From Aeromicrobium sp. IC_218 (GTDB lineage: Bacteria > Actinomycetota > Actinomycetes > Propionibacteriales > Nocardioidaceae), in contig NZ_SJXM01000006.1 of the NCBI RefSeq assembly GCF_004336805.1, positions 124,001-188,000 of the forward strand: DNA of 64,000 nucleotides, written 5' to 3'. The position numbers and the translations under genes were made by a program. The notes under the pieces were generated by a model, which worked only from the letters and a program-made list of their open reading frames with translations, was not told the DNA's origin and searched no databases. Below are positions 1 through 64,000 of the stretch, in pieces; positions within the stretch are counted from its first letter, which is position 1, and each line of letters starts with the position of its first letter.

Positions 1-538
1 GGGCGATGCGGGCGATCTGGCGCAGGTCCGAGCGCAGTGCCTTGCCCGCACCGGGGTACTGGATCTTGACCGCGACCTCGCGCCCGTCGTGCCACGTGCC
101 GCGGTGCACCTGGCCGATCGAGGCCGACGCGGCCGGTCGGTCGTCGAATGTCGTCAGCAGGTCGCGCCAGTCCGGGCCCAGCTGCTCGGCCAGCACGCGG
201 TGCACGGTCGAGGTCGGCATTGGCGGCGCAGCGTCCTGCAGCTTGGTGAGGGTCTCGCGGTACGGCCCGGCGATCTCGGGCGGCAGCGCGGCCTCGAAGA
301 TGCTCATCGCCTGGCCGAGCTTCATCGCGCCGCCCTTGAGCTCGCCGAGCACGCGGAAGATCTGGTCGGCGGTGCGCTGCTGCACCTCGGTGGCGACGTA
401 GCCGGCCGGCGCGCCGACCAGACGCTTGCCCAGGCCCCAGGTGGTACGACCGGCGAACCCCACGGGCAGAGCGGCGAGCCGCGCCCCGCGGGACAGGGCG
501 TTGCCGCGGATGCCGCGGTCCTCGTCGTCCTTGGCCAC
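1..538 (-). CDS. ABC1/AarF/UbiB-family atypical kinase (3' part outside window)
   Basis: The first 179 codons of a protein-kinase-like ABC1 protein are present and the C-terminal catalytic half lies beyond base 1. The family-diagnostic KxGQ motif is seen as KLGQAMS in the N-terminal helical extension. It is followed by ASIGQVHRG (the Ala-rich nucleotide loop that replaces the usual Gly-rich loop) and VAVKIQYPG with the ATP-binding lysine. ABC1 proteins are ATPases or kinases tied to isoprenoid and quinone lipid metabolism in other organisms; the substrate here is unknown. I chose the GTG start at 538 because a TACGAT -10 box at 545-550 ends 6 nt before it, which suggests a leaderless transcript. 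The next gene on the same strand encodes a cyclodehydratase-like protein. Confidence 0.88.
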   Translation of the reverse strand, partial: MAKDDEDRGIRGNALSRGARLAALPVGFAGRTTWGLGKRLVGAPAGYVATEVQQRTADQIFRVLGELKGGAMKLGQAMSIFEAALPPEIAGPYRETLTKLQDAAPPMPTSTVHRVLAEQLGPDWRDLLTTFDDRPAASASIGQVHRGTWHDGREVAVKIQYPGAGKALRSDLRQIARIA

Positions 539-577
539 GTGGTCATCGTAGGGGCGCGCGCCCAGAGCGGCCCGTCG

Positions 578-1384
578 TCAGGCGACGAGCAGCAGCTCGC
601 ACCCGCAGGCGGGGTGGAAGCCGATCGGCCAGGTGTCGGCGTCAAACGGCCCCGGCCCGACGGCCACGCAGTGGCTCGCGCCGGCGTCCTGCCCGCGGGC
701 GTAGGCGTCGACCTCGGCCAGCACGTGCAGCGCGGCGGCGTGGACGGTGGCGACTGGGAGCGCCGGCGGCACGACCAGCGTGCCGGGGGAGCCGAGCTGG
801 GTGAGCAGCGCCGGCCAGCCGCGGTCCCAGTCGGTGCGGTGCAGGTCGTGGCAGTGGATGCACGGGGTCAGGCCGGGACGCACGAGCGGCCCGATGCGGA
901 CGCGCTCGTCCTCGACCACGACGCGCAGGTGGTCGTCGCGCGCCTCCTGGGCGGCCCGGAACAGCGCGCGCGGCGGCTCGCCCGCGGCCAGGACGACGGT
1001 GAGGTCGGCCGCCGCGCCCCGGCGGACGACCCGGTGCCCGGACTCGGTCAGCAGCGCCGCGACGGCGTCGGCGAGGGGAGCGGTGGCGTGGTCGTGGTCG
1101 AGCAGGACGCTCGTGACCGGCCGAGCCGGCCGAGGGATGCCCGCCAGCACCAGCCCGGCGACGCGCAGGTCGGTGGCCACGGCCTCCACGTCGCCGGCGA
1201 ACCCCACGTCGTCCGCGTGCCGCCGCAGCCGGGCGAGGTCGGCGGTGCCGTCGAAGCGGCGCAGCAGGGCGAGCAGCCCGGGCTCGTCACGCACGACGAC
1301 GCCGGGGGAGGTGCCGAGCTGGAGGTGGCCGGCGTCGCGCCGCAGGAGCAGCAGGCCGGGTCGGAGGCAGGGTCGGAACGCCAT
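578..1384 (-). CDS. TOMM cyclodehydratase / ThiF-like leader-binding protein (orphan)
   Basis: The 268-residue protein matches the actinobacterial group annotated as cyclodehydratase or TOMM precursor leader-binding proteins. The N-terminal ~80 residues look like the winged-helix peptide-clamp domain. The middle is a degraded ThiF/E1-like fold. The hallmark RIGPLVRPG...TPCIHCHDLHRTD...WPAL segment, with a CxxC pair, sits near residues 165-195. No precursor peptide, dehydrogenase or YcaO gene is visible within the window, so a peptide-modifying role is not supported by context. The conserved housekeeping setting next to an ABC1 kinase argues for another function. The upstream GAGGGT box at 1390-1395 ends 5 nt before the ATG, which again suggests a leaderless start. 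Confidence 0.72.
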   Translation of the reverse strand: MAFRPCLRPGLLLLRRDAGHLQLGTSPGVVVRDEPGLLALLRRFDGTADLARLRRHADDVGFAGDVEAVATDLRVAGLVLAGIPRPARPVTSVLLDHDHATAPLADAVAALLTESGHRVVRRGAAADLTVVLAAGEPPRALFRAAQEARDDHLRVVVEDERVRIGPLVRPGLTPCIHCHDLHRTDWDRGWPALLTQLGSPGTLVVPPALPVATVHAAALHVLAEVDAYARGQDAGASHCVAVGPGPFDADTWPIGFHPACGCELLLVA

Positions 1385-1434
1385 GCCCCACCCTCGCCCC
1401 GGGCGGCGGGGACGGGCCGGCGTCCGTCCACAGC

Positions 1435-1469
1435 ACGACGCGCCCCGCCGGGAGGCCGGGGCGCGTCGT
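1435..1469 (-). terminator. Perfect 13-bp hairpin downstream of the DUF5679 gene
   Basis: Arms 1435-1447 and 1457-1469 are perfectly complementary with a 9-nt loop. The hairpin begins 9 nt after the stop codon of the minus-strand gene at 1479-1637. It has no clear T-run, as is usual for intrinsic terminators in high-G+C actinobacteria. Confidence 0.75.
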
Positions 1470-1478
1470 CGGGCTGGG

Positions 1479-1637
1479 TCAGGCCTTGCCGAGGATGCGG
1501 TTGAGCTTGGTGCCGCAGACCGGGCACGTGCCCTTGGCCATCTTGGTGCCCTTCTCGCTCACCTGGACCTCGCCGGTGGCCTCGCGCTTCTCCTTGCACT
1601 TGACGCAGTAGAACTCGCCGGTCCACGAATCAGCCAT
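1479..1637 (-). CDS. DUF5679-type zinc-ribbon small protein
   Basis: This 52-residue protein is too short for normal ORF filters but has clear family features. It begins MADSWTGEFYCVKCKEKR and has two CxxC knuckles, at residues 11-14 and near residue 40 (CPVCG), with a basic spacer, and it ends in LNRILGKA. This matches the small DUF5679 zinc-ribbon proteins that are conserved in actinobacteria beside ABC1-kinase/metallopeptidase clusters. The function is unknown; binding to nucleic acid or protein is only inferred from the zinc ribbon. A CAGGAG Shine-Dalgarno sequence lies just upstream of the ATG, and a strong hairpin follows the stop codon. Confidence 0.82.
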   Translation of the reverse strand: MADSWTGEFYCVKCKEKREATGEVQVSEKGTKMAKGTCPVCGTKLNRILGKA

Positions 1638-1969
1638 GTCGCGCTCCTGTCCGCCGCGGCGTCGGTGTGACGCCGGTCACAGCCACCGTACGGCCCGGCG
1701 GGGGCGCTCGCCCGTCAGCGCCGCGGCGCGTCCTGACTTGTCCACCGATTGTGGAAAAGGCTGGGGACGACGTGTGTGGACACGCCGACGGCCTGTGGAA
1801 CGCGCCCGGCGCGTCGTGGACAGCCGGGCGTGTCCCTGAACCCCCGCTGGAGGGTTGGCCGTCGTCGCTGGGAGTGACGTTGTGGACGCGACACGCCGCG
1901 CCAGGCGTGCACAACGTCCCGTCCAGCGCGGCGGCGGACGCTGTCGGGTGGCGGGGCTACGCTCACGGC

Positions 1970-2470
1970 GTGCCCGAGGTCGAGATCCGTCGCAGCGCGC
2001 GTCGCACGCGCACGGTGTCGCTGCGCCGCGAGGGAGACCAGCTGGTGGCGCTCGTGCCGCAGCACGTCACCGACAAGCAGCTCGAGCCGATCGTCGCCCG
2101 TCTGCTCGCGCGCATCGAGAAGCGCGAGGCCCGGCGACGTCCCGGCGACGACGAGCTCGAGACCCGCGCCCGCGAGCTGTCACGGCGCCACGTGGCCGGC
2201 GCGCCGATGCCGACGTCCGTGCGCTGGGTCTCGAACATGACGACGCGCTGGGGCTCGTGCAGCGCTGCGGACGGCGCGATCCGGCTCTCGGACAAGCTGC
2301 AGGGCATGCCGCCGTGGGTGGTCGACTACGTGCTCGTCCACGAGCTCGCGCACCTGGTCGAGCCGAACCACTCCGACCGGTTCTGGACGATCGTCAGCGC
2401 GTACCCGCGGACGGAGCGGGCTCGGGGGTTCCTCGAAGGCGTCGAGCACTCAGCTCCACCAGCGTCCTGA
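1970..2470 (+). CDS. YgjP-like (M48/DUF45) metallopeptidase domain protein
   Basis: The 166-residue protein contains the zincin signature HELAHLVEPNH followed by FW near residues 125-140, with a downstream His as expected for YgjP/DUF45 proteins. Upstream is the conserved RWGSCS motif (TTRWGSCSAADG). Family members are uncharacterised predicted zinc metallopeptidases. The GTG start at 1970 was chosen because TACGCT at 1958-1963 ends 6 nt before it and the longer reading frame upstream has no family similarity. The 3' end overlaps the convergent NUDIX gene by 77 bp. Confidence 0.85.
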   Translation: MPEVEIRRSARRTRTVSLRREGDQLVALVPQHVTDKQLEPIVARLLARIEKREARRRPGDDELETRARELSRRHVAGAPMPTSVRWVSNMTTRWGSCSAADGAIRLSDKLQGMPPWVVDYVLVHELAHLVEPNHSDRFWTIVSAYPRTERARGFLEGVEHSAPPAS

Positions 2471-2972
2471 CGCTGTCGTCCACGCCCTCGGGCAGGGCGT
2501 CGACCGCGAACCACTGCAGGTCGCTCGACTCGTCGCTGATCACCTCGACCGCCCCCTCGGGCGCGACGGCCACGTACTGCACGTCGAGGTGGTGGGCCGG
2601 ACGCACTGGGCCGCACGGCACCTCGTGGCGCGACAGCACGACCGGGTCGGGGTCGACGACGAGCCCGTCGATGCCGGACTCCTCGGTGGCCTCGCGCAGC
2701 GCGGCCTCGGCCAGCGTGACGTCGTCGCTCTCGCAGTGCCCACCGGTCTGCAGCCAGCGCTGCAGGCGACGGTGCAGCGTCAGCAGCACGCGCTCGTGCG
2801 CGGCGTCGACCACCAGGGCGGACGCCGTGAGGTGGTCGGGGTGGCAGGCGCGCTCCATGGCGTCCGGGCGTGTGGCGAGGTGGGCCAGGTAGTCACGCCG
2901 CAGCTCGTCCTGGACGGCGTCGGGCGCCGTCCAGGCCTGGAGCACCCGGACGGCGTCGTCGTGCAGCGTCAC
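2394..2972 (-). CDS. NUDIX hydrolase
   Basis: The 192-residue protein carries a Nudix box (GGHCESDD...ALREATEESGI) around residues 80-105, which coordinates divalent metal for cleavage of nucleoside-diphosphate-linked substrates. The spacing between the first Gly and REATEE is one residue longer than the textbook box, as in many actinobacterial members. The substrate cannot be read from sequence. The GTG start at 2972 overlaps the stop of the upstream DUF2342 gene (GTGA, 4 nt), indicating translational coupling. The C-terminal coding end overlaps the convergent metallopeptidase gene. Confidence 0.88.
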   Translation of the reverse strand: MTLHDDAVRVLQAWTAPDAVQDELRRDYLAHLATRPDAMERACHPDHLTASALVVDAAHERVLLTLHRRLQRWLQTGGHCESDDVTLAEAALREATEESGIDGLVVDPDPVVLSRHEVPCGPVRPAHHLDVQYVAVAPEGAVEVISDESSDLQWFAVDALPEGVDDSVRTLVELSARRLRGTPEPAPSAGTR

Positions 2973-4297
2973 CGCGGCTGGTCGTCGTCGCCGGAGGGAC
3001 GGTCGTCGCCCTCGTCGAGCAGCCGGCCGAGCGCCTCGTCGAACTGCGCGTCGAACTGGGCGCTGGGCCCGTCGGACGGACGGTTCTCGCCGGCGGCGAA
3101 GCCGATCGGGTCGTCGAGGTCGTCGACCGTCGGCAGCAGGTCGGGGTGCGACCACACGGCGTCGCGGGCCTCGGGCCCCTGAGCGTCGCGCAGCGCGGCC
3201 CACAGGTTGGCCGCGTCGCGCAGGCGGCGCGGGCGCAGCTCGAGCCCGACGAGGGTGGCGAAGGTCTGCTCGGCCGGACCGCCCTCGGCGCGACGCCGGC
3301 GCATGGCCTCGGCGAGCGGCACGGCGGCGGGCATGCGGTCCTTGGTGGCCTGGGTGACGACCTCGTCGACCCAGCCCTCGACCAGCGCGAGCATGGTCTC
3401 GAGCCGCTGGAGCGCCTGCTCCTGCTGCGGGGTGCGGGCGGGCTCGAACAGGCCGCCCTGCAGCGCCTCGGCGATCTCGTCCGGACGCGAGGGGTCGAGC
3501 GAGCCGAGCTGGCTCTCGATGGCCGACACGTCGATGGTCACGCCGCGGCCGAAGTCCTCGACCGCGCCGACGAGCCGGGCGGCGAGCCACGGCGCGTGCG
3601 CGAACAGGCGCTGGTGCGCGGCCTCGCGCAGGACGACGTACAGCAGCACGTCCGCCTCGCTGTGCTCCAGGCCCTCACCGAAGGCGCGGACGTTGGCAGG
3701 CAGCACGGCGGCAGTGCGCTCGGGGCCGAGCGGCAGGCCGACGTCCGTGGACGACAGCACCTCCCCGGCGAGCGTGCCGAGCGCCTGCCCGACCTGCTGG
3801 CCGAACATGGCGCCGCCGGCCTGGCTGAGCATGCCGACGAGCGGGCCGGCCATGGCGCGGGCCTCGGCCGGGAGCGCGTCGCCCATCGCCTCGACGACGT
3901 GCTCGGCGATCGGCTCGACCAGCTGGTGCCAGGTGCCGGACGTCTGCTCGACCCACTCGGCCTTGCTCCAGGCGACGGCGCGCGTGGCGCCGGCGGGCAG
4001 GTCGGTGGCGCTGTCGAGCCACATCTCGGCCAGGCGCAGGGCGTCGTCGACGGCGCTGCGCTCGCCGGCGTGCGGCGAGGGGTCGGGGCCGGCGGCGGCG
4101 AGCACGTGGCGCGCGACGTCCTTGGCCATGTCGAAGTTCACGTGGCCCTCGTGCGGGGCGAACATGCGCTGCACCTGGTTCATGAGCGCCTGGAAGTCGG
4201 GCGTGCCCCCGCCGCCGGTGAACGCCGTGAAGAACTGCTCCATCGGCGTGCCCTTGAACGGGTTGTCGTCGCGGTCCGGGTCGTGGGGGTCGGCCAT
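2969..4297 (-). CDS. DUF2342 zincin-like protein (zinc-dependent metalloprotease family)
   Basis: This 442-residue protein belongs to the actinobacterial DUF2342 family, whose solved structures show a zincin-like fold. It begins with a negatively charged segment and a PMEQFFTAF helix, followed by long helical stretches. The REAAHQRLFAH motif near residue 225 stands in for the classical HExxH, so proteolysis is unproven. The C-terminus is acidic and probably disordered. A TAGCGT box at 4304-4309 ends 6 nt before the ATG, suggesting leaderless transcription. The gene is coupled to the downstream NUDIX gene by a 4-nt overlap. Confidence 0.85.
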   Translation of the reverse strand: MADPHDPDRDDNPFKGTPMEQFFTAFTGGGGTPDFQALMNQVQRMFAPHEGHVNFDMAKDVARHVLAAAGPDPSPHAGERSAVDDALRLAEMWLDSATDLPAGATRAVAWSKAEWVEQTSGTWHQLVEPIAEHVVEAMGDALPAEARAMAGPLVGMLSQAGGAMFGQQVGQALGTLAGEVLSSTDVGLPLGPERTAAVLPANVRAFGEGLEHSEADVLLYVVLREAAHQRLFAHAPWLAARLVGAVEDFGRGVTIDVSAIESQLGSLDPSRPDEIAEALQGGLFEPARTPQQEQALQRLETMLALVEGWVDEVVTQATKDRMPAAVPLAEAMRRRRAEGGPAEQTFATLVGLELRPRRLRDAANLWAALRDAQGPEARDAVWSHPDLLPTVDDLDDPIGFAAGENRPSDGPSAQFDAQFDEALGRLLDEGDDRPSGDDDQPR

Positions 4298-4373
4298 GGG
4301 TCAACGCTACCCGTCCGCGCCCCGCCACCCCAGGCCGACGAGCCGCGGTTCGTCCAGGGCGAACACCCGGCGG

Positions 4374-4422
4374 CTTCGACAGGCTCAGCCAGCGGACCGC
4401 TCCTTGAGCTTGTCGAAAGGAG
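4374..4422. repeat. REP-like palindromic repeat, two inverted copies
   Basis: Two copies of the window-wide palindrome lie head-to-head at 4374-4395 and 4400-4422 between the divergent DUF2342 and moaE genes. Each has a TTCGACAGGCTCA-type core flanked by complementary CTCC/GGAG ends. Confidence 0.85.
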
Positions 4423-4443
4423 CCCTCGCCCTAGGCTGGCCGG

Positions 4444-4851
4444 GTGGAACCCCTGGTGGACGTCCGAGAGACGCCGTTGAGCCTCGACGAGGTGTACGAC
4501 GCGGTCACCGACCCGACGGCCGGCGGCATCGTGCTGTTCGTCGGCACGGTGCGCGACCACGACGGTGGCAAGGGCGTCACGGCGCTCGGCTACGAGTCGC
4601 ACCCGACCGCCGTGGCCCGGCTGCGCGCCGTCGTCGACGAGGTGGCCCGCGAGCCCGGCGTCGTCCGACTCGCCGCCGTCCACCGCACCGGCGAGCTGCG
4701 CATCGGCGACCGCGCCGTGGTCGTGGCCGTCTCCGCCGCGCACCGCGCCGAGGCGTTCGCCGCCTGCCGGCTGCTGATCGACCGGCTCAAGGACGAGGTG
4801 CCCATCTGGAAGCACCAGGAGTTCGTCGACGGCGAGGCCGTCTGGGTCTGA
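4444..4851 (+). CDS. moaE: Molybdopterin synthase catalytic subunit MoaE
   Basis: The 135-residue protein has the full MoaE length. It shows the GGIVLFVGTVRDHD segment near residues 28-41, the AVHRTGELRIGDRAV segment, and the C-terminal DEVPIWKHQEF signature with the active-site lysines. With thiocarboxylated MoaD, MoaE converts precursor Z to molybdopterin in molybdenum-cofactor synthesis. No other moa gene is in the window, so it is unlinked here. The GTG start at 4444 follows TAGGCT (4432-4437) by 6 nt, which fits a leaderless mRNA. Confidence 0.95.
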   Translation: MEPLVDVRETPLSLDEVYDAVTDPTAGGIVLFVGTVRDHDGGKGVTALGYESHPTAVARLRAVVDEVAREPGVVRLAAVHRTGELRIGDRAVVVAVSAAHRAEAFAACRLLIDRLKDEVPIWKHQEFVDGEAVWV

Positions 4852-4879
4852 GGTTGCCCCGTCCCCCTAGGGTGTGGGC

Positions 4880-5971
4880 GTGAGCGCGCACGAGCAGGAG
4901 CCCGAGCGTCCCGTCACGTGGAGCCGTCGCAGCCGCACGCTCACGATCGGTGGGGTGGCCCTCGTGGTGCTGACCTGCCTGGCCGCGTTCGTGCCCGTCC
5001 CGTACGCCACGATGCGCCCCGGACCCGTCTTCAACACCCTCGGTGAGTTCGACGGACGTCCGCTCATCGAGTTCGGCGACGGCGTCAAGACGTACGCCGA
5101 CCCGGACGGCTCGCTGAACTTCACCACCGTCTCGGTCTCGCGCGCGTCCTCGAACGTCTCGCTCGTGGACGCGGTGAAGACCGCCCTGACGCCGGACGCC
5201 GAGGTCGTCCCGCGCGACCTGCTGTACCCCGAGGGGACGACGCAGGAGCAGTCGACGCAGGAGTCCGCTGCCCAGCTGGCCGGCTCGAAGAGCACGTCCG
5301 CCGTCGCCGCGCTGCGCGCGCTGGGCAAGCAGGTGACGACCCGGGTGCTCGTCGCCTCGGTGGTCGACGGGGGCCCGGCCGAGGGCGTGCTCGAGGCGGA
5401 CGACCTGGTGCGCCGCATCGACGGGGTCGACGTGGCCACGCCCCAGGAGGCGGTCGACCAGATCGGCAAGGCCAAGCCCGGTGACGCGGTGACGCTCGAC
5501 GTCGAGCGCGCCGGCAAGGACCAGCAGGTCAAGGTCACGACCGTGCCGGCCGAGGACGACCCCGACCGGGCGCTCGTCGGCGTCACGCTCGGCGCCGACT
5601 ACGACCTGCCGGTCGACGTCACCAACAACGTCGGCGAGGCGATCGGCGGCCCCAGCGCCGGCACGATGTTCGCCCTCGCCATCTACGACAAGCTCACGCC
5701 GGGCTCGCTCACCGCGGGCCGCGATATCGCCGGCACCGGCACGATCGACGCCGACGGCGTGGTCGGCCCGATCGGCGGCGTCAAGCAGAAGATCGCCGGC
5801 GCGGACACCGCCGGGGCCGAGGTCTTCCTCGTCCCGGCCGCGAACTGCGCCGAGGCGGCCGAGTCCGACCACGACCTGACGCTCGTCAAGGTCGAGAAGC
5901 TCACCGGTGCCATCGACGCCCTCGAGGCGCTGGCGAAGGACCCCAAGGCGGAGGTGCCCACGTGCGAGTAG
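4880..5971 (+). CDS. YlbL-type membrane PDZ / Lon-like (S16) serine protease
   Basis: The 363-residue protein has one N-terminal membrane segment (about residues 22-43), a PDZ domain at about 156-220 and a Lon-type proteolytic domain at about 245-350. The Ser-Lys dyad is visible as S259 in GGPSAGTMF and K304 in GGVKQKIAGA, so the protease should be active. No AAA+ domain is present, as expected for the YlbL family. The catalytic part lies outside the membrane. I prefer the GTG at 4880 because TAGGGT at 4868-4873 ends 6 nt before it; a GTG at 4874 is the alternative. The stop overlaps the next gene by 10 nt. Confidence 0.92.
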   Translation: MSAHEQEPERPVTWSRRSRTLTIGGVALVVLTCLAAFVPVPYATMRPGPVFNTLGEFDGRPLIEFGDGVKTYADPDGSLNFTTVSVSRASSNVSLVDAVKTALTPDAEVVPRDLLYPEGTTQEQSTQESAAQLAGSKSTSAVAALRALGKQVTTRVLVASVVDGGPAEGVLEADDLVRRIDGVDVATPQEAVDQIGKAKPGDAVTLDVERAGKDQQVKVTTVPAEDDPDRALVGVTLGADYDLPVDVTNNVGEAIGGPSAGTMFALAIYDKLTPGSLTAGRDIAGTGTIDADGVVGPIGGVKQKIAGADTAGAEVFLVPAANCAEAAESDHDLTLVKVEKLTGAIDALEALAKDPKAEVPTCE

Positions 5972-6489
5972 AGGACCTGGCGAACCTGGCTCCGGACTCC
6001 GACGTCCGGCAGGCGGCGCTCGAGGTGGAGCGGCACGTCGCCGCCGAGGGGTGGGACCAGGTGCCGCGGCTGTTCGCCCTCGTGCGCACGGCCGCGCTCG
6101 TCGCCCAGCAGCCCGAGCTCGCCGGCCAGCTCGGCGACGCGGTCTACACGCCCGTCGAGCAGGACGGCCTGCCCGACCAGGGCTCGCTGGAGGAGTCGCT
6201 CGACGCGATCGCCTGGCCGCCGGCTGTGGACGGCTGCGCCGTGGTGGTCGAGCGCATCATGCTGCCGCCCGAGGCCGAGCAGGACGTCCCCGAAGATCCC
6301 GCCGCGCTCGAGGCCTACGTGGCCGCCCACCCGGACCGCCGCGACGTGCGCATCGTGGCCGCCGTGACCCGCGACGGCCAGTCGCACACCGGCGTCCGCG
6401 GACGTCCGCCGGCCGACGACGAGCTGCTCGAAGCCCCCGACCTCGTGCCCAACCTGACCCGTGCCCTTCGGGACACGCTGGCAGACTAG
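5962..6489 (+). CDS. PPA1309 family protein
   Basis: This 175-residue acidic protein matches the PPA1309 family, conserved in actinobacteria between the YlbL protease and UPF0182 genes. It has no signal peptide or membrane segment and no recognisable catalytic motif. The length and the central DGCAVVVERIMLP segment are typical of the family. Function is unknown. Its GTG start lies inside the last codons of the protease gene, so the two are translationally coupled, and the UPF0182 gene follows 30 nt downstream. A link with the membrane protease or UPF0182 is suggested by conserved order only. Confidence 0.85.
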   Translation: MRVEDLANLAPDSDVRQAALEVERHVAAEGWDQVPRLFALVRTAALVAQQPELAGQLGDAVYTPVEQDGLPDQGSLEESLDAIAWPPAVDGCAVVVERIMLPPEAEQDVPEDPAALEAYVAAHPDRRDVRIVAAVTRDGQSHTGVRGRPPADDELLEAPDLVPNLTRALRDTLAD

Positions 6490-6519
6490 GTACTGCGTGA
6501 CCCCTGACCCAGGAGAACT

Positions 6520-9432
6520 GTGAGCAATCCGTTCGGCACCCCTCGTCAACAGCCACGCGCACCGCGTCCCGGCAACAGCCGCCGCGTGCTCGTCCCGACC
6601 CTGATCACGCTCGCCGCGCTGCTCATCCTGGGCTCGGTCTTCACCAGCGTCTGGACCGACCGCCTGTGGTTCAAGTCCGTCGGCTACTCCGACGTCTTCC
6701 AGACGGTGCTCGGCACCCGCGTGCTGCTGTTCGCGGTGCTCGGCCTGCTGTTCGGCCTGTTCGTGCTGGCCAACGTCGTGCTGGCCTACCGCACGCGTCC
6801 GGAGTTCGTCAGCGTCCGTCGTGACGACCCGGCCACCCGCTACCGCGCCGCGCTCACCCCGATCCTCAAGCCCGTGCTCGCGGTGCTCACCGTCGTCCTG
6901 GTCGCCTTCGCCGGCTCGGTCGCGGCGGGTCAGTGGGACACGTTCCAGATGTGGCGCAACGGCGGCTCGTTCGGCCAGAAGGACGCCCAGTTCAACAAGG
7001 ACATCGGGTTCTACGTCTTCGACTACCCGTGGTTCCGCTTCCTGCTGAGCTACGCGTTCGCGCTGATCGTGGTCACCGTGCTGCTGGTCGCGTTCGTCCA
7101 CTACGTCTACGGCGGCATCAAGCTGGCCGGCAAGGGCACGCGCTTCTCGCGCGCCGCCCAGGTGCACCTGGCCGTGCTGTTCGGCCTCGGCGTCCTGCTG
7201 CGCGCGGGCTCGTACTACCTGGACCGCTACGACCTGGTGATCAACGGCTCGGGCTACGTCGACGGCGCCGGCTACACCGACGTCCACGCGCGCATCCCCA
7301 GCAAGAACATCCTCATCGCCGTCGCGATCGTCTGCGCGATCCTGTTCTTCGCCACCATTGTCATCCGCTCGTGGACGCTGCCCGTCCTGAGCCTGGGCCT
7401 CCTGCTGGTCACGTCGATCCTCATCGGCGGCATCTGGCCGGCGATCATGCAGTCCTTCCAGGTGCGCCCGTCGCAGCCGGACAAGGAGGGGCCGTACATC
7501 GAACGCAACATCGAGGCGACGAGAGACGCCTACGACGTGGCCGACACCGAGGTCACGAACTACACGGCCAAGACCGACCTGTCGGCGCAGGAGCTCACCC
7601 AGACGGCCGAGTCGCGCACGTCCGCGCGCCTCATCGACCCGACCCTGGTGTCGCCGGCGTTCGAGCAGCTGCAGCAGGTGCGTGGCTACTACACGATGCC
7701 CGACACGCTGGACGTCGACCGCTACAAGCTCGGTGACGACCAGACCGCGAGCGACGTCATCATCGCCGCCCGCGAGGTCGACCTGAACGGTCTGCAGGAC
7801 ACCCAGCGCAACTGGGCCAACGACCACACCGTCTACACGCACGGCTACGGCGTCGTGGCGGCGCGCGGCAACCAGCGCGGCCCGAACGGCGAGCCGGTCT
7901 GGGTGGAGAAGGACATCCCGTCCTCGGGCGAGTTCGACATCCAGCAGCCGCGCATCTACTTCGGCGAGAACTCGCCGTCGTACTCGATCGTCGGGCGTCC
8001 CGAGGGCGCGAACCCGATCGAGGTCGACATCCCGCGCGGTGGCGGCGGCGAGCAGGCCGAGGGCGAGGAGAACGTCACGGCCAACGAGTACGACGGCAAG
8101 GACGGCGTCAGCGTCGGCAACCTGTTCAACAAGGTGCTGTACGCGTTCAAGTTCGGCGAGCCCAACCTCGTCCTGTCCAGCCGCGTCAACGAGAACTCCA
8201 AGATCCTCTACGACCGCAACCCGCGCGACCGTGTCGCGAAGGTGGCGCCGTGGCTGACCGCCGACGGCGACGCCTACCCGGCGGTCGTCGACGGGCGCAT
8301 CGTGTGGGTGGTGGACGCGTACACGACGTCCAACCAGTACCCGTACAGCCAGCACCGCTCGCTGGAGGAGGCGACCACCGACTCGCTGACCCAGCGCGGC
8401 GCGCAGGCGGTGCTGCCGACCGACGAGATCAACTACATGCGCAACTCGGTCAAGGCGGTCGTCGACGCCTACGACGGCACCGTCGACCTGTACGCGTGGG
8501 ACGACAAGGACCCGATCCTCAAGACGTGGATGAAGGTCTTCCCCGACGCGGTGAAGCCGAAGTCGGAGATCTCGCCGGAGCTGCTGGAGCACCTGCGCTA
8601 CCCGGTCGACCTGTTCAAGGTGCAGCGCGACGTGCTGACGCGCTACCACGTGACCAACCAGTCGACGTTCTACGAGGACGGCGAGCGCTGGAAGACGTCC
8701 GAGGACCCGACGAACAAGGTCAGCAAGCAGCCGCCGTACTACCTGACGACGAGCAACCCGAACCAGCCCGACCCGCGGTTCTCGCTCACGTCGGTGTTCC
8801 TCCCGAACAACCGGCAGAACCTGGCGGCCTTCGTGTCGGTGAACTCCGAGACCACGGACGCCGAGGACTACGGGAAGATGACGATCCTGCAGCTCCCGAG
8901 CGAGACGCAGATTCCGGGTCCGAGCCAGGTGGCGAACGACTTCCAGACCGATCCGGCCGTCACCCAGGCGCTGCTGCCGTTTGAGCAGTCCGAGGAGGCC
9001 ACGATCCGTCGCGGCAACCTGCTGACGCTTCCGGTCGGCGACGGCCTGCTGTACGTCCAGCCGGTCTACATCCAGCGGTCGAACGCCGAGGGCTCGTACC
9101 CGGTGCTGCAGTTCGTGATCGCGTCGTTCGGTGACGGCGTCGGCTTCGGCCAGACGCTGGACCAGGCGCTGCGCGGGGCGCTCGGCCTCGAGGCCAGCGA
9201 CCCGGGCGACACGAATCCGGACGACGTCCCGGACGGGTCGACCGACGGCGGTGAGACGCCGGCGACGCCGGGCACGCCGCAGTCGGCCAGCCAGCTGCTG
9301 GACCGTGCGTCGCAGGAGTACGAGGCCGCGCAGAAGGCGCTGGAGGACGGCGACCTGGCCGAGTACCAGCAGCGCATCGACAACGTCGGACGCCTGGTCG
9401 GCCAGGCCCGCGAAGCGGTCGAGGGAAGCTAG
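6520..9432 (+). CDS. UPF0182 family integral membrane protein
   Basis: The 970-residue protein has about seven hydrophobic segments within the first ~310 residues (near 24-46, 68-90, 114-136, 175-200, 215-235, 263-283 and 287-310). A large extracytoplasmic region to about residue 880 follows, with an acidic Pro/Thr-rich linker and a short helical tail. This architecture and the N-terminal DRLWFKSVGYSDVF segment are diagnostic of UPF0182. The biochemical role is unknown. The gene follows the PPA1309 gene closely. The preferred GTG start at 6520 has an AGGAG-like site in the preceding 12 nt. Confidence 0.95.
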   Translation: MSNPFGTPRQQPRAPRPGNSRRVLVPTLITLAALLILGSVFTSVWTDRLWFKSVGYSDVFQTVLGTRVLLFAVLGLLFGLFVLANVVLAYRTRPEFVSVRRDDPATRYRAALTPILKPVLAVLTVVLVAFAGSVAAGQWDTFQMWRNGGSFGQKDAQFNKDIGFYVFDYPWFRFLLSYAFALIVVTVLLVAFVHYVYGGIKLAGKGTRFSRAAQVHLAVLFGLGVLLRAGSYYLDRYDLVINGSGYVDGAGYTDVHARIPSKNILIAVAIVCAILFFATIVIRSWTLPVLSLGLLLVTSILIGGIWPAIMQSFQVRPSQPDKEGPYIERNIEATRDAYDVADTEVTNYTAKTDLSAQELTQTAESRTSARLIDPTLVSPAFEQLQQVRGYYTMPDTLDVDRYKLGDDQTASDVIIAAREVDLNGLQDTQRNWANDHTVYTHGYGVVAARGNQRGPNGEPVWVEKDIPSSGEFDIQQPRIYFGENSPSYSIVGRPEGANPIEVDIPRGGGGEQAEGEENVTANEYDGKDGVSVGNLFNKVLYAFKFGEPNLVLSSRVNENSKILYDRNPRDRVAKVAPWLTADGDAYPAVVDGRIVWVVDAYTTSNQYPYSQHRSLEEATTDSLTQRGAQAVLPTDEINYMRNSVKAVVDAYDGTVDLYAWDDKDPILKTWMKVFPDAVKPKSEISPELLEHLRYPVDLFKVQRDVLTRYHVTNQSTFYEDGERWKTSEDPTNKVSKQPPYYLTTSNPNQPDPRFSLTSVFLPNNRQNLAAFVSVNSETTDAEDYGKMTILQLPSETQIPGPSQVANDFQTDPAVTQALLPFEQSEEATIRRGNLLTLPVGDGLLYVQPVYIQRSNAEGSYPVLQFVIASFGDGVGFGQTLDQALRGALGLEASDPGDTNPDDVPDGSTDGGETPATPGTPQSASQLLDRASQEYEAAQKALEDGDLAEYQQRIDNVGRLVGQAREAVEGS

Positions 9433-9437
9433 CGCTC

Positions 9438-10484
9438 ATGTGGACGAGGGCGGGCGTCGTGGCAGCAGCCACGGCGCTCGCCCTCGGCCTTTCCGCGTGT
9501 ACCTCGGGGGAGCCGGCCTCGGAACCCAGCCCCACGCTCCCTGAGCCTGTCGAAGGGAGTCCCAGCGCTTCTGCGACGCCGACCCCGACGGCTGAGCCTC
9601 CCGCCGACCCCGTCGACACCTCGAACCCCGACATCGCCTCCTACTTCGACAAGCGCTTCACCGGCGGCGACCTGCGCCTCGGACGCGTCCGCGAGCGCCA
9701 GCCCACGTACACGTCCCGCAACGTCACGTTCACGAGCGAGGGCCTGACGATCTCGGGCGTCCTCAACGTCCCGCGCGGCCGTGGCCCGTTCCCGGCGGTG
9801 GTGCTCGTCCACGGCTACATCCCGCCGGACTCGTACGAGCAGGGCCAGGGCATGACCCGCGAGCGCGGCTACCTGGCCGACAAGGGCTTCATCGCCCTGC
9901 ATGTGGACCTGCGTAACCACGCGGCGTCCGACGACGACCCGCGGCTCGATCGCGGCTTCCGGCTCGGCTACGCCGCCGACGCGATCAACGCGGTCCACGC
10001 CCTGCGCGCGACGACGGACGTCCCGGTCGACGACGACCGCATCGCCCTGGCCGGCCGCTCGATGGGCGGGGGAGTGGTCGTCCAGGCGCTGGAGATGGCG
10101 CCGGGCCTCGTCGGCGCCGGCGTGGTGTTCTCGGGCGTCTCCAGCCTCGAGGCGGACAACTGGGCCCAGTACGGTGACGGCGGCTCGGGCTTCTGGAGCG
10201 ACGCCGAGCGCCGCTGGGGCACCCCGGACGAGAACCCGGAGCCGTACCTGCGCGCGTCCACCCGCCCGCACCTGGGCCGCATCACCGAGCCGCTGCTGAT
10301 GCACCACGGCACCCTCGACGACCAGACCCCACCCCGCTGGGCCCGCGCGACCGAGCGCGCCGCGAAGCAGGCCGGCGTGGACGTGACCCTGCGCTGGTAC
10401 GAGGGCGAGGGCCACGCCTTCGGCCCCCAGTTCCCTGCCGCCATGTCCAGAACCGTCCGCTTCCTGACCCGCGAGCTCAACTGA
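9438..10484 (+). CDS. Secreted lipoprotein alpha/beta hydrolase
   Basis: The 348-residue protein starts with a lipoprotein signal peptide whose lipobox LSAC puts the acylated cysteine at residue 21. A Ser/Pro/Thr-rich linker follows to about residue 60. The alpha/beta-hydrolase domain shows VVLVHGY (oxyanion loop), GRSMGGG with the nucleophilic Ser, and a C-terminal GEGHAF with the catalytic His. It resembles DUF1749/dienelactone-hydrolase-type prolyl peptidase-like enzymes; the substrate is unknown. The linker contains one copy of the genome's palindromic repeat, translated as LPEPVEGS. It starts 6 nt after the UPF0182 stop and is probably co-transcribed with it. Confidence 0.88.
   Translation: MWTRAGVVAAATALALGLSACTSGEPASEPSPTLPEPVEGSPSASATPTPTAEPPADPVDTSNPDIASYFDKRFTGGDLRLGRVRERQPTYTSRNVTFTSEGLTISGVLNVPRGRGPFPAVVLVHGYIPPDSYEQGQGMTRERGYLADKGFIALHVDLRNHAASDDDPRLDRGFRLGYAADAINAVHALRATTDVPVDDDRIALAGRSMGGGVVVQALEMAPGLVGAGVVFSGVSSLEADNWAQYGDGGSGFWSDAERRWGTPDENPEPYLRASTRPHLGRITEPLLMHHGTLDDQTPPRWARATERAAKQAGVDVTLRWYEGEGHAFGPQFPAAMSRTVRFLTRELN
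9537..9559. repeat. Palindromic repeat inside a coding sequence
   Basis: A full 23-bp repeat unit (CTCCCT...AGGGAG, reverse orientation) lies in frame within the disordered linker of the lipoprotein hydrolase and encodes LPEPVEGS. It belongs to the same family as the intergenic copies. Confidence 0.85.
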
Positions 10485-10516
10485 CCCGAGGACTCATAAT
10501 CCCTGGCGCCCGCGCC

Positions 10517-10573
10517 GTCTCTGAACCTGTCAAAGGGACACCACCACCCGCTCCCCGAGCTTGTCGAGGGGAG
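10517..10573. repeat. REP-like palindromic repeat, two copies (first degenerate)
   Basis: A degenerate copy at 10517-10539 and a better copy at 10551-10573 lie between the hydrolase gene and the tRNA promoter. Confidence 0.75.
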
Positions 10574-10634
10574 ATTCGGAACCCCCGGAGCGTCACCGCT
10601 CCCGCCCATGTCACCCGCCTCGCACCACCCCGAT

Positions 10635-10663
10635 TTGGGTCTCCGGACACACCCTGCTAACGT
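10635..10663 (+). promoter_or_regulatory. Putative promoter of the initiator tRNA gene
   Basis: TTGGGT at 10635-10640 and TAACGT at 10658-10663 are separated by 17 nt. The -10 box ends 12 nt before the first tRNA base, a normal arrangement for a stable RNA with a very short 5' leader. Confidence 0.5.
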
Positions 10664-10675
10664 TGTCTTCAGCGA

Positions 10676-10752
10676 CGCGGGGTGGAGCAGCTCGGTAGCT
10701 CGCTGGGCTCATAACCCAGAGGTCACAGGTTCAAATCCTGTCCCCGCTACCA
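10676..10752 (+). tRNA. Initiator tRNA-fMet (anticodon CAU)
   Basis: The 77-nt cloverleaf includes an encoded CCA end. The anticodon loop CTCATAA carries CAU and the anticodon stem is closed by three consecutive G-C pairs (GGG/CCC), the initiator hallmark. The first acceptor position is an unpaired C1-U72 combination, which matches the requirement that initiator tRNA lack a strong 1-72 pair. The T loop reads GGTTCAAATCC. A strong hairpin terminator follows 2 nt after the CCA. Confidence 0.97.
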
Positions 10753-10754
10753 CC

Positions 10755-10792
10755 ACGAAGGCCCTTCCGGAGAGATCCGGAAGGGCCTTCGT
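10755..10792 (+). terminator. Intrinsic-type terminator after tRNA-fMet
   Basis: Arms 10755-10770 and 10777-10792 form a perfect 16-bp stem with a 6-nt loop immediately after the tRNA. Confidence 0.85.
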
Positions 10793-10904
10793 CATGTGCT
10801 GACTGGAGCAACTTTTCTGTTCCAGGTCCTTTCGTGACCACTTACGTCTCCCTCCGTGTCATCGACATGCTGCGAACGCTGGACACATTCTCGATCGAAG
10901 GAGA

Positions 10905-11120
10905 GAGAACGCCGTCGCCGTCGTCGACGAACTACTCCGGGATGTCTTTGCTGACGACGAGTGGTTTGTCCACGCGGTGAACGGCGGACTGGTCGGGTGG
11001 TGGCAACGTGGTGCGTATCTGTCTCTGAGCAATCGGAGCCTGCGCGTTCTGGCGCGCGACGGACACGGCCCACCGGGACTGCTCCGAATCCTTGGATCCG
11101 GCGGGACCGAGGCGGTTTGA
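10905..11120 (+). pseudogene. Possible 5'-truncated gene remnant
   Basis: A frame without a usable start codon runs to TGA at 11118-11120 and reads like protein: VAVVDELLRDVFADDEW, then NGGLVGWWQRGAYLSLSN, then LLRILGSGG. No ATG or GTG precedes it in frame except an internal GTG near 10973. It lies at the junction between the tRNA terminator and the low-G+C insert, where decayed reading frames are expected. I do not recognise the family; it may be chance coding-like sequence. The rest of the 10793-11238 interval shows no other feature apart from the Shine-Dalgarno region of the next gene. Confidence 0.3.
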
Positions 11121-11238
11121 TCCGGCCACTAGGCGCAGCCGAATTGAACGCGGGGGAGCAAGAACCGGCTGACATGCCCGCGAAACGCCACCATCCGGGG
11201 GCTGATGTTGCATCCTTAGGTCTGAGGAGGTGGCGATA

Positions 11239-12726
11239 GTGGTTGCTCAGGGCGCTTCGTTGCGCATTCTGATTGATACCAACATTTTTATCGCTGCTGA
11301 AAGCGAAGCAACTAAACTGCACGTCAATGCCGTGAACGCAACGGCGCTCTACCGGTTAGCGACTGAACTCCGGCACACTCTGTGCGTGGGCTCCGGCACT
11401 CTAGAAGACATCGCGCGGCACCATGATGAGGCGCACAGGGCGAAGAGGCGCCAGCAACTGCAGCGGTATCATATTTTTGATTCCGTTGATATCCCTCCTG
11501 GCCTCCAGGCGAAAGCGGGGTATCCTCCCAGGATAAACGCGCAGAGTAGGGTGGATCTTTCACTATTGCTTCTGCTCGACCGAGGCGCTGCGCAATGGTT
11601 GGTGACAGAGGACCAGCGGATCCTCCCCCATGCGAGAGCTCTGCAACTAGAAGACCGCGTCTTTTCTCTGAGTGACTCTTTGGACGTGCTGAGTCGGCAG
11701 CGGCATCAGCCCGTAAACGTTCCGGCAGTTACAGAAATTAAAGGTTATCAGCTTGATCGTGATGATCCGATTTTCGACGAATTCGCGGACGAGTATGATA
11801 TCCGGGCTTGGTTGAAGAACAAGGTGGCGCCCGAAGCCCGAGTTTGTCTAGTCATGCAGGACCCAGGTGAGTCCCTGGACGCCGTGGTGATTTTGAAGGA
11901 GGAGACCGAAACCTCGGGGGGTCTGCCCGGTAAGGTGCTTAAGATTTGCACCTTCAAGGTTTCGCCACACGCTCGTGGGGTCAAGCGAGGAGAGTTGCTC
12001 CTCTGGGCGGTTTTTGAGCACGCGCGGACTAACGCTTACGACTCCATGTTTATCGAGGTGTTCTCGCGCGAGGTTGCACTTATTGAACTGTTCGAAGCCT
12101 TCGGATTTACGAAACTCGATACTACGGATCGAGAGGACGAGTTGGTCCTTGGCAAACGCTTACAGCCCGCGAGTCGACCCGATGGGTTGGATCCTCTGGG
12201 GTACGCTATCGAGTTCGGTCCCGGCGCGATCGCGCCGACCCGCTGGTTTATCGTGCCGATTATACCAAAATGGCATCGAAGTCTCTTTCCCGTGGCGGAT
12301 GACTCCGGACAGTTCGCGCTCTATGACGGAATGACCGACCAGGGCAACGCTATCCGCAAGGCATACGTTTGTCACTCGCCGTCAAAGCAGCTCCGACCCG
12401 GTGACACGCTCCTGTTCCTGCGCACGAGACAGAATCAAATGGCGAATGTCATAGGGGTCGTAGAGGAGACGACGCGGTCATCGGACCCGACGCGAGTTCT
12501 CGAGTTTACCGGACGTCGAACTGTCTATACCCCGGCCGAGATCGCTGATATGTGTTCAAAGGGCGAAGTGCTCGCCATTCGCTTTCGTCTCGATCGGGTG
12601 CTCGACACGCCGATCTCCTCAGATGAGCTCAGGGAGCGAGGAGTGATGGCACGCTCTCCCATGAGTGTTCAACTGGTGTCAGATGAAGGGGCCGTCGAGT
12701 GGCTAGAGACACTGATTTCCGTCTAG
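11239..12726 (+). CDS. PIN nuclease-like / GNAT / PUA-like multidomain protein
   Basis: The 495-residue protein seems to join three domains. Residues ~8-155 are a PIN-type nuclease domain with an ILIDTNIF strand (D13), E56 in TLEDI, D114 and the VTED acidic cluster at 122-125, so all four PIN acidic positions are plausible. Residues ~165-305 resemble a GNAT acetyltransferase (ARGVKRGELLLWAVFEHA, ending ELFEAFGFTKL). Residues ~320-495 look like an EVE/PUA/ASCH-type fold (GDTLLFLRTRQNQ...VIGVVEE). The GTG at 11239 was chosen because GAGGAGG at 11224-11230 sits 8 nt upstream. Base composition is far lower in G+C than its neighbours and two TTA leucine codons occur (11356, 12160), indicating transfer. 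It overlaps the ASCH gene by 28 nt. A toxin or defence role is inference. Confidence 0.75.
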   Translation: MVAQGASLRILIDTNIFIAAESEATKLHVNAVNATALYRLATELRHTLCVGSGTLEDIARHHDEAHRAKRRQQLQRYHIFDSVDIPPGLQAKAGYPPRINAQSRVDLSLLLLLDRGAAQWLVTEDQRILPHARALQLEDRVFSLSDSLDVLSRQRHQPVNVPAVTEIKGYQLDRDDPIFDEFADEYDIRAWLKNKVAPEARVCLVMQDPGESLDAVVILKEETETSGGLPGKVLKICTFKVSPHARGVKRGELLLWAVFEHARTNAYDSMFIEVFSREVALIELFEAFGFTKLDTTDREDELVLGKRLQPASRPDGLDPLGYAIEFGPGAIAPTRWFIVPIIPKWHRSLFPVADDSGQFALYDGMTDQGNAIRKAYVCHSPSKQLRPGDTLLFLRTRQNQMANVIGVVEETTRSSDPTRVLEFTGRRTVYTPAEIADMCSKGEVLAIRFRLDRVLDTPISSDELRERGVMARSPMSVQLVSDEGAVEWLETLISV

Positions 12727-13130
12727 CTCTGCTGTCCGTCCATCCTGAGTACGCGCGTGCCATCGTCGACGGAACGAAGACTGTTGAGTTCCGGAAACGG
12801 CCGCTTGCCGCGGACGTCACTCATGTTGCCGTGTACGCCACTCGACCGGTAGGCCGTGTGATAGCAGTGTTCTCCGTCGAGGAGCAGGTACTCGATGCTC
12901 CGAGCCGGCTATGGGAGATGTTCAAACCGGTTGGGGGAATCTCGCACGACAAGTTTTTCGAGTACTACGACGGACATCAGCAGGGCGTGGGCATCAAGGT
13001 CGCTGATCTCGTCAGACTGGCCGAGCACGAGTCTCTCGAGGATGCCTTCGGAATCAGTCGGCCTCCGCAGAGCGTCCAGTACTTCGATGCCTCGGATGCG
13101 TCAGCCGCTGTCCGGCTCGCGTTTGCTTGA
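12699..13130 (+). CDS. ASCH-domain protein (COG4933-like)
   Basis: The 143-residue protein opens with an ASCH/PUA-like domain. The diagnostic GxKxxExR motif is G25-T-K27-T-V-E30-F-R32, preceded by LLSVHPEYARAIVDG, followed by VAVYATRPVGRVIAVFSV and ending with FFEYYDGHQQGVGIKV. ASCH proteins are predicted RNA-binding or nucleotide/modified-base-recognising modules, and COG4933 members are often listed as predicted regulators. The GTG start lies within the end of the PIN-GNAT gene (28-nt overlap), so the pair is probably translated together. Its base composition is intermediate and clearly lower in G+C than the chromosome around it. Confidence 0.82.
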   Translation: MARDTDFRLALLSVHPEYARAIVDGTKTVEFRKRPLAADVTHVAVYATRPVGRVIAVFSVEEQVLDAPSRLWEMFKPVGGISHDKFFEYYDGHQQGVGIKVADLVRLAEHESLEDAFGISRPPQSVQYFDASDASAAVRLAFA

Positions 13131-13161
13131 CGCGCACGGTATCCGGCATCCAACTCATGAG

Positions 13162-13281
13162 TACGCCCGCTTGCCGGGGGGAGTGGGCTGAGGGAGAGTC
13201 ATGGCGGATGAGCTGCGGCTGGAGCGGCCGGCGTCGGTCGATGACGTGGCAACGGTGACGCGCGAGCGGTGAGGCGTCGAA
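13162..13281 (+). pseudogene. Decayed duplicate of the 5' end and promoter of the gene at 13963
   Basis: Bases 13162-13281 align with 13923-14043, covering about 40 nt of upstream region and the first ~26 codons of the kinase/aminotransferase gene. The copy keeps the GAG-rich ribosome site and ATG (13201). It reads MADELRLERPASVDDVATVTRER and then stops (13270-13272), against MAEQLGGLARPVVSVEDAAP in the intact gene. The premature TGA falls where the intact gene has a Trp codon. The copy sits directly downstream of the foreign PIN/ASCH pair. Confidence 0.8.
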
Positions 13282-13338
13282 CCGTGCATCGTTGTTCCTT
13301 CAGGGTCGCGTCCCGCCGCCCGGTGTGGGGCCCGTGCC

Positions 13339-13821
13339 CTAGCTCCGGCGGGGGGTGACGCGGCGGACCGCCTTCTTGGACTTCTTGACGCCCGCCTTCG
13401 CGTTGGACTTCGCCGTGCCCCACAGGCCCTGAGTGAGCAGGGTGAGGCCGCCGCCGACCATCCAGGCGTCCTTGGCCAGGGCGATGCCCTCCTGGCTGGG
13501 GCGGATGCCGTCCGACAGGGTCATGGACGGGGTGCGGAAGTACATGCCCATCAGGCTCGCGCCGAAGCCGGTCAGGGCGGCGCCGGCGACCGCGGCCGGC
13601 ACCATCGGCGACAGCAGCGCGGCGCCCACGCCGATCTCGCTGTAGGCGAGCAGCTTGGCAAACTTCTTGGGCTCCATGTCCTTGAACACGGCCGGGTACG
13701 TCGAGGCGGCGGCCCCGTGGAGGTACTGGGCGGTCCCCTCGTCGGCACCGAGCTTGCTGATGCCGGAGTTGAGGATGTACGCGCCCGTGGCGAGGCGGAG
13801 CGGGACGTGGGTGGGATGCAT
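13339..13821 (-). CDS. DoxX-like membrane protein
   Basis: The 160-residue protein has several hydrophobic helices (near residues 8-20, 62-85, 85-100 and 118-135) and the DoxX-type N-terminal pattern RLATGAYILNSGISKLGAD. The C-terminus is strongly basic (KAGVKKSKKAV...RRS). DoxX-family proteins are small four-helix membrane proteins, some linked to redox or quinone chemistry; the role here is unknown. An SD-like GGAG sequence precedes the ATG. It is divergent from the large gene at 13963 and lies between that gene and its decayed copy. Confidence 0.75.
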   Translation of the reverse strand: MHPTHVPLRLATGAYILNSGISKLGADEGTAQYLHGAAASTYPAVFKDMEPKKFAKLLAYSEIGVGAALLSPMVPAAVAGAALTGFGASLMGMYFRTPSMTLSDGIRPSQEGIALAKDAWMVGGGLTLLTQGLWGTAKSNAKAGVKKSKKAVRRVTPRRS

Positions 13822-13962
13822 GGTGGCTCCTCAGCCGGGAAGCAGGTTGGCTTTCGACGATAGTCGCCGGGTCCGGCGTCGCCACCCGACGGCGAGGACG
13901 TCCACCGTGCGCCGTCGAGGACTACGCTCGCTTCGCCGGGGCGGAGTGGGCTGAGGAGAGTC

Positions 13963-16785
13963 ATGGCGGAGCAGCTGGGTGGGCTGGCGCGGCCGGTCGT
14001 GTCGGTCGAGGACGCGGCGCCGGTGGCGCGTGAGCGGTGGGGCGTCGAGGGGGACGTCGTCGAGCTCGGCAGCAACCAGGACCGCAACTTCCGCATCGGC
14101 GCCGGGCACGTGCTCAAGGTCGCCAACGCCGCCACGGACGTCGCCGAGCTCGAGGCCCAGAACGCGTCCATGGACGTCCTCGCCGATGCCGGCATGCGGG
14201 CGCCGCGGCCGGTCGAGAGCACCAGCGGCCGCACCGTCGAGCCGGTCGAGATCGGTGGCGTCACCCTCCACGCGCGGCTGCTGACGTACGTCGAGGGCGA
14301 GCCGCTCATGGACGTCCCGTCCTTCGGCGAGGCCGAGGCGCGCATGCTCGGTGAGACGGCCGGACGCATCGTCGCCGCGCTGGCCGGGTTCGAGCACGCG
14401 GGCACCACGCGCACGACGCAGTGGGACCTGCGCGCCGCACCGGACGTCGTCCGCGCCCTGCTGCACCACGTGCCCGAGAGCCTGCGGTCCCGCGTCGCCA
14501 ACGCCAGCCTGGACTCCGTCGCGCGGGTCGCGGCCGTGTCGCCCGCGCTGCCGCTGCAGGTGATCCACGGCGACGTCACCGACGACAACCTCGTGCTCGA
14601 CGAGCAGGGGAGCGTCGGCGTCATCGACCTGGGCGACCTCATGGTCAGCTGGCGCGTCGCCGAGCTCGCCGTCGCGATCACCGGCGTGCTGGCCAACGGC
14701 TGCGACGACCCGCTGACGTCGCTCGAGACCGTCCGCGCGTTCGCCGAGCAGGTGCCGCTCGAGCACGCCGAGGTCGTGGCTCTGTGGCCGCTCGTCGTCC
14801 TGCGCTGCGCCGTGCTCGTCACCAGCGCCGCCGAGCTCACCGCGATCGACGAGGGCAACGACTACGCCGCCGAGCGGACGAGCCGCGAGTGGCGCGCGTT
14901 CCGGCTCGCCACGTCCTTCGACCCCGACGAGATGGCCGTGCTGGTCGCCGCCACCGTCGCGGGCGTGCGGCCGCGGCCGTTCTCGCTCGGCCGCATGCTG
15001 CCCGAGCACGTCCGGCCGAGCGTCGTCGACCTGTCCGTGCTCAGCCCGTCGCTGGACGCCGGTCGCTGGCTCGAGCCGGACGCCGAGCAGGCCGTCCTCG
15101 ACGCCGAGGGCGCGCCGGTCAGCACCCGCTGGGCCGAGCACCGGCTCACCCAGGCTCGTCCGCTCGCGCCCCGGGGCAGCGCCCGGACGCTCGCGCTGGG
15201 CGTCGACGTCGTCGTGCCTGACGGCACCCTGCTGCACGTCCCGTTCGAGGGACAGCGAGTGCGCATCGACGGCGGCTTCGAGCTGCGCGGCGACGCGCTG
15301 ACCCTCGTCGTCCGGGGCGACGTCGAGGATGCGGACGGGCTCGGGCTCGCGTCCGGTCGCCTGCGCGTCCAGCTGCACCGCACCGAGGCGCCGCGGGCGC
15401 CGTTCTTCGTCAGCCCGCGGGCCGAGTCGCTGTGGCGGGCGCTGAGCCCGGACCCGTCCGCCCTGCTCGGCGTCGACGTGGCCGCACCGCCGACGGACGC
15501 CGACCGCGTGCTCGCCCGCCGCGACGCCGCCTACGCGCCGGTGCAGGAGCACTACTACGCCGCGCCGCCGCAGGTCGAGCGCGGCTGGCGCGAGCTCATG
15601 GTCGACACCCAGGCGCAGGTCTACGTCGACGCGGTCAACAACGTCGCGACCACCGGCCACGCGCATCCGCACCTGGTCGAGGCCGCCACCCGCCAGTGGT
15701 CGCTGCTCAACACCAACTCGCGCTTCCACTACGCCGCGGTCGCCGAGCTGTCCGAGCGGCTCGCCGCCCTCGGGCCCGACCGCCTCGACAGCGTCTTCCT
15801 GGTCAACAGCGGCAGCGAGGCCGTCGACCTGGCCATCCGGCTCGCGCAGGTCGCCACCGGACGTCCGCGGATGCTCGCCGCCCGCGAGGCGTACCACGGC
15901 TGGACGCTCGCCTCCGACGCCGTCTCCACGTCCCTGGGCGACAACCCGCGCGCGCTCGAGAGCCGTCCGGACTGGGTCGAGCTCATCGACGCGCCCAACA
16001 GCGTCCGCGGCACGCACCGCGGCCCGGACGCCGCCACCGGCTACCTCGCCGATCTCGACGTGCAACTGAACGCGCTCGGCGAGGAGGGACGTGCGCAGCT
16101 CGCCGGCGTCGTCATCGAGCCGATCTTCGGCAACGGCGGGGGAGTGCTGCTGCCCGACGGCTACCTCGCCGGCGTCTTCGAGCGGGTGCGTGCGCTCGGC
16201 GGCGTGTGCATCAGCGACGAGGTGCAGGTCAGCTACGGACGCCTCGGCGAGCACTTCTGGGGCTTCGAGCAGCAGGACGCCGTGCCGGACGTCATCACCG
16301 TCGCCAAGGCGATGGGCAACGGGCAGCCGCTCGGCGCGGTCATCACGACCCGCGAGATCGCCGAGGCGTTCGCCGCCGAAGGATCGTTCTTCAGCTCCGC
16401 CGGCGGCAGCCCGGTCAGCTCGCGGATCGGCCTGGCCGTGCTGGACGTCCTGGAGTCCGAGGGCCTCCAGCAGAACGCGCGCGAGGTCGGCGGGCACTTC
16501 CGCGAGCGGCTGCTCGCCCTGGCTGAGCGGCACCCGGCGATCGGGGCGGTGCACGGCATGGGGCTGTACCTCGGCGTCGAGCTGGTCAGCGACCGCGAGA
16601 CGTTCGCGCCGGCCACGCGGCTGGCCGCCGACGTCTGCGACCTGCTGCTCGAGGAGGGCGCCATCGTGCAGCCCACCGGCGACCACAAGAACGTCCTCAA
16701 GATCAAGCCGCCGCTCGTCATCACCCGCGAGAGCGTCGACCACGTCGTGGAGGCCCTCGACCGCGTCCTGTCGATGCTCGGGTGA
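13963..16785 (+). CDS. APH-like kinase / class III aminotransferase fusion protein
   Basis: The 940-residue protein fuses two enzymes. Residues ~1-340 are an aminoglycoside/choline-kinase-like domain with HGDVTDDN (D204) and the metal-binding IDLGD. Residues ~360-500 form a beta-rich linker that resembles the degenerate M23-like segment of such fusions. Residues ~520-940 are a PLP-dependent class III aminotransferase like ethanolamine-phosphate phospho-lyase, with SGSEAVDLAIRLA, ISDEVQVSYGR and the PLP lysine K782 in VAKAMGNG. The pairing suggests phosphorylation followed by amine removal from an amino-alcohol-like substrate, but the substrate is not known. The ATG has GAGGAG 4-9 nt upstream. 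A truncated duplicate of its 5' end lies 760 bp upstream. Confidence 0.88.
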   Translation: MAEQLGGLARPVVSVEDAAPVARERWGVEGDVVELGSNQDRNFRIGAGHVLKVANAATDVAELEAQNASMDVLADAGMRAPRPVESTSGRTVEPVEIGGVTLHARLLTYVEGEPLMDVPSFGEAEARMLGETAGRIVAALAGFEHAGTTRTTQWDLRAAPDVVRALLHHVPESLRSRVANASLDSVARVAAVSPALPLQVIHGDVTDDNLVLDEQGSVGVIDLGDLMVSWRVAELAVAITGVLANGCDDPLTSLETVRAFAEQVPLEHAEVVALWPLVVLRCAVLVTSAAELTAIDEGNDYAAERTSREWRAFRLATSFDPDEMAVLVAATVAGVRPRPFSLGRMLPEHVRPSVVDLSVLSPSLDAGRWLEPDAEQAVLDAEGAPVSTRWAEHRLTQARPLAPRGSARTLALGVDVVVPDGTLLHVPFEGQRVRIDGGFELRGDALTLVVRGDVEDADGLGLASGRLRVQLHRTEAPRAPFFVSPRAESLWRALSPDPSALLGVDVAAPPTDADRVLARRDAAYAPVQEHYYAAPPQVERGWRELMVDTQAQVYVDAVNNVATTGHAHPHLVEAATRQWSLLNTNSRFHYAAVAELSERLAALGPDRLDSVFLVNSGSEAVDLAIRLAQVATGRPRMLAAREAYHGWTLASDAVSTSLGDNPRALESRPDWVELIDAPNSVRGTHRGPDAATGYLADLDVQLNALGEEGRAQLAGVVIEPIFGNGGGVLLPDGYLAGVFERVRALGGVCISDEVQVSYGRLGEHFWGFEQQDAVPDVITVAKAMGNGQPLGAVITTREIAEAFAAEGSFFSSAGGSPVSSRIGLAVLDVLESEGLQQNAREVGGHFRERLLALAERHPAIGAVHGMGLYLGVELVSDRETFAPATRLAADVCDLLLEEGAIVQPTGDHKNVLKIKPPLVITRESVDHVVEALDRVLSMLG

Positions 16786-16788
16786 GGG

Positions 16789-16843
16789 CTCCTCTCGACA
16801 AGCTCGAGGAGCGGGGCTCGCTCCTTGAGCTTGTCGAAACGAG
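16789..16843. repeat. REP-like palindromic repeat, two copies
   Basis: Copies at 16789-16814 and 16821-16843 lie directly after the aminotransferase stop codon; both keep the TCGACAAGCT-type core. The pair may also act as a transcription end. Confidence 0.8.
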
Positions 16844-16862
16844 CGTGCGTGCGTGCGTGCGT
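16843..16862. repeat. (GCGT)5 tetranucleotide tract
   Basis: Five uninterrupted GCGT units follow the preceding palindromic repeat. It is non-coding, so phase variation of a protein is not implied. Confidence 0.8.
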
Positions 16863-16896
16863 GCGCGGCTCGGTTCGTCGCTCGGTCTAGCCACCG

Positions 16897-16919
16897 CTCG
16901 CTGAGCTTGTCGAAGCGAG
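16897..16919. repeat. REP-like palindromic repeat, single copy
   Basis: One copy with CTCGCT...AGCGAG arms lies upstream of the SOS-type promoter of the DUF222-HNH gene. The paired changes in both arms (CG for CC/GG) indicate compensatory drift. Confidence 0.8.
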
Positions 16920-16971
16920 GAAAGCGCTGAGGTTTCGGGGATATCGCGTTGTTCTTGTCGGTCGTTCGAGG

Positions 16972-16992
16972 TAGAGTAGAACAAACGTTCGA
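16972..16992 (+). promoter_or_regulatory. LexA (SOS) box overlapping a -10 element
   Basis: TAGAACAAACGTTCGA at 16977-16992 matches the actinobacterial SOS-box consensus TCGAAC-N4-GTTCGA with one mismatch. TAGAGT at 16972-16977 is a good -10 element, so bound LexA would block the promoter of the gene at 17007. Confidence 0.8.
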
Positions 16993-17006
16993 CGCGGGGG
17001 TTTCGG

Positions 17007-18311
17007 ATGATCATCGACCAGCTGGAGAGGTTGCGCAGCGACTTGCGCGAGCTCGAGGCATGGTCGCTCACGGACACGGAGCTGCGCGCGGTGAACGTCG
17101 AGATCCATCGGACGATCGCCAGCCTGACCGCGACCGCGGCGCGCTTGACTGGCGCCGCCGAGGACAGAGCGCTTCCGCGCGAGGACGGTTCCGCCTCGAC
17201 AGCTGCGTGGCTGGCGTCGACAACTGGGATGGCGCGGCGTGAGGCGTCGAGGCTGGTCAAGCTGTCCCACCTCGACCCGGCCCGCGGCACTGCAACCCGG
17301 GAGGCGTGGGGCTCCGGTGACCTTGCCACCGAGCAGGCCTCGATCATCCTGACCGCGCTCGACGCCCTGCCTGAGTGGTTCGTTGAGGAGCAGCACGACG
17401 ACGCCGAGGCCACGCTCCTGGAGCACGCGAAGAACTTCGGGGCGGACGACCTGCGCCGGCTGGCGAACCGCGTTGTCGAGGTGGTCGATCCGGACTCGGC
17501 GGACGAGATCATCGGGGCGCAGCTGGAACGCCAGGAGAAGCAGGCCTGGGACGAGACCCATCTGTCGATCATCCGGATGGGGAAGGGCCGTTCGTCGATC
17601 CGGGGCGTCCTGCCGGACGTGCAGGCTGACATGCTCAAGACCGTCCTCGAAGGCCTCGCTTCACCCCGACGCGACGGCGCGATCTTCCGCAACGTCGACG
17701 GCGAGCACTCCGACCAAGAGATCGGACGCCTCGACCACGCGCGGCGCATGGGCCTGGCGTTGTGCGAGCTCGTGGAGCACCTCCCGAACGAGTGCTTCCC
17801 GCAGGCCGGGGGCGTCGCCGCGACGGTGACGATCAACATCGACTTCGACGACCTCCGCGACCGTGTGTCGCGGGCGTCGCTCTCCACGGGTGGTGGCCTC
17901 AGCGCCAGTCAGGCCCGACGTCTCGCCTGCAACGCGAGCATCCTGCCGATGGTCCTCGGTGGGGACTCCCAGCCCCTCGACCTCGGCCGCGGCGAGCGCC
18001 TCCACGATCGCCATCAGCGTGCCGTCCTGGCGAAACGGGACGGCGGATGCTCGTGGAAGGGCTGCGACAGGCCGCCGGCCTGGTGCGAGGCTCACCACCT
18101 CACGCCGTGGAGCGAAGGCGGGGAGACATCGGTCGACAACGGCGCGCTGTTCTGCTTCCAGCACCACCACCTGCTCCACGACTCGGACTGGTCCGCGCGG
18201 TTGGCCGAGGACGGCGTCGTCGAGGTGATCCCACCGGCACGGATCGATCCGCTCCGGCGACCGATGCGCCACGTCCGCCACGTGAGGCTGCGCCCACGCG
18301 TCCCAGCCTGA
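17007..18311 (+). CDS. DUF222-HNH endonuclease-like (13E12 family) protein
   Basis: The 434-residue protein has an N-terminal DUF222 helical domain (about residues 20-300) and a C-terminal HNH nuclease domain (about 335-390). The HNH domain shows RDGGCSWKGCDRPPAWCEAHHLTPW, then N and H in DNGALFCFQHHHLLH. The zinc-binding cysteines and the HH of HNH are all present, so nuclease activity is plausible. These proteins are multicopy in actinobacteria, and the REP13E12 members of Mycobacterium tuberculosis are among LexA-regulated loci. The SOS box just upstream fits that. The start is weakly supported by a G-rich stretch before the ATG. No nearby partner gene indicates its target. Confidence 0.9.
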   Translation: MIIDQLERLRSDLRELEAWSLTDTELRAVNVEIHRTIASLTATAARLTGAAEDRALPREDGSASTAAWLASTTGMARREASRLVKLSHLDPARGTATREAWGSGDLATEQASIILTALDALPEWFVEEQHDDAEATLLEHAKNFGADDLRRLANRVVEVVDPDSADEIIGAQLERQEKQAWDETHLSIIRMGKGRSSIRGVLPDVQADMLKTVLEGLASPRRDGAIFRNVDGEHSDQEIGRLDHARRMGLALCELVEHLPNECFPQAGGVAATVTINIDFDDLRDRVSRASLSTGGGLSASQARRLACNASILPMVLGGDSQPLDLGRGERLHDRHQRAVLAKRDGGCSWKGCDRPPAWCEAHHLTPWSEGGETSVDNGALFCFQHHHLLHDSDWSARLAEDGVVEVIPPARIDPLRRPMRHVRHVRLRPRVPA

Positions 18312-18396
18312 CCTGTCCCGGGCTCTTCCGACGGCCTCAACGACCGGTCGCTTCGACGGGGCAACGACCGTGGGCTCGCTGTGCCAGGGTGGGCGT

Positions 18397-19038
18397 GTGC
18401 TGAGGATCGTCGGGCTGGTGCTGGTCGTCGCGGGCCTGTCCGTGCTCGGCTGGCTCGGCTGGCAGTACTGGGGCACGAACTGGCAGTCCCAGCAGCGCCA
18501 CGACGACGTCACCGCGACGCTCGAGAAGACGTGGACGTCCGGCCAGCCGACGGCTGAGACCGAGTTCGGCGAGGCGACGGCGATCCTGCGGATCCCGCGG
18601 TTCGGCGACGACTGGTCGGTGCCCGTGCTGAGCGGGTCGTCCGACACGGTGCTGGCCTCCGGCGTCGGGCACCTGGACGGCACCGCCGAGCCGGGCGAGG
18701 GCGGCAACGTCGCGCTCGCCGGCCACCGGGTCACCCACGGCGAGCCGTTCGCCGGCATCCGCGACCTGCGTCCCGGCGACGAGGTCGAGGTCGAGACCCG
18801 CGACGCCACCTACACGTACGTGCTCGACACCGGTGGGCACGACCTCGACGTCCCGTTCACCGACACCTGGGTGCTGGACGAGCGACCGCGCAACCCCGAC
18901 GGCGGCACCGGGCCCACGGACGCCGCCGAGCTCATCACGCTGGTGACCTGCGCCGAGGTGTTCCAGACCGACGACCGCACGGTCGTCTTCGGGCATCTGA
19001 AGAGCTCCGCGCCCCGTCTCGCTCCCGCCTCGCGCTGA
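18397..19038 (+). CDS. Class E sortase
   Basis: The 213-residue protein has an N-terminal membrane anchor (about residues 3-24) and a sortase fold. The catalytic triad is visible as H110 in LAGHRVT, C185 in TLVTCAE and R194 in TDDRTVVFGH. The TLVTC motif and high-G+C actinobacterial setting point to class E, which anchors proteins bearing LAXTG-like signals to the cell wall. The GTG start at 18397 follows a CAGGGT box (18385-18390) by 6 nt. The next gene encodes a huge surface protein ending in LPAAG plus a membrane tail, its likely substrate. Confidence 0.88.
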   Translation: MLRIVGLVLVVAGLSVLGWLGWQYWGTNWQSQQRHDDVTATLEKTWTSGQPTAETEFGEATAILRIPRFGDDWSVPVLSGSSDTVLASGVGHLDGTAEPGEGGNVALAGHRVTHGEPFAGIRDLRPGDEVEVETRDATYTYVLDTGGHDLDVPFTDTWVLDERPRNPDGGTGPTDAAELITLVTCAEVFQTDDRTVVFGHLKSSAPRLAPASR

Positions 19039-19184
19039 ACCGTTTCGGCGCCCGGAGCGCGTTTGGCATTTTGGTTGCGGGCCAAAGACGTTTGGCCGCT
19101 CAGATCGAATCGGTGGAGACCGATGGGGGACTGGTCTCGGGGGCCGTGCTGCGGACCCGCCGCCGCTGAAAGGCCCCCTGCTCC

Positions 19185-22100
19185 ATGCTGCTCGTCCGGC
19201 GCTCGCGCCCTGCCCGTCCCGTCCTGCGCCCCCTCGCCAGCGCCGCTCTGGCCGTCGTGCTGACCGCCGTCGCGGCCGTCGTGACGGGCGCCGTCGCCGC
19301 CCCGGCGGCCCACGCCGCGGGCACCGCGCTGAAGTGCCTGGACACGCTCTACCTCACCGACAGCGCCACGGGCCAGATCCGTCCGGTCGACCCGACCACG
19401 GGCACGGTCGGCACCGCGGTCCACACCGGCACGAGCACGTCGGCCAACCAGGTCGGCGTCTCCAAGGGCGGCGCGCAGGCCATCTACATCTCCGACGGCA
19501 AGATCGTCGAGGTCGACCCGGTCAGCGGGGCGACCAGCTCGACCACCGCCCTGGTCGACGCGGGCGTCAACAAGGTCGCCGGCGCGATCAACCTCAAGAA
19601 CGGGTTGTTCTACTACGGCGGCTACGACAGCAGCAAGAACCTCGTGCTCTGGGTCTACGACCCGGCCACCGACTCCACCCGCGGCCCGGTCGCGTCCATC
19701 ACCGCACCCGGCCTGCCCGGCACCAACGGCGACCTCGCCTTCGACGCCGACGGCATCCTGTACTTCGTCGCGTCGAGCACCGAGACCACGCTCTACCGGC
19801 TCGGCGATCAGCTGCCCACCGGCACGCCGAAGAAGACGTTCACGGCGATCTCCATCTCCACCTCGACCCTGTCCGGGGCGGCCAACGGCATCGCCTTCGG
19901 CTCGGACGGCTTCCTGTACCTGGGCCAGTCGACGATGCTGACGAAGGTCAACCCGGTGACCGGCAAGGTCGTGACGTCCGTGTCGATGTCCGGCGTCACC
20001 AGCACCGACCTCGCCTCCTGCGCGGGCCCGAGCACGCTGACCGTCGCGGCCGACCTGGGCGAGCTGGGGCGCGTGAAGCCGACCGACCAGTTCACCATCG
20101 AGGTAGTCGGCGGCGACTACGACGGCACGCCGGCCTTCCCCAGCGGCACCACGACCGGCACCGACGGCGGCGTGCAGGACGGCCCCGGCGAGACGGCGGG
20201 CAAGGCGATCGTCCTGCCCGGTGACTCCTACACCGCCACGCTCAAGCCCGCCGGCACGACCGACCTGGACGACTACACGATCGGCTACCGCTGCGTCGAC
20301 ACCGCGACCGGCCAGGCCGGCGCCGTGCAGGCCGGCACCTCGATGCCGGTGACCGTGCCGACCGGCACCACCGGGGCGACGACCAGCTGCAGCTTCGTCG
20401 TCGGCGCGGTGACCCCGCGGATCACCGTCGACGCCACCGTCACGCCCACCACGTTCACCCGCGTCGGCCAGGAACTGACCTGGACGTACGAGATCACGAA
20501 CGCCGGCAACGTCGACCTGGACGCCCTCGCGCTGGGCCACACGCTGGCCGGGCTCTCGGCCGCCTCGTGCACGCCGGTCGCGCTCGGCCAGCGCCTGGAC
20601 GCCGGCGAGTCCACCACCTGCACGGCGACGTCGACGGTCACCGCCGCGCACGTCGCCGCCTCGGCCGACCTGACCGACACCGCCACGGCGTCCGGCACCC
20701 CGGTGAAGGGCAACGGCAGTGCCTCGGCGAGCGACGCGGCGGCGGCGACGAACAAGGTCGTCGGCCCGACCGCCACGAACGACGCCGTCGGCACCCCGTA
20801 CGCGACCGCCGTGGCGCTGCCCGGCGCGGTGAACGACGTCCGCGGCAGCACCGACGTCGTGGCGGCCGACACCGTGCTGGTCCACGCCGACGCCACCGAC
20901 GCCGGCCACCGCCTGGTGACGACGCAGGGCACCTGGACCGTCCGCGCCGACGGCGACGTCCGCTTCGAGCCGGCTGCCGGCTTCGTCGGCACGACGCCGA
21001 GCGTGACCTACCGGGTCGTGGACGAGAACGGCCTCACGTCCACCGCGACGCTCGCCGTGACCGTGCGTCCGGCGCCCACCGCCGACGCCGACCGCGGCAC
21101 GACCAAGCAGGGCGTGGACGTCGTCGTCGACCTGCTCCACGGCGACGAGGCCGGACCGCGGGCGGACGGCAGCGCCGGCGCGCTGGACCCTGCGTCCGTG
21201 ACCCTGCTGCCGTCCGGACTGCCCGCGGGCGCCATCGTGAGCGCCGACGGACGCACCCTGACCGTGGCCGGTGAGGGCGTGCACACCGTTGCTGCCACGA
21301 CGGGACGCCTGACCTTCCGGCCCGAGCCCGCGTTCACCGGCACCACGACCCCGGTGACCTACCGGGTGACCGATCAGGCCGGAAACACCGCGACCGCGAC
21401 CATCGAGGTCACCGTGACGGCGATCGTCCCGGTCGTCGTCGGTGACGGTGCCAAGACGCGCCAGGGCCAGTCCGTGGTCGTGGACGTGCTCGCCAACGAC
21501 GCCGGGGGCGACCCCACCGCCCCGCTGGACGCCGCGAGCGTCCGGCTCACCTCGACGTCCGCCACGGCCGGCGGGACGTCCCTGGTCGTCGACGGCGAGG
21601 GCACCTGGACCGTGCGCAGCAACGGCAGCCTCCGCTTCACCCCCGAGTCCGGTTTCACCGGCACGGCGACGCCGGTGCGCTACTCGGTCGCCGACCGCAA
21701 CGGGACCCGCCGCGCCGCCGACGTCACCGTCGTGGTGGGCCAGGGTGCGCTCGCCGCGCCGGACCATGCCGCGACCCCGCAGGCCACCGCCGTCGGGCTG
21801 GCGCCGCTGTCCAACGACGTCGCGGGTGACCTCGGTCGTCCGTGCTCGGCTGCGGGCACCCCGTCCGGCTGCGACTCCGGGACGCTCGACCCCCGCTCGG
21901 TGACGTTCACCGCGTCCGGCCAGCCCGGCGCGGCGATCGCGACCGGCGGCAAGCAGCTGACCGTGCTCGGTGAGGGCACGTGGACCATCGACCCGGCGGC
22001 AGGCACGGCCACGTTCCAGCCGGCGGCGAGCTTCCACGGCACGACGTCCGCCGTGACCTACGCGGTCGAGGACTCGCTGGGCAACCGGGTGCGCTCGACG

Positions 22101-23318
22101 ATGACGGTGCGCGTGCGCCCGATCGTCCCCGTCGCCACCGACGACGAGTGCGACACCGCCTACGCGACGCCGGTGGACCTGGTCGGCGCCGGCGACGACA
22201 CCCCGGGCACGGACGACCACGACACCCCGTCGGACACCACCGACGACGTGACGCCCGCCCTGGTGCTCGGCGCGACCGTCTTCCCGTCCGCCGGGCAGCC
22301 GTCCGACGCCGCGCTCACCGACAAGGGCCGCACGCTCGCCGTGCCCGCCGAGGGACGCTGGACGCTGCGCGCCGACGGCACGGTCCGTTTCGTGCCGGCC
22401 GACGGCTTCACCGGCACGACGACCCGGGTCGCCTACCGCGTCGAGGACGTGAACGGCACGACCAGCACCGCGACGCTCCGCGTCCGCGTGCGTCCCGGCC
22501 CGGTCGCGGTGGACGACGCCGCGACCACGGCCCAGGACACCGACGTCACGCTGAAGCCGCTCGGCAATGACACGCCGGGCCAGCAGGCCGACGGCTCGGC
22601 CGGTGACTGGGCCGCGTCCCCGGTGCGCCTGCGGACGTCCGCGGACCTGCCCGCGGGCAGCGTGCTGACCGCCGACCAGCGCACGCTGACGGTGCCCGGC
22701 CAAGGCGTCTGGCGCGCCACCGACCGCGGTGCCGTCGTGCTCGACCCCGAGCCGACGTTCGCCGGTGACACTGCCGTCGTCCCATACGCGGTGACCGACT
22801 CGTCGGGCAACTCCGCCTGGGCGAGCCTCACGGTCACGGTGGTCGCGGCGGCCGGCCACTCCGCGCCGAGCACCGGACGCGTCGACGCGGGCGGGTCGGT
22901 CACGGTGGACGTGCTGTCACTCGTCACGCCCGCCGTGGGCGCGAAGCTCGTGCCGGGCAGCGTGTGCCTGCTGACCGACACGGTGCTCGTGGACGGCGAC
23001 CCGCATCCCGTCGACGGTGCCGCCGCGTGCGTCCGTGACCTGGACGTCGACACGGTCGGCGGTTGGGGCGTGCGCGGAAATGGCGCGGTGACCTTCACGC
23101 CGGGCGAGGGCTTCTCCGGCGTCGCGACCGTCGAGTTCTCGGTGCGGGACACCGCGGGCAACACCTACCGCGACTCCCTCGACATCACCGTCGAGGGCGC
23201 CGGGGAGGCGACCGACGTGCTGCCGGCTGCGGGTGGACCGGCCCTGGGGATCCTGGCCGGGGGAGCCCTGCTCGTCGTTCTGGGCGCGGCCCTGCTGCGG
23301 TGGCGGCGCGAGGTCTGA
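19185..23318 (+). CDS. Cell-wall-anchored CshA-type fibril surface protein
   Basis: The 1377-residue protein starts with a signal peptide (cleavage near AHA-A, residue ~45). An N-terminal ~240-residue region with Gly/Asp-rich beta strands (DTLYLTDSATGQIRPVD) follows, then a DUF11/DUF7507-like Ig domain at ~405-525. After that come about seven repeats of ~100 residues, each opening like VDDAATTAQDTDV and containing PVTYRVxD, typical of CshA fibril repeats. The C-terminus is a sorting signal: LPAAG, a hydrophobic stretch and WRREV. It should form a long wall-attached stalk or adhesin, anchored by the sortase encoded 146 nt upstream. The ligand is unknown. The start ATG lies after a 5' region without a strong SD. 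Confidence 0.9.
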   Translation: MLLVRRSRPARPVLRPLASAALAVVLTAVAAVVTGAVAAPAAHAAGTALKCLDTLYLTDSATGQIRPVDPTTGTVGTAVHTGTSTSANQVGVSKGGAQAIYISDGKIVEVDPVSGATSSTTALVDAGVNKVAGAINLKNGLFYYGGYDSSKNLVLWVYDPATDSTRGPVASITAPGLPGTNGDLAFDADGILYFVASSTETTLYRLGDQLPTGTPKKTFTAISISTSTLSGAANGIAFGSDGFLYLGQSTMLTKVNPVTGKVVTSVSMSGVTSTDLASCAGPSTLTVAADLGELGRVKPTDQFTIEVVGGDYDGTPAFPSGTTTGTDGGVQDGPGETAGKAIVLPGDSYTATLKPAGTTDLDDYTIGYRCVDTATGQAGAVQAGTSMPVTVPTGTTGATTSCSFVVGAVTPRITVDATVTPTTFTRVGQELTWTYEITNAGNVDLDALALGHTLAGLSAASCTPVALGQRLDAGESTTCTATSTVTAAHVAASADLTDTATASGTPVKGNGSASASDAAAATNKVVGPTATNDAVGTPYATAVALPGAVNDVRGSTDVVAADTVLVHADATDAGHRLVTTQGTWTVRADGDVRFEPAAGFVGTTPSVTYRVVDENGLTSTATLAVTVRPAPTADADRGTTKQGVDVVVDLLHGDEAGPRADGSAGALDPASVTLLPSGLPAGAIVSADGRTLTVAGEGVHTVAATTGRLTFRPEPAFTGTTTPVTYRVTDQAGNTATATIEVTVTAIVPVVVGDGAKTRQGQSVVVDVLANDAGGDPTAPLDAASVRLTSTSATAGGTSLVVDGEGTWTVRSNGSLRFTPESGFTGTATPVRYSVADRNGTRRAADVTVVVGQGALAAPDHAATPQATAVGLAPLSNDVAGDLGRPCSAAGTPSGCDSGTLDPRSVTFTASGQPGAAIATGGKQLTVLGEGTWTIDPAAGTATFQPAASFHGTTSAVTYAVEDSLGNRVRSTMTVRVRPIVPVATDDECDTAYATPVDLVGAGDDTPGTDDHDTPSDTTDDVTPALVLGATVFPSAGQPSDAALTDKGRTLAVPAEGRWTLRADGTVRFVPADGFTGTTTRVAYRVEDVNGTTSTATLRVRVRPGPVAVDDAATTAQDTDVTLKPLGNDTPGQQADGSAGDWAASPVRLRTSADLPAGSVLTADQRTLTVPGQGVWRATDRGAVVLDPEPTFAGDTAVVPYAVTDSSGNSAWASLTVTVVAAAGHSAPSTGRVDAGGSVTVDVLSLVTPAVGAKLVPGSVCLLTDTVLVDGDPHPVDGAAACVRDLDVDTVGGWGVRGNGAVTFTPGEGFSGVATVEFSVRDTAGNTYRDSLDITVEGAGEATDVLPAAGGPALGILAGGALLVVLGAALLRWRREV

Positions 23319-23372
23319 GACCGGCTCGCCCGGCCACGTCGGTGGGTGTCGAGGCAGCGGTAGGTTCTAGCC

Positions 23373-23684
23373 ATGGCTGAGATCGAGACCGTGCACAACA
23401 CCGAGCGGAGCCGCTACGAGGCGTGGATCGACGGCGTGCGCGCCGGGTTCGCCGAGTACCAGCTCACCGACGAGCTCATCGTCTTCACCCACACCGAGGT
23501 CGACAAGAAGTTCGAGGGCCAGGGCGTCGGGTCCAAGATCGCCCGCTTCGCGCTCGACGACGTCCGCGCCGACGGCACCCGCCGCGTGCTGCCGTTGTGC
23601 CCGTTCATCAAGGGCTGGATCGGCCACCACCGCGAGTACGCCGACATGATCTACGGCGCGCCCGCGACCACCGCCACGGACTGA
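23373..23684 (+). CDS. YjdJ-type GNAT family N-acetyltransferase
   Basis: This 103-residue single-domain protein matches the small GNAT group (YjdJ/COG2388). The acetyl-CoA-binding loop is FEGQGVGSKIARFALDD at about residues 49-65, and the protein ends with the typical LCPFIKGWIGHHREYADMIYG segment. The natural substrate is not known. The ATG at 23373 is 6 nt downstream of TAGGTT (23361-23366), which indicates leaderless transcription. It is a single-gene unit between the fibril gene and a palindromic repeat. Confidence 0.92.
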   Translation: MAEIETVHNTERSRYEAWIDGVRAGFAEYQLTDELIVFTHTEVDKKFEGQGVGSKIARFALDDVRADGTRRVLPLCPFIKGWIGHHREYADMIYGAPATTATD

Positions 23685-23708
23685 CGGTCCGGCGGTCCCT
23701 TCCACAGG

Positions 23709-23731
23709 CTCCCTTCGACAGGCTCAGGGAG
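23709..23731. repeat. REP-like palindromic repeat, canonical copy
   Basis: A textbook 23-bp copy (CTCCCT, 11-nt core, AGGGAG) lies between the GNAT gene and the small regulator gene at 23755. Confidence 0.9.
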
Positions 23732-23754
23732 CGGACTGCGCCTACGGTCGTGGC

Positions 23755-23955
23755 ATGGAGCTCGACGACGCGATCCTGCACGCCCTCGCCGACGGCGGAC
23801 GCGAGCCGCAGCTGGTAGCCGAGGCCGTCGGCGCGCCGCTGGACGACGTCCGCGCCCGCCTGTCGATCCTCGAGGCGGCCGGGGCGGTCGTGTCCGTGGA
23901 GCTGCCGTCGCAACCGCCCCGACAGCAGTACCGGCTGACGGCGTCGGCCGACTGA
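23755..23955 (+). CDS. Small winged-helix/HTH-like protein
   Basis: The 66-residue protein appears to be little more than one winged helix-turn-helix. It contains LHALADGGREPQLVAEAVGAP, a recognition-helix-like DVRARLSILEAAGAV, and a wing-like SVELP...QYRL. It could be a regulator or a protein-interaction module. The ATG follows TACGGT (23743-23748) by 6 nt. Its TGA overlaps the ATG of the SRPBCC gene by one base, so the two are translationally coupled and may act together. Confidence 0.7.
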   Translation: MELDDAILHALADGGREPQLVAEAVGAPLDDVRARLSILEAAGAVVSVELPSQPPRQQYRLTASAD

Positions 23956-24356
23956 TGGTCGCGCTGAAGGCCGGACGCTGGACGGCGCAGCGGCACATGC
24001 GCGTGCCGCCGCAGGCCGTCTGGCACCTGCTCACCGACACCGACGCGTGGCCGCTGTGGGGCCCGACGGTCAAGCGTGCCGAGATCGACGGCGGTGCCGT
24101 GGTCGAGGGCGCCCGCGGCACCGTGTGGACGCCGGTCGGCGTCCCGTTGCCGTTCGAGGTCACCTACGTCGACCCCGAGCACTGCTGGTCGTGGAGCGTC
24201 GCCGGCGTCCCGGCCACCACCCACGAGGTCGAGCCCGTGCTCGGCGGCTGCGTCGTCCGCATGACCGCGCCGCTGTGGGCACCGGCCTACCTGCCGGTGC
24301 TGGAGGTCGCGCTGCGCCGCATCGAGCGCCTCGCCGCCGAACGACCCACCGCCTAG
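23955..24356 (+). CDS. SRPBCC (START-like) family protein
   Basis: The 133-residue protein begins with the START-like pattern HMRVPPQAVWHLLTDTDAWPLWGP and continues with beta strands and a C-terminal helix (VLEVALRRIERLA), as in polyketide cyclase/dehydrase-like SRPBCC proteins that hold a hydrophobic ligand. No catalytic residues are recognised. It overlaps the preceding small HTH gene by one base, forming a two-gene operon that might pair ligand binding with regulation. Confidence 0.85.
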   Translation: MVALKAGRWTAQRHMRVPPQAVWHLLTDTDAWPLWGPTVKRAEIDGGAVVEGARGTVWTPVGVPLPFEVTYVDPEHCWSWSVAGVPATTHEVEPVLGGCVVRMTAPLWAPAYLPVLEVALRRIERLAAERPTA

Positions 24357-24373
24357 CCTGCGACGGACCGCTG

Positions 24374-24445
24374 CCCCTTCGACGAGCTCAAGGAGCGGGG
24401 GCGACGAGCTCACGGAGCGGGGGTCGCAGGCTCAGAGCGCGGGGG
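24374..24445. repeat. REP-like palindromic repeat with degenerate tandem pieces
   Basis: A clear copy at 24374-24398 (core TTCGACGAGCTCA) is followed by two decayed half-copies to 24445, filling the space between two convergent genes. Confidence 0.7.
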
Positions 24446-25213
24446 TCAGAACGGGGGCCACGGGACGGGCGGCATCGATCCGCTCGGAGCCGGGAACACG
24501 CCGGCGTCCAGCAGGACGTCACACCGGGCCAGCAGCGCCTCGACCTCGGCGCCGGTGAGGTAGTCCTGGAGCGTCCGGGCGAGACCGTCGTCCAGCGCCT
24601 CGCGGACGCGCTCGACGCCCGCGCGCTCCTCGTCGGTGAGCGGCTGCCCGATCCAGCCCCACAGGACGGTGCGCAGCTTGTGCTCGGCGTGCAGCGAGAC
24701 GCCGTGGTCGACGCCGTGCCGGTGCCCGCCGGGCATCTCCAGCACGTGCCCGCCCTTGCGGTCGGCGTTGTTGATGACGACGTCCAGCACGGCTATGCGG
24801 CGCAGCGCGGCCGACTCCTCGTGGACGACCGAGACGACCTCCTCGTCCTCGTCCAGGCCGTCCATGACGTGGTGCCAGCCCTCGGGCAGCTCACCGGCGC
24901 GGACGACGGTGACCGCCTCCTGCTCGGGGTCGGCGTCCATCCAGCGCTGCACCATGCCGACGCCGTGCGGGCCGTCGCGCAGCCACGTGGGCGGGACGAC
25001 GTCCCAGCCGGTGGCCTCGGAGACCAGGTACGCGGCGACCTCGCGCTGGGCCAGCGTGCCGTCGGGGAAGTCCCACAGCGGACGCTCGCCGGCGACCGGC
25101 TTGTAGACCACCTGCACGTCGCCGATCGTGGCCAGGAACGTCGCGTTGGACGCCGGCATGATGCGGCCCTGCAGGACGAGCTCGCCCTCGAGCAGGTCGC
25201 CGGGAACGGTCAC
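24446..25213 (-). CDS. SCO1664 family protein (PI3/4-kinase-like fold)
   Basis: The 255-residue protein matches the actinobacterial SCO1664 family. Visible elements are VQVVYKPVAGERPLWDFPDGTLAQREVAAYLVS (kinase-like lysine and helix), LDVVINNADRKGGHVL (catalytic-loop-like D and N residues) and DHGVSLH (DFG-like metal site), which resemble a phosphatidylinositol-kinase-like fold. The substrate is unknown. The GTG start overlaps the stop of the DUF3090 gene by 3 nt within a GTGA, so it is translationally coupled as third gene of the operon. Confidence 0.88.
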   Translation of the reverse strand: MTVPGDLLEGELVLQGRIMPASNATFLATIGDVQVVYKPVAGERPLWDFPDGTLAQREVAAYLVSEATGWDVVPPTWLRDGPHGVGMVQRWMDADPEQEAVTVVRAGELPEGWHHVMDGLDEDEEVVSVVHEESAALRRIAVLDVVINNADRKGGHVLEMPGGHRHGVDHGVSLHAEHKLRTVLWGWIGQPLTDEERAGVERVREALDDGLARTLQDYLTGAEVEALLARCDVLLDAGVFPAPSGSMPPVPWPPF

Positions 25214-25779
25214 CGGAAGCCGTCGGGCAGCTCGCAGACGTGCCCCTCGTCCATCGGCAGCCCACACAGCGAGCAGATCGGCCGGCCGGACGCGACGACG
25301 TCCCGCGTGCGCTTGGTGAACGCGCGGGCGGCGCCCACCGGGATGCGGACCTGCATGACCTGCTCGGGCAGCGACTCGGGCAGGTCGATGATCTCGTCGA
25401 GCTCCTCGAGGCTCTCGACCTCGACCTCGACGATCGGGAACGCCTCGATGACGACCTGCCCGGTGGCCGGGTCCCAGCCCAGGCTCATCGCGCCGGCGCG
25501 GAACGCCTCGTCGATCGGGGTGTCGAGCGGGTCCTCGTCCACGAGTGCCTCGTCGGCGAGCGCGGGGATGCTGTAGGGATTGCCGTCCTCGGTCATGAGC
25601 TCGTCCAGCACCTCGTCGATCTTCTCGGCGAGGGCGAACGACTGCTCCTTCTCGACCGACACGCTGACGACGCGCTGTCCGTCGCGGGCCTGCAGGAAGA
25701 ACGTGCGCGCCCCGGGGACTCCGACGGTGCCGACGACGAAACGGTCAGGCCAGTCGAACTCGTGGACGATCGGTGCCAT
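25210..25779 (-). CDS. DUF3090 family protein
   Basis: The 189-residue protein is a DUF3090 member. It starts APIVHEFDWPDRFVVGTVG, has a central acidic beta/alpha region, and ends with a zinc-ribbon-like ICSLCGLPMDEGHVC. The CxxC and the second Cys/His cluster are consistent with metal binding. Function is unknown, but the gene is consistently found with the phosphomutase-like and SCO1664 genes in actinobacteria. The ATG at 25779 follows TAGAGT (25787-25792) by 7 nt, supporting a leaderless start; a longer GTG-initiated form adds nine residues of no family similarity. Confidence 0.9.
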   Translation of the reverse strand: MAPIVHEFDWPDRFVVGTVGVPGARTFFLQARDGQRVVSVSVEKEQSFALAEKIDEVLDELMTEDGNPYSIPALADEALVDEDPLDTPIDEAFRAGAMSLGWDPATGQVVIEAFPIVEVEVESLEELDEIIDLPESLPEQVMQVRIPVGAARAFTKRTRDVVASGRPICSLCGLPMDEGHVCELPDGFR

Positions 25780-25789
25780 GGGCCCCACT

Positions 25790-26497
25790 CTAGGAGCGCT
25801 CGTCAACGGGCGCCGCCGGGCCCGCGCCGCCGCCCACCGCGGCGTCCTCGCCGGACGGCTTGGCGGCGAGCCACGAGAGGTCGCCGGCGTGGGTGTTCAT
25901 CGCGACGACGTAGGGCCGGGCGCTGGTGTAGCGGACGATCGAGACGGACGCCGGGTCGACGCCGATGCGCTGGAACGCGTCCAGGTGCATGCCCAGCGCG
26001 TCGGCCAGGACGGCCTTGATGATGTCGCCGTGGCTCACCGCGGCCCAGACCGCGTTCGGCCCGTGCTGGGCCTCGATCTCGGCGTCACGGCGGCGGACCG
26101 CCTCGACCGCGCGGGACTGCATCGACACCATCGACTCGCCGCCGGGGAAGACGACCGCGGACGGCTGGTTCTGCACGACCGGCCACAGGTCGTGCTGGGC
26201 CAGGTCGGCCAGCGAGCCGCCCTGCCAGTCGCCGTAGTCGGCCTCGGTGAGCGCGTCCTCGAGGGTCGCCTGCGTCGCCTCGGACTGGTGCATGGCGACG
26301 GCCGCGGCGGTCTGGCGGCAACGCTCCAGCGGGCTGGTGACCAGCTCGACCAGCGGGACGTCCGCGAGCCGCTTGCCGGTGCGGGCGACCTGGTCGCGTC
26401 CGGTCTCGTCGAGCTCGACGCCGGCGGTGCGTCCGGCGAGGGTGCCGCTGGCGTTCGCGGTGGTGCGTCCGTGCCGGACGAGGATGACGGTGGCCAT
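25790..26497 (-). CDS. MSMEG_4193-family histidine phosphatase (putative phosphomutase)
   Basis: The 235-residue protein has the histidine-phosphatase signature VILVRHGRTTAN (phospho-accepting His at residue 9), the second Arg in TSPLERCRQT, and the distal VSHGD motif with the proton-relay His. Annotated relatives are called probable phosphomutases, but phosphatase activity is equally likely. The C-terminal ~25 residues are disordered and Gly/Pro/Ala-rich. The ATG at 26497 follows TACGCT (26504-26509) by 6 nt. It heads the conserved trio with DUF3090 and SCO1664 and is divergent from the carboxyltransferase gene. Confidence 0.9.
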   Translation of the reverse strand: MATVILVRHGRTTANASGTLAGRTAGVELDETGRDQVARTGKRLADVPLVELVTSPLERCRQTAAAVAMHQSEATQATLEDALTEADYGDWQGGSLADLAQHDLWPVVQNQPSAVVFPGGESMVSMQSRAVEAVRRRDAEIEAQHGPNAVWAAVSHGDIIKAVLADALGMHLDAFQRIGVDPASVSIVRYTSARPYVVAMNTHAGDLSWLAAKPSGEDAAVGGGAGPAAPVDERS

Positions 26498-26546
26498 GCC
26501 GCGAGCGTAGAGGGGCCTGACCAGCGGCTCTGCTTGGATGCGGGAC

Positions 26547-28082
26547 ATGTCGATCCGACCCGAGCTCCTGGACCTGCTGGCCCGCCGCGCGCTGACCGAG
26601 GACGCGGCGCGTCCCGAGGCGGTCGCGAGGCTGCACGACCGTGGTGGACGGACGGCCCGCGAGCTGATCGGCGAGCTCGTCGACGAGGGCAGCTTCGTCG
26701 AGTACGGCCGCTACGTCACCGCCGCGCAGGAGCAGCGCCGCAGCGTGGACGAGCTGCTCGACCGCAGCGTCGCGGACGGCATCGTCGGCGGCCTGGCGAC
26801 GATCGACGGCCAGCAGGTCGCGGTGCTCTCGTACGACTACCTCGTCATGGCCGGCACGCAGGGCTTCCGCGGGCACACCAAGACCGACCGGCTGTTCGAG
26901 GTGATCGAGCGGCTCGCGCTGCCGACGGTGTTCTTCGCGGCCGGCGGCGGCGGACGTCCGGGCGACGTCGACCTGCCGATGGTCTCGGGCCTGCACGCCA
27001 CGACGTTCGCGGAGTGGGCGCGGCTGTCGGGCACGGTGCCGCGCATCGCCGTGGTGGACGACAACTGCTTCGCCGGCAACGCGGTGATCGCCGGCTGCTC
27101 GGACCTCATCGTCGCCAGCGACCGCGCCTCCCTCGGCATGGGCGGGCCGGCGATGATCGCCGGGGGAGGACTCGGCGACTTCGCGGCGTCCGAGGTCGGT
27201 CCGATCGACGTCATGACCGCCAACGGCGTCGTCGACGTGGCGACGTCCAGCGAGGACGTCGTGCCGGCGGCGCGGACGTTGCTGGGGTACTTCCTCGGGC
27301 GCGCCGAGACCTGGACGGAGCCCGACCAGCACGCGCTGCGCGACGCCGTGCCCGAGGGGGAGCGGCGGGCGTACGACGTGCTGCCGATCGTGGAGACGCT
27401 GTGCGACGAGGACACCGTCACCGTGCTGCGTCCGGACTTCGCCCCCGAGCTGCTCACCGCGCTGGGACGGATCGAGGGACGCACCGTCGGCGTCGTCGCC
27501 AACGACACCCGGCACACCGCCGGCGCGATCACCGCGGACGCCGGCGACAAGGCGGCGCGGTTCCTGCAGCTGTGCGACGCGTACGGGTTCCCCGTCGTCT
27601 CGCTCGTCGACACCCCCGGGATGATGGTCGGCCCGGAGGCGGAGCGGACGGCGATGGTGCGCCACACGTCGCGGCTGCTCATCGCCGGGGCACGCCTGAC
27701 CGTCCCGCTGGTCGGCGTCGTCCTGCGCCGTGGCTACGGGCTCGGCGCGCAGGCGATGCTCGGCGGCAGCACCCGGGAGCCGCTCATGACGCTCGCGTGG
27801 CCGGGCGCCCATCTCGGCGCGATGGGACTCGAGGGTGCGGTGCGGCTGTCGATGCGCAAGGAGCTGGAGGCGATCGAGGACGACGCCGAGCGCGAGGCCG
27901 CGGTGCAGGAGATGGTCGCCTACGCCCAGTCCCACGCGTCCGCTCTCAACGTCGCGCGCCACTTCGAGATCGACGACGTCATCGACCCGGCCGAGACCCG
28001 CTTCGTCCTCACCCGCCTGCTCGACGCCGCCGACCGCGACGGCCGCCTGCAGGGCAGCCACCGCCCCGTGGACGCCTGGTGA
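26547..28082 (+). CDS. Acyl-CoA carboxylase carboxyltransferase (beta) subunit
   Basis: The 511-residue protein has two crotonase-like halves typical of the biotin-dependent acyl-CoA carboxyltransferase family. The N-terminal domain shows VAVLSYDYLVMAGTQGFRGHTK and SLGMGGPAMIAGGG. The C-terminal domain shows FPVVSLVDTPGMMVGPEAE and the GYGLGAQAMLGG oxyanion segment. It would transfer carboxyl from carboxybiotin to an acyl-CoA. No biotin carboxylase or carrier gene is in the window, so the partner must be encoded elsewhere. The start at 26547 follows TTGGAT (26534-26539) by 7 nt. Its stop overlaps the DUF429 start (GTGA). Confidence 0.9.
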   Translation: MSIRPELLDLLARRALTEDAARPEAVARLHDRGGRTARELIGELVDEGSFVEYGRYVTAAQEQRRSVDELLDRSVADGIVGGLATIDGQQVAVLSYDYLVMAGTQGFRGHTKTDRLFEVIERLALPTVFFAAGGGGRPGDVDLPMVSGLHATTFAEWARLSGTVPRIAVVDDNCFAGNAVIAGCSDLIVASDRASLGMGGPAMIAGGGLGDFAASEVGPIDVMTANGVVDVATSSEDVVPAARTLLGYFLGRAETWTEPDQHALRDAVPEGERRAYDVLPIVETLCDEDTVTVLRPDFAPELLTALGRIEGRTVGVVANDTRHTAGAITADAGDKAARFLQLCDAYGFPVVSLVDTPGMMVGPEAERTAMVRHTSRLLIAGARLTVPLVGVVLRRGYGLGAQAMLGGSTREPLMTLAWPGAHLGAMGLEGAVRLSMRKELEAIEDDAEREAAVQEMVAYAQSHASALNVARHFEIDDVIDPAETRFVLTRLLDAADRDGRLQGSHRPVDAW

Positions 28083-29122
28083 GTCAGTCGCGCTTCGTCG
28101 GGATCGACCTGGCGTGGTCCGACCGGAACCGCACCGGACTGGCCGTCGTGGACGTCGATGGGCGCCTGCTCGATTCCGCGACGGTGCGGACGGACGCGGA
28201 GATCGTCGGCTGGGTCGGCGACCAGGGTGAGGTGCTCGTCGCGGCGGTGGATGCGCCCCTGATCGTCCCGAACGCCGCGGGCCAGCGTCCGGGGGAGAAC
28301 GAGGTGCAGCGCTCGTTCGGCGCGTACGGGGCCGGTCCGTACCCCGCCAACCGCTCACGGCCCTGGTTCGACCCGCCCCGGGGCGAGACGCTCGCGCGGG
28401 CGATGGGCTGGTCCATGGACCCTGCACGGCACGGGGCGCCCGGTGAGCCGGTGTGCATCGAGGTCTACCCGCACCCCGCGATGGTCGCGCTGTTCGAGCT
28501 GCCGACCGTCCTGCCCTACAAGTCCAGCCGGGGACGCACCCCCGAGGCGCGCCGCGACACGTTCACCACGCTGGTCGAGCACATGGAGACGATCGAGCCG
28601 CTCCGGCTGGCCGAGAACGTGCGTTGGTTGCACCTGCGAGCCGCGGTCGAGGGGGCCACGCGGCACATGCACCTCGAGGCGGTCGAGGACGAGATCGACG
28701 CCGTCCTGTGCGCGCACCTGGCCTGGCTGTGGCACACGAGCCCGGACGTCCTGCAGGTCTACGGAACGTTCGCGGAGGGCTACGTCGTGGCGCCGCCCCC
28801 GCCGACGCACGCGGCCGGTCCCCGACGAGCACGGCCGGTCACCCCGTCGGTCGTCCTGGACGTCGCGCCGCACGGCGACCTCATGCAGAACGCCGCGACC
28901 GCCGTCGAGGCCGCGCACCTGCCCGAGGCCCGCTCGGTGACGATCGAGCTCGCCGTGGCGCCCGGTCTCGGGCCGCGCCTGGAGGTGCTCGTGACCGAGG
29001 TGCTGACCGGGATGCGGGACGCGCTCGTCCCCCGGGAGGTGGCTGACATCAGGGCTCGCTTCGACGCGCGGGTCGACGGAGTGCGCGTCACGGTCGCACC
29101 TCGCCGCGGGGCACCGCGCTGA
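28079..29122 (+). CDS. DUF429 domain protein (RNase H-like fold)
   Basis: The 347-residue protein begins with FVGIDLAWSDRNRTGLAVVD, the acidic first strand of DUF429 proteins, and has VAAVDAPLIVPN as a second acidic strand. Further conserved pieces include the R-N-E tract near residue 75, CIEVYPHPAMVALFEL, and the late EDEIDAVLCAHLAWL helix. DUF429 proteins have a predicted RNase H-like nuclease fold but no established role. An extra ~80-residue C-terminal domain (VTIELAVAPGLGP...) is present. Translation is coupled to the carboxyltransferase gene by a 4-nt overlap, and a strong terminator follows. Confidence 0.85.
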   Translation: MSQSRFVGIDLAWSDRNRTGLAVVDVDGRLLDSATVRTDAEIVGWVGDQGEVLVAAVDAPLIVPNAAGQRPGENEVQRSFGAYGAGPYPANRSRPWFDPPRGETLARAMGWSMDPARHGAPGEPVCIEVYPHPAMVALFELPTVLPYKSSRGRTPEARRDTFTTLVEHMETIEPLRLAENVRWLHLRAAVEGATRHMHLEAVEDEIDAVLCAHLAWLWHTSPDVLQVYGTFAEGYVVAPPPPTHAAGPRRARPVTPSVVLDVAPHGDLMQNAATAVEAAHLPEARSVTIELAVAPGLGPRLEVLVTEVLTGMRDALVPREVADIRARFDARVDGVRVTVAPRRGAPR

Positions 29123-29134
29123 CCCAGGGACGGC

Positions 29135-29168
29135 GAAGGGCCCCGGACCGAGCGGTCCGGGACCCTTC
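29135..29168. terminator. Bidirectional terminator between convergent genes
   Basis: Arms 29135-29149 and 29154-29168 form a 15-bp stem with one mismatch and a 4-nt loop, placed between the DUF429 and subtilase stop codons. Confidence 0.85.
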
Positions 29169-29182
29169 CTCGTCGGGGCGGG

Positions 29183-30934
29183 TCAGCCCTTGACGGTGAT
29201 CGTGCGGGAGACGAGCCCGCCGCCGGCGTAGATCTTCACGCGAACGTAGCGCTTCTTGGACGAGCGAGCGTTCACCTTCCACGAGTACGTCTTCGCGCGG
29301 GTCGTCGCGCCGAGGCGGGCGTTCTTGACCGTCTTCCAGCGGCGGCCGTTCTTGACCTGGACGACGACCTTCTGACGCGCCGGACGGGCGATCGTGAGGC
29401 GCACCTTGCGGTACTTGCGCTGCGAGGACGCCTTGTACTTCTTCAGCTTCACGCGGGCGTGCGGCTGGACCCGGGCGAACGTGGTGCGTCGCGCCGCGAT
29501 GCCGGCCGTGCGGGCCTCGATCGTGGTGCCGCGCAGCAGCGGGACGTTGAACGCGGCCTGGCCGTTGGCACCCGTGCGGACGTTCGCGGTGCGACCGGTG
29601 GACGTGCGGATGGTGACCGCGCGGTTGGCCAGCGGACGGCCCAGGTGCGACACGCGCACCTGCATGCGCGCCGTCGTGCCCGCGGTGTACGTGCGGCCGA
29701 CCGAGCCGAGGAAGGAGACGACGGGCTTGGTCGCGGCCGCGACGTCGATGCGTCCGATGCCGGTGTACGGGTCGGTGCCGAACGACAGACCCATGCGGCC
29801 GCCGGCGATGTCCTTCGCGCTGGCGACGAGCGCGCTGTACGCCTGGTTCGCGGTGATGCCGGTCGACATGAGCGAGGCGATGGCGCCGGTGACCGCCGGA
29901 GCCGCCATCGAGGTGCCGCTCAGCACGGCCACGCGCTGGTTCGGCCACAGCGAGATGATGTCCTGGCCCGGCGCGGCGATGTCGACGTCGCCCCGGACGC
30001 TGGAGAAGTTGGCCCAGTAGTCGGACTGGTTCGTGGACGCGACCGAGATCGTCTCGGGGTGCGCGGCCGGGTACGAGACCGGCGCGCCGGCGCCGTCGTT
30101 GCCGGCCGCGGCGATGACCAGCGCGCCCTTGCGGCGGGCGTGGCGCACGGCGGCGAGGACCGCGGCGTCGCGGCCGGTGCTGGTGAGGCTCACGTTGATC
30201 AGCTGGGCGCCGTTGTTGGCGGCCCAGATGATGCCCTGGGCGAAGTCGCTCGTCCAGCCGAGGTTCTGCTTGTCGAGGACCTTGACCGGGAGGATCTGGA
30301 CGTGGGTGGCGAAGCCGTCGACGCCGGCGTTGTTGTGCAGCGCGCCGACGATGCCGGCGACGTGCGTGCCGTGACCGTGGTCGTCGACGCGTCCGCGGTG
30401 ACCGGTGTTGCGGTCGAGGAACTCGGCGCCGTTCAGCACCCGGCCGGCGAGGTCGGGGTGGGCGGCGTCGACGCCGGTGTCGACCACGGCGACCTTGACC
30501 GAGCGGGTGCCGATGTTGAAGGCCGTGCGGGCCCCGGTGCGGTCGAGCGCGTACTGCTTCCAGTTCTCGGCGCCGCTCCCGGCGTGGTCGCCCAGGATCT
30601 TCACCTCGGAGTCGGCGCCGCGCACGCGCTGGTCGACGTCGAGGGCGACGAGGTCGTCGTTCTTCTCGAGCTTCTCGGCCACGTCGCGGGCCTCGTCGGC
30701 GTCGTCGGCGTCGTACGTCTTGATGGTGAGGTCGTCACCGTCGTCGAGGATGGCGACGACCGGGTTGCCGGTGCGCTCGACCTCGTCGGCCACCTCGGTG
30801 GGCGTCAGGCCGTCGACCTCGACGGGAGCGTCGGCGGACGGCTCCTCGGCGGCGGACAGCGGCGACATCGCGGTGAGCGGCAGCAGGGCCGCGACCACGG
30901 TGCCGCACAGGGCGCGGGTGAACGACGAGCTCAA
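29183..30934 (-). CDS. Secreted subtilisin-like (S8) serine protease
   Basis: The 583-residue preproprotein has a signal peptide (about 1-28) and an acidic I9-like propeptide (~35-105). Its S8 catalytic domain has D152 (VVDTGVD), H188 (DHGHGTHVAG), oxyanion N279 (AAAGND) and S342 (SGTSMAAP). The C-terminal ~160 residues, very rich in Lys/Arg with beta-strand patterns, may bind the envelope or extracellular polyanions. The protease should be exported and active. The start is a TTG at 30934, preceded by GGAGG with 6-nt spacing. A strong hairpin lies past the stop. Confidence 0.92.
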   Translation of the reverse strand: MSSSFTRALCGTVVAALLPLTAMSPLSAAEEPSADAPVEVDGLTPTEVADEVERTGNPVVAILDDGDDLTIKTYDADDADEARDVAEKLEKNDDLVALDVDQRVRGADSEVKILGDHAGSGAENWKQYALDRTGARTAFNIGTRSVKVAVVDTGVDAAHPDLAGRVLNGAEFLDRNTGHRGRVDDHGHGTHVAGIVGALHNNAGVDGFATHVQILPVKVLDKQNLGWTSDFAQGIIWAANNGAQLINVSLTSTGRDAAVLAAVRHARRKGALVIAAAGNDGAGAPVSYPAAHPETISVASTNQSDYWANFSSVRGDVDIAAPGQDIISLWPNQRVAVLSGTSMAAPAVTGAIASLMSTGITANQAYSALVASAKDIAGGRMGLSFGTDPYTGIGRIDVAAATKPVVSFLGSVGRTYTAGTTARMQVRVSHLGRPLANRAVTIRTSTGRTANVRTGANGQAAFNVPLLRGTTIEARTAGIAARRTTFARVQPHARVKLKKYKASSQRKYRKVRLTIARPARQKVVVQVKNGRRWKTVKNARLGATTRAKTYSWKVNARSSKKRYVRVKIYAGGGLVSRTITVKG

Positions 30935-31038
30935 GGGGACCTCCGGGTCAGGACGAACGACGAGCTCGTTCCCCCGAGCCGTCGTGCGAACCGTACCTTC
31001 TTCCGGCGACGACGGAGAAAAATCGCCGCCGCGCGTCG

Positions 31039-31509
31039 CTACGCGAGCCGGGCGGGGAAGCCGCCGGTCGCCACCGGGCCCCAGCGCTCGGGCGTGACCC
31101 GCAGCAGCGACTTGCCCTGGTCGACCATCGCCCGGCGGTACTCGTCCCAGTCCGGGTGCTCGCCGGCGATGCTGCGGAAGTAGTCGACGAACGCGTCCAG
31201 CGCCTCGTCACCCTCGGACGCGTCGAGCACCTCGCACGGTCCGTCGACCTGCACCCAGGCGTCGTTCCACTCGTCCGACAGCACCACGACGCTCACCCAC
31301 GGACGCCGGCGCGCGTTGCGGGTCTTGGCCCGCTCGGGGTAGGTCGCGACCACGAGCCGTCCGGACGCGTCGACACCGCCGCTCACCGGGGACGCCTGCG
31401 GAGTGCCGTCGGCCCGCTCGGTGATGAGGACGAAGCGGTGCCGCGGCCGGACGAACTCCAGCAGCTCGGGCAGGTCGACTCGGGTGTTCGTCGCGATCGT
31501 GCGGGCCAT
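31039..31509 (-). CDS. PPOX-class (probably F420-dependent) enzyme
   Basis: The 156-residue protein has the split-barrel FMN-binding fold of the pyridoxamine-phosphate-oxidase superfamily. Visible elements are FVLITERADGTPQASPVSGGVD, VVATYPERAKTRNARRRPWVSVVV (typical of PPOX-class F420-dependent proteins) and VDGPCEVLD. In actinobacteria this subgroup usually binds F420 and reduces unknown substrates. The ATG at 31509 was chosen because the longer upstream frame is only the opposite-frame shadow of the ankyrin gene. It is transcribed in the same direction as the ankyrin gene 37 bp upstream. Confidence 0.87.
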   Translation of the reverse strand: MARTIATNTRVDLPELLEFVRPRHRFVLITERADGTPQASPVSGGVDASGRLVVATYPERAKTRNARRRPWVSVVVLSDEWNDAWVQVDGPCEVLDASEGDEALDAFVDYFRSIAGEHPDWDEYRRAMVDQGKSLLRVTPERWGPVATGGFPARLA

Positions 31510-31546
31510 GTGCCGATCGTGGCACGGGCCGGGGACGGACGCGCGG

Positions 31547-31900
31547 CTACGAGCGTGAGAGCCGGCCGAACCAGCCGCCACGTCCGGACTCGGCGGGTGC
31601 GGGGTCGGGGGCGCCCATCGCGCGCAGCCGCTGCTCGACGGCGGCCAGCCGGACCTGCCGGGCCGCCTCGACCGGCGTCTGCCCCTCCAGCGGCGACACG
31701 AGCACGGGGGAGGCCCCGTGGTCGAGCAGGACGTCCGCCGCGGCGCCCTGGCGCTCCAGCAGGCACGCCACGAGCGCGGTCGACTGGTACTCGGGATGGA
31801 CGTAGTCGGGATCGACGCCCGCGGCCAGGTGGTGGCGCAGGGTGTCGAGGTCGCCGGCGCACGCAGCGCCGAACATGTCCTTCCAGTCGCCACCGGACAC
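31547..31900 (-). CDS. Small ankyrin-repeat protein
   Basis: The 117-residue protein contains about three ankyrin units: DWKDMFGAACAGDLDTLRHHLAAGVDPD, then YQSTALVACLLERQGAAADVLLDHGASP, then a terminal GQTPVEAARQVRLAAVEQRL. Ankyrin repeats mediate protein-protein contacts. Partner and role are unknown. The GTG start is preceded by GGAGG at a normal distance. It probably forms an operon with the downstream PPOX gene and is divergent from the transporter gene at 31993. Confidence 0.85.
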   Translation of the reverse strand: MSGGDWKDMFGAACAGDLDTLRHHLAAGVDPDYVHPEYQSTALVACLLERQGAAADVLLDHGASPVLVSPLEGQTPVEAARQVRLAAVEQRLRAMGAPDPAPAESGRGGWFGRLSRS

Positions 31901-31992
31901 GGGGCCTCCTCGCTCGGGTCACCCGAACGGTAGCGCGTCGTGTGACCCGGGCCACTGCCATCCTTCGGTCATCCGAGCCCCTGGAGGACCCG

Positions 31993-32895
31993 ATGAACGA
32001 CTCCGCCCTCATCACCGTCGGCCTGCCGATCGCCCTGGCGATCATCATGTTCGGCCTCGGCCTGTCGTTGACGGTCGCCGACTTCCAGCGCGTCGCGCGC
32101 TCGCCCCGCGCGGTCGTGGTCGCGCTCGTGCTGCAGGTGCTGGTGCTGCCGGTCGTGGCCTTCGGGCTCGTCACCGCGTTCGACGTCGACCCGCTGCTGG
32201 CGGTCGGCGTGATGCTGCTCGCCGCGTCCCCAGGCGGCACCACCGCCAACCTGTTCAGCCACCTGTTCCGCGGCGACGTGGCGCTGAACGTGACGCTGAC
32301 CGCGATCAACTCGGTGCTCGCGGCCGTCTCCATCCCGCTCATCACCAACCTGGCGATCAACCACTTCGACGCCGACGGCGAGCTGGGCCTGCAGCTGACC
32401 AAGGTCGTGCAGGTCATCGCGATCGTCCTGGTGCCGGTCGCGATCGGCATGGTCGTGCGCAGCCGGTCCGAGGCGTTCGCGGCGCGTGCGGACAAGCCGG
32501 TGCGCATCTTCTCGATCGTCGTGCTGGTGCTCGTGTCCGTGGGCGCGATCCTGGGCGAGCGCGAGAACATCGCCGAGTACGTCGAGCAGGTCGGCCTGGT
32601 CGTCGCCCTGTTCTGCCTGGCCAGCCTGACCATCGGCTACCTCGGCGCCCGGGTCATGCGGCTGGACGAGCGCCAGGCCATCGCCAGCTCGATGGAGGTC
32701 GGCATCCACAACACCACGGTGGCCATGACGATCGCGCTGAGCGTCCTGGACAGCACCGAGGTCGCGATCCCCAGCGCCGTCTACTCGATCGTCATGTACG
32801 TCCTCGCCGCGCTGTTCGGCTGGGCGATCTCGCGTCGCGTGCGCGGGGGAGCCGTGGCACCCGAGCCCGCGGCAGGGGAGCGGGCGGTGCGGTAG
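31993..32895 (+). CDS. Bile acid:sodium symporter (BASS) family transporter
   Basis: The 300-residue protein has nine or ten hydrophobic helices and BASS-family landmarks. These are IIMFGLGLSLTVADFQRV at the N-terminus, MLLAASPGGTTANLFSHLFRGDVALNVTLTA (the ASPGG crossover motif) and SSMEVGIHNTTVAMTIAL in the second half. Family members are sodium-coupled importers of organic anions; the substrate is unknown, and bile acids are unlikely. The ATG has GGAGGA 5 nt upstream. It is divergent from the ankyrin gene and is followed by three palindromic repeats. Confidence 0.9.
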   Translation: MNDSALITVGLPIALAIIMFGLGLSLTVADFQRVARSPRAVVVALVLQVLVLPVVAFGLVTAFDVDPLLAVGVMLLAASPGGTTANLFSHLFRGDVALNVTLTAINSVLAAVSIPLITNLAINHFDADGELGLQLTKVVQVIAIVLVPVAIGMVVRSRSEAFAARADKPVRIFSIVVLVLVSVGAILGERENIAEYVEQVGLVVALFCLASLTIGYLGARVMRLDERQAIASSMEVGIHNTTVAMTIALSVLDSTEVAIPSAVYSIVMYVLAALFGWAISRRVRGGAVAPEPAAGERAVR

Positions 32896-32896
32896 G

Positions 32897-32972
32897 CCCC
32901 TTCGACAGGCTCAGGGAGCGGTGGGGTCCTCGAGCCTGTCGAGAGGACGTCTCTTCGACAGGCTCAGGGAGC
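32897..32972. repeat. REP-like palindromic repeat, three copies
   Basis: Copies at 32897-32921, 32926-32948 and 32951-32972, in alternating orientation, fill the gap between the convergent transporter and LacI-regulator genes. This is the densest cluster in the window. Confidence 0.9.
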
Positions 32973-32976
32973 AAAG

Positions 32977-34014
32977 TCAGCCGAGGGTGGACGTGCGGGC
33001 GACGAGCTCGGGCTCGAACGTCAGCTGCTGGTGGACGTGCTGGGGGTTGCTCGACTCGTCCAGCACCAGCAGCGCGGCGGTCCGCCCCAGCTCGTGACGC
33101 GGCTGGCGCACGGACGTGAGCGGCACGGCCGCGGCCGCGGCGAACTCGATGTCGTCGTAGCCGACGATGGCCAGCTGATCGGGCACGGCGAGCCCGGCGC
33201 GCGTGGCCTGCTGCAGCAGCCCGAGCGCGATCAGGTCGTTGGCGCAGAACGCGGCCGTCGGCCGCCGGGTCGACGCGAGCCCGGCGATGCGCTCGCCCGC
33301 CTCCCGGCCGGCGGCCACGGTCAGCGAGTCGGTGTGGACGAGCGTGAGGTCGTCCTCGGGCAGCTCGGCGTCGGCCCAGGCGCGACGGGCGCCCTCGAGC
33401 CGGTCGGCGACCTGACCGATGGACGTGGGCCCGCCGACGAACGCGACCCGGGTGTGGCCCTGGTCGATGAGGTGCTCGACGGCCAGGCGACCGCCCAGGA
33501 CGTCGTCGACGGCCACCGAGCAGATGCGATCGTCGGTGCGCGTGCGGTCGACGATGACCAGGGGAGTGCCGCGCTCGACGACGGCGTCGAGGGTCGGGCT
33601 GTCGGGGTCGACCGGCGTGATGAGGATGCCCTGCACGCGCTGCTGCTCGAGGTGCTCCAGGTGGGCGGCCTCGCGGCCGGCGCGGTTGTCGCTGTTGCAC
33701 AGGAAGAGCGAGAGGTCGCCGTCGTCGGCCGGGCCCTCGCTGCCGCGGGCGACGTCGGTGAAGAAGGGGTTGCCGGCGTCGAGCATGACGTAGGCGAGCG
33801 TCCGGGAACGGCCCGAGCGCAGCGACCGGGCGGACTCGTTGCGCACGAAGCCCAGCTCGTTCATCGCCCGCTCCACCCGCTCCCGGGTGCCGGCGGCGAC
33901 GCGGTCGGGTCGGTTCAGCACGTTCGAGACGGTGCCGAGGGAGACCCCGGCGGCCGCGGCGACGTCCTTGACGGATGCTGTGGGGCTTGCCGGTCGACGT
34001 GCTGCAGGACTCAC
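32977..34014 (-). CDS. LacI-family regulator of the rhamnose regulon
   Basis: The 345-residue protein has an N-terminal LacI helix-turn-helix (VKDVAAAAGVSLGTVSNVLNRPDRV, residues ~15-40) with the hinge helix NESARSLRSGRSRTL, followed by a periplasmic-binding-protein-like effector domain. It is divergent from the rhamnose ABC operon. LacI-type palindromes occur upstream of itself, of the transporter, of the rhamnosidase and of lutABC, so it most likely represses all of them. The effector is probably L-rhamnose or a catabolite; that is inference. The GTG start at 34014 gives the usual short basic leader before the HTH. Confidence 0.9.
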   Translation of the reverse strand: MSPAARRPASPTASVKDVAAAAGVSLGTVSNVLNRPDRVAAGTRERVERAMNELGFVRNESARSLRSGRSRTLAYVMLDAGNPFFTDVARGSEGPADDGDLSLFLCNSDNRAGREAAHLEHLEQQRVQGILITPVDPDSPTLDAVVERGTPLVIVDRTRTDDRICSVAVDDVLGGRLAVEHLIDQGHTRVAFVGGPTSIGQVADRLEGARRAWADAELPEDDLTLVHTDSLTVAAGREAGERIAGLASTRRPTAAFCANDLIALGLLQQATRAGLAVPDQLAIVGYDDIEFAAAAAVPLTSVRQPRHELGRTAALLVLDESSNPQHVHQQLTFEPELVARTSTLG

Positions 34015-34040
34015 GGGCCCTCCCTCCGAGGCTCGCCTGA

Positions 34041-34053
34041 TTGAAACGGTTCA
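34041..34053 (-). promoter_or_regulatory. LacI-type operator upstream of the regulator gene
   Basis: TTGAAACGGTTCA is an imperfect palindrome resembling the other operators of this locus. It is placed 27 nt upstream of the regulator's start codon and indicates autoregulation. Confidence 0.7.
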
Positions 34054-34161
34054 GGGTGCATGTGTCAACGATCACGCCTTCGACACGCAGGCGGGGTCAC
34101 GATATTTGGCCGAGATGACGGGCGGATTGCCGACTCGCGACAAATTGGTTCCTCCGGGCGG

Positions 34162-34191
34162 TTGACGTCCGTGATGACGGTCACATACATT
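34162..34191 (+). promoter_or_regulatory. Promoter of the rhamnose ABC/catabolic operon
   Basis: TTGACG at 34162-34167 and TACATT at 34186-34191 are spaced by 18 nt. The predicted transcription start near 34198 falls just before the operator at 34204. Confidence 0.6.
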
Positions 34192-34203
34192 TCCCGTGCT
34201 CGA

Positions 34204-34217
34204 TTAAAACGTTTCAA
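34204..34217 (+). promoter_or_regulatory. LacI-type operator of the rhamnose ABC operon
   Basis: TTAAAACGTTTCAA lies downstream of the promoter and 12 nt before the first start codon. It is the exact reverse complement of the operator at lutA (47597-47610), strong evidence that the same regulator binds both. Confidence 0.88.
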
Positions 34218-34228
34218 AGGAGCGATGC

Positions 34229-35761
34229 ATGGCTGGTCCGGCCCCCGCCACCACCCCGGTGCTGGAGCTGCAGGACGTCCGCAAGTCCTTCGGCTCGGTC
34301 GCCGCGCTGCGCTCCGGCAGCCTCGCCGTGCAGGCGGGATCGATCCACGCCCTCATCGGCGAGAACGGCGCCGGCAAGTCGACGCTGGTCAAGATCGTCG
34401 CCGGCGTGCACCGTCGCGACTCCGGCACCTTCCGCTTCCAGGGCGAGGACGTCGACTTCGGCTCGACCGCCTCCTCGAAGGCCGCCGGCATCGCGGTCAT
34501 CTACCAGGAGCCCACGCTGTTCCCTGACCTGTCGGTCACCGAGAACATCTTCATGGGCCGCCAGCCGCTGGGTGCCGGCCGCCGCATCGACCGGGCGCGC
34601 ATGCACGAGGAGGCGCTCTCGCTGTTCGAGCGCCTCGGCGTGCAGATCGACCCGCGTCGTCCGGCCCGCGGCCTGTCCATCGCCGACCAGCAGGTCATCG
34701 AGATCGCCAAGGCCATCTCGCTCGACGCGAGCCTGCTGATCATGGACGAGCCCACCGCCGCCCTGTCCGGCGTCGAGGTCGAGCGGCTGTTCACCATCGC
34801 GCGCAGCCTGCGCGACGAGGGCCGCGGCCTGGTGTTCATCTCGCACCGCTTCGACGAGGTCTTCGCCCTGTGCGACACCGTCACGGTCATGCGCGACGGC
34901 GAGTACGTCGGCACCAACGCCATCGCCGAGACGACCAACGACGAGCTCGTCGCCCTCATGGTCGGTCGCGAGGTCGCCGAGCTGTTCCCCAAGACCCCCG
35001 CGCCGCTCGGCGACGTCGTCCTGGACGTCCAGGGCCTGTCGTCGGCCGGCACCTTCCACGACGTCACCTTCCAGGTGCGTGCCGGTGAGATCGTCGGCCT
35101 GGCCGGCCTCGTCGGCGCTGGCCGCAGCGAGATCGCCCGCGCGGTCTTCGGCGTCGACAAGTACGACGCCGGCACGGTGACGATGAACGGCAAGCCGGTC
35201 CCGGCCAACCGTCCGCGCGCGGCCATCGGCTCGGGCATCGCCTTCGTCGCCGAGGACCGCCGCAAGCAGGGCCTGGTCGTCGAGGAGTCCGTCGCCCGCA
35301 ACGTCGCCTCGGTCATCCGCCGCCGCCTCACCAAGGGCGGCCTGCTGACCTCGGGCGCCGAGAACAAGGCCGCCGGCCCGTGGGCGTCCAAGCTCGAGGT
35401 CAAGACCAACGCCCTCGACATGGCCGCGTCGACGATGTCGGGCGGCAACCAGCAGAAGGTCGTCATCGCCAAGTGGCTGGCGACGAACCCGAAGCTGCTG
35501 ATCATCGACGAGCCGACCCGCGGCATCGACATCGGCACCAAGTCCGAGGTGCACCGCCTGCTCTCCGAGCTGGCCGGCCAGGGCATGGCGATCCTCATGA
35601 TCAGCTCCGAGCTGCCCGAGGTGCTCGGCATGGCCGACCGCGTCCTCGTCGTGTGCGAGGGACAGATCACCGCCGAGCTCGACCGCGCCGAGGCGACGCC
35701 CGAGAAGGTCATGCACGCCGCCACCCGTGGCGCCAGCACCACCGAGGAGATCAAGGCATGA
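34229..35761 (+). CDS. Rhamnose-type sugar ABC transporter, dual ATP-binding subunit
   Basis: The 510-residue protein has two ABC domains, as in carbohydrate-importer-2 ATPases (RbsA/XylG/RhaT of Rhizobium). Domain 1 has Walker A GENGAGKST and MDEPTAALS. Its signature region is degenerate (LSIADQQ). Domain 2 has a degenerate Walker A (LVGAGRSE), signature MSGGNQQK and DEPTRGID. One site is therefore expected to be less active, as in the family. It energises uptake by the two permeases downstream. Substrate assignment to L-rhamnose comes from the linked mutarotase, isomerase and kinase genes. Expression should be controlled by the operator at 34204. Confidence 0.92.
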   Translation: MAGPAPATTPVLELQDVRKSFGSVAALRSGSLAVQAGSIHALIGENGAGKSTLVKIVAGVHRRDSGTFRFQGEDVDFGSTASSKAAGIAVIYQEPTLFPDLSVTENIFMGRQPLGAGRRIDRARMHEEALSLFERLGVQIDPRRPARGLSIADQQVIEIAKAISLDASLLIMDEPTAALSGVEVERLFTIARSLRDEGRGLVFISHRFDEVFALCDTVTVMRDGEYVGTNAIAETTNDELVALMVGREVAELFPKTPAPLGDVVLDVQGLSSAGTFHDVTFQVRAGEIVGLAGLVGAGRSEIARAVFGVDKYDAGTVTMNGKPVPANRPRAAIGSGIAFVAEDRRKQGLVVEESVARNVASVIRRRLTKGGLLTSGAENKAAGPWASKLEVKTNALDMAASTMSGGNQQKVVIAKWLATNPKLLIIDEPTRGIDIGTKSEVHRLLSELAGQGMAILMISSELPEVLGMADRVLVVCEGQITAELDRAEATPEKVMHAATRGASTTEEIKA

Positions 35762-35844
35762 GCGAGCGCCAGCGAGTGAGCGAAGGGCTCCTCATGACGA
35801 CGCCTACGTACCGTTCCTTCTCCTTCACGGAGGTGTCCGCATGA
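35758..35844 (+). CDS. 28-codon bridging ORF within the ABC operon
   Basis: This small ORF (MSERQRVSEGLLMTTPTYRS...) begins in an ATGA overlap with the ATPase stop and ends in another ATGA overlap with the first permease start. It fills the 79-nt gap exactly and keeps ribosomes moving through it. The first half is encoded by GAGCGAGCG...GAGTGAGCGAA-type repetitive sequence, and it contains the GGAGG site for the permease. It may be a coupling ORF rather than a functional peptide. Confidence 0.4.
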   Translation: MSERQRVSEGLLMTTPTYRSFSFTEVSA

Positions 35845-36887
35845 GCACGACGACCGAAGCGCAGCGCCCGGAGGCCGGGTCGCGCCAGAGCGCCTTCGTG
35901 CGCGGGCTGAGCAACGCCCTGCGCTCGCGCGAGATCGCGGTGGCCGCGGTCCTGGTGCTGGTCGTCGTGCTGACGACGCTGAAGAGCCCCAGCTTCCTGT
36001 TCGGCGGCGACAACTTCCGCGACCTGCTGGTCACCCCGTCGATCCTGCTGCTGCTCGCGGTGGGCCAGACGGCGGTCATCATCACCCGCAGCGTCGACCT
36101 GTCGGTCGGCTCCACGCTCGGCCTCACCGCCTACCTGACCGGCAAGCTGTTCTCGACCTACCCGGACCTGCCGATCGTGGTGGTCTTCCTGGCCGGCCTG
36201 GCCATGGGTGCCGTGCTCGGCCTGGTCAACGGCGTGCTGGTGGCCTTCGGCCGCGTCCCGGCCCTCGTCATCACGCTGGGCACGATGTACATCTACCGCG
36301 GCATCTTCCTGTCGTGGGCCGGCAGCGACCGCATCACCGCCTCGGACATGCCGCCCGGCTTCCTCGACCTGGGCACGTCCTCGATCCTGGGCATCCCGAT
36401 CCTCACGATCATCGCGCTCGCCGTGCTGGCGATCGTCGGCTACTACCTGCACAGCCACCGCGGCGGCCGGGAGCTGTACGCCATCGGCTCCGACCCGGAC
36501 GCCGCGACGCTGTACGGCCTGCCGGTCACCCGCCGCATCCTGGCCGCGTTCGTGCTGTCCGGCGCGCTCGCCGGCCTGGCCGGCGTCGTCTACGCCGCTC
36601 GCTACGGCACGGTCAGCTCCGGCGCCGGCGTGGGCATCGAGCTCCAGGCCGTCGGCGCGGCCGTCATCGGTGGCGTCGCCATCTTCGGCGGCGCGGGCAC
36701 CGTGTGGGGCGCGGCCATCGGCGCGTTCCTGCTCGTCACCATCAACCGCGCCCTGCCGGTCATCGGCATCCAGGACTTCTGGCAGCGCGCCGTCGTCGGC
36801 GCCCTGATCATCGGCGCGATCGTCCTGGACCGGGTGCTCTCGGCCCGTCAGGAACGCAAGCTCGTGGAAGAGAGGGACCACGCATGA
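35841..36887 (+). CDS. Rhamnose ABC transporter permease 1
   Basis: The 348-residue membrane protein has about nine hydrophobic helices and the BPD_transp_2 landmarks VDLSVGSTLGLTAYLTG and GIELQAVGAAVIGGVAIFGGAGTVWGA, which are found in ribose/xylose/rhamnose permeases. It would pair with the next permease to form the heterodimeric channel (RhaP in Rhizobium terms). GGAGGTG lies upstream of the ATG, and its stop overlaps the next start by 4 nt. Confidence 0.9.
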   Translation: MSTTTEAQRPEAGSRQSAFVRGLSNALRSREIAVAAVLVLVVVLTTLKSPSFLFGGDNFRDLLVTPSILLLLAVGQTAVIITRSVDLSVGSTLGLTAYLTGKLFSTYPDLPIVVVFLAGLAMGAVLGLVNGVLVAFGRVPALVITLGTMYIYRGIFLSWAGSDRITASDMPPGFLDLGTSSILGIPILTIIALAVLAIVGYYLHSHRGGRELYAIGSDPDAATLYGLPVTRRILAAFVLSGALAGLAGVVYAARYGTVSSGAGVGIELQAVGAAVIGGVAIFGGAGTVWGAAIGAFLLVTINRALPVIGIQDFWQRAVVGALIIGAIVLDRVLSARQERKLVEERDHA

Positions 36888-37978
36888 GCACCCCCGTCCT
36901 CACCCGTCCCGACGGCCAGGCGCGCACGTACGACGCCTACGCCCAGCCGTGGTGGAAGCGCACCCTGCTGACCCGCGAGATGGCGATCATCGCCCTCGTC
37001 GTGGCCGTGTACGCCTGGTCGATGGGCAACGTCGCGAACTTCGACAGCCCGCTGACGCTGTACTACCTGTTCCTGGACGTCGCGCCGCTGCTGCTGATCG
37101 CGCTGCCGATGACGCTCATCATCATCACCGGCGAGATCGACCTGTCGGTCGCCAGCGTGGTGGGACTGTCCAGCGTCCTGGTGGGCGTCCTGGTCCAGGA
37201 CGGCGGCCTGTCGGTCCCGGTCGCGGCGCTCATCGCCATCGCGGTCGGCGCGGTCTGCGGCGCTTTCAACGGCTTCCTGGTCGCGTACGTCGGACTGCCC
37301 TCGCTGGCGGTCACGATCGGCACGCTCGCGCTGTACCGCGGCATCGCGGTCGGCATCCTCGGCACGACGGCGAAGACCGACTTCCCCGAGAAGTGGACCG
37401 ACCTGTCCAAGGAGCGCATCATCGAGGGCCAGCCCTACCCGATGATCCTCATCCCGTTCCTGGTGCTGCTCCTCGGCTTCGTGCTGCTGCTCCACTTCTC
37501 GCCGTTCGGCCGCGGTGTCTACGACATCGGCCTCAACGACGAGGCGGCGCAGTTCGCCGGCGTCGACGTGGCCCGCACCAAGCTGTGGCTCTTCCTGCTG
37601 GCCGGCGCGGTCTCGGCCCTGGCCGGCGTGTACTTCACGCTGCGCTTCGGCAGCGCCCGCGGCGACAACGCCAACGGCATGGAGCTGCAGGTGATCGCGG
37701 CCGTCCTGCTGGGCGGCGTGTCGATCTTCGGCGGACGCGGCGCGCTGCACGGCGTCGTCGCCGGCGTCCTGCTGATCGGCGTCATCTCCAGCGCGATGCG
37801 CCTGGAGGGCCAGACGGTCAACGTCATCAACATCGTCATCGGAGTGCTCCTCGTGCTCTCGGTGATCTCCACGAACCTCCTCGGCTGGGTCTCGGGCCAG
37901 GTCCGCTCGAGGACACGGGGCTCCCGCCCCTCCACCAGCCGGGCTCAGTCCGGCACCAGCAGCACGACAGAAGGGTAA
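36884..37978 (+). CDS. Rhamnose ABC transporter permease 2
   Basis: The 364-residue protein is a second BPD_transp_2 permease, with IIITGEIDLSVASVVGLSS, VGLPSLAVTIGTLALYRG and ELQVIAAVLLGGVSIFGGRGALHG. The C-terminal ~30 residues are hydrophilic and Ser/Thr/Arg-rich, probably cytoplasmic. With permease 1 it completes the membrane channel (RhaQ in Rhizobium terms). It is translationally coupled on its 5' side (ATGA) and is followed 5 nt later by the binding-protein gene. Confidence 0.9.
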   Translation: MSTPVLTRPDGQARTYDAYAQPWWKRTLLTREMAIIALVVAVYAWSMGNVANFDSPLTLYYLFLDVAPLLLIALPMTLIIITGEIDLSVASVVGLSSVLVGVLVQDGGLSVPVAALIAIAVGAVCGAFNGFLVAYVGLPSLAVTIGTLALYRGIAVGILGTTAKTDFPEKWTDLSKERIIEGQPYPMILIPFLVLLLGFVLLLHFSPFGRGVYDIGLNDEAAQFAGVDVARTKLWLFLLAGAVSALAGVYFTLRFGSARGDNANGMELQVIAAVLLGGVSIFGGRGALHGVVAGVLLIGVISSAMRLEGQTVNVINIVIGVLLVLSVISTNLLGWVSGQVRSRTRGSRPSTSRAQSGTSSTTEG

Positions 37979-37983
37979 GAACG

Positions 37984-39012
37984 ATGAAGTTCATCAACCG
38001 GCGGACGGCCGCGCTCACCGCGCTCGCCCTCACCGCCAGCCTCGCGCTGACCGCCTGCGGTTCGGACGACGAGAGCGGCAGCAACGGCAACGGTGGCGGC
38101 GACGCCTCGGTGACCTTCCTGCCGAAGAACCTGGGCAACCCGTACTTCGACACGAGCGACGCCGGCGGCAAGAAGGCCGTCGAGGAGTTCGGTGGAAAGT
38201 TCGAGGAGGTCGGTCCCGACACCGCCACCCCGGACGCGCAGGTGCCCTTCATCAACACCGCCGCGCAGCAGGGCGTGGGCGCGCTGGTCGTCTCGGCCAA
38301 CGATCCCAAGGCCATCTGCGACGCGCTCAACGAGGCCAGCGACGCCGGCGTCAAGATCGTGACGTTCGACTCCGACACCGAGGCCGACTGCCGCGACATC
38401 TACGTCAACCAGGCGTCGTCCGAGGGCATCGCCAAGGCGCAGGTCGACCTGATCGCCGAGCAGATCGGTGACTCCGGCGAGATCGCGATCCTGTCGGCCG
38501 CGGCCAACGCGACCAACCAGAACGCGTGGATCGAGCTCATGGAGAAGGAGCTCGCCGCGAACCACCCGAACATCAAGCTCGTCGACACCGTCTACGGCGA
38601 CGACGACGACCAGACGTCGTTCGACAAGACCGCGGCCCTGCTGCAGTCGCACCCGAACCTCAAGGGCATCGTGTCGCCGACCACCGTCGGCATCGCGGCG
38701 GCCGCTCGCTACCTCTCGACCTCCAAGTCGAAGGGCAAGGTCGCGCTGACCGGTCTGGGCACCCCCAACCAGATGCGTGAGTACGTCGAGAACGGCACCG
38801 TCACGGCGTTCGCGCTGTGGAACCCGGAGGACCTGGGCTACCTGGCCGCCTTCGCGGCCAAGGCCCTGATCGACGGCGACATCGAGGGCAAGAAGGGCGA
38901 CACCTTCGAGGCCGGCGAGCTCGGCGAGTACACCGTCGGCGACAACGGCGAGGTGCTCCTGGGCGACCCGTTCGTCTTCAACGCCGACAACATCGGCGAC
39001 TTCGACTTCTGA
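37984..39012 (+). CDS. Rhamnose ABC transporter substrate-binding lipoprotein
   Basis: The 342-residue protein starts with a lipoprotein signal (LTACGSDD, lipid-modified Cys near residue 22) and continues as a type I periplasmic-binding protein like RbsB/RhaS of Rhizobium. Visible landmarks are VTFLPKNLGNPYFDTSDAGGKKA, VVSANDPKAICDAL and TAFALWNPEDLGYLAAFAA, the last typical of rhamnose-binding proteins. It delivers sugar to the permease pair from outside the membrane. A hairpin follows its stop and separates it from the catabolic genes, which may favour high binding-protein expression. Confidence 0.92.
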   Translation: MKFINRRTAALTALALTASLALTACGSDDESGSNGNGGGDASVTFLPKNLGNPYFDTSDAGGKKAVEEFGGKFEEVGPDTATPDAQVPFINTAAQQGVGALVVSANDPKAICDALNEASDAGVKIVTFDSDTEADCRDIYVNQASSEGIAKAQVDLIAEQIGDSGEIAILSAAANATNQNAWIELMEKELAANHPNIKLVDTVYGDDDDQTSFDKTAALLQSHPNLKGIVSPTTVGIAAAARYLSTSKSKGKVALTGLGTPNQMREYVENGTVTAFALWNPEDLGYLAAFAAKALIDGDIEGKKGDTFEAGELGEYTVGDNGEVLLGDPFVFNADNIGDFDF

Positions 39013-39034
39013 GTCGAGTCGTCACTTTGGACCC

Positions 39035-39070
39035 GTGCCTGCCGGGGTCCCTCCAGGTCCCGGCAGGCAC
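39035..39070 (+). terminator. Intercistronic hairpin between binding protein and rhaM
   Basis: Arms 39035-39046 and 39059-39070 form a perfect 12-bp stem 22 nt after the binding-protein stop and 21 nt before rhaM. It may partly terminate transcription or protect the upstream mRNA, lowering catabolic-gene expression relative to the binding protein. Confidence 0.65.
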
Positions 39071-39091
39071 GACCCCAGGAACGAGGAACAG

Positions 39092-39448
39092 ATGAGACGG
39101 GTGTGCTTCCACTCCCAGGTGAGGCCCGACCGCATCGAGGAGTACAAGCGCCGCCACGCGGCGGTGTGGCCCGAGATGCTGCAGGCCCTGCACGAGACCG
39201 GGTGGCACAACTACTCGCTGTTCCTCCGCCCTGACGGGCTGCTCATCGGCTACCTGGAGACCGAGTCCCTCGAGGCCGCCCAGGCCGCCATGGCCGCGCG
39301 TGAGGTCAACGCGCGCTGGCAGGCCGAGATGGGCGACCTCTTCGAGGACCAGGACCAGGCGCCGGACGAGGGCTTCCAGGAGCTCGAGGAGGTCTTCCAC
39401 CTGGAGGACCAGCTCGCGGCCGCGAACACCAGCACAGAGACGAAGTGA
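39092..39448 (+). CDS. rhaM: L-rhamnose mutarotase
   Basis: The 118-residue ferredoxin-like protein starts RRVCFHSQVRPDRIEEYKRRHAAVWPEML and contains LHETGWHNYSLFL, the conserved tracts of RhaM/RhaU, including the active-site His and the Tyr/Trp residues. It interconverts alpha and beta anomers of L-rhamnose so that the isomerase receives its preferred form. An acidic ~20-residue C-terminal extension is present. The ATG at 39092 has an upstream GAGGA. It is 1 nt from the rhaI start and shares an operon with it. Confidence 0.95.
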   Translation: MRRVCFHSQVRPDRIEEYKRRHAAVWPEMLQALHETGWHNYSLFLRPDGLLIGYLETESLEAAQAAMAAREVNARWQAEMGDLFEDQDQAPDEGFQELEEVFHLEDQLAAANTSTETK

Positions 39449-39449
39449 G

Positions 39450-40613
39450 ATGACAACGTTCCAGCAGATTGCGCCGCTCCTCGAGGGCCAGGCGATCGAG
39501 GTCCCGTCGTGGGCCTACGGCAACTCCGGCACCCGGTTCAAGGTCTTCGGCACGCCGGGCACGCCCCGCACCGTGCAGGAGAAGATCGCCGATGCTGCCC
39601 AGGTGAATCGTTTCACCGGTCTGGCGCCGACCGTCGCGCTCCACATCCCGTGGGACCAGGTCGACGACTACGCGGCTCTGCGCTCGTACGCCGAGGACCT
39701 CGGCGTCGGCCTGGGCACGATCAACTCCAACACCTTCCAGGACGACGACTACAAGCTCGGCGCCCTGACGCACACCGACAAGGCGATCCGCCAGAAGGCG
39801 ATCGACCACCACCTGGCCTGCATCGAGATCATGCACGCCACCGGGTCGCAGGACCTGAAGATCTGGCTCGCCGAGGGCAGCAACTACCCGGGCCAGGCCG
39901 ACATGCGCGGCCGCCAGGACCGCCTGGCCGAGAGCCTGCGGACGATCTACGACCGCCTGGGCGACGACCAGCGGCTCGTCCTGGAGTACAAGTTCTTCGA
40001 GCCGGCGTTCTACCACACCGACGTCCCGGACTGGGGCACGTCGTACGTGCAGGTGGCCGCGCTCGGCGACAAGGCGATGGTCTGCCTGGACACCGGCCAC
40101 CACGCGCCCGGCACCAACATCGAGTTCATCGTGGCCCAGCTGCTGCGCCTGGGGAAGCTCGGCTCGTTCGACTTCAACAGCCGCTTCTACGCCGACGACG
40201 ACCTGATCGTCGGCTCGGCGGACCCGTTCCAGCTGTTCCGCATCATGGTCGAGTGCGTCCGCGGTGGCGCCCTCGAGGCGGACAGCGGCGTGGCCTTCAT
40301 GCTCGACCAGTGCCACAACATCGAGAAGAAGATCCCCGGGCAGATCCGCTCGGTGCTCAACGTCCAGGAGATGACGGCGCGCGCGCTGCTCGTCGACCGT
40401 GACGCGCTGACGAAGGCCCAGGAGGACGGCGACGTCCTGCTGGCCAACGAGATCTTCATGGACGCCTTCTACACCGACGTCCGCGCCGACCTCGCCACGT
40501 GGCGCGAGGAGCGAGGCCTGCCCGCGAACCCGATGCGGGCCTACCTCGAGAGCGGCTACCAGGAGCAGATCGAGGCGGACCGCGTGGGCGGTACGCAGGC
40601 AGGATGGAACTGA
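39450..40613 (+). CDS. rhaI: L-rhamnose isomerase (RhaI type)
   Basis: The 387-residue TIM-barrel protein is the RhaI-type isomerase found in Streptomyces, Rhizobium and Pseudomonas, distinct in sequence from E. coli RhaA. Landmarks are LHIPWDQVDDYAALR, IKIWLAEGSNYPGQ-like (LKIWLAEGSNYPGQ), LEYKFFEPAFYHTDVPDWGTS, CLDTGHHAPGTNIEFIV (metal-site D and H) and FDFNSRFYADDDLIVGS. It converts L-rhamnose to L-rhamnulose with divalent metal. A LacI-operator-like palindrome occurs inside the coding region at 39602. The stop overlaps the next ATG. Confidence 0.94.
   Translation: MTTFQQIAPLLEGQAIEVPSWAYGNSGTRFKVFGTPGTPRTVQEKIADAAQVNRFTGLAPTVALHIPWDQVDDYAALRSYAEDLGVGLGTINSNTFQDDDYKLGALTHTDKAIRQKAIDHHLACIEIMHATGSQDLKIWLAEGSNYPGQADMRGRQDRLAESLRTIYDRLGDDQRLVLEYKFFEPAFYHTDVPDWGTSYVQVAALGDKAMVCLDTGHHAPGTNIEFIVAQLLRLGKLGSFDFNSRFYADDDLIVGSADPFQLFRIMVECVRGGALEADSGVAFMLDQCHNIEKKIPGQIRSVLNVQEMTARALLVDRDALTKAQEDGDVLLANEIFMDAFYTDVRADLATWREERGLPANPMRAYLESGYQEQIEADRVGGTQAGWN
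39602..39617 (+). promoter_or_regulatory. Operator-like palindrome inside rhaI
   Basis: GGTGAATCGTTTCACC has 6-bp perfect arms around TCGT and resembles the operator of the rhamnosidase gene (TGAATCGATTCA). It could be a downstream auxiliary site for looping or roadblock, or may be fortuitous. Confidence 0.35.
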
Positions 40614-42649
40614 TGACGAACCCGACGGCAGCCGAGCTCATCGCGCGGTCGAACCGCCTGGGCGCGGATCCCAAGAACACCAACTACGCCGGCGGCAACA
40701 CGTCCGCCAAGGGCACCGAGACCGACCCGGTCACCGGCCAGGAGGTCGAGCTGCTCTGGGTCAAGGGCTCCGGCGGAGACCTCGGCACCCTGAAGGAGCA
40801 GGGCCTCGCGGTGCTGCGCCTGGACCGCCTCCGCTCGCTCGTCGACGTCTACCCGGGCGTCGAGCGCGAGGACGAGATGGTCGCCGCGTTCGACTACTGC
40901 CTGCACGGCAAGGGCGGTGCCGCGCCGTCCATCGACACCGCGATGCACGGCCTCGTGCCGGCCGCGCACGTCGACCACCTGCACCCCGACTCGGGCATCG
41001 CCATCGCGACGTCCGCCGACGGCGAGGCCCTGACCGGCCAGATCTTCGGCGACAAGGTCGTGTGGGTGCCGTGGCGTCGTCCGGGCTTCCAGCTCGGCCT
41101 CGACATCGCCGCGATCAAGGAGAAGAACCCGCAGGCCATCGGCTGCATCCTCGGCGGCCACGGCATCACCGCCTGGGGCGACACCAGCGACGAGGCGGAG
41201 CAGAACTCGCTGTGGATCATCGACACGGCGGCGGCCTACATCGCCGAGCACAGCAAGGCCGAGCCGTTCGGCCCGCTGCTCGACGGCTACGGCCCGCTGA
41301 GCGAGCACGAGCGTCGGGCCAAGGCGGCCGCGCTCGGCCCGACGATCCGCGGCATCGCCTCGATCGACCGGCCGATGGTGGGTCACTTCAACGACTCCGA
41401 GGCCGTCCTGGACTTCGTCGCCCGCGCCGAGCACCCGCGCCTGGCCGAGCTGGGCACCAGCTGCCCGGACCACTTCCTGCGCACCAAGGTCAAGCCGCTC
41501 GTGCTCGACCTGCCCGCGACGGCGACGGTGGAGGAGTCCATTGCCCGCCTGCACGAGCTGTCCGAGTCCTACCGCGCGGACTACCAGGCCTACTACGACC
41601 GTCACGCGACGGCGGACTCGCCGGCCATCCGCGGCGCGGACCCGCTGATCGTCCTGGTGCCGGGCGTCGGCATGTTCAGCTTCGGCAAGGACAAGCAGAC
41701 CGCCCGCGTCGCCGGTGAGTTCTACGTCAACGCCATCAACGTCATGCGTGGCGCCGAGGGCCTGTCGACGTACGCCCCGATCGACGAGGCCGAGAAGTTC
41801 AACATCGAGTACTGGGCGCTGGAGGAGGCCAAGCTCCAGCGCATGCCGAAGCCGAAGCCGCTCGCCACCCGCGTCGCGCTCGTCACCGGCGCCGCGTCCG
41901 GCATCGGCAAGGCCACGGCCAAGAAGCTCGCGGCCGAGGGCGCCTGCGTCGTCATCGCCGACCTGTCGCTGGAGAACGCGCAGGCCGCCGCGGCCGAGAT
42001 CGGCTCGACCGACGTCGCGGTGGGCGTCCACGTGGACGTCTCCAGCGCCGAGAAGGTCAAGGCCATGATCGACGAGGCCGTGCTGGCCTTCGGCGGCGTC
42101 GACCTGATCGTCAACAACGCCGGCCTCTCGCTCTCGCGCTCGCTGCTCGAGACCACCGAGAAGGACTGGGACCTGCAGCACGACGTCATGGCCAAGGGCT
42201 CGTTCCTGGTCGCGCAGGCGGCGGCGAAGGTGCTCATCGAGCAGAAGCTCGGCGGCGACATCGTCTACATCTCCTCGAAGAACTCCGTCTTCGCGGGCCC
42301 GAACAACGTCGCCTACGGCGCCGCCAAGGCCGACCAGGCCCACCAGGTGCGCCTGCTGGCTGCCGAGCTCGGCGAGCACGGCATCAAGGTCAACGGCGTG
42401 AACCCGGACGGCGTCGTCCAGGGCTCGGGCATCTTCGCCAGCGGCTGGGGCGCGAACCGCGCCGCGGTCTACGGCGTCGAGGAGCAGGACCTGGGCAAGT
42501 TCTACGCGCAGCGCACGATCCTCAAGCGCGAGGTGCTCCCCGAGCACATCGCCAACGCCGTCTTCGTGCTCTGCGGCCCGGACATGACCCACACGACCGG
42601 CCTGCACGTCCCGGTCGACGCCGGCGTCGCCGCCGCGTTCCTGCGATGA
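40613..42649 (+). CDS. Bifunctional rhamnulose-1-phosphate aldolase / L-lactaldehyde dehydrogenase (RhaEW type)
   Basis: The 678-residue protein has an N-terminal class II aldolase/adducin domain (about 1-230) with zinc-site histidines in HVDHLHPDSG and GGHGITAWG, and a C-terminal short-chain dehydrogenase domain (about 425-678). The latter shows VTGAASGIGKATAKKLA, NNAGLSLS and YGAAKADQ (YxxxK). The arrangement matches RhaEW of actinobacteria and Bacillus: cleavage of L-rhamnulose-1-phosphate to DHAP and L-lactaldehyde, then oxidation to L-lactate. The ATG at 40613 overlaps the rhaI stop; an ATG at 40604 is also possible. The stop overlaps rhaB (ATGA). Confidence 0.92.
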   Translation: MTNPTAAELIARSNRLGADPKNTNYAGGNTSAKGTETDPVTGQEVELLWVKGSGGDLGTLKEQGLAVLRLDRLRSLVDVYPGVEREDEMVAAFDYCLHGKGGAAPSIDTAMHGLVPAAHVDHLHPDSGIAIATSADGEALTGQIFGDKVVWVPWRRPGFQLGLDIAAIKEKNPQAIGCILGGHGITAWGDTSDEAEQNSLWIIDTAAAYIAEHSKAEPFGPLLDGYGPLSEHERRAKAAALGPTIRGIASIDRPMVGHFNDSEAVLDFVARAEHPRLAELGTSCPDHFLRTKVKPLVLDLPATATVEESIARLHELSESYRADYQAYYDRHATADSPAIRGADPLIVLVPGVGMFSFGKDKQTARVAGEFYVNAINVMRGAEGLSTYAPIDEAEKFNIEYWALEEAKLQRMPKPKPLATRVALVTGAASGIGKATAKKLAAEGACVVIADLSLENAQAAAAEIGSTDVAVGVHVDVSSAEKVKAMIDEAVLAFGGVDLIVNNAGLSLSRSLLETTEKDWDLQHDVMAKGSFLVAQAAAKVLIEQKLGGDIVYISSKNSVFAGPNNVAYGAAKADQAHQVRLLAAELGEHGIKVNGVNPDGVVQGSGIFASGWGANRAAVYGVEEQDLGKFYAQRTILKREVLPEHIANAVFVLCGPDMTHTTGLHVPVDAGVAAAFLR

Positions 42650-44133
42650 GCGCAGCCCGCACGCCGCTCCGCGTCGCGGCGGTGGACCTCGGAGCCACCA
42701 GCGGACGGGTGATGGCGGCCACCATCGCCCCGGACCGCCTGGAGCTCACCGAGGCTCACCGCTTCGCCAACGGCGGCGTGCGGGTGCGTGACGCGCTCCT
42801 GTGGGACGTCGTCGGGCTCCACCGCGAGGTGGTCGACGGCGTCCGCCGGGTCGCCGTCGGGGGAGCGCTCGACGGCATCGGCATCGACTCCTGGGCCGTC
42901 GACTACGGCCTGCTGGACGCCGACGGCCAGCTGCTCGGCACGCCCTACTCGCACCGCGACTCCCGCACCGACGGGATCGCGGAGAAGGTGGCCGCGACGG
43001 TGCCGCCGGCCGAGCTGTACGGCGTCACCGGCCTGCAGAACCTGCCGTTCAACACCGTCTACCAGCTGGTGGCCGCGCAGGGCACGGCCGCGCTGGCCGC
43101 GGCTCGCTCGCTGCTGCTGGTGCCGGACCTGCTGACCTACTGGCTCACCGGCCACGTCGGCGCCGAGCGGACCAACGCGTCCACCACCGGCGTGTACGAC
43201 GCCACGACGCGCTCGTGGGCGCTCGAGCTCTGCGAGCGGCTCGGCGTCCCGGGCTCGCTGCTGCCCCCGCTGCACGACGCCGGGACGATCGTGGGGCGCG
43301 TGCTGCCCGAGGTGGGCGAGGCGATCGGCGCCACGAACGTGCCCGTCGTCTCGGTGGCCTCGCACGACACCGCGTCCGCCGTGGTCGCCGTGCCCGCCGG
43401 CCGGGAGCGGTTCGCCTACCTGTCGTCCGGCACCTGGTCGCTGGTCGGCCTGGAGCTGGACCAGCCCGTGCTCACCGAGGCGGCCCGCGAGGCCGACTTC
43501 ACCAACGAGGGCGGCGTCGACGGCACCATCCGGTTCCTCAAGAACGTCATGGGCCTGTGGGTGCTCTCGGAGTCCATCCGGGCCTGGCAGCGCGAGGGCC
43601 AGGACGTCTCGCTGGCCAGCCTGCTGGCCGAGGCCGCCCAGGTGCCGGCGCTGCGCACCGTCGTCGACATCGACGACCCCAGCCTGCTGCCGCCCGGCGA
43701 CATGCCGGCCCGCCTGCGTGCCCTGGCCGAGCGCGGGGGAGAGCCGGTGCCGGCCACCCCGGGCGAGCTCGTCCGGTGCGTGCTCGACTCGCTGGCCCTG
43801 GCCTACCGGCGCCACGTCCGCAAGGCCTGCGAGCTGGCCGGTGAGGACGTCGACGTCGTCCACGTGGTCGGCGGCGGCTCGCAGAACACGTTGCTGTGCC
43901 AGCTCACCGCGGACGCCTGCGAGCGTCCTGTGCTGGCCGGACCGGCCGAGGCCGCCGCGCTGGGCAACGCCCTGGTGCAGGCGCGGACGCTCGGCGCCGA
44001 CCTGCCCGACCTGGCGGCCATGCGCGACCTGGTGCGCCGCACCCACGACCTGACCCGCTACGAGCCCCGGGCCGGCCTCGACTGGGACGCGGCCGAGCGC
44101 CGGGTCCGGGCCACGGCGACCGCCCCGCGATGA
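42646..44133 (+). CDS. rhaB: Rhamnulokinase
   Basis: The 495-residue FGGY-family kinase has VAAVDLGATSGRVMAA as the N-terminal phosphate-binding strand, IDSWAVDYGLLDADG, the rhamnulokinase-type substrate segment TGLQNLPFNTVYQL, ASHDTASAVVAVP, SSGTWSLVGLE and the late GGGSQNTLLCQLTADA ATP-site motif. It phosphorylates L-rhamnulose at O1 before aldol cleavage. It is translationally coupled on both sides: the start overlaps the aldolase stop and the stop overlaps a small LuxR-type gene. Confidence 0.95.
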   Translation: MSAARTPLRVAAVDLGATSGRVMAATIAPDRLELTEAHRFANGGVRVRDALLWDVVGLHREVVDGVRRVAVGGALDGIGIDSWAVDYGLLDADGQLLGTPYSHRDSRTDGIAEKVAATVPPAELYGVTGLQNLPFNTVYQLVAAQGTAALAAARSLLLVPDLLTYWLTGHVGAERTNASTTGVYDATTRSWALELCERLGVPGSLLPPLHDAGTIVGRVLPEVGEAIGATNVPVVSVASHDTASAVVAVPAGRERFAYLSSGTWSLVGLELDQPVLTEAAREADFTNEGGVDGTIRFLKNVMGLWVLSESIRAWQREGQDVSLASLLAEAAQVPALRTVVDIDDPSLLPPGDMPARLRALAERGGEPVPATPGELVRCVLDSLALAYRRHVRKACELAGEDVDVVHVVGGGSQNTLLCQLTADACERPVLAGPAEAAALGNALVQARTLGADLPDLAAMRDLVRRTHDLTRYEPRAGLDWDAAERRVRATATAPR

Positions 44134-44369
44134 GCACGCACCCCCGCCCCGCGGGGCCGGGGCCGGCCGAGCGGGTAGCCACCCTGGACGCGTCCGACCT
44201 GCACCTGCTGCGGCTCGTCGCCGACGGCCACACCGCCGCCGGCACCGCCACGCGGCTGGACGTCTCCGAGCGCACGGTGCGCCGCCGGCTGCGTGACGTC
44301 TGCGACCGGCTGGACGTCCACAGCCCCATCGAGGCGGTCGTGCTGGCCGTCCGCCACGGCCGCATCTGA
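44130..44369 (+). CDS. Stand-alone LuxR-type HTH protein
   Basis: The 79-residue protein is essentially only a GerE/LuxR DNA-binding domain: LHLLRLVADGHTAAGTATRLDVSERTVRRRLRDVCDRLDVHSPIEAVVLAV. There is no receiver, PAS or other sensor domain. Normal LuxR spacing and the recognition helix (SERTVRRRLRDVC) are intact. The ATG overlaps the rhaB stop (ATGA), so it is made with the catabolic enzymes. It could be an accessory regulator acting on this locus or elsewhere; no target is known. No -10 element of its own is obvious. Confidence 0.8.
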   Translation: MSTHPRPAGPGPAERVATLDASDLHLLRLVADGHTAAGTATRLDVSERTVRRRLRDVCDRLDVHSPIEAVVLAVRHGRI

Positions 44370-44433
44370 CCCTCGCGACGCCCGCTCTTGGCCACTTCCG
44401 GCCAGACGATGGATCGATCGATGTGACCCCGGT

Positions 44434-44455
44434 TACAGTCCTGTGAATCGATTCA
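44434..44455 (+). promoter_or_regulatory. -10 element and LacI-type operator of the rhamnosidase gene
   Basis: TACAGT at 44434-44439 is a plausible -10 box, followed by the perfect palindrome TGAATCGATTCA at 44444-44455 around the expected start of transcription. It resembles the other operators of the locus and predicts repression by the LacI regulator. Confidence 0.72.
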
Positions 44456-44472
44456 ACCCACAGGGGGAAGCA

Positions 44473-47400
44473 ATGCCGGACGAGGGCACCAAGGGCACGC
44501 ACGAGACCGCCGACGGATCGGGCAACGGCGGGATGCAGCGACGCACGCTGCTGCGCGCCGCGGCCGTGACGGCGGGCGCCGCGGTGGTGGTGGGAGGCGA
44601 CCCGCTGGTCGCCGCCGCCAAGCAGACCGGCAAGGGGGTCGGTGGTCTCGGCACCGCCGCGAACGGCCTGCCGCGCGGCCTGGCGCGGGCCTTCGAGCGT
44701 CCGGGCCTGGAGACCGGTGCCGGGTTCCGCTGGTGGTGGCCGCACGGCGCGGTCGACCCGCGCGAGGTCGCCCGCGAGGTCGACCAGGTCGCCGACGCCG
44801 GCTTCGGCCACCTGGAGATCGCCGACGTGACGCACAGCCTGCGCGCGCGGAACATCGAGATCGACCTCGATCGGCAGGGCTGGGGCACGAAGTCCTGGGT
44901 CGCCGGCGTCACCGCCGCGCTGCGCCAGGGCGCGCGCCGCGGCGTCACCATCGACATCACGGTCGGCCCCTCGTGGCCCGCCGCCGTCTCGACGATCACC
45001 CCCGACGACGACGCCGCGTGCACCGAGCTCGCGCACGGTCGCGTGGACGTGGCCGCGGGCCAGGCCTACGACGGCGTGGTGCCCGAGCCGGTCGTCCCCG
45101 CCACCGACGGCGTCACGCGCCGCACGCTCGTGGCGGTCCAGGCCTACAAGGTGACGGCGCAGACCACCGCCACCACGACGCTCGACCCCGCGTCCCTGGT
45201 CGACCTGACCAAGAAGGTCGAGGACGACCGGCTCGCCTGGACCGCCCCGGAAGGCTCCGGCACGTGGGCGGTGCTGTCGTACTGGCGCCGCGGCTCGGGC
45301 CAGGAGCCCGAGGCCGGTCCGCACACCAACCCGCGCTCCTGGGTCGTCGACCACTTCAGCGCCGCGGGCTCGCAGGCCGTCATCGACCTGTGGGAGGACA
45401 AGGTCCTCAACCGCGAGGTGCGCAGCCTGCTGCGCAAGGCCGGCGGCAACCTGTTCGAGGACTCGCTGGAGATCGAGACCGAGGCGACCATCTGGACGCC
45501 GCGGATGCTCGAGGAGTTCCGCAAGCGGGCCGGCTACGACCTGCTGCCGTACCTGCCGCTGGTGCTCGAGGTGCACGAGAAGTACCTGTTCGCCTACGAC
45601 GCCGTCACCACGACCCGCGTCCGCGACGACTTCAACCAGGTGCTGTCGGACCTGTACCGCGACAACCACCTCAAGGTGCTGCAGCGCTTCGCCAAGAGCC
45701 TGGGCATGGGCCTGCGCGTCCAGCCGTACGGCCTGGAGACCGACACGGTCGAGCACGCCGCGATCCTGGACGTCCCGGAGACCGAGTCGCTCGGCTTCAA
45801 GAACCTCGACGACTACCGGGTCATGGCCGGCGGCCGCGACATGGGCGGCAGGACGCTGCTGTCGTGCGAGGCGGCCTGCTACTTCGGCGCCGCGTACAAC
45901 ACGACGTGGGACCGGGCGCTGCAGACGATCAACAGCATCTTCGTGGCCGGCGTGAACCGGGCGATGCTGCACGGCTTCGCCTACCGCGAGGCGCCCGGCG
46001 TCTCGTGGCCCGGCTTCGCCGCCTTCTCGCCCTACTACAACGGCGCGGTCGGCTACGGCGAGGCCTGGGGACCCCGGACGCCCACCTGGGAGCACGTCCG
46101 CGACGTCGCCGACTACCTCAACCGCAGCCAGCTGGTGCTGCAGACCGGCACGCCCAAGTACGACATCGTCTTCCTGCGCCAGAAGGGCTGGACGTCCACG
46201 GGCATCGGTGCCGCGTGGGCGACGAACAGCGGCATCCCGGTCGGCTGGACGCACTCGTTCGCCACGCCGGCGCTGCTCGACCTGCCGCTGGCGACGGTGC
46301 GGAACGGCCGCCTGGCGCCCAAGGGCCCGGCCTACAAGGTGATGATCGTCGGTCCGGACCAGTTCCGCGGCAAGGAGGCGACCATCGCGGTGGACACCGC
46401 GCGCAAGGTGCTGGCCCTCGGCCGCGCTGGCCTCCCGATCGTCCTGCACGGCGACTGGAGCAAGCCCGACGTGGTCGGCCTGGCCCAGCCGGGGGAGACC
46501 GAGCAGGTCCGCGCGCTCGTCGCGCAGATCGCGGCGCTGCCGACCACGGCGACGGCCCCGGCCGACGCCGACATCCCGACCGCGCTCGCGTCGCTCGGCG
46601 TCACCCCCGACGTCAGCCACGAGTCGTCGACCGTGATGTCGCTGCGCCGGGTCGAGGGCGACGTCGACCTGTACTTCCTGGCCAACGCCAAGCACGCCGA
46701 GAACCGCCGGCTCACGCGCGTCACCCAGGACGTGTGGCTGACCTCGACGCGGCGCGACGCCGTGCCGGTGCAGCTGGACGCCTGGAGCGGCGAGGCGACG
46801 CCGGTGGCGCTGTGGGAGCGCCAGGGCGACCGGGTGCGGGTGCGGGTCGACCTGCTGCCCGGCCAGAGCACGGTCATCGCGCTCGCCCCGGTGCGCGGCC
46901 GTCAGCTGGCCGCGACCGCCACGACCGGCAGCGCGCTGCGGGTCGACGGCAACCAGCTGGTCGTGCGGGCCGACGTGGCCGGCGCGGTCACGACGACGCT
47001 GGCCGACGGACGCACGGTGCGGACGACGGTCGAGCGCGTGCGCGAGCCGATCGCGCTCGCGTCCTGGGAGCTGAAGGTCGAGGACTGGCAGCCGGGCAAG
47101 GACGCGTTCACGACGGTCAAGCCCGTCCGCACGGTGAAGCTGGACGCGCTCGCGCCCTGGTCGCAGGTGCCCGGCCTCGAGGACGTCTCGGGCGTCGGCA
47201 CGTACCGGACCACGGTCGATCTGGGCAAGGACTGGACGAACGAGGACGGCGCCGTGCTCGAGCTCGGCGAGGTCAACGACACCTTCCGCGTGCGGGTCAA
47301 CGGCAAGCGCCTCGCGCCGGCCGACGTGCTCGACACGACGGTCGACCTGGGCGACCACCTGCGCAAGGGCCGCAACACGATCGAGGTCGAGGTCGCGAGC

Positions 47401-47520
47401 ACCCTGCTGAACCGCCTGCGCACCGTCACCCCGGCGGTCTACGGCAGCTCGCCGCGCCAGGCGTACGGCCTGGTCGGCCCCGTCCGGCTGGTGCCGTACG
47501 TGGAGCGCCGCGTGCGCTGA
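44473..47520 (+). CDS. Exported GH106-type alpha-L-rhamnosidase
   Basis: The 1015-residue protein carries a probable Tat signal (MQRRTLLRAAAVTAGAAVVVGG) after a 20-residue polar extension; an internal ATG at 44533 may be the true start. The catalytic region opens with GFRWWWPHGAVDPREVAREV, typical of GH106 and related rhamnosidases, and runs through TIM-barrel-like segments (EIETEATIWTPRMLEEFR, YREAPGVSWPGF) to beta-rich domains. The last is a galactose-binding-like module (GTYRTTVDLGKDW...). It would release L-rhamnose from plant or microbial glycosides outside the membrane for the linked ABC importer. Linkage specificity is unknown. It has its own operator-bearing promoter and a terminator. 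Confidence 0.85.
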   Translation: MPDEGTKGTHETADGSGNGGMQRRTLLRAAAVTAGAAVVVGGDPLVAAAKQTGKGVGGLGTAANGLPRGLARAFERPGLETGAGFRWWWPHGAVDPREVAREVDQVADAGFGHLEIADVTHSLRARNIEIDLDRQGWGTKSWVAGVTAALRQGARRGVTIDITVGPSWPAAVSTITPDDDAACTELAHGRVDVAAGQAYDGVVPEPVVPATDGVTRRTLVAVQAYKVTAQTTATTTLDPASLVDLTKKVEDDRLAWTAPEGSGTWAVLSYWRRGSGQEPEAGPHTNPRSWVVDHFSAAGSQAVIDLWEDKVLNREVRSLLRKAGGNLFEDSLEIETEATIWTPRMLEEFRKRAGYDLLPYLPLVLEVHEKYLFAYDAVTTTRVRDDFNQVLSDLYRDNHLKVLQRFAKSLGMGLRVQPYGLETDTVEHAAILDVPETESLGFKNLDDYRVMAGGRDMGGRTLLSCEAACYFGAAYNTTWDRALQTINSIFVAGVNRAMLHGFAYREAPGVSWPGFAAFSPYYNGAVGYGEAWGPRTPTWEHVRDVADYLNRSQLVLQTGTPKYDIVFLRQKGWTSTGIGAAWATNSGIPVGWTHSFATPALLDLPLATVRNGRLAPKGPAYKVMIVGPDQFRGKEATIAVDTARKVLALGRAGLPIVLHGDWSKPDVVGLAQPGETEQVRALVAQIAALPTTATAPADADIPTALASLGVTPDVSHESSTVMSLRRVEGDVDLYFLANAKHAENRRLTRVTQDVWLTSTRRDAVPVQLDAWSGEATPVALWERQGDRVRVRVDLLPGQSTVIALAPVRGRQLAATATTGSALRVDGNQLVVRADVAGAVTTTLADGRTVRTTVERVREPIALASWELKVEDWQPGKDAFTTVKPVRTVKLDALAPWSQVPGLEDVSGVGTYRTTVDLGKDWTNEDGAVLELGEVNDTFRVRVNGKRLAPADVLDTTVDLGDHLRKGRNTIEVEVASTLLNRLRTVTPAVYGSSPRQAYGLVGPVRLVPYVERRVR

Positions 47521-47538
47521 GCGCGTTCGCAGCGACAC

Positions 47539-47575
47539 GTCACCCCGGTGGGCCGAAGCGGCTCACCGGGGTGAC
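47539..47575 (+). terminator. Terminator after the rhamnosidase gene
   Basis: Arms 47539-47550 and 47564-47575 form a perfect 12-bp stem 18 nt after the stop codon, just before the lutA promoter. Confidence 0.85.
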
Positions 47576-47586
47576 CGCTGTCACGG

Positions 47587-47610
47587 TAGAGTGTGATTGA
47601 AACGTTTTAA
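47587..47610 (+). promoter_or_regulatory. -10 element and LacI-type operator of lutABC
   Basis: TAGAGT at 47587-47592 is a -10 box and TTGAAACGTTTTAA at 47597-47610 covers the expected transcription start. The operator is the exact reverse complement of that at the rhamnose ABC operon, placing lutABC in the same regulon. Confidence 0.88.
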
Positions 47611-47626
47611 TGCAGGAGGTGGTCCC

Positions 47627-48379
47627 GTGCGAGTCGCCCTGATGGTCACGTGCATCAACGACGCGCTGTACCCCGGCACGGGGCAGGCGGTCGTCGCGCT
47701 GCTGCGCCGGCTGGGGGTCGAGGTCGACTTCCCGACGGCCCAGACCTGCTGCGCGCAGCCGATGGTCAACACCGGCTACCTGGACGAGGCCGTGCCGGTC
47801 GTCAAGACGTTCGTGGACGCCTTCGCCGGCTACGACGCGATCGTCACGCCGTCGGGCTCGTGCGCGGGCTCGGCCCGGCACCAGCACGGCATCGTGGCCC
47901 GCCGCTCCGGCGACGCCGGCCTCGAGCGTGCGGTCGCCGAGACGTCCCCGAAGGTCTACGAGCTCTCCGAGTTCCTGGTCGACGTGCTGGGCGTGACCGA
48001 CGTCGGCGCCTACTACCCGCACACCGTCACGTACCACCCGACGTGCCACTCGCTGCGCATGCTCGGCGTGGGCGACCGGCCGCGGCGGCTGCTCTCGAAC
48101 GTCCGCGGGCTGACCCTCGTCGACCTGCCCGGAGACGACCAGTGCTGCGGGTTCGGCGGCACGTTCGCGGTGAAGAACTCCGACACGTCCGTCGCGATGG
48201 GCACCGACAAGGTGCGCCACGTGCTGGAGACCGGCGCCGAGGTGCTGGTGGCCGGCGACAACTCCTGCCTCACCCACATCGGAGGGCTGATGACCCGCGA
48301 GAAGGCCGGCGTCCGCACCGTCCACCTGGCCGAGATCCTCGCCTCGACCGAGTCCCTCCAGCTGGGAGCCACCCGATGA
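47627..48379 (+). CDS. lutA: L-lactate utilisation protein LutA
   Basis: The 250-residue protein has two CCG-type cysteine-rich domains (the first around TCCAQPMVNTGY with the upstream MVTCINDALYP, the second around TYHPTCHSLRML and DDQCCGFGGTFAVKN), as in LutA/GlpC-like heterodisulfide-reductase subunits. With LutB and LutC it oxidises L-lactate to pyruvate. The GTG start at 47627 has AGGAGGTGG upstream. Control by the LacI operator makes it the terminal step of rhamnose breakdown. Confidence 0.95.
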   Translation: MRVALMVTCINDALYPGTGQAVVALLRRLGVEVDFPTAQTCCAQPMVNTGYLDEAVPVVKTFVDAFAGYDAIVTPSGSCAGSARHQHGIVARRSGDAGLERAVAETSPKVYELSEFLVDVLGVTDVGAYYPHTVTYHPTCHSLRMLGVGDRPRRLLSNVRGLTLVDLPGDDQCCGFGGTFAVKNSDTSVAMGTDKVRHVLETGAEVLVAGDNSCLTHIGGLMTREKAGVRTVHLAEILASTESLQLGATR

Positions 48380-49803
48380 GCGGGACCTTCGTGGGCATGC
48401 CGAAGTTCCCGACCGCGGCCAAGGAGGCCCTGGGCAACGCGCAGCTGCGCCACAACCTCGCGCACGCCACCGGCACGATCCGGGCCAAGCGGGCCGCGGT
48501 CGTCGGCGAGGTCGACCAGTGGGAGGAGCTGCGCCTGGCCGGCGCCGGCGTCAAGGAGGCCGCCCTGCGGACCCTCGACGTCCAGCTGGAGAAGCTCGAG
48601 GCGTCGCTGACCGCGAACGGCGCGACCGTCCACTGGGCGCGCGACGCCGCCGAGGCCAACCGCATCGTGGCCGACATCGCCAAGGCGCACGACGCCGACG
48701 AGGTGGTCAAGGTCAAGTCGATGCTCACCCAGGAGATCGGTCTCAACGAGGCGCTCGCCGAGGAGGGCATCGCCGCCTGGGAGACCGACCTGGCCGAGCT
48801 CATCGTCCAGCTCGGCGACGACCTGCCCAGCCACATCCTGGTGCCGGCGATCCACCGCAACCGGGCCGAGATCCGCGAGATCTTCCTCGACGGCATGGCC
48901 AAGGCCGGACGCCCGGCGCCGGACGACCTGACCGACGAGCCGGCCGTGCTGGCCGCCGCGGCCCGCGCCCACCTGCGCGAGAAGTTCCTGCGCGCGAAGG
49001 TCGGCGTCTCGGGCGCGAACTTCGCCGTCGCCGACAGCGGCACGCTCGTGGTCGTGGAGTCCGAGGGCAACGGACGCATGTGCCTCACGCTGCCCGAGGT
49101 GCTGGTGTCGGTCGTCGGCATCGAGAAGGTCGTCTCCACGTGGGACGAGCTCGACCCGCTGCTGCGCCTGCTGCCGCGCTCGTCCACCGGCGAGCGGATG
49201 AACCCGTACACGTCCACCTGGTCCGGCGTCACGCCCGGCGACGGGCCGCAGGAGGTGCACGTCGTCCTGCTCGACAACGGACGCACGAACGCGCTGGCCG
49301 ACGAGGTCGGGCGCCAGGCGCTGCGCTGCATCCGCTGCTCGGCCTGCCTCAACGTGTGCCCGGTCTACGAGCGCACCGGCGGGCACGCCTACGGCTCGGT
49401 CTACCCCGGCCCGATCGGCGCGATCCTCAACCCGCTGCTCAAGGGCGTCGGGCACGACGAGCAGGTGGACTCGCTGCCCTACGCGTCCTCGCTGTGCGGC
49501 GCCTGCTTCGAGGTGTGCCCGGTGCGCATCGACATCCCCTCGGTGCTGGTCGACCAGCGGGCCAAGGTCGTCGACGCCCACCGCGGCGGCGTCCCCAAGC
49601 CCGAGGCGGTGGCGTTCAAGGGCGCCGCGGTCGCGCTGTCGCGCTCGCGCCTGCTGGGCGCGGGGGAGCGGTTCACCGGCGTCGGCATCCGGCTGGCCCG
49701 CCGCGTGGGCGTGAAGAAGTGGACGGACGCGCGCGACCTGCCGGACGCGCCGCAGGAGTCCTTCCGCCGCTGGTGGAAGCGCACGGACGGAGGCCGCAAG
49801 TGA
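48376..49803 (+). CDS. lutB: L-lactate utilisation iron-sulfur protein LutB
   Basis: The 475-residue protein has an N-terminal LUD domain (about 60-300, with VADSGTLVVVESEGNGRM) and a C-terminal bacterial-ferredoxin domain. The two cluster motifs, CIRCSACLNVCPVYE (about residues 318-332) and CGACFEVCPVRI (about 375-386), would hold two [4Fe-4S] clusters for electron transfer. The ATG overlaps the lutA stop and its stop overlaps the lutC start. Confidence 0.95.
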   Translation: MSGTFVGMPKFPTAAKEALGNAQLRHNLAHATGTIRAKRAAVVGEVDQWEELRLAGAGVKEAALRTLDVQLEKLEASLTANGATVHWARDAAEANRIVADIAKAHDADEVVKVKSMLTQEIGLNEALAEEGIAAWETDLAELIVQLGDDLPSHILVPAIHRNRAEIREIFLDGMAKAGRPAPDDLTDEPAVLAAAARAHLREKFLRAKVGVSGANFAVADSGTLVVVESEGNGRMCLTLPEVLVSVVGIEKVVSTWDELDPLLRLLPRSSTGERMNPYTSTWSGVTPGDGPQEVHVVLLDNGRTNALADEVGRQALRCIRCSACLNVCPVYERTGGHAYGSVYPGPIGAILNPLLKGVGHDEQVDSLPYASSLCGACFEVCPVRIDIPSVLVDQRAKVVDAHRGGVPKPEAVAFKGAAVALSRSRLLGAGERFTGVGIRLARRVGVKKWTDARDLPDAPQESFRRWWKRTDGGRK

Positions 49804-50393
49804 GCGCCCGCGAAGAGATCCTGGGCCGCGTGCGCGTGGCGCTGTCGGACGTCGACCACGTGCCGGCCCCGCCGGTCGCGCCGCGCATCACGCCGGTCGA
49901 CGACGTGGTCGGCCTGTTCGCCGAGCGTGTGGCCGACTACCGCGCCGAGGTCGTCCGCACGACGTCCGCCGGCTTGGCTGCCGCGGTCGCCGCCGCGCTG
50001 CCGCCGGGTGACGGACGCGTCGTGGTGCCCGCCGACCTGTCGTTCGAGGTGCCGGGCGCCGTCGCCGACGACGGAACGTTCACCTCGTACTGGTTGGACT
50101 CGACCGCCGCGGTGGTCACCGAGGCGCGGGTCGGCATCGCCGAGACCGGCACCATCGTGCTCGACCACGGTCAGGGCCAGGGACGCCGCGCGATCACGCT
50201 CGTGCCCGACTGGCACGTGTGCGTCGTCCGCGCCGACCAGGTCGTCGTGGACGTCCCCGACGCCATCGCCCTGCTCGACCCGTCGCGTCCGCAGACCTGG
50301 ATCAGCGGCCCGTCGGCGACCAGCGACATCGAGCTGGACCGGGTCGAGGGCGTCCACGGCCCCCGCACCCTGCACGTCATCGTCGTCGACTGA
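49800..50393 (+). CDS. lutC: L-lactate utilisation protein LutC
   Basis: The 197-residue protein is a single LUD domain with the typical VVTEARVGIAETGTIVLD strand-turn and the ending GPSATSDIELDRVEGVHGPRTLHVIVVD. It is the third subunit of the LutABC complex for lactate oxidation. The GTG start overlaps the lutB stop (GTGA). The operon ends in a region with palindromic repeats and a long hairpin rather than further genes. Confidence 0.94.
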   Translation: MSAREEILGRVRVALSDVDHVPAPPVAPRITPVDDVVGLFAERVADYRAEVVRTTSAGLAAAVAAALPPGDGRVVVPADLSFEVPGAVADDGTFTSYWLDSTAAVVTEARVGIAETGTIVLDHGQGQGRRAITLVPDWHVCVVRADQVVVDVPDAIALLDPSRPQTWISGPSATSDIELDRVEGVHGPRTLHVIVVD

Positions 50394-50402
50394 ACCCCGT
50401 CG

Positions 50403-50443
50403 CTCCCCGAGCCCGGCTCGCTCCCTGAGCCCGGCGACGGGAG
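50403..50443. repeat. REP-like palindromic repeat, two diverged copies
   Basis: A partial copy from 50403 and a longer copy at 50421-50443 follow lutC. In both the core is GAGCCCGGC rather than GAGCCTGTC, showing internal drift. Confidence 0.65.
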
Positions 50444-50494
50444 CGGTGAGCCGGCAACCGAACAAGGGGGTCGGACGGTTGCCGGCTCACCGCT
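50442..50494. repeat. 19-bp perfect hairpin, copy 1 of a second repeat family
   Basis: Arms 50442-50460 and 50476-50494 are perfectly complementary around a 15-nt G-rich loop, between the convergent lutC and small secreted-protein genes. A related hairpin occurs at 51180-51232. It may serve as a terminator as well. Confidence 0.8.
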
Positions 50495-50515
50495 AAGGGG
50501 GCTAGGCGGAGCGGG

Positions 50516-51058
50516 TCAGCGGCCGGGGCGGCCCAGGACGCCGGCGTCGTACGCCTTGAGCACGGACGCCTTGTCCCGCGTCGTCAGGTCGCCCTCGTCG
50601 ACGGCGTCGTCGAGCCGCTCCGAGAGGTCGGTCCGGCGGTCGGCCGCGGCGGCCTCGCGCACCGACTCCAGGGCGGCGGTCACCTTCGCCTCGGTGAGGT
50701 CCAGCTCCTTCGCCAGCGCAGCGGCGAGCTCCTGCTGCCGCGCCTCTCGCTCGTCGTCCGACGGCTCGGACCCGCGCTCGCCGTCGGGCTTGGTGTCCTC
50801 GCGGACGGCCTCCCACGCCGTGGAGAGCGCGTCCTCGCTCACGCCGAGCGCCTTCGCGAGGGCGGCGGTGTCCAGCCCGCGGCCGGGGCCACCGTGCCCG
50901 CCCGGACCGCGTCCGGCCTCGGTGCTGGTGCTCTCGCTGGACGTCGAGGGGGTCTCGGTCGTGTCGTCGGCGGTGGCGGATCCGGTGGCGGCCAGGATGC
51001 CGCCGGTCACGGCGCCGGCGGCCAGCAGGCCGGCAGCGCGCAGTCGTTCGGTCCTCAT
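50516..51058 (-). CDS. Small exported helical protein, function unknown
   Basis: The 180-residue protein has a signal peptide (MRTERLRAAGLLAAGAVTGG, ending ...ATA-DD), a Thr/Ser/Gly-rich spacer and a charged helical region. Two motifs of the form ALxKxLxxxExxxxxAxExV recur (ALAKALGVSEDALSTAWEAV and ALAKELDLTEAKVTAALESV). I do not recognise a characterised family; similar signal-bearing proteins are common in actinobacteria. GAGGAG precedes the ATG at 51058. Related hairpins flank the gene on both sides. Confidence 0.75.
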   Translation of the reverse strand: MRTERLRAAGLLAAGAVTGGILAATGSATADDTTETPSTSSESTSTEAGRGPGGHGGPGRGLDTAALAKALGVSEDALSTAWEAVREDTKPDGERGSEPSDDEREARQQELAAALAKELDLTEAKVTAALESVREAAAADRRTDLSERLDDAVDEGDLTTRDKASVLKAYDAGVLGRPGR

Positions 51059-51179
51059 GGGTGCTCCTCTCGTCGGCCCGCCGCGGCTCGGCGGGCTCAC
51101 GCTCGACCGTCCTCGACAGGCCTGGGGAGGAGCCCGCACCGCCCTGGCAGGACGCTGTGAGCCGGTCCCCTCACCCCGG

Positions 51180-51232
51180 AGCGGTGACGCAGCAACCGAA
51201 AGAGGCACTCATTCGGTTGCCAGCTCACCGCT
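51180..51232. repeat. Imperfect hairpin, copy 2 of the second repeat family
   Basis: Arms 51180-51200 and 51212-51232 pair except for a few bases and share the AGCGGTGA...GCAACCGAA arm with the hairpin at 50442-50494. It lies upstream of the small secreted-protein gene. Confidence 0.75.
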
Positions 51233-51250
51233 CCCGCGTGCGGACGCACG

Positions 51251-51281
51251 AGGGGCCCGCACCGTGGTGGTGCGGGCCCCT
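51251..51281 (-). terminator. Terminator downstream of the LLM oxidoreductase gene
   Basis: Arms 51251-51263 and 51269-51281 form a perfect 13-bp stem with a 5-nt loop. It follows the minus-strand gene at 51338 after an intervening palindromic repeat. Confidence 0.8.
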
Positions 51282-51286
51282 TCGGC

Positions 51287-51332
51287 GTCCCTTCGACAGG
51301 CTCAGGGAGCGGGGTGTCGGCTCAGGGAGCGG
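51287..51332. repeat. REP-like palindromic repeat with a partial second copy
   Basis: A full copy at 51287-51312 and a half copy at 51319-51332 lie immediately after the LLM oxidoreductase stop codon. Confidence 0.85.
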
Positions 51333-51337
51333 GTCGC

Positions 51338-52357
51338 TCAGCGCCAGCCGAGGGCGGGGGCGACGTGCTCGAGGATGCTCTCGATGACGTGGGCGTTGTA
51401 GTCGACGCCCAGCTGGTTGGGCACGGTTAGCAGGAGCGTGTCGGCCTCGGCGACGGCGGTGTCCTCGCGCAGCTGCTCGATCAGCCGGTCCGGCTCGGCG
51501 GCGTACGTCTTGCCGAAGCGCGCCTTGCCGCCCTCGAGGAAGCCGACCTGGTCGTCGCCGCCCGAGCCGCCGAAGTACGCGTGGTCGCGCTCGTCGACGA
51601 GGGCGAAGATGCTGCGGCTGACCGACACGCGCGGCGTGCGCTCGTGGCCGGCCTTCGTCCAGGCGTCGCGGAAGCGCTGGATCTGCTCGGCCTGCAGCTC
51701 GTGGAACGGCACGCCGGTGTCCTCGGTGAGCAGCGTCGAGCTCATGAGGTTCATGCCCTGCTCGGCCGCCCACTCGGCGGTCGCGCGGGAGCCGGCACCC
51801 CACCAGATGCGGTCGCGCAGCCCGGGGGAGTGCGGCTCGACGCGCAGCTTCCCCGGCGGGTTCGGGAACATCGGCCGCGGGTTCGGCTCGGCGAAGCCCT
51901 CGCCCTTGAGGATCTCCATGAGCACCTGCGTGTGACCGCGGGCCATGTCGGCGTCGCTCATGCCCTCGGGCGGCTCGAAGCCGAAGTACTTGTAGCCGTC
52001 GATCACCTGCTCCGGTGATCCCCGGCTCACGCCGAGCTGCAGCCGGCCGCCGGAGATGAGGTCGGCCGCGCCGGCGTCCTCGGCCATGTAGAGCGGGTTC
52101 TCGTACCGCATGTCGATGACGCCCGTGCCGAGCTCGATGCGGCTCGTCCGCGCGGCGGCCGCGGCCAGCAGGGGGAACGGCGAGGCGAGCTGACGGGCGA
52201 AGTGGTGCACGCGGAAGTAGGCGCCGTCGGCGCCCAGCTCCTCGGCGGCGACCGCCAGGTCGATGGACTGCAGCAGGGTGTCGGCGGCCGAGCGCGTCGC
52301 CGACTGCGGCGACGGCGTCCAGTGGCCGAAGGAGAGGAACCCGATGTTCTTGGTCAC
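51338..52357 (-). CDS. LLM-class flavin-dependent oxidoreductase
   Basis: The 339-residue protein has the luciferase-like monooxygenase fold. It shows ADGAYFRVHHFARQ (LuxA-like HH region), RIELGTGVIDMRYENPLYMAEDAGAADLISGGRLQLGVSRGSPEQ and IWWGAGSRATAEWAAEQGMNLM. Such enzymes use FMN or F420; substrate unknown. A GTG at 52363 would add two residues; I prefer 52357 because the usual N-terminus begins MTKNIGF. The gene is divergent from the iron-transport operon with only ~80 bp between them, so the IdeR site could affect both. Confidence 0.9.
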   Translation of the reverse strand: MTKNIGFLSFGHWTPSPQSATRSAADTLLQSIDLAVAAEELGADGAYFRVHHFARQLASPFPLLAAAAARTSRIELGTGVIDMRYENPLYMAEDAGAADLISGGRLQLGVSRGSPEQVIDGYKYFGFEPPEGMSDADMARGHTQVLMEILKGEGFAEPNPRPMFPNPPGKLRVEPHSPGLRDRIWWGAGSRATAEWAAEQGMNLMSSTLLTEDTGVPFHELQAEQIQRFRDAWTKAGHERTPRVSVSRSIFALVDERDHAYFGGSGGDDQVGFLEGGKARFGKTYAAEPDRLIEQLREDTAVAEADTLLLTVPNQLGVDYNAHVIESILEHVAPALGWR

Positions 52358-52417
52358 GCCCACCCCAACGCACGGCGGACGTCCAGGATTCCGGCCCCCT
52401 GTCGGAGGCCGGTCTCG

Positions 52418-52436
52418 TTAGGGTAGCCTCACCTCT
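52418..52436 (+). promoter_or_regulatory. IdeR/DtxR iron box
   Basis: TTAGGGTAGCCTCACCTCT matches the IdeR consensus TTAGGTTAGSCTAACCTAA closely over its first 17 bases (two mismatches). It contains a TAGGGT -10-like element and ends 2 nt before the GTG start, so iron-loaded IdeR should block transcription of the siderophore operon. Confidence 0.85.
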
Positions 52437-52437
52437 C

Positions 52438-53247
52438 GTGACCACGGCCCTGAGCGGAGACGCGCTCGTCCTCGCGTACCAGCGCTCCGTCGTCGTCCAC
52501 GGCGTCTCGGTCCGGCTCGCGCCGGGCGAGGTCACCGCGCTCGTGGGCCCGAACGGCAGCGGCAAGTCCACCGTGCTGCGCTCGCTGGCCCGCCTGCACG
52601 AGACCGAGTCCGGCGACGTCCGGCTCGACCGCGACGGCGAGGCGCTCGACGCCCGGTCGATGAGCCCGCGCGAGTTCGCCCGCCAGGTGACGCTGCTGTC
52701 GCAGTCGCGCCCGCACCCGTCCGGCCTGTCGGTGCGCGAGGTCGTGGCCTTCGGCCGGCACCCGCACCGCAAGCGCTTCGCCGGACTCACCGACGCCGAC
52801 CGCGCCGCGATCGACGACGCCCTCGACATCACCGGCGTCGCGCCGATGGCCGACAAGGGCGCCCACGAGCTGTCCGGCGGCGAGCTGCAGCGCGTCTGGC
52901 TGGCCACCTGCCTGGCCCAGGACACCGACGTCGTCCTGCTCGACGAGCCCACCAACCACCTCGACCTGCGCTACCAGGTCGAGACCCTCGACCTCGTGCG
53001 CGACCTCGCCGACCGCGGCACCGCCGTCGGCGTCGTCCTGCACGACCTCAACCAGGCTGCCTCGGTCGCCGACCACGTCGTGCTGCTGCACGCCGGACGC
53101 GTCGTCGCCGCCGGTGACCCGGTCGACGTGCTCACCGCCGCGCACGTCGAGTCCGTCTACGGCCTGCCCGTGGACGTCAGCACGTCCCCCGAGACGGGCC
53201 GCCTGCGCGTCGAGCCGCGCGGCCGGCACCACCTGCGACAGCGCTGA
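52438..53247 (+). CDS. Siderophore ABC transporter ATP-binding protein (FecE/FepC type)
   Basis: The 269-residue ATPase has Walker A GPNGSGKST, the Q-loop LLSQSRPHP typical of iron-siderophore importers, signature LSGGELQR, Walker B VVLLDEPTNHLDL and the H-switch VLHDLN. It powers uptake of a ferric siderophore through the fused permease encoded downstream. The iron box overlaps its promoter and start region. Confidence 0.94.
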   Translation: MTTALSGDALVLAYQRSVVVHGVSVRLAPGEVTALVGPNGSGKSTVLRSLARLHETESGDVRLDRDGEALDARSMSPREFARQVTLLSQSRPHPSGLSVREVVAFGRHPHRKRFAGLTDADRAAIDDALDITGVAPMADKGAHELSGGELQRVWLATCLAQDTDVVLLDEPTNHLDLRYQVETLDLVRDLADRGTAVGVVLHDLNQAASVADHVVLLHAGRVVAAGDPVDVLTAAHVESVYGLPVDVSTSPETGRLRVEPRGRHHLRQR

Positions 53248-53275
53248 GCGCGGTCGTCCCACCCCGAAGGAACCG

Positions 53276-54301
53276 ATGAACAACCGACTCGTGCGCGCCG
53301 CCGTCGCGGCCGTGACGCTCCCCGCCCTCCTCGCCGCGTGCGGCACGACCGACACCGAGGACGACGCCACGCCCGCCGCCTCCAGCTCGGAGTCGTGCGC
53401 CGACGACAGCACGAAGACGTCCACCGAGCCGGTCTCGCTGACCGACTCCTTCGGCCGCAAGGTCGAGCTGGACAAGCCCGCCGAGCGCGTCGCCGTGCTC
53501 GAGTGGCAGCAGACCGAGGACGTCCTGAGCCTGTGCGTGAACCCGGTCGCGGTCTCCGACGGCAAGGGCTTCACGCTGTGGGACGAGGCCGAGAAGCTCC
53601 CGGCCGAGTACACCGAGATCGGCACGCGCGGCGAGCCGAACCTCAACGCGCTCTACGGCGCCAACCCCGACCTGATCATCATCGAGGCGTACACCGCCGA
53701 GGACGAGATCATCAAGCAGCTGGAGAAGCAGGACGTCCCGGTGCTGGCCACCAAGGGCGCCGACGGTGCGGACCCGCTCAAGCAGATGAACGCCACCTTC
53801 GACCTCATCGCGCAGGCCACCGGCCGCGAGGAGCGGGCCGAGGTCGTCAAGGGCGACTTCGAGGACAAGCTCGCCGAGGGCAAGAAGGCGCTCGCCGACC
53901 TGGACGCCGCCGACAAGAAGTTCGTCTACTTCGACGGCTACGCGCAGGGTGGCAACGTCAGCCTGCGTCCGTTCGGCCAGGGCTCGCTCATGGGCGAGGT
54001 CGGCGAGGCGCTCGGCCTGGAGAACGCCTGGACCGGCGAGGTCGACCCGGCCTACGGCCTGGGCCAGACCGACGTCGAGGGCATGACCGCCGTCGGCGAC
54101 GCGAACCTGTTCTACACCGGCACCGAGGACCCCGAGGCTGACGACATCAACGCGCTGCTGCAGAAGAACGACATCTGGACGTCGCTTCCGGCGGTCAAGG
54201 AGGACCGCGCCTACGCGTTCCCGACCGGCATCTGGACGTTCGGCGGCCCGCGCTCGGCCGAGGCCATCGTGGACGCCTACGTCGACCTGCTGACCGACTG
54301 A
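53276..54301 (+). CDS. Siderophore-binding lipoprotein (FecB/FhuD-like)
   Basis: The 341-residue protein has a lipobox (LLAACG, Cys near residue 22), a Ser/Thr/Asp linker, and a type III periplasmic-binding-protein fold with RVAVLEWQQTEDVLSL, NLNALYGANPDLIIIEAYTAEDEI and the C-terminal WTFGGPRSAEAIVDAYVDLL. It captures ferric siderophore outside the membrane. The ATG has a GAAGGA site upstream. The permease gene starts 4 nt after the stop. Confidence 0.93.
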   Translation: MNNRLVRAAVAAVTLPALLAACGTTDTEDDATPAASSSESCADDSTKTSTEPVSLTDSFGRKVELDKPAERVAVLEWQQTEDVLSLCVNPVAVSDGKGFTLWDEAEKLPAEYTEIGTRGEPNLNALYGANPDLIIIEAYTAEDEIIKQLEKQDVPVLATKGADGADPLKQMNATFDLIAQATGREERAEVVKGDFEDKLAEGKKALADLDAADKKFVYFDGYAQGGNVSLRPFGQGSLMGEVGEALGLENAWTGEVDPAYGLGQTDVEGMTAVGDANLFYTGTEDPEADDINALLQKNDIWTSLPAVKEDRAYAFPTGIWTFGGPRSAEAIVDAYVDLLTD

Positions 54302-54305
54302 TCCG

Positions 54306-56417
54306 ATGGTCCAGGTGCACGACACGGCGGTCCGCCCGGCTTCTTCCGAGGAGCCGGGCGGGCTGCCGCGCGTCGGCCTCGGCGCCCGGCTCGGCACGGC
54401 GGGCGTGCTCGTCGCGCTGGTGGCCGCCCTCGTCGCCGCCGGGTCGTGGCACCTGACCCAGGGCACGTCCGGCATCGGCCTGCGCGACCTGGCCAGCCTG
54501 CTGCTCGGCGGTGACGGCCACGACGCCACCACCCGCGACGTCCTCATGGGCTCGCGGCTGCCCCGTCTGGCCGCCGGCGTCGCGGTCGGGTTCGCGCTCG
54601 GCGTGGCCGGCGCGATCTTCCAGTCGCTCTCGCGCAACGCGCTCGCCTCGCCCGACACGCTCGCGGTCACGGCCGGCGCGTACCTCGCGGTGACGACGGT
54701 CGCCGCGTTCGGGCTCACCCTGCCGCTGTGGTCGTCCGGCGCGGTCGCCTTCGCCGGCGGCCTGCTCGCCGCGGGCCTCGTGCTCGCGCTGGCCGGGGGA
54801 GCGGGGACGTCCACGACCCGCCTGGTGCTGGCCGGCTCGGCCGTGGCCATGGGCCTGCAGGCGGCGACGTCGACGCTGCTCATCCTGTTCGCGCAGGAGA
54901 CGACGAGCCTGTTCGCCTGGGGCAACGGCTCGCTCACCCAGATCAGCCTGGACGGCTTCGAGCAGGCCGCCCCGGTCATCGTGCTCGCCGCCCTCGGCGG
55001 GCTGCTCATCTCGCGCCGCATGGACCTGCTCGGCCTGGGCGACGACACCGCCGCCGTGCTCGGCGTGCCGGTGCGCTCGACCCGCGCCGTCGGCACCGTC
55101 CTGGCCGTCGTGCTGACCGCCGCTGCGGTGACGCTGGCCGGGCCGATCGGCTTCGTCGGCCTGTTCTCGCCGGTGATCGTCCGCCTGCTCGCGCGTCCGG
55201 TGCCCGGTCTCAACCGGCACCTCGTGCTCATCCCGGCCGCCGGTCTCGTCGGTGCCGTCGCCGTGGTGCTCGCCGACGCGGGCATCCGCGCGCTCATCGG
55301 CGCCGAGTCGGCGCTGTCGGTGCCCACCGGCGTCACCACCACGGTGCTCGGCGCGGTCGTGATGATCCTGCTGGCCCGCGGCAGCCGCGACTCCGGCCCG
55401 ACGCGCCAGCCGGCATCCGGCGGGGTGGGCCTGCGCAGCGCCCGCCGTTTCGCCGTCGTCACCGCCATCGCGACCGTCGCCGTCGTGGGCATCGTGCTGG
55501 TCGGGATGCTGGCCGGCGAGACCTGGTACCTGGTCGGCGACCTGAGCCTGTGGCTGTCCGGCTCGGCCCCGGCGCCGATCGACTTCGCCTTCTCCGAGCG
55601 GGCCCCGCGGGTCGCCGCGGCCGTGCTCGCCGGTGCGGCCCTGGCCCTGTCGGGCTCGCTGGTGCAGGCCACCTGCCGCAACCCGCTCGCCGAGCCCGGT
55701 CTGCTCGGCATCACCGGCGGCGCCGGCCTGGGCGCCGTCGTGGTCGTGACCCAGCTGGGCGCCAGCTCCACGACGCAGACGCTCGTCGCCGCCTGTGTCT
55801 CGGCGCTCGTCGCGTTCGCCTTCGTCTACCTGCTGGCCTGGCGCCGGGGCCTGGACGCCGACCGGCTCGTGCTCGTCGGCATCGGCACCTGGTACGGCAC
55901 CACGGCGCTGACCACCTACCTGCTCGTGCGCGCCGACCCGTGGAACACCCCGCAGATCTTCACCTGGCTCTCGGGCACCACGTACGGACGCGCGTGGGAG
56001 CAGGTCGCGCCGGTGGCGGTCGTGCTCGTCCTGGCCGTGCCGCTCGCCGTGGCGGTGCGCCGCGAGCTCGACCTGCTCACCCTGGACGAGGACAGCCCGC
56101 GGGTCGTCGGCGTGCCGCTCGAGCGCGTCCGCCTGGTCGTGCTGGCTGCGGCGGCGCTGCTGGCCGCGACGAGCGTCGTCGCCGTCGGCGTCATCGGCTT
56201 CGTCGGCCTGGTCGCCCCGCACGCGGCCCGCGCCCTGGTGGGCGGACGCCATGCGCGCAGCCTGCCGGTCGCGATGCTGCTCGGCGCCACGCTGGTCGCG
56301 CTCGCGGACGTCATCGGCCGCACGGTGATCGCCCCGGCGCAGATGCCGGCCGGCCTCATGGTCGCGATGGTCGGCGCGCCGTACTTCGTCTACCTGCTCT
56401 GGCGCTCGAAGATCTGA
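54306..56417 (+). CDS. Fused double FecCD permease (FhuB-like)
   Basis: The 703-residue protein contains two FecCD permease domains in tandem (about 25-355 and 380-700), as in FhuB, and roughly twenty hydrophobic helices. Each half has the SRLPRLAAGVAVGFALGVAGAIFQSLSRNALASPDTL or RAPRVAAAVLAGAALALSGSLVQATCRNPLAEPGLLG motif (given in part) and a GFVGL-[FV]-[SA]-P cytoplasmic coupling segment. One polypeptide thus forms the whole channel. A strong terminator follows. Confidence 0.94.
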   Translation: MVQVHDTAVRPASSEEPGGLPRVGLGARLGTAGVLVALVAALVAAGSWHLTQGTSGIGLRDLASLLLGGDGHDATTRDVLMGSRLPRLAAGVAVGFALGVAGAIFQSLSRNALASPDTLAVTAGAYLAVTTVAAFGLTLPLWSSGAVAFAGGLLAAGLVLALAGGAGTSTTRLVLAGSAVAMGLQAATSTLLILFAQETTSLFAWGNGSLTQISLDGFEQAAPVIVLAALGGLLISRRMDLLGLGDDTAAVLGVPVRSTRAVGTVLAVVLTAAAVTLAGPIGFVGLFSPVIVRLLARPVPGLNRHLVLIPAAGLVGAVAVVLADAGIRALIGAESALSVPTGVTTTVLGAVVMILLARGSRDSGPTRQPASGGVGLRSARRFAVVTAIATVAVVGIVLVGMLAGETWYLVGDLSLWLSGSAPAPIDFAFSERAPRVAAAVLAGAALALSGSLVQATCRNPLAEPGLLGITGGAGLGAVVVVTQLGASSTTQTLVAACVSALVAFAFVYLLAWRRGLDADRLVLVGIGTWYGTTALTTYLLVRADPWNTPQIFTWLSGTTYGRAWEQVAPVAVVLVLAVPLAVAVRRELDLLTLDEDSPRVVGVPLERVRLVVLAAAALLAATSVVAVGVIGFVGLVAPHAARALVGGRHARSLPVAMLLGATLVALADVIGRTVIAPAQMPAGLMVAMVGAPYFVYLLWRSKI

Positions 56418-56423
56418 GCACGC

Positions 56424-56462
56424 ACGAAGGGCCCCGGCGAACCGCTCGCCGGGGCCCTTCGT
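56424..56462. terminator. Bidirectional terminator, 17-bp perfect stem
   Basis: Arms 56424-56440 and 56446-56462 are perfectly complementary with a 5-nt loop, between the convergent permease and lipase genes. Confidence 0.92.
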
Positions 56463-56473
56463 CGTCCGTGCGG

Positions 56474-57691
56474 CTAGAGCCGCCAGCAGGACGACGGCGC
56501 CGGCTTGCCGGCCAGCCGTGCCTCGAGGAAGCCGTAGACCTCCGTGGCGTTGTTGAGGATGCCGCCGACGTGCAGCGGGCTCGTGTTGGTGCTGAGCCGG
56601 ACGTTCGCCCCGCGCGCGCACCAGTCGACGGCCAGCTGGCGTCCGGTGCGGTAGGGGATGATGTCGTCGAGCAGGCTGTGGGTCAGCAGCACCGGCGCGC
56701 TCGGCTTGATCCGGCCGATGCGCTGGTCGTCGATCATCGTGCGGAACGGCTCGCGGGCGATGAGGTCGCCCAGGCTCGAGCCGTCCACGGTGAAGTCCTT
56801 GGACTGCTTGAACGAGGCGTTGAACAGGTCGAACACGCAGTCGTCGGACGCGTCGGCCAGGAACTGCTTGCCGCGCTCGTTGAGGTACGGCTGCAGGTCG
56901 ATGTCGTAGCTGTCGGTCAGGCCGGTCACGGCGAACCACAGGAACTCGGCGTACAGCGAGCCGTCCAGGACGCCGGGCAGGACGCTCAGGTCGGCCGGCA
57001 CGGCCCCGGCGACGGTGCCCTTGACCTTCAGCTCGGGCGCGTAGGAGCCGGCCAGCTCGGCGGCCGAGGCCGCGGCGCCGCCGCCCTGGGAGTAGCCGTA
57101 GATGCCGACGGGGCTGGACGAGCTGAGTCCGGCCCAGTCCTGGCTCTGCGCGGCGCGGACTGCGTCGAGCACGGCCTGGCCCTGCGAGACCCGGTCCATG
57201 TAGGTGTGCGCGCCCTCGGTGCCCAGGCCCTCGTAGTCGGTGACCGCCAGGGCATACCCGCGCTTGAGCAGCCCGGCCATGAACAGGCCCTCGTACTCGA
57301 TGCCCTCGCTGAACTGCCGGGACGGCGCGCACGTGTCGCCGACGCCCTGCGTGCCGACCGCGTAGCCGATGACCGGACGCGTGCCCGGACCCTTCCAGGC
57401 CGCCTTCGGGACGATGACCGATCCCGAGACGGCGTGACGCTCGCCGGTGCGGCTGCGCGACGTGTAGAGCATCCGCTTGGAGGTGTAGGCGACGTCGCTG
57501 ACGCCGGCCGGGTCGAGCAGGTAGCGGATCGGCTCGGTGCGCACGACGGTGCCGTCGCCCGCCGGCAGCGTGTCCGGTGCCTGGTAGAACGCGGGCAGAT
57601 CGTCCGCCGCCTGGGCCGCGGTCGTGAGCGACGCGAGCATCGCGGCCGCGACGGCGACGATGCCCGTCCGCAGCAGTGGTCGTCTGGTCAT
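56474..57691 (-). CDS. Secretory lipase (LIP family)
   Basis: The 405-residue protein has a signal peptide (to about residue 28, AQA-ADD) and an alpha/beta-hydrolase fold with the nucleophile in GYSQGGGAA. Further landmarks are VIGYAVGTQGVGD, LAVTDYEGLGTEGAHTYMDRVSQGQAVLDAVRAA and the late TGRQLAVDWCARGANV and HVGGI (putative catalytic His), as in secretory LIP lipases. Cysteine pairs suggest disulfides outside the cell. It should hydrolyse acylglycerols or esters extracellularly. A TTACC...GGTAA palindrome lies 20 nt upstream of its ATG. Confidence 0.9.
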   Translation of the reverse strand: MTRRPLLRTGIVAVAAAMLASLTTAAQAADDLPAFYQAPDTLPAGDGTVVRTEPIRYLLDPAGVSDVAYTSKRMLYTSRSRTGERHAVSGSVIVPKAAWKGPGTRPVIGYAVGTQGVGDTCAPSRQFSEGIEYEGLFMAGLLKRGYALAVTDYEGLGTEGAHTYMDRVSQGQAVLDAVRAAQSQDWAGLSSSSPVGIYGYSQGGGAAASAAELAGSYAPELKVKGTVAGAVPADLSVLPGVLDGSLYAEFLWFAVTGLTDSYDIDLQPYLNERGKQFLADASDDCVFDLFNASFKQSKDFTVDGSSLGDLIAREPFRTMIDDQRIGRIKPSAPVLLTHSLLDDIIPYRTGRQLAVDWCARGANVRLSTNTSPLHVGGILNNATEVYGFLEARLAGKPAPSSCWRL

Positions 57692-57710
57692 GTCTTCCCC
57701 CGAAGAGTCG

Positions 57711-57724
57711 TTACCGACAGGTAA
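57711..57724 (-). promoter_or_regulatory. Palindrome upstream of the lipase gene
   Basis: TTACCGACAGGTAA has 5-bp perfect arms and sits 20 nt upstream of the lipase ATG. It resembles sites of TetR/MarR-type regulators, but no such regulator gene is adjacent. The rest of 57725-57913 shows no gene or further clear signal. Confidence 0.35.
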
Positions 57725-57913
57725 TGGGAGGACTGTCCCAGGTGAGCGGGGTCACACGGCAGTGCCGGACCGCAGGATGGGACGCCCGTCGGACGATCGG
57801 GGGGAAAGGGGTTGACCGTCCGACGAGCGAGGCGCCGGTGGGCGCGGCCGGGCAGGCCGCACGCTTCGCGCCAGGACGTCCCATCGGCACCGCGGACGGA
57901 TGCTGAAGCGGTT

Positions 57914-57932
57914 GCGCGAAACATCTTCGCGC
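57914..57932 (-). terminator. Short hairpin downstream of the HAAS membrane protein gene
   Basis: GCGCGAA and TTCGCGC form a 7-bp perfect stem with a 5-nt loop, 16 nt after the minus-strand stop codon. Confidence 0.5.
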
Positions 57933-57948
57933 GACGTGGGCCACCCCG

Positions 57949-58938
57949 TCAGAGCGTGGGGGCTCCCTGCGCCCGGCGCACCCGCACGAAGCCGTCGACC
58001 GAGTCCCACAGCCAGATCGCCACGGCGACGAGCGCGACGACCCCGTGCGTCGTGTCGGAGGAGAAGCCCGGCCAGTCCTGCTGGATCGCCAGCACCGCGT
58101 CGGGGTTCAGCAGCTGCTCGGTCAGGCCCAGGTGGACGAACGGCAGCGCGAAGAGCGCACCGAGGGCGACGTTGGCCACGGCGAGCCGGGTCGTCCAGCC
58201 GCCTGTGCGGTACTTGACCACCTCGAAGCCCGCCTCGACCACGAGCAGGACGAGGATCACCGGGAACCACGACCGCCACAGGTCCGGGTCGAGCACGGGC
58301 ACGTCCACGCCGTCGAGCGACAGCGGCGGACGCACCTGCTGCCAGACCAGCAGGCCGGCGAGCAGCGCCTGGAAGGTGAGTGTGGCGACCAGGTCGCCGA
58401 GCGACCCGCGCCGCTGCGGCGCGTCCGGCAGGTCGTCGGGGCTCCAGTCGACGTCCAGGCTCTCGCGCACGCTGTCCGTGGCGCCACCACGCTCGACGAG
58501 CACGAACACCAGCGTCGTCCAGAAGACGATGTGCACGACCAGGCTGAGGGCGACCCAGACGGCGCCGCCGACGACCTCGCCGAACGGCTCGTCGAGCGCG
58601 ACCTGCACGGCGGCGAACGCCAGCGTCGAGACGGGCACCGCGACGAGCAGGATCGCGCGGACGGTGCGCTCCCACGCCGGGTAGACCTCGGGCCCGATCA
58701 GCTGGAGACGGCGTCCGGTGTAGGCACCGGCGAGCGTGGTCGGCTCGCCGAGCTCGGCGACGGCCTCGCGCTCGGCCGCGTGCGGATCGAGGTCGGGGCG
58801 CTCCTCGAGCAACGACTCGACGCGGTCGGCGATGCTGGCGCGCAGCTCGTCGGCGACGTCGGCGCGCTGCTCCTCGGGCAGCTGCCGGGTCACGGCGTGG
58901 ACGTAGCGCTCGGCCAGGGTCGTGGTGGTCGCGGACAT
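57949..58938 (-). CDS. HAAS-domain membrane protein partnered with PadR
   Basis: The 329-residue protein begins with a HAAS (permease-prefix) domain, RYVHAVTRQLPEEQRADVADELRASIADRVE, and continues with about six hydrophobic helices. HAAS proteins occur next to PadR regulators and are thought to sense or modulate membrane processes; the detail is unknown. The ATG at 58938 is preceded by AGGTGA, which includes the stop of the padR-type gene, so translation is coupled. A GTG at 58947 is the alternative start. Confidence 0.85.
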   Translation of the reverse strand: MSATTTTLAERYVHAVTRQLPEEQRADVADELRASIADRVESLLEERPDLDPHAAEREAVAELGEPTTLAGAYTGRRLQLIGPEVYPAWERTVRAILLVAVPVSTLAFAAVQVALDEPFGEVVGGAVWVALSLVVHIVFWTTLVFVLVERGGATDSVRESLDVDWSPDDLPDAPQRRGSLGDLVATLTFQALLAGLLVWQQVRPPLSLDGVDVPVLDPDLWRSWFPVILVLLVVEAGFEVVKYRTGGWTTRLAVANVALGALFALPFVHLGLTEQLLNPDAVLAIQQDWPGFSSDTTHGVVALVAVAIWLWDSVDGFVRVRRAQGAPTL

Positions 58939-58943
58939 GGTGC

Positions 58944-59267
58944 TCACCTCAGGCTCTCGACGGACGTGTGAAGGGTCTGCCACTCGGCGAGCAGCGCGTC
59001 CAGCAGGGCGCGTCCCTCGTCGCTGACCTCGTAGAACTTGCGCGGGCGCGACTCCTCGGTGTTCCACTCGCTGGTGAGGAGTCCCTGCTTCTCCAGCCGG
59101 CGCAGCAGCGGGTAGAGGGTGTTGCCCTCCACCGCGAAGCCGGCGGCGGCCAGCGTCTCGAGCAGCGCGTACCCGTAGGTCGGGCGCGTGAGGGTGGCCA
59201 GGGCGGCCATCACCACGGTGCCGCGGCGCAGCTCCTGCAGGTGTCCGGCGAGGACGTCGTCATCCAT
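58944..59267 (-). CDS. PadR-family transcriptional regulator
   Basis: The 107-residue protein is a compact PadR winged helix: LQELRRGTVVMAALATLTRPTYGYALLETLAAAGFAVEGNTLYPLLRRLEKQGLL (given as landmarks), then a wing with RKFYEVSDEGRALL and a short dimerisation helix. It likely represses itself and the coupled HAAS gene. The ATG at 59267 follows TATCGT (59275-59280) by 7 nt. A GTGTG-cgt-CACAC palindrome directly upstream of that -10 box is a candidate operator. Confidence 0.92.
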   Translation of the reverse strand: MDDDVLAGHLQELRRGTVVMAALATLTRPTYGYALLETLAAAGFAVEGNTLYPLLRRLEKQGLLTSEWNTEESRPRKFYEVSDEGRALLDALLAEWQTLHTSVESLR

Positions 59268-59280
59268 GACCGACACGATA

Positions 59281-59293
59281 GTGTGCGTCACAC
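59281..59293 (-). promoter_or_regulatory. Candidate PadR operator
   Basis: GTGTGCGTCACAC, with 5-bp perfect arms, abuts the -10 element of the PadR gene and would be in the promoter spacer, well placed for autorepression. Confidence 0.5.
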
Positions 59294-59361
59294 ACCATTG
59301 TCCAGGGCACGGTGACGGCGGCCGCGTCCGGCCGGAGCGGGCGGCTTCCTAGGATGCGGGC

Positions 59362-60084
59362 ATGGACTCGGTCGTGGTGGTCACCGGAGGCACGCGCGGG
59401 ATCGGCGCCGACGTCGTGCGCAGGCTGCACGCCGCCGGGCACGCGGTGCTCGCCGTCCACGCCTCGCCCGACGCGGGCGAGCTCGAGGACCTGACCGGCG
59501 TCGTGCGCCTGCGGGCCGACGTGGCCGACGCCGCGGCGGCCGGGACGATCCTCGACGCGGCCACCGAGCTCGGCCGCGTGACCGGCCTGGTCAACAACGC
59601 CGGCGTCACCGGGCCGCTCGGCCCGGTCGAACAGCTCGCCGACGACGTGCTCGACCAGGTGCTCGCCGTGAACCTCGCCGGGCCGGTCCGGCTGTGCCGC
59701 GAGGCGGTGCGGCGGTGGACGGCCGACGAGGAGCCGGCCGGACGCGCGATCGTCAACGTCACCTCGATCGCCGCCGTCACCGGCTCGCCGGGGGAGTACG
59801 TCGCCTACGCCGCGTCCAAGGGCGGGCTCGAGTCGTTCACCGTCGGCCTGGGCCGCGAGGTGGCGACCCGCGGCATCCGCGTGAACGCCGTCTCGCCGGG
59901 CACGATCGAGACCGGCATCCACGCCCGCGCCGGGGAGCCCGGACGCGCGGCCCGGGTCGCCGAGCGCATCCCGATGCGCCGGCCCGGTCAGCCTGACGAG
60001 GTCGCGGCGGCGGTGCAGTGGCTGCTGTCGGACGAGGCGTCGTACGTCACCGGCACCGTGCTGCGGGTCGGTGGCGGGCTCTAG
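59362..60084 (+). CDS. SDR-family oxidoreductase
   Basis: The 240-residue short-chain dehydrogenase has the dinucleotide motif TGGTRGIG, NNAG, the catalytic Ser in NVTSIAAVTG, YAASK (YxxxK) and the SPGTIETG segment. The C-terminal YVTGTVLRVGGGL resembles FabG-type reductases and glucose dehydrogenases. Substrate unknown. The ATG follows TAGGAT (59350-59355) by 6 nt, indicating leaderless transcription. It converges on the GH6 gene with an 18-nt gap. Confidence 0.93.
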   Translation: MDSVVVVTGGTRGIGADVVRRLHAAGHAVLAVHASPDAGELEDLTGVVRLRADVADAAAAGTILDAATELGRVTGLVNNAGVTGPLGPVEQLADDVLDQVLAVNLAGPVRLCREAVRRWTADEEPAGRAIVNVTSIAAVTGSPGEYVAYAASKGGLESFTVGLGREVATRGIRVNAVSPGTIETGIHARAGEPGRAARVAERIPMRRPGQPDEVAAAVQWLLSDEASYVTGTVLRVGGGL

Positions 60085-60102
60085 CCGCGTGCCGGACGTC
60101 GG

Positions 60103-61128
60103 TCAGTACGCGGCGCGGGCGGCCAGGCCGATCGCGTAGTCGGCCCAGAACGTCCCGGCGGACGGCTCGGCGCGGCTGCACTCGCCGTCGGACTGGCCGG
60201 GCACCTTGATCCACAGCAGCGCGTCGACGACGTCGTCCGGGACGGGCGTCAGCGGCAGCGGGCCGAGTGCGCGCTCGGGCGGGTTGCACCAGTGCTCGAA
60301 GCCCTCGGCCGGGCCGAGGCCGTTGCGGCTCGTGTCGATGACCGCCTTCTTGCCGCCGGTGCGGGCGGACAGGTCGCGGGCGTAGGCGATGTTGTCGGTG
60401 GTCCAGCCGAAGTTGCTGACGTTGAGCGCGACGCCGCGGGCGCTGGCCACGTTCGCCTTCTTCAGCCGGTCGGCCATGACGAAGGCGGGCTGCCAGCCTG
60501 CGTTGCCGGCGTCGAGGTACGTGGCGATCGCCGGGTAGCGGCCGAACGCGGTCACCGCGTACGACAGCAGCTGGTAGCGGCGGGCCTGGTCGGTGGCCGA
60601 CAGGCAGTCGATGCTGGCCAGCGCGTCCGGCTCCAGCACGACAGCCGCCTTGCGCGATCCGATGCCCGCCGCGACCTCGTCGATCCACGCCTTGTAGGCC
60701 GCGGCCGAGTGGGCGCCGCCGGCGGAGTAGAGCCCGCAGTCGCGCTGCGGGATGTTGTAGGCCACCAGCACCGGCACCGCACCCGTGGCGGTCACCTGCG
60801 TGACGCGCTGGGCGACGGTCTGGCGGGGCGTGGGCGTCCAGTCGCCGATCCAGTCGGCGCTGCCGCCGCGGGCCACCTTCTCCAGCATGGCCCGGCGCCA
60901 CGGGTCGGGCTCGGCCGCGGCCGCCCGCGCGGCGTCGGAGTACGGGTCGACCCACGGCACCGTCCCGGCGAACGGGTCGGGGGACGACGGGTCGGCGAAC
61001 GCCACGGGCGCCAGCCTAGGTCCGGTGGCGGCGAGGGTCGCGACGACGAGCGCGACGCCGGCGAGGGCGGTCGGCACCGTGGAGAGCAGGGCGCGACGCA
61101 GGCGACGCGGGGCGGGCGAGGGGGACAT
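60103..61128 (-). CDS. Secreted glycoside hydrolase family 6 protein
   Basis: The 341-residue protein has an N-terminal signal/anchor (about 12-45) and a GH6 catalytic domain. GAVPVLVAYNIPQRDCG carries D130, and VVLEPDALASIDC carries the proton-donor-equivalent D168. FEHWCNPPERALG and the WIKVPGQSDG tail are also typical of actinobacterial GH6 endoglucanases. It should cleave beta-1,4-glucans such as cellulose outside the cell. No carbohydrate-binding module is present. The upstream 61129-61248 region contains no recognised regulator site. Confidence 0.92.
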   Translation of the reverse strand: MSPSPAPRRLRRALLSTVPTALAGVALVVATLAATGPRLAPVAFADPSSPDPFAGTVPWVDPYSDAARAAAAEPDPWRRAMLEKVARGGSADWIGDWTPTPRQTVAQRVTQVTATGAVPVLVAYNIPQRDCGLYSAGGAHSAAAYKAWIDEVAAGIGSRKAAVVLEPDALASIDCLSATDQARRYQLLSYAVTAFGRYPAIATYLDAGNAGWQPAFVMADRLKKANVASARGVALNVSNFGWTTDNIAYARDLSARTGGKKAVIDTSRNGLGPAEGFEHWCNPPERALGPLPLTPVPDDVVDALLWIKVPGQSDGECSRAEPSAGTFWADYAIGLAARAAY

Positions 61129-61248
61129 GTCGTGCGTCCTTCGGATCGTGCGTGGACCGGCCCGGTGCCGGTCCGCCCGGCCGTCGTCACGGCCGCCAAA
61201 GAAGTTTCGCTCCTGGTGCCGAGATCGCCAAACTTTGCCGGACGCACC

Positions 61249-61286
61249 GCTCCCCGGGACCGTGGGGGAAGACGGGCCCGGGGAGC
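61249..61286 (-). terminator. Hairpin downstream of the PfpI-family gene
   Basis: GCTCCCCGGG and CCCGGGGAGC (61249-61258 and 61277-61286) form a 10-bp stem with an 18-nt loop, 19 nt after the stop codon. Confidence 0.6.
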
Positions 61287-61305
61287 AGCGAGCGAGGGGC
61301 GGGGC

Positions 61306-61848
61306 TCAGGCCTGCGCGCCGAACACCTCGACGATCTTGGCCGTGAACGCCTCGAGGTCGTCGGGGTTGCGCGACGTGACGAGCGTCCAGTCCTCGGCGG
61401 TGCACACCTGCACCTGCTCGTCGACCCAGGTGCCGCCGGCGTTCTGGATGTCGACGCGCAGCGACGGGTAGGACGTGAGCGTCTTGCCGCCCAGGACGTC
61501 GGTCTGCACGAGCGCCCAAGGGCCGTGGCAGATGGCGGCGACGGGCTTGCCGGCGTCGACGAAGCCCTTGACGAAGGCCATGGCGTCCTCGTCGAGGCGC
61601 AGGGTGTCGGCGTTGATGGTGCCGCCGGGCAGGATCAGCGCGTCGTAGTCGGAGGGGCTGACGTCCTTGACCGCCTCGTCGGCGGTGAACGTGTCGGTGG
61701 GGTCGGTGTCGCCGGTGACCGTCTTCACCTCGCCGGCCTCGGTGGCCAGGAGGTCGAGGTCCCAGCCCTGGTCGAGGACGGTCTGGCGGGGGTCGGCGAG
61801 CTCGGAGTGCTCGACGCCGGCGTTCGAGGTCAGGATCGCGATCTTCAT
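61306..61848 (-). CDS. DJ-1/PfpI-family protein (type 1 glutamine amidotransferase-like)
   Basis: The 180-residue protein has the nucleophile elbow PVAAICHGPWAL with the reactive Cys, a preceding YDALILPGG strand, and the conserved early Glu in NAGVEHSEL, as in PfpI/YhbO proteases or deglycases. It may protect proteins or metabolites from dicarbonyl damage. The ATG at 61848 follows TAGGAC (61855-61860) by 6 nt, a leaderless arrangement. Confidence 0.92.
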   Translation of the reverse strand: MKIAILTSNAGVEHSELADPRQTVLDQGWDLDLLATEAGEVKTVTGDTDPTDTFTADEAVKDVSPSDYDALILPGGTINADTLRLDEDAMAFVKGFVDAGKPVAAICHGPWALVQTDVLGGKTLTSYPSLRVDIQNAGGTWVDEQVQVCTAEDWTLVTSRNPDDLEAFTAKIVEVFGAQA

Positions 61849-61884
61849 GCCTCGGTCCTACCCAGCCGGGCTCGGCTCAAGCAC

Positions 61885-64000
<2,116 letters not shown>

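Follow-up and report, generated by a model that had tools for sequence, protein, structure and literature searches.

The closest described systems to the gene pair analysed here include: (i) operons that join a GNAT-EVE protein to an ASCH protein, (ii) the candidate system PDC-M11 of PADLOC-DB, (iii) a phage-borne pair deposited as GevT and GevA, and (iv) for the ASCH partner, the solved ZmASCH protein of Zymomonas mobilis. In its accessible part, Bell et al. 2020 (PMC7641849) describes GNAT-EVE proteins that often carry an N-terminal PIN domain and whose operons almost always encode an ASCH protein, predicts a toxin-antitoxin or defence role for these operons, reports PIN forms near type I restriction systems, describes an ASCH-HsdS fusion and credits an earlier account to Iyer et al. 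2013; it states that no module had been examined by experiment at that date. The PDC candidates are unpublished and are attributed to Payne et al. 2021 in the accessible part of PMC11811056.

The GevT/GevA pair is found in GenBank record PV340567.1 (Escherichia phage PhiR47_2), where the depositors named the two proteins 'GevT toxin' and 'GevA antitoxin'. The genes lie between cI and kil of the lambdoid E. coli phage and overlap by 23 nt. Of 5426 E. coli genomes, 274 hold copies with an identity of at least 99%; in the eight rows listed, RefSeq labels the first protein as hypothetical and the second as an ASCH domain-containing protein. Prediction of the family dates to 2020 or earlier, and no later experimental test of the pair was found in the open-licence literature; the accessible parts of PMC10853773 and PMC12839542 hold no description of it that could be found.

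The pair studied here lies in the window, the whole stretch of 64,000 nucleotides that was analysed. It consists of gene A, which encodes a PIN-GNAT-EVE-like protein, and gene B, which encodes an ASCH protein. The features of the locus are as follows.

10676..10752, + strand, initiator tRNA-Met(CAT), the 3' half of which forms the att-like core that relatives have in duplicate
10755..10792, + strand, tRNA terminator hairpin with 17-bp perfect arms
10797..13158, no strand, acquired low-G+C stretch that has no counterpart where sister genome G010 carries this site
10908..11117, + strand, remnant open stretch of 70 codons with no Pfam match
11224..11230, + strand, GAGGAGG resembling a Shine-Dalgarno sequence, 8 nt upstream of the gene A start codon, read from the sequence
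11239..12726, + strand, gene A, GTG start, 495 aa, PIN-GNAT-EVE-like protein, PDC-M11A
11260..11703, + strand, PIN domain of A, residues 8-155 (approximate borders), acids D13, D57, D106 and D125
11731..12171, + strand, GNAT domain of A, residues 165-311 (approximate borders), CoA loop RGVKRGE
12172..12723, + strand, PUA/EVE/ASCH-like C-terminal reader domain of A, residues 312-495 (approximate borders)
12699..12726, + strand, overlap of genes A and B, exactly 28 nt
12699..13130, + strand, gene B, GTG start, 143 aa, ASCH protein, PDC-M11B
13159..13280, + strand, degraded copy (82%) of 13920-14048 at the right edge of the insert

Adjacent genes A and B match both PDC-M11 models nearly full length (PDC-M11A, PDLC04421, 8.5e-169, residues 9-493; PDC-M11B, PDLC04425, 2.4e-42, residues 10-134), and the pair is a plain member of PDC-M11 in which no difference was found. 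The domain order of A (PIN, GNAT and an EVE-like C-terminus), with ASCH in the next gene, resembles that of the (PIN)-GNAT-EVE and ASCH operons in the accessible part of Bell et al. 2020, and GevT/GevA shares the arrangement of a GNAT-EVE protein followed by an overlapping ASCH protein. Both phage proteins are homologous to those of the window (the A and B profiles score GevT and GevA at 135 and 141 bits), but GevT, unlike A, has no PIN domain. Thus, the initial annotation's proposal of an undescribed system is set aside: the pair is real, acquired and intact, and it adds a new member to the (PIN)-GNAT-EVE/ASCH family, which is already known from prediction. By contrast with the operons of Bell et al., as far as the accessible text describes them, the window insert stands alone beside a tRNA and carries two genes: no full gene other than A and B lies within 10797-13338, and no type I restriction or AAA_17 gene is present in that stretch. 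Such genes are frequent but not obligate neighbours of the family. This compact version, whose insert is free of restriction genes, is suited to probing the roles of the PIN, GNAT and reader domains.

The foreign origin proposed in the initial annotation is supported, and the coordinates and counts uphold the features to which it pointed, including the 28-nt overlap and the position beside the initiator tRNA. The G+C content is 0.562 in gene A and 0.595 in gene B compared to 0.724 and 0.726 in the flanks, while the GC3 is 0.62 and 0.66 compared to 0.93-0.97 in three neighbour genes. Gene A has two TTA codons, and the three neighbours have none. Full-length A is sporadic: a search of 58 genomes, of which 37 belong to the same genus, finds it in the window's genome and in G030 (38% identity), which makes 2 of the 37 genus genomes, and a match in G022 covers just a GNAT stretch. 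At E<=1e-20, A occurs in 3 of 396 genomes of the phylum sample, the window's genome included, and in 0 of 14 control genomes. A housekeeping gene is rejected on this sporadic occurrence in genus and phylum and on the lack of a counterpart in sister genome G010. Gene A is more than a chance reading frame, since a full-length homologue (P0002) is 76% identical. A promoter scan gave no signal above chance, and a distant nucleotide search of the insert against plasmids gave no match. The source of the degraded copy at the right edge (13920-14048) is the start of the downstream gene 13963-16785, which we read as a phosphotransferase/aminotransferase fusion.

The tRNA beside the insert has a C1/T72 mismatch, and its anticodon sits on three G-C pairs, features that we take to fit initiator identity. 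In sister genome G010, where the downstream gene is 94% identical to that of the window, neither A nor B is found at the tRNA or elsewhere in the genome. The same tRNA is instead followed by genes for LmuA (7.6e-106), LmuC (5.1e-51) and LmuB (9.5e-239), a complete Lamassu defence system. Past Lamassu, the 3' half of the tRNA recurs together with the original terminator (86 nt with 98.8% identity to window 10711-10796), followed by a Schlafen-type helicase gene, a MazG-like gene and then the gene shared with the window that we read as DoxX-like. In 11 of 49 genus genomes, another partial copy of the tRNA 3' end (35-58 nt) lies 2.7-76 kb downstream of the tRNA, on its contig and strand, and G035 has a second complete tRNA copy. 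These duplicated 3' ends mark the tRNA-iMet as a recurrent integration site and, thus, an integration hot spot in the genus. New here are this hot spot, with Lamassu in a sister genome at the site of the pair, and, as set out below, the constant pairing of A with B, the homology and tentative joint divergence of B and the C-terminal domain of A, and the altered CoA loop of the GNAT domain. The window itself has a single copy of the tRNA 3' end, and no duplicate was found to flank the insert; its acquisition therefore either dates far back or took another form. On the same single copy, a recent integration between att sites is rejected for the window.

The three-domain reading of A, less firmly for its C-terminal domain, and the ASCH reading of B, both proposed in the initial annotation, are supported by profile matches and conserved residues. 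For A, Pfam detects GNAT (PF00583, 8.7e-6) and a sub-threshold PIN_3 (0.0044), while EVE has no match at E<=1 in the window protein. Among 74 scanned relatives (E<=0.01), GNAT is found in 65, PIN_3 in 36 (best 1.4e-8) and EVE (PF01878) in 4 (best 6.3e-5). A PUA/EVE-like C-terminus is suggested by these EVE matches in relatives together with profile homology to ASCH. Protein matches at E<=1e-3 number at least 1390 for A, and those for B number 83. Row set A1 comprises 120 listed of the A matches (8000 candidates scored), A3 comprises 74 of 120, and A2 comprises 81 of the 83 B matches, with the short P0179 and P0194 left out. In the alignments of 203 A rows and 166 B rows, the window pair is entered twice and there is overlap between rows and database matches; the A alignment takes in GevT and psiM100. 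The four acids of the PIN domain are intact and conserved in the 203 rows: D13 in 200 (a count that GevT, which has no PIN domain, enters through chance alignment), D57 as D/E in 200, D106 in 199 and D125 in 201. The CoA-phosphate loop of canonical GNAT enzymes is Q/R-x-x-G-x-G/A. This form is not present in A, where the loop reads RGVKRG and the first Gly is replaced by Lys249; K or R occupies the position in 189 of the 203 rows and Gly in 2, while the second Gly is kept in 202.

Protein B matches Pfam ASCH (5.7e-5) and has the expected GxKxxExR motif at residues 25-32 (G25, K27, E30 and R32). Across the 166 B rows, K27, E30 and R32 are each kept in 165 and G25 in 162; Y46, Y89 and Q124 are each kept in all 166 and S125 in 159. 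The closest solved relative is ZmASCH (5gus/5guq, profile match 1.2e-30), and R32, Y46, Y89, Q124 and S125 of B align with its R32, Y47, Y90, Q127 and S128. In the accessible part of Kim et al. (PMC5615036), these ZmASCH residues form an RNA cleft by simulation, Y47 and S128 are probed by mutation, Lys53 matters for nucleic-acid binding and the protein acts as an RNase in vitro. Lys53 corresponds to Gly52 in B, and K is found at this position in 30 of the 166 rows. Since its closest solved relative is an RNase in vitro, B may have a role beyond that of an antitoxin.

The reader domain of A and the ASCH protein B appear to share ancestry. HHalign aligns the C-terminal domain of A with B end to end over 141 columns (P of 4.1e-5 or 2.3e-4 by direction), while the PIN or GNAT domain of A against B gives P >0.5. 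The direct comparison is weak by itself, as its probability is just 43% and 20%. A bridge is provided by a rare variant: in G036 and G004 of the genus, B has a different upstream partner, with a 4-nt overlap. The G036 protein (688 aa) comprises an N-terminal GNAT, a PIN (Pfam just 0.072), a GNAT-like stretch and a reader, while the start position of the G004 protein is uncertain; an integrase gene adjoins the variant in G004. PADLOC did not recognise the 453- and 472-aa pieces of these partners (without the N-terminal part), a database search with the variant gave 17 matches (the query and one 503-aa protein included) and the GNAT-PIN variant is found in 0 of 396 genomes of the phylum sample at E<=1e-30. 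Taken as an alignment of these matches, the variant aligns with A over 460 columns (98.3%, 1.4e-14), its PIN part with the PIN of A (96.3%, 1.7e-9) and its C-terminal part with both the reader of A (96.1%, 3.5e-9) and B (97.1%, 7.8e-11). Its inner stretch aligns weakly with the GNAT of A (14.7%, 0.0018) and has no G-x-G loop. The first GNAT gives no significant alignment with that of A, and its R-x-x-G-x-A loop is kept in G036 (RRTGVA) but not in G004 (RRQRVA). By these profile comparisons, the variant bridges reader and B, and the reader of A and B are homologous members of one ASCH-like family.

ASCH gene B accompanies A with great regularity. From a scan of genome contigs, the best 80 of 174 confirmed loci were kept, from many phyla, and A is readable in 79 of these (L075 ends at a contig edge, and L086 has no PIN part). 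B adjoins A in all 79 readable loci, downstream in 74 and upstream in 5. A possible start of B lies inside A in 60 of the 79, at -28 nt in 33 loci, -31 nt in 7 and -34 nt in 20; by record titles, these include actinobacteria, Chloroflexi, myxobacteria and a cyanobacterium. A possible start at 11 nt is seen in eight loci, mostly of Alistipes, Bacteroidales and Paludibacteraceae. The loci are related by descent and, thus, their counts are not independent.

Divergence of B was compared to that of the domains of A at 80 loci (78 contig loci, G030 and psiM100), with L086 and the window's own pair left out. Pairwise distances of B follow those of the C-terminal domain (partial r 0.557, 5-95% 0.50-0.62) but not those of the PIN (-0.06) or GNAT (0.13) domain. 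The order holds at equal column numbers (Spearman 0.64 C-terminal, 0.29 PIN and 0.42 GNAT), although the sliding profile is uneven, with 0.62 at 271-330 and 421-480 and, within the PIN part, 0.49 at 121-180. In the 64 loci with downstream B that remain once 11 divergent ones are removed, the values are 0.285 for the C-terminal domain and 0.11 for both PIN and GNAT. This pattern is no more than suggestive of B and the reader of A diverging together, weakly so in close relatives. Together with the reader homology, it provides a concrete hypothesis for how the ASCH partner may act. The reader is the part of A that adjoins B, and physical linkage could itself yield an A-B divergence signal.

The neighbourhoods of homologues, to which the initial annotation had looked for defence-island enrichment, were scanned at 79 loci, where a simple script called 148 genes nearest to the pair and 114 farther away. 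Among the models listed (best 25 of 240 near and best 25 of 109 far), the most frequent near the pair is the type I methyltransferase, at 5 of 148 near genes compared to 2 of 114 far genes, while mad2 is the most frequent of the far genes (4 of 114). Thus, defence genes are only weakly enriched near the relatives' loci: a weak restriction signal is seen, and clear defence-island enrichment is not.

The match to PDC-M11 and membership of the predicted (PIN)-GNAT-EVE/ASCH family make a toxin or defence module the likeliest class for the pair, in keeping with the initial annotation. A toxin-antitoxin-type, RNA-targeting anti-phage defence module is the preferred reading, at roughly even confidence. 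Besides family membership, it draws on the depositors' toxin and antitoxin names for the phage pair, the constant pairing and frequent overlap of A and B, the hot spot with Lamassu in the sister genome, the AbiTii gene beside the G030 copy, the conserved cleft residues of B, and the homology and joint divergence of B and the reader. Points against it are the weak enrichment of defence genes near relatives, the single tRNA 3' end and lack of a restriction gene at the insert, the RNase activity of ZmASCH and the possible effect of linkage on the divergence signal. On this proposal, the acquired PDC-M11 pair was dropped into the tRNA-iMet hot spot and protein A would be the toxin. Its C-terminal reader would capture RNA, perhaps modified or charged tRNA, which would then be cut by the PIN and/or acylated by the GNAT domain. 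Translational coupling would supply B in a fixed ratio to A, and B would restrain A, most likely by contacting the reader or occupying the same RNA, because B appears homologous to the reader and to diverge with it. Infection would upset the A/B balance and end the restraint. A more specific and doubtful version is that B, as a paralogue of the reader, restrains A as a reader mimic, such that phage interference with one reader would free the PIN/GNAT effector and the GNAT may be a scaffold or sensor. The idea of a GNAT scaffold or sensor is based on the Lys/Arg of the CoA loop and on the weakly aligned part of the variant, which has no recognisable loop.

The same biochemistry could also serve a selfish addiction module of an integrated element, which would keep the island rather than fight phage. 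This is a tentative possibility, in line with homologous pairs carried by a lambdoid phage and by a prophage of an archaeon, with homologues of A in 14 phage records, 31 plasmid records (of which 17 cover 80% or more of the query) and 13 viral contigs (of which 11 are nearly full length and include the PIN part), and with the integrase gene beside the variant in G004. It sits less well with the defence system that is the cargo of the sister genome at the same site, and with the PIN forms near type I restriction systems reported in the accessible part of Bell et al. (PMC7641849), although viral contigs and psiM100 carry PIN forms too. Alternatively, A and B may not be a classical toxin-antitoxin pair, and two readers and an RNase may form a sensor/effector complex that attacks modified phage nucleic acid directly. 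The overlapping A-B pairing and the homologous reader domains of the two proteins would suit such a complex, as would the RNase activity of ZmASCH (PMC5615036, accessible part) and the ASCH match within a 566-aa frame at the archaeal locus L098, which would fit the ASCH-HsdS fusion in the accessible text of Bell et al. (PMC7641849). The complex is nevertheless unlikely, given a deposited GevT/GevA record that names a toxin and an antitoxin and the Gly52 of B in place of the ZmASCH lysine.

Two readings dispense with defence altogether. RNA metabolism makes frequent use of PIN, GNAT and PUA-like domains. A non-defence accessory module of stress physiology, for RNA processing or tRNA acylation, might be imagined from this, but it is highly improbable for genes of low G+C that have no counterpart in the sister species and occur in 3 of the 396 genomes of the phylum sample. 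Passenger DNA in decay, with no present function, would account for the remnant stretch upstream, the degraded copy at the right edge and the Met at reader position 475 of A (Q in 186 and M in 8 of the 203 rows); it is hardly credible for a pair whose two reading frames are unbroken, which retains the four PIN acids and the cleft residues of ASCH and which has a ribosome-binding site.

Further defence genes of the genus may be sought at the tRNA-iMet hot spot, which holds Lamassu in the sister species. To survey its cargo, 181 ORFs were called in 20 genus genomes, and 95 of these, from the 12 genomes with low-G+C stretches after the tRNA, were scanned. PADLOC matches among the cargo include Csa3, mad3/mad8, a type II methyltransferase, TmtA, PDC-M16A, PDC-S68 and type IV RecD; these are scattered, with one or two members each, and no enrichment is claimed, as the scan has no control set. 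The A/B copy of G030 adjoins an AbiTii gene.

A divergent form of the long protein, encoded with an ASCH gene, is found in two genomes of the genus (G036 and G004), and a pair of the same kind as that of the window is found in an archaeal prophage. These loci are listed with the features that flank the pair in the window and with the corresponding site of the sister genome G010 (L numbers, fetched stretches with their own coordinates):

L194:2559-5299, divergent long protein and ASCH gene, G036
L195:3758-6408, divergent long protein (gene start uncertain) and ASCH gene, G004
L150:1566-4858, PIN-GNAT-EVE/ASCH pair, archaeal prophage psiM100
Window 10908-11117, stop-free stretch (70 codons) left of gene A
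Window 13159-13280, degraded duplicate of the start of a downstream gene (source, 13920-14048), right edge of the insert
L034:1955-9723, integration hot spot at the initiator tRNA-Met (tRNA-iMet), G010

The divergent protein is ordered GNAT-PIN-(GNAT-like)-reader, the reader being the C-terminal PUA/EVE/ASCH-like domain, and has 17 matches in the database, including the query itself. Its gene and the ASCH gene overlap by 4 nt in both genomes, and the tested pieces of the protein are not recognized by PADLOC. In G004, the locus is adjoined by a phage-type integrase gene. In psiM100, the pair lies either inside the piece that the depositors named inserted fragment IFa or at its margin.

In the window, the 70-codon stretch has no Pfam match and is apparently the remnant of a gene. 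The gene duplicated at the right edge is presumably phosphotransferase/aminotransferase-like, and between the duplicate and its intact form lies a gene that we take, by reading, to be DoxX-like.

The tRNA-iMet of G010 is followed by a Lamassu system, a duplicated tRNA 3' end and then genes for a Schlafen-type helicase (with what we read, rather than a tool assigned, as a GIY-YIG-like start) and a MazG-like protein. In G014 and G020 (L152 and L153), three successive partial tRNA-iMet 3' ends per genome lie 3' of the tRNA, a pattern as from repeated tandem integrations. In G035 (L163), the tRNA-iMet gene occurs twice, both copies complete, identical and separated by ~1.6 kb.
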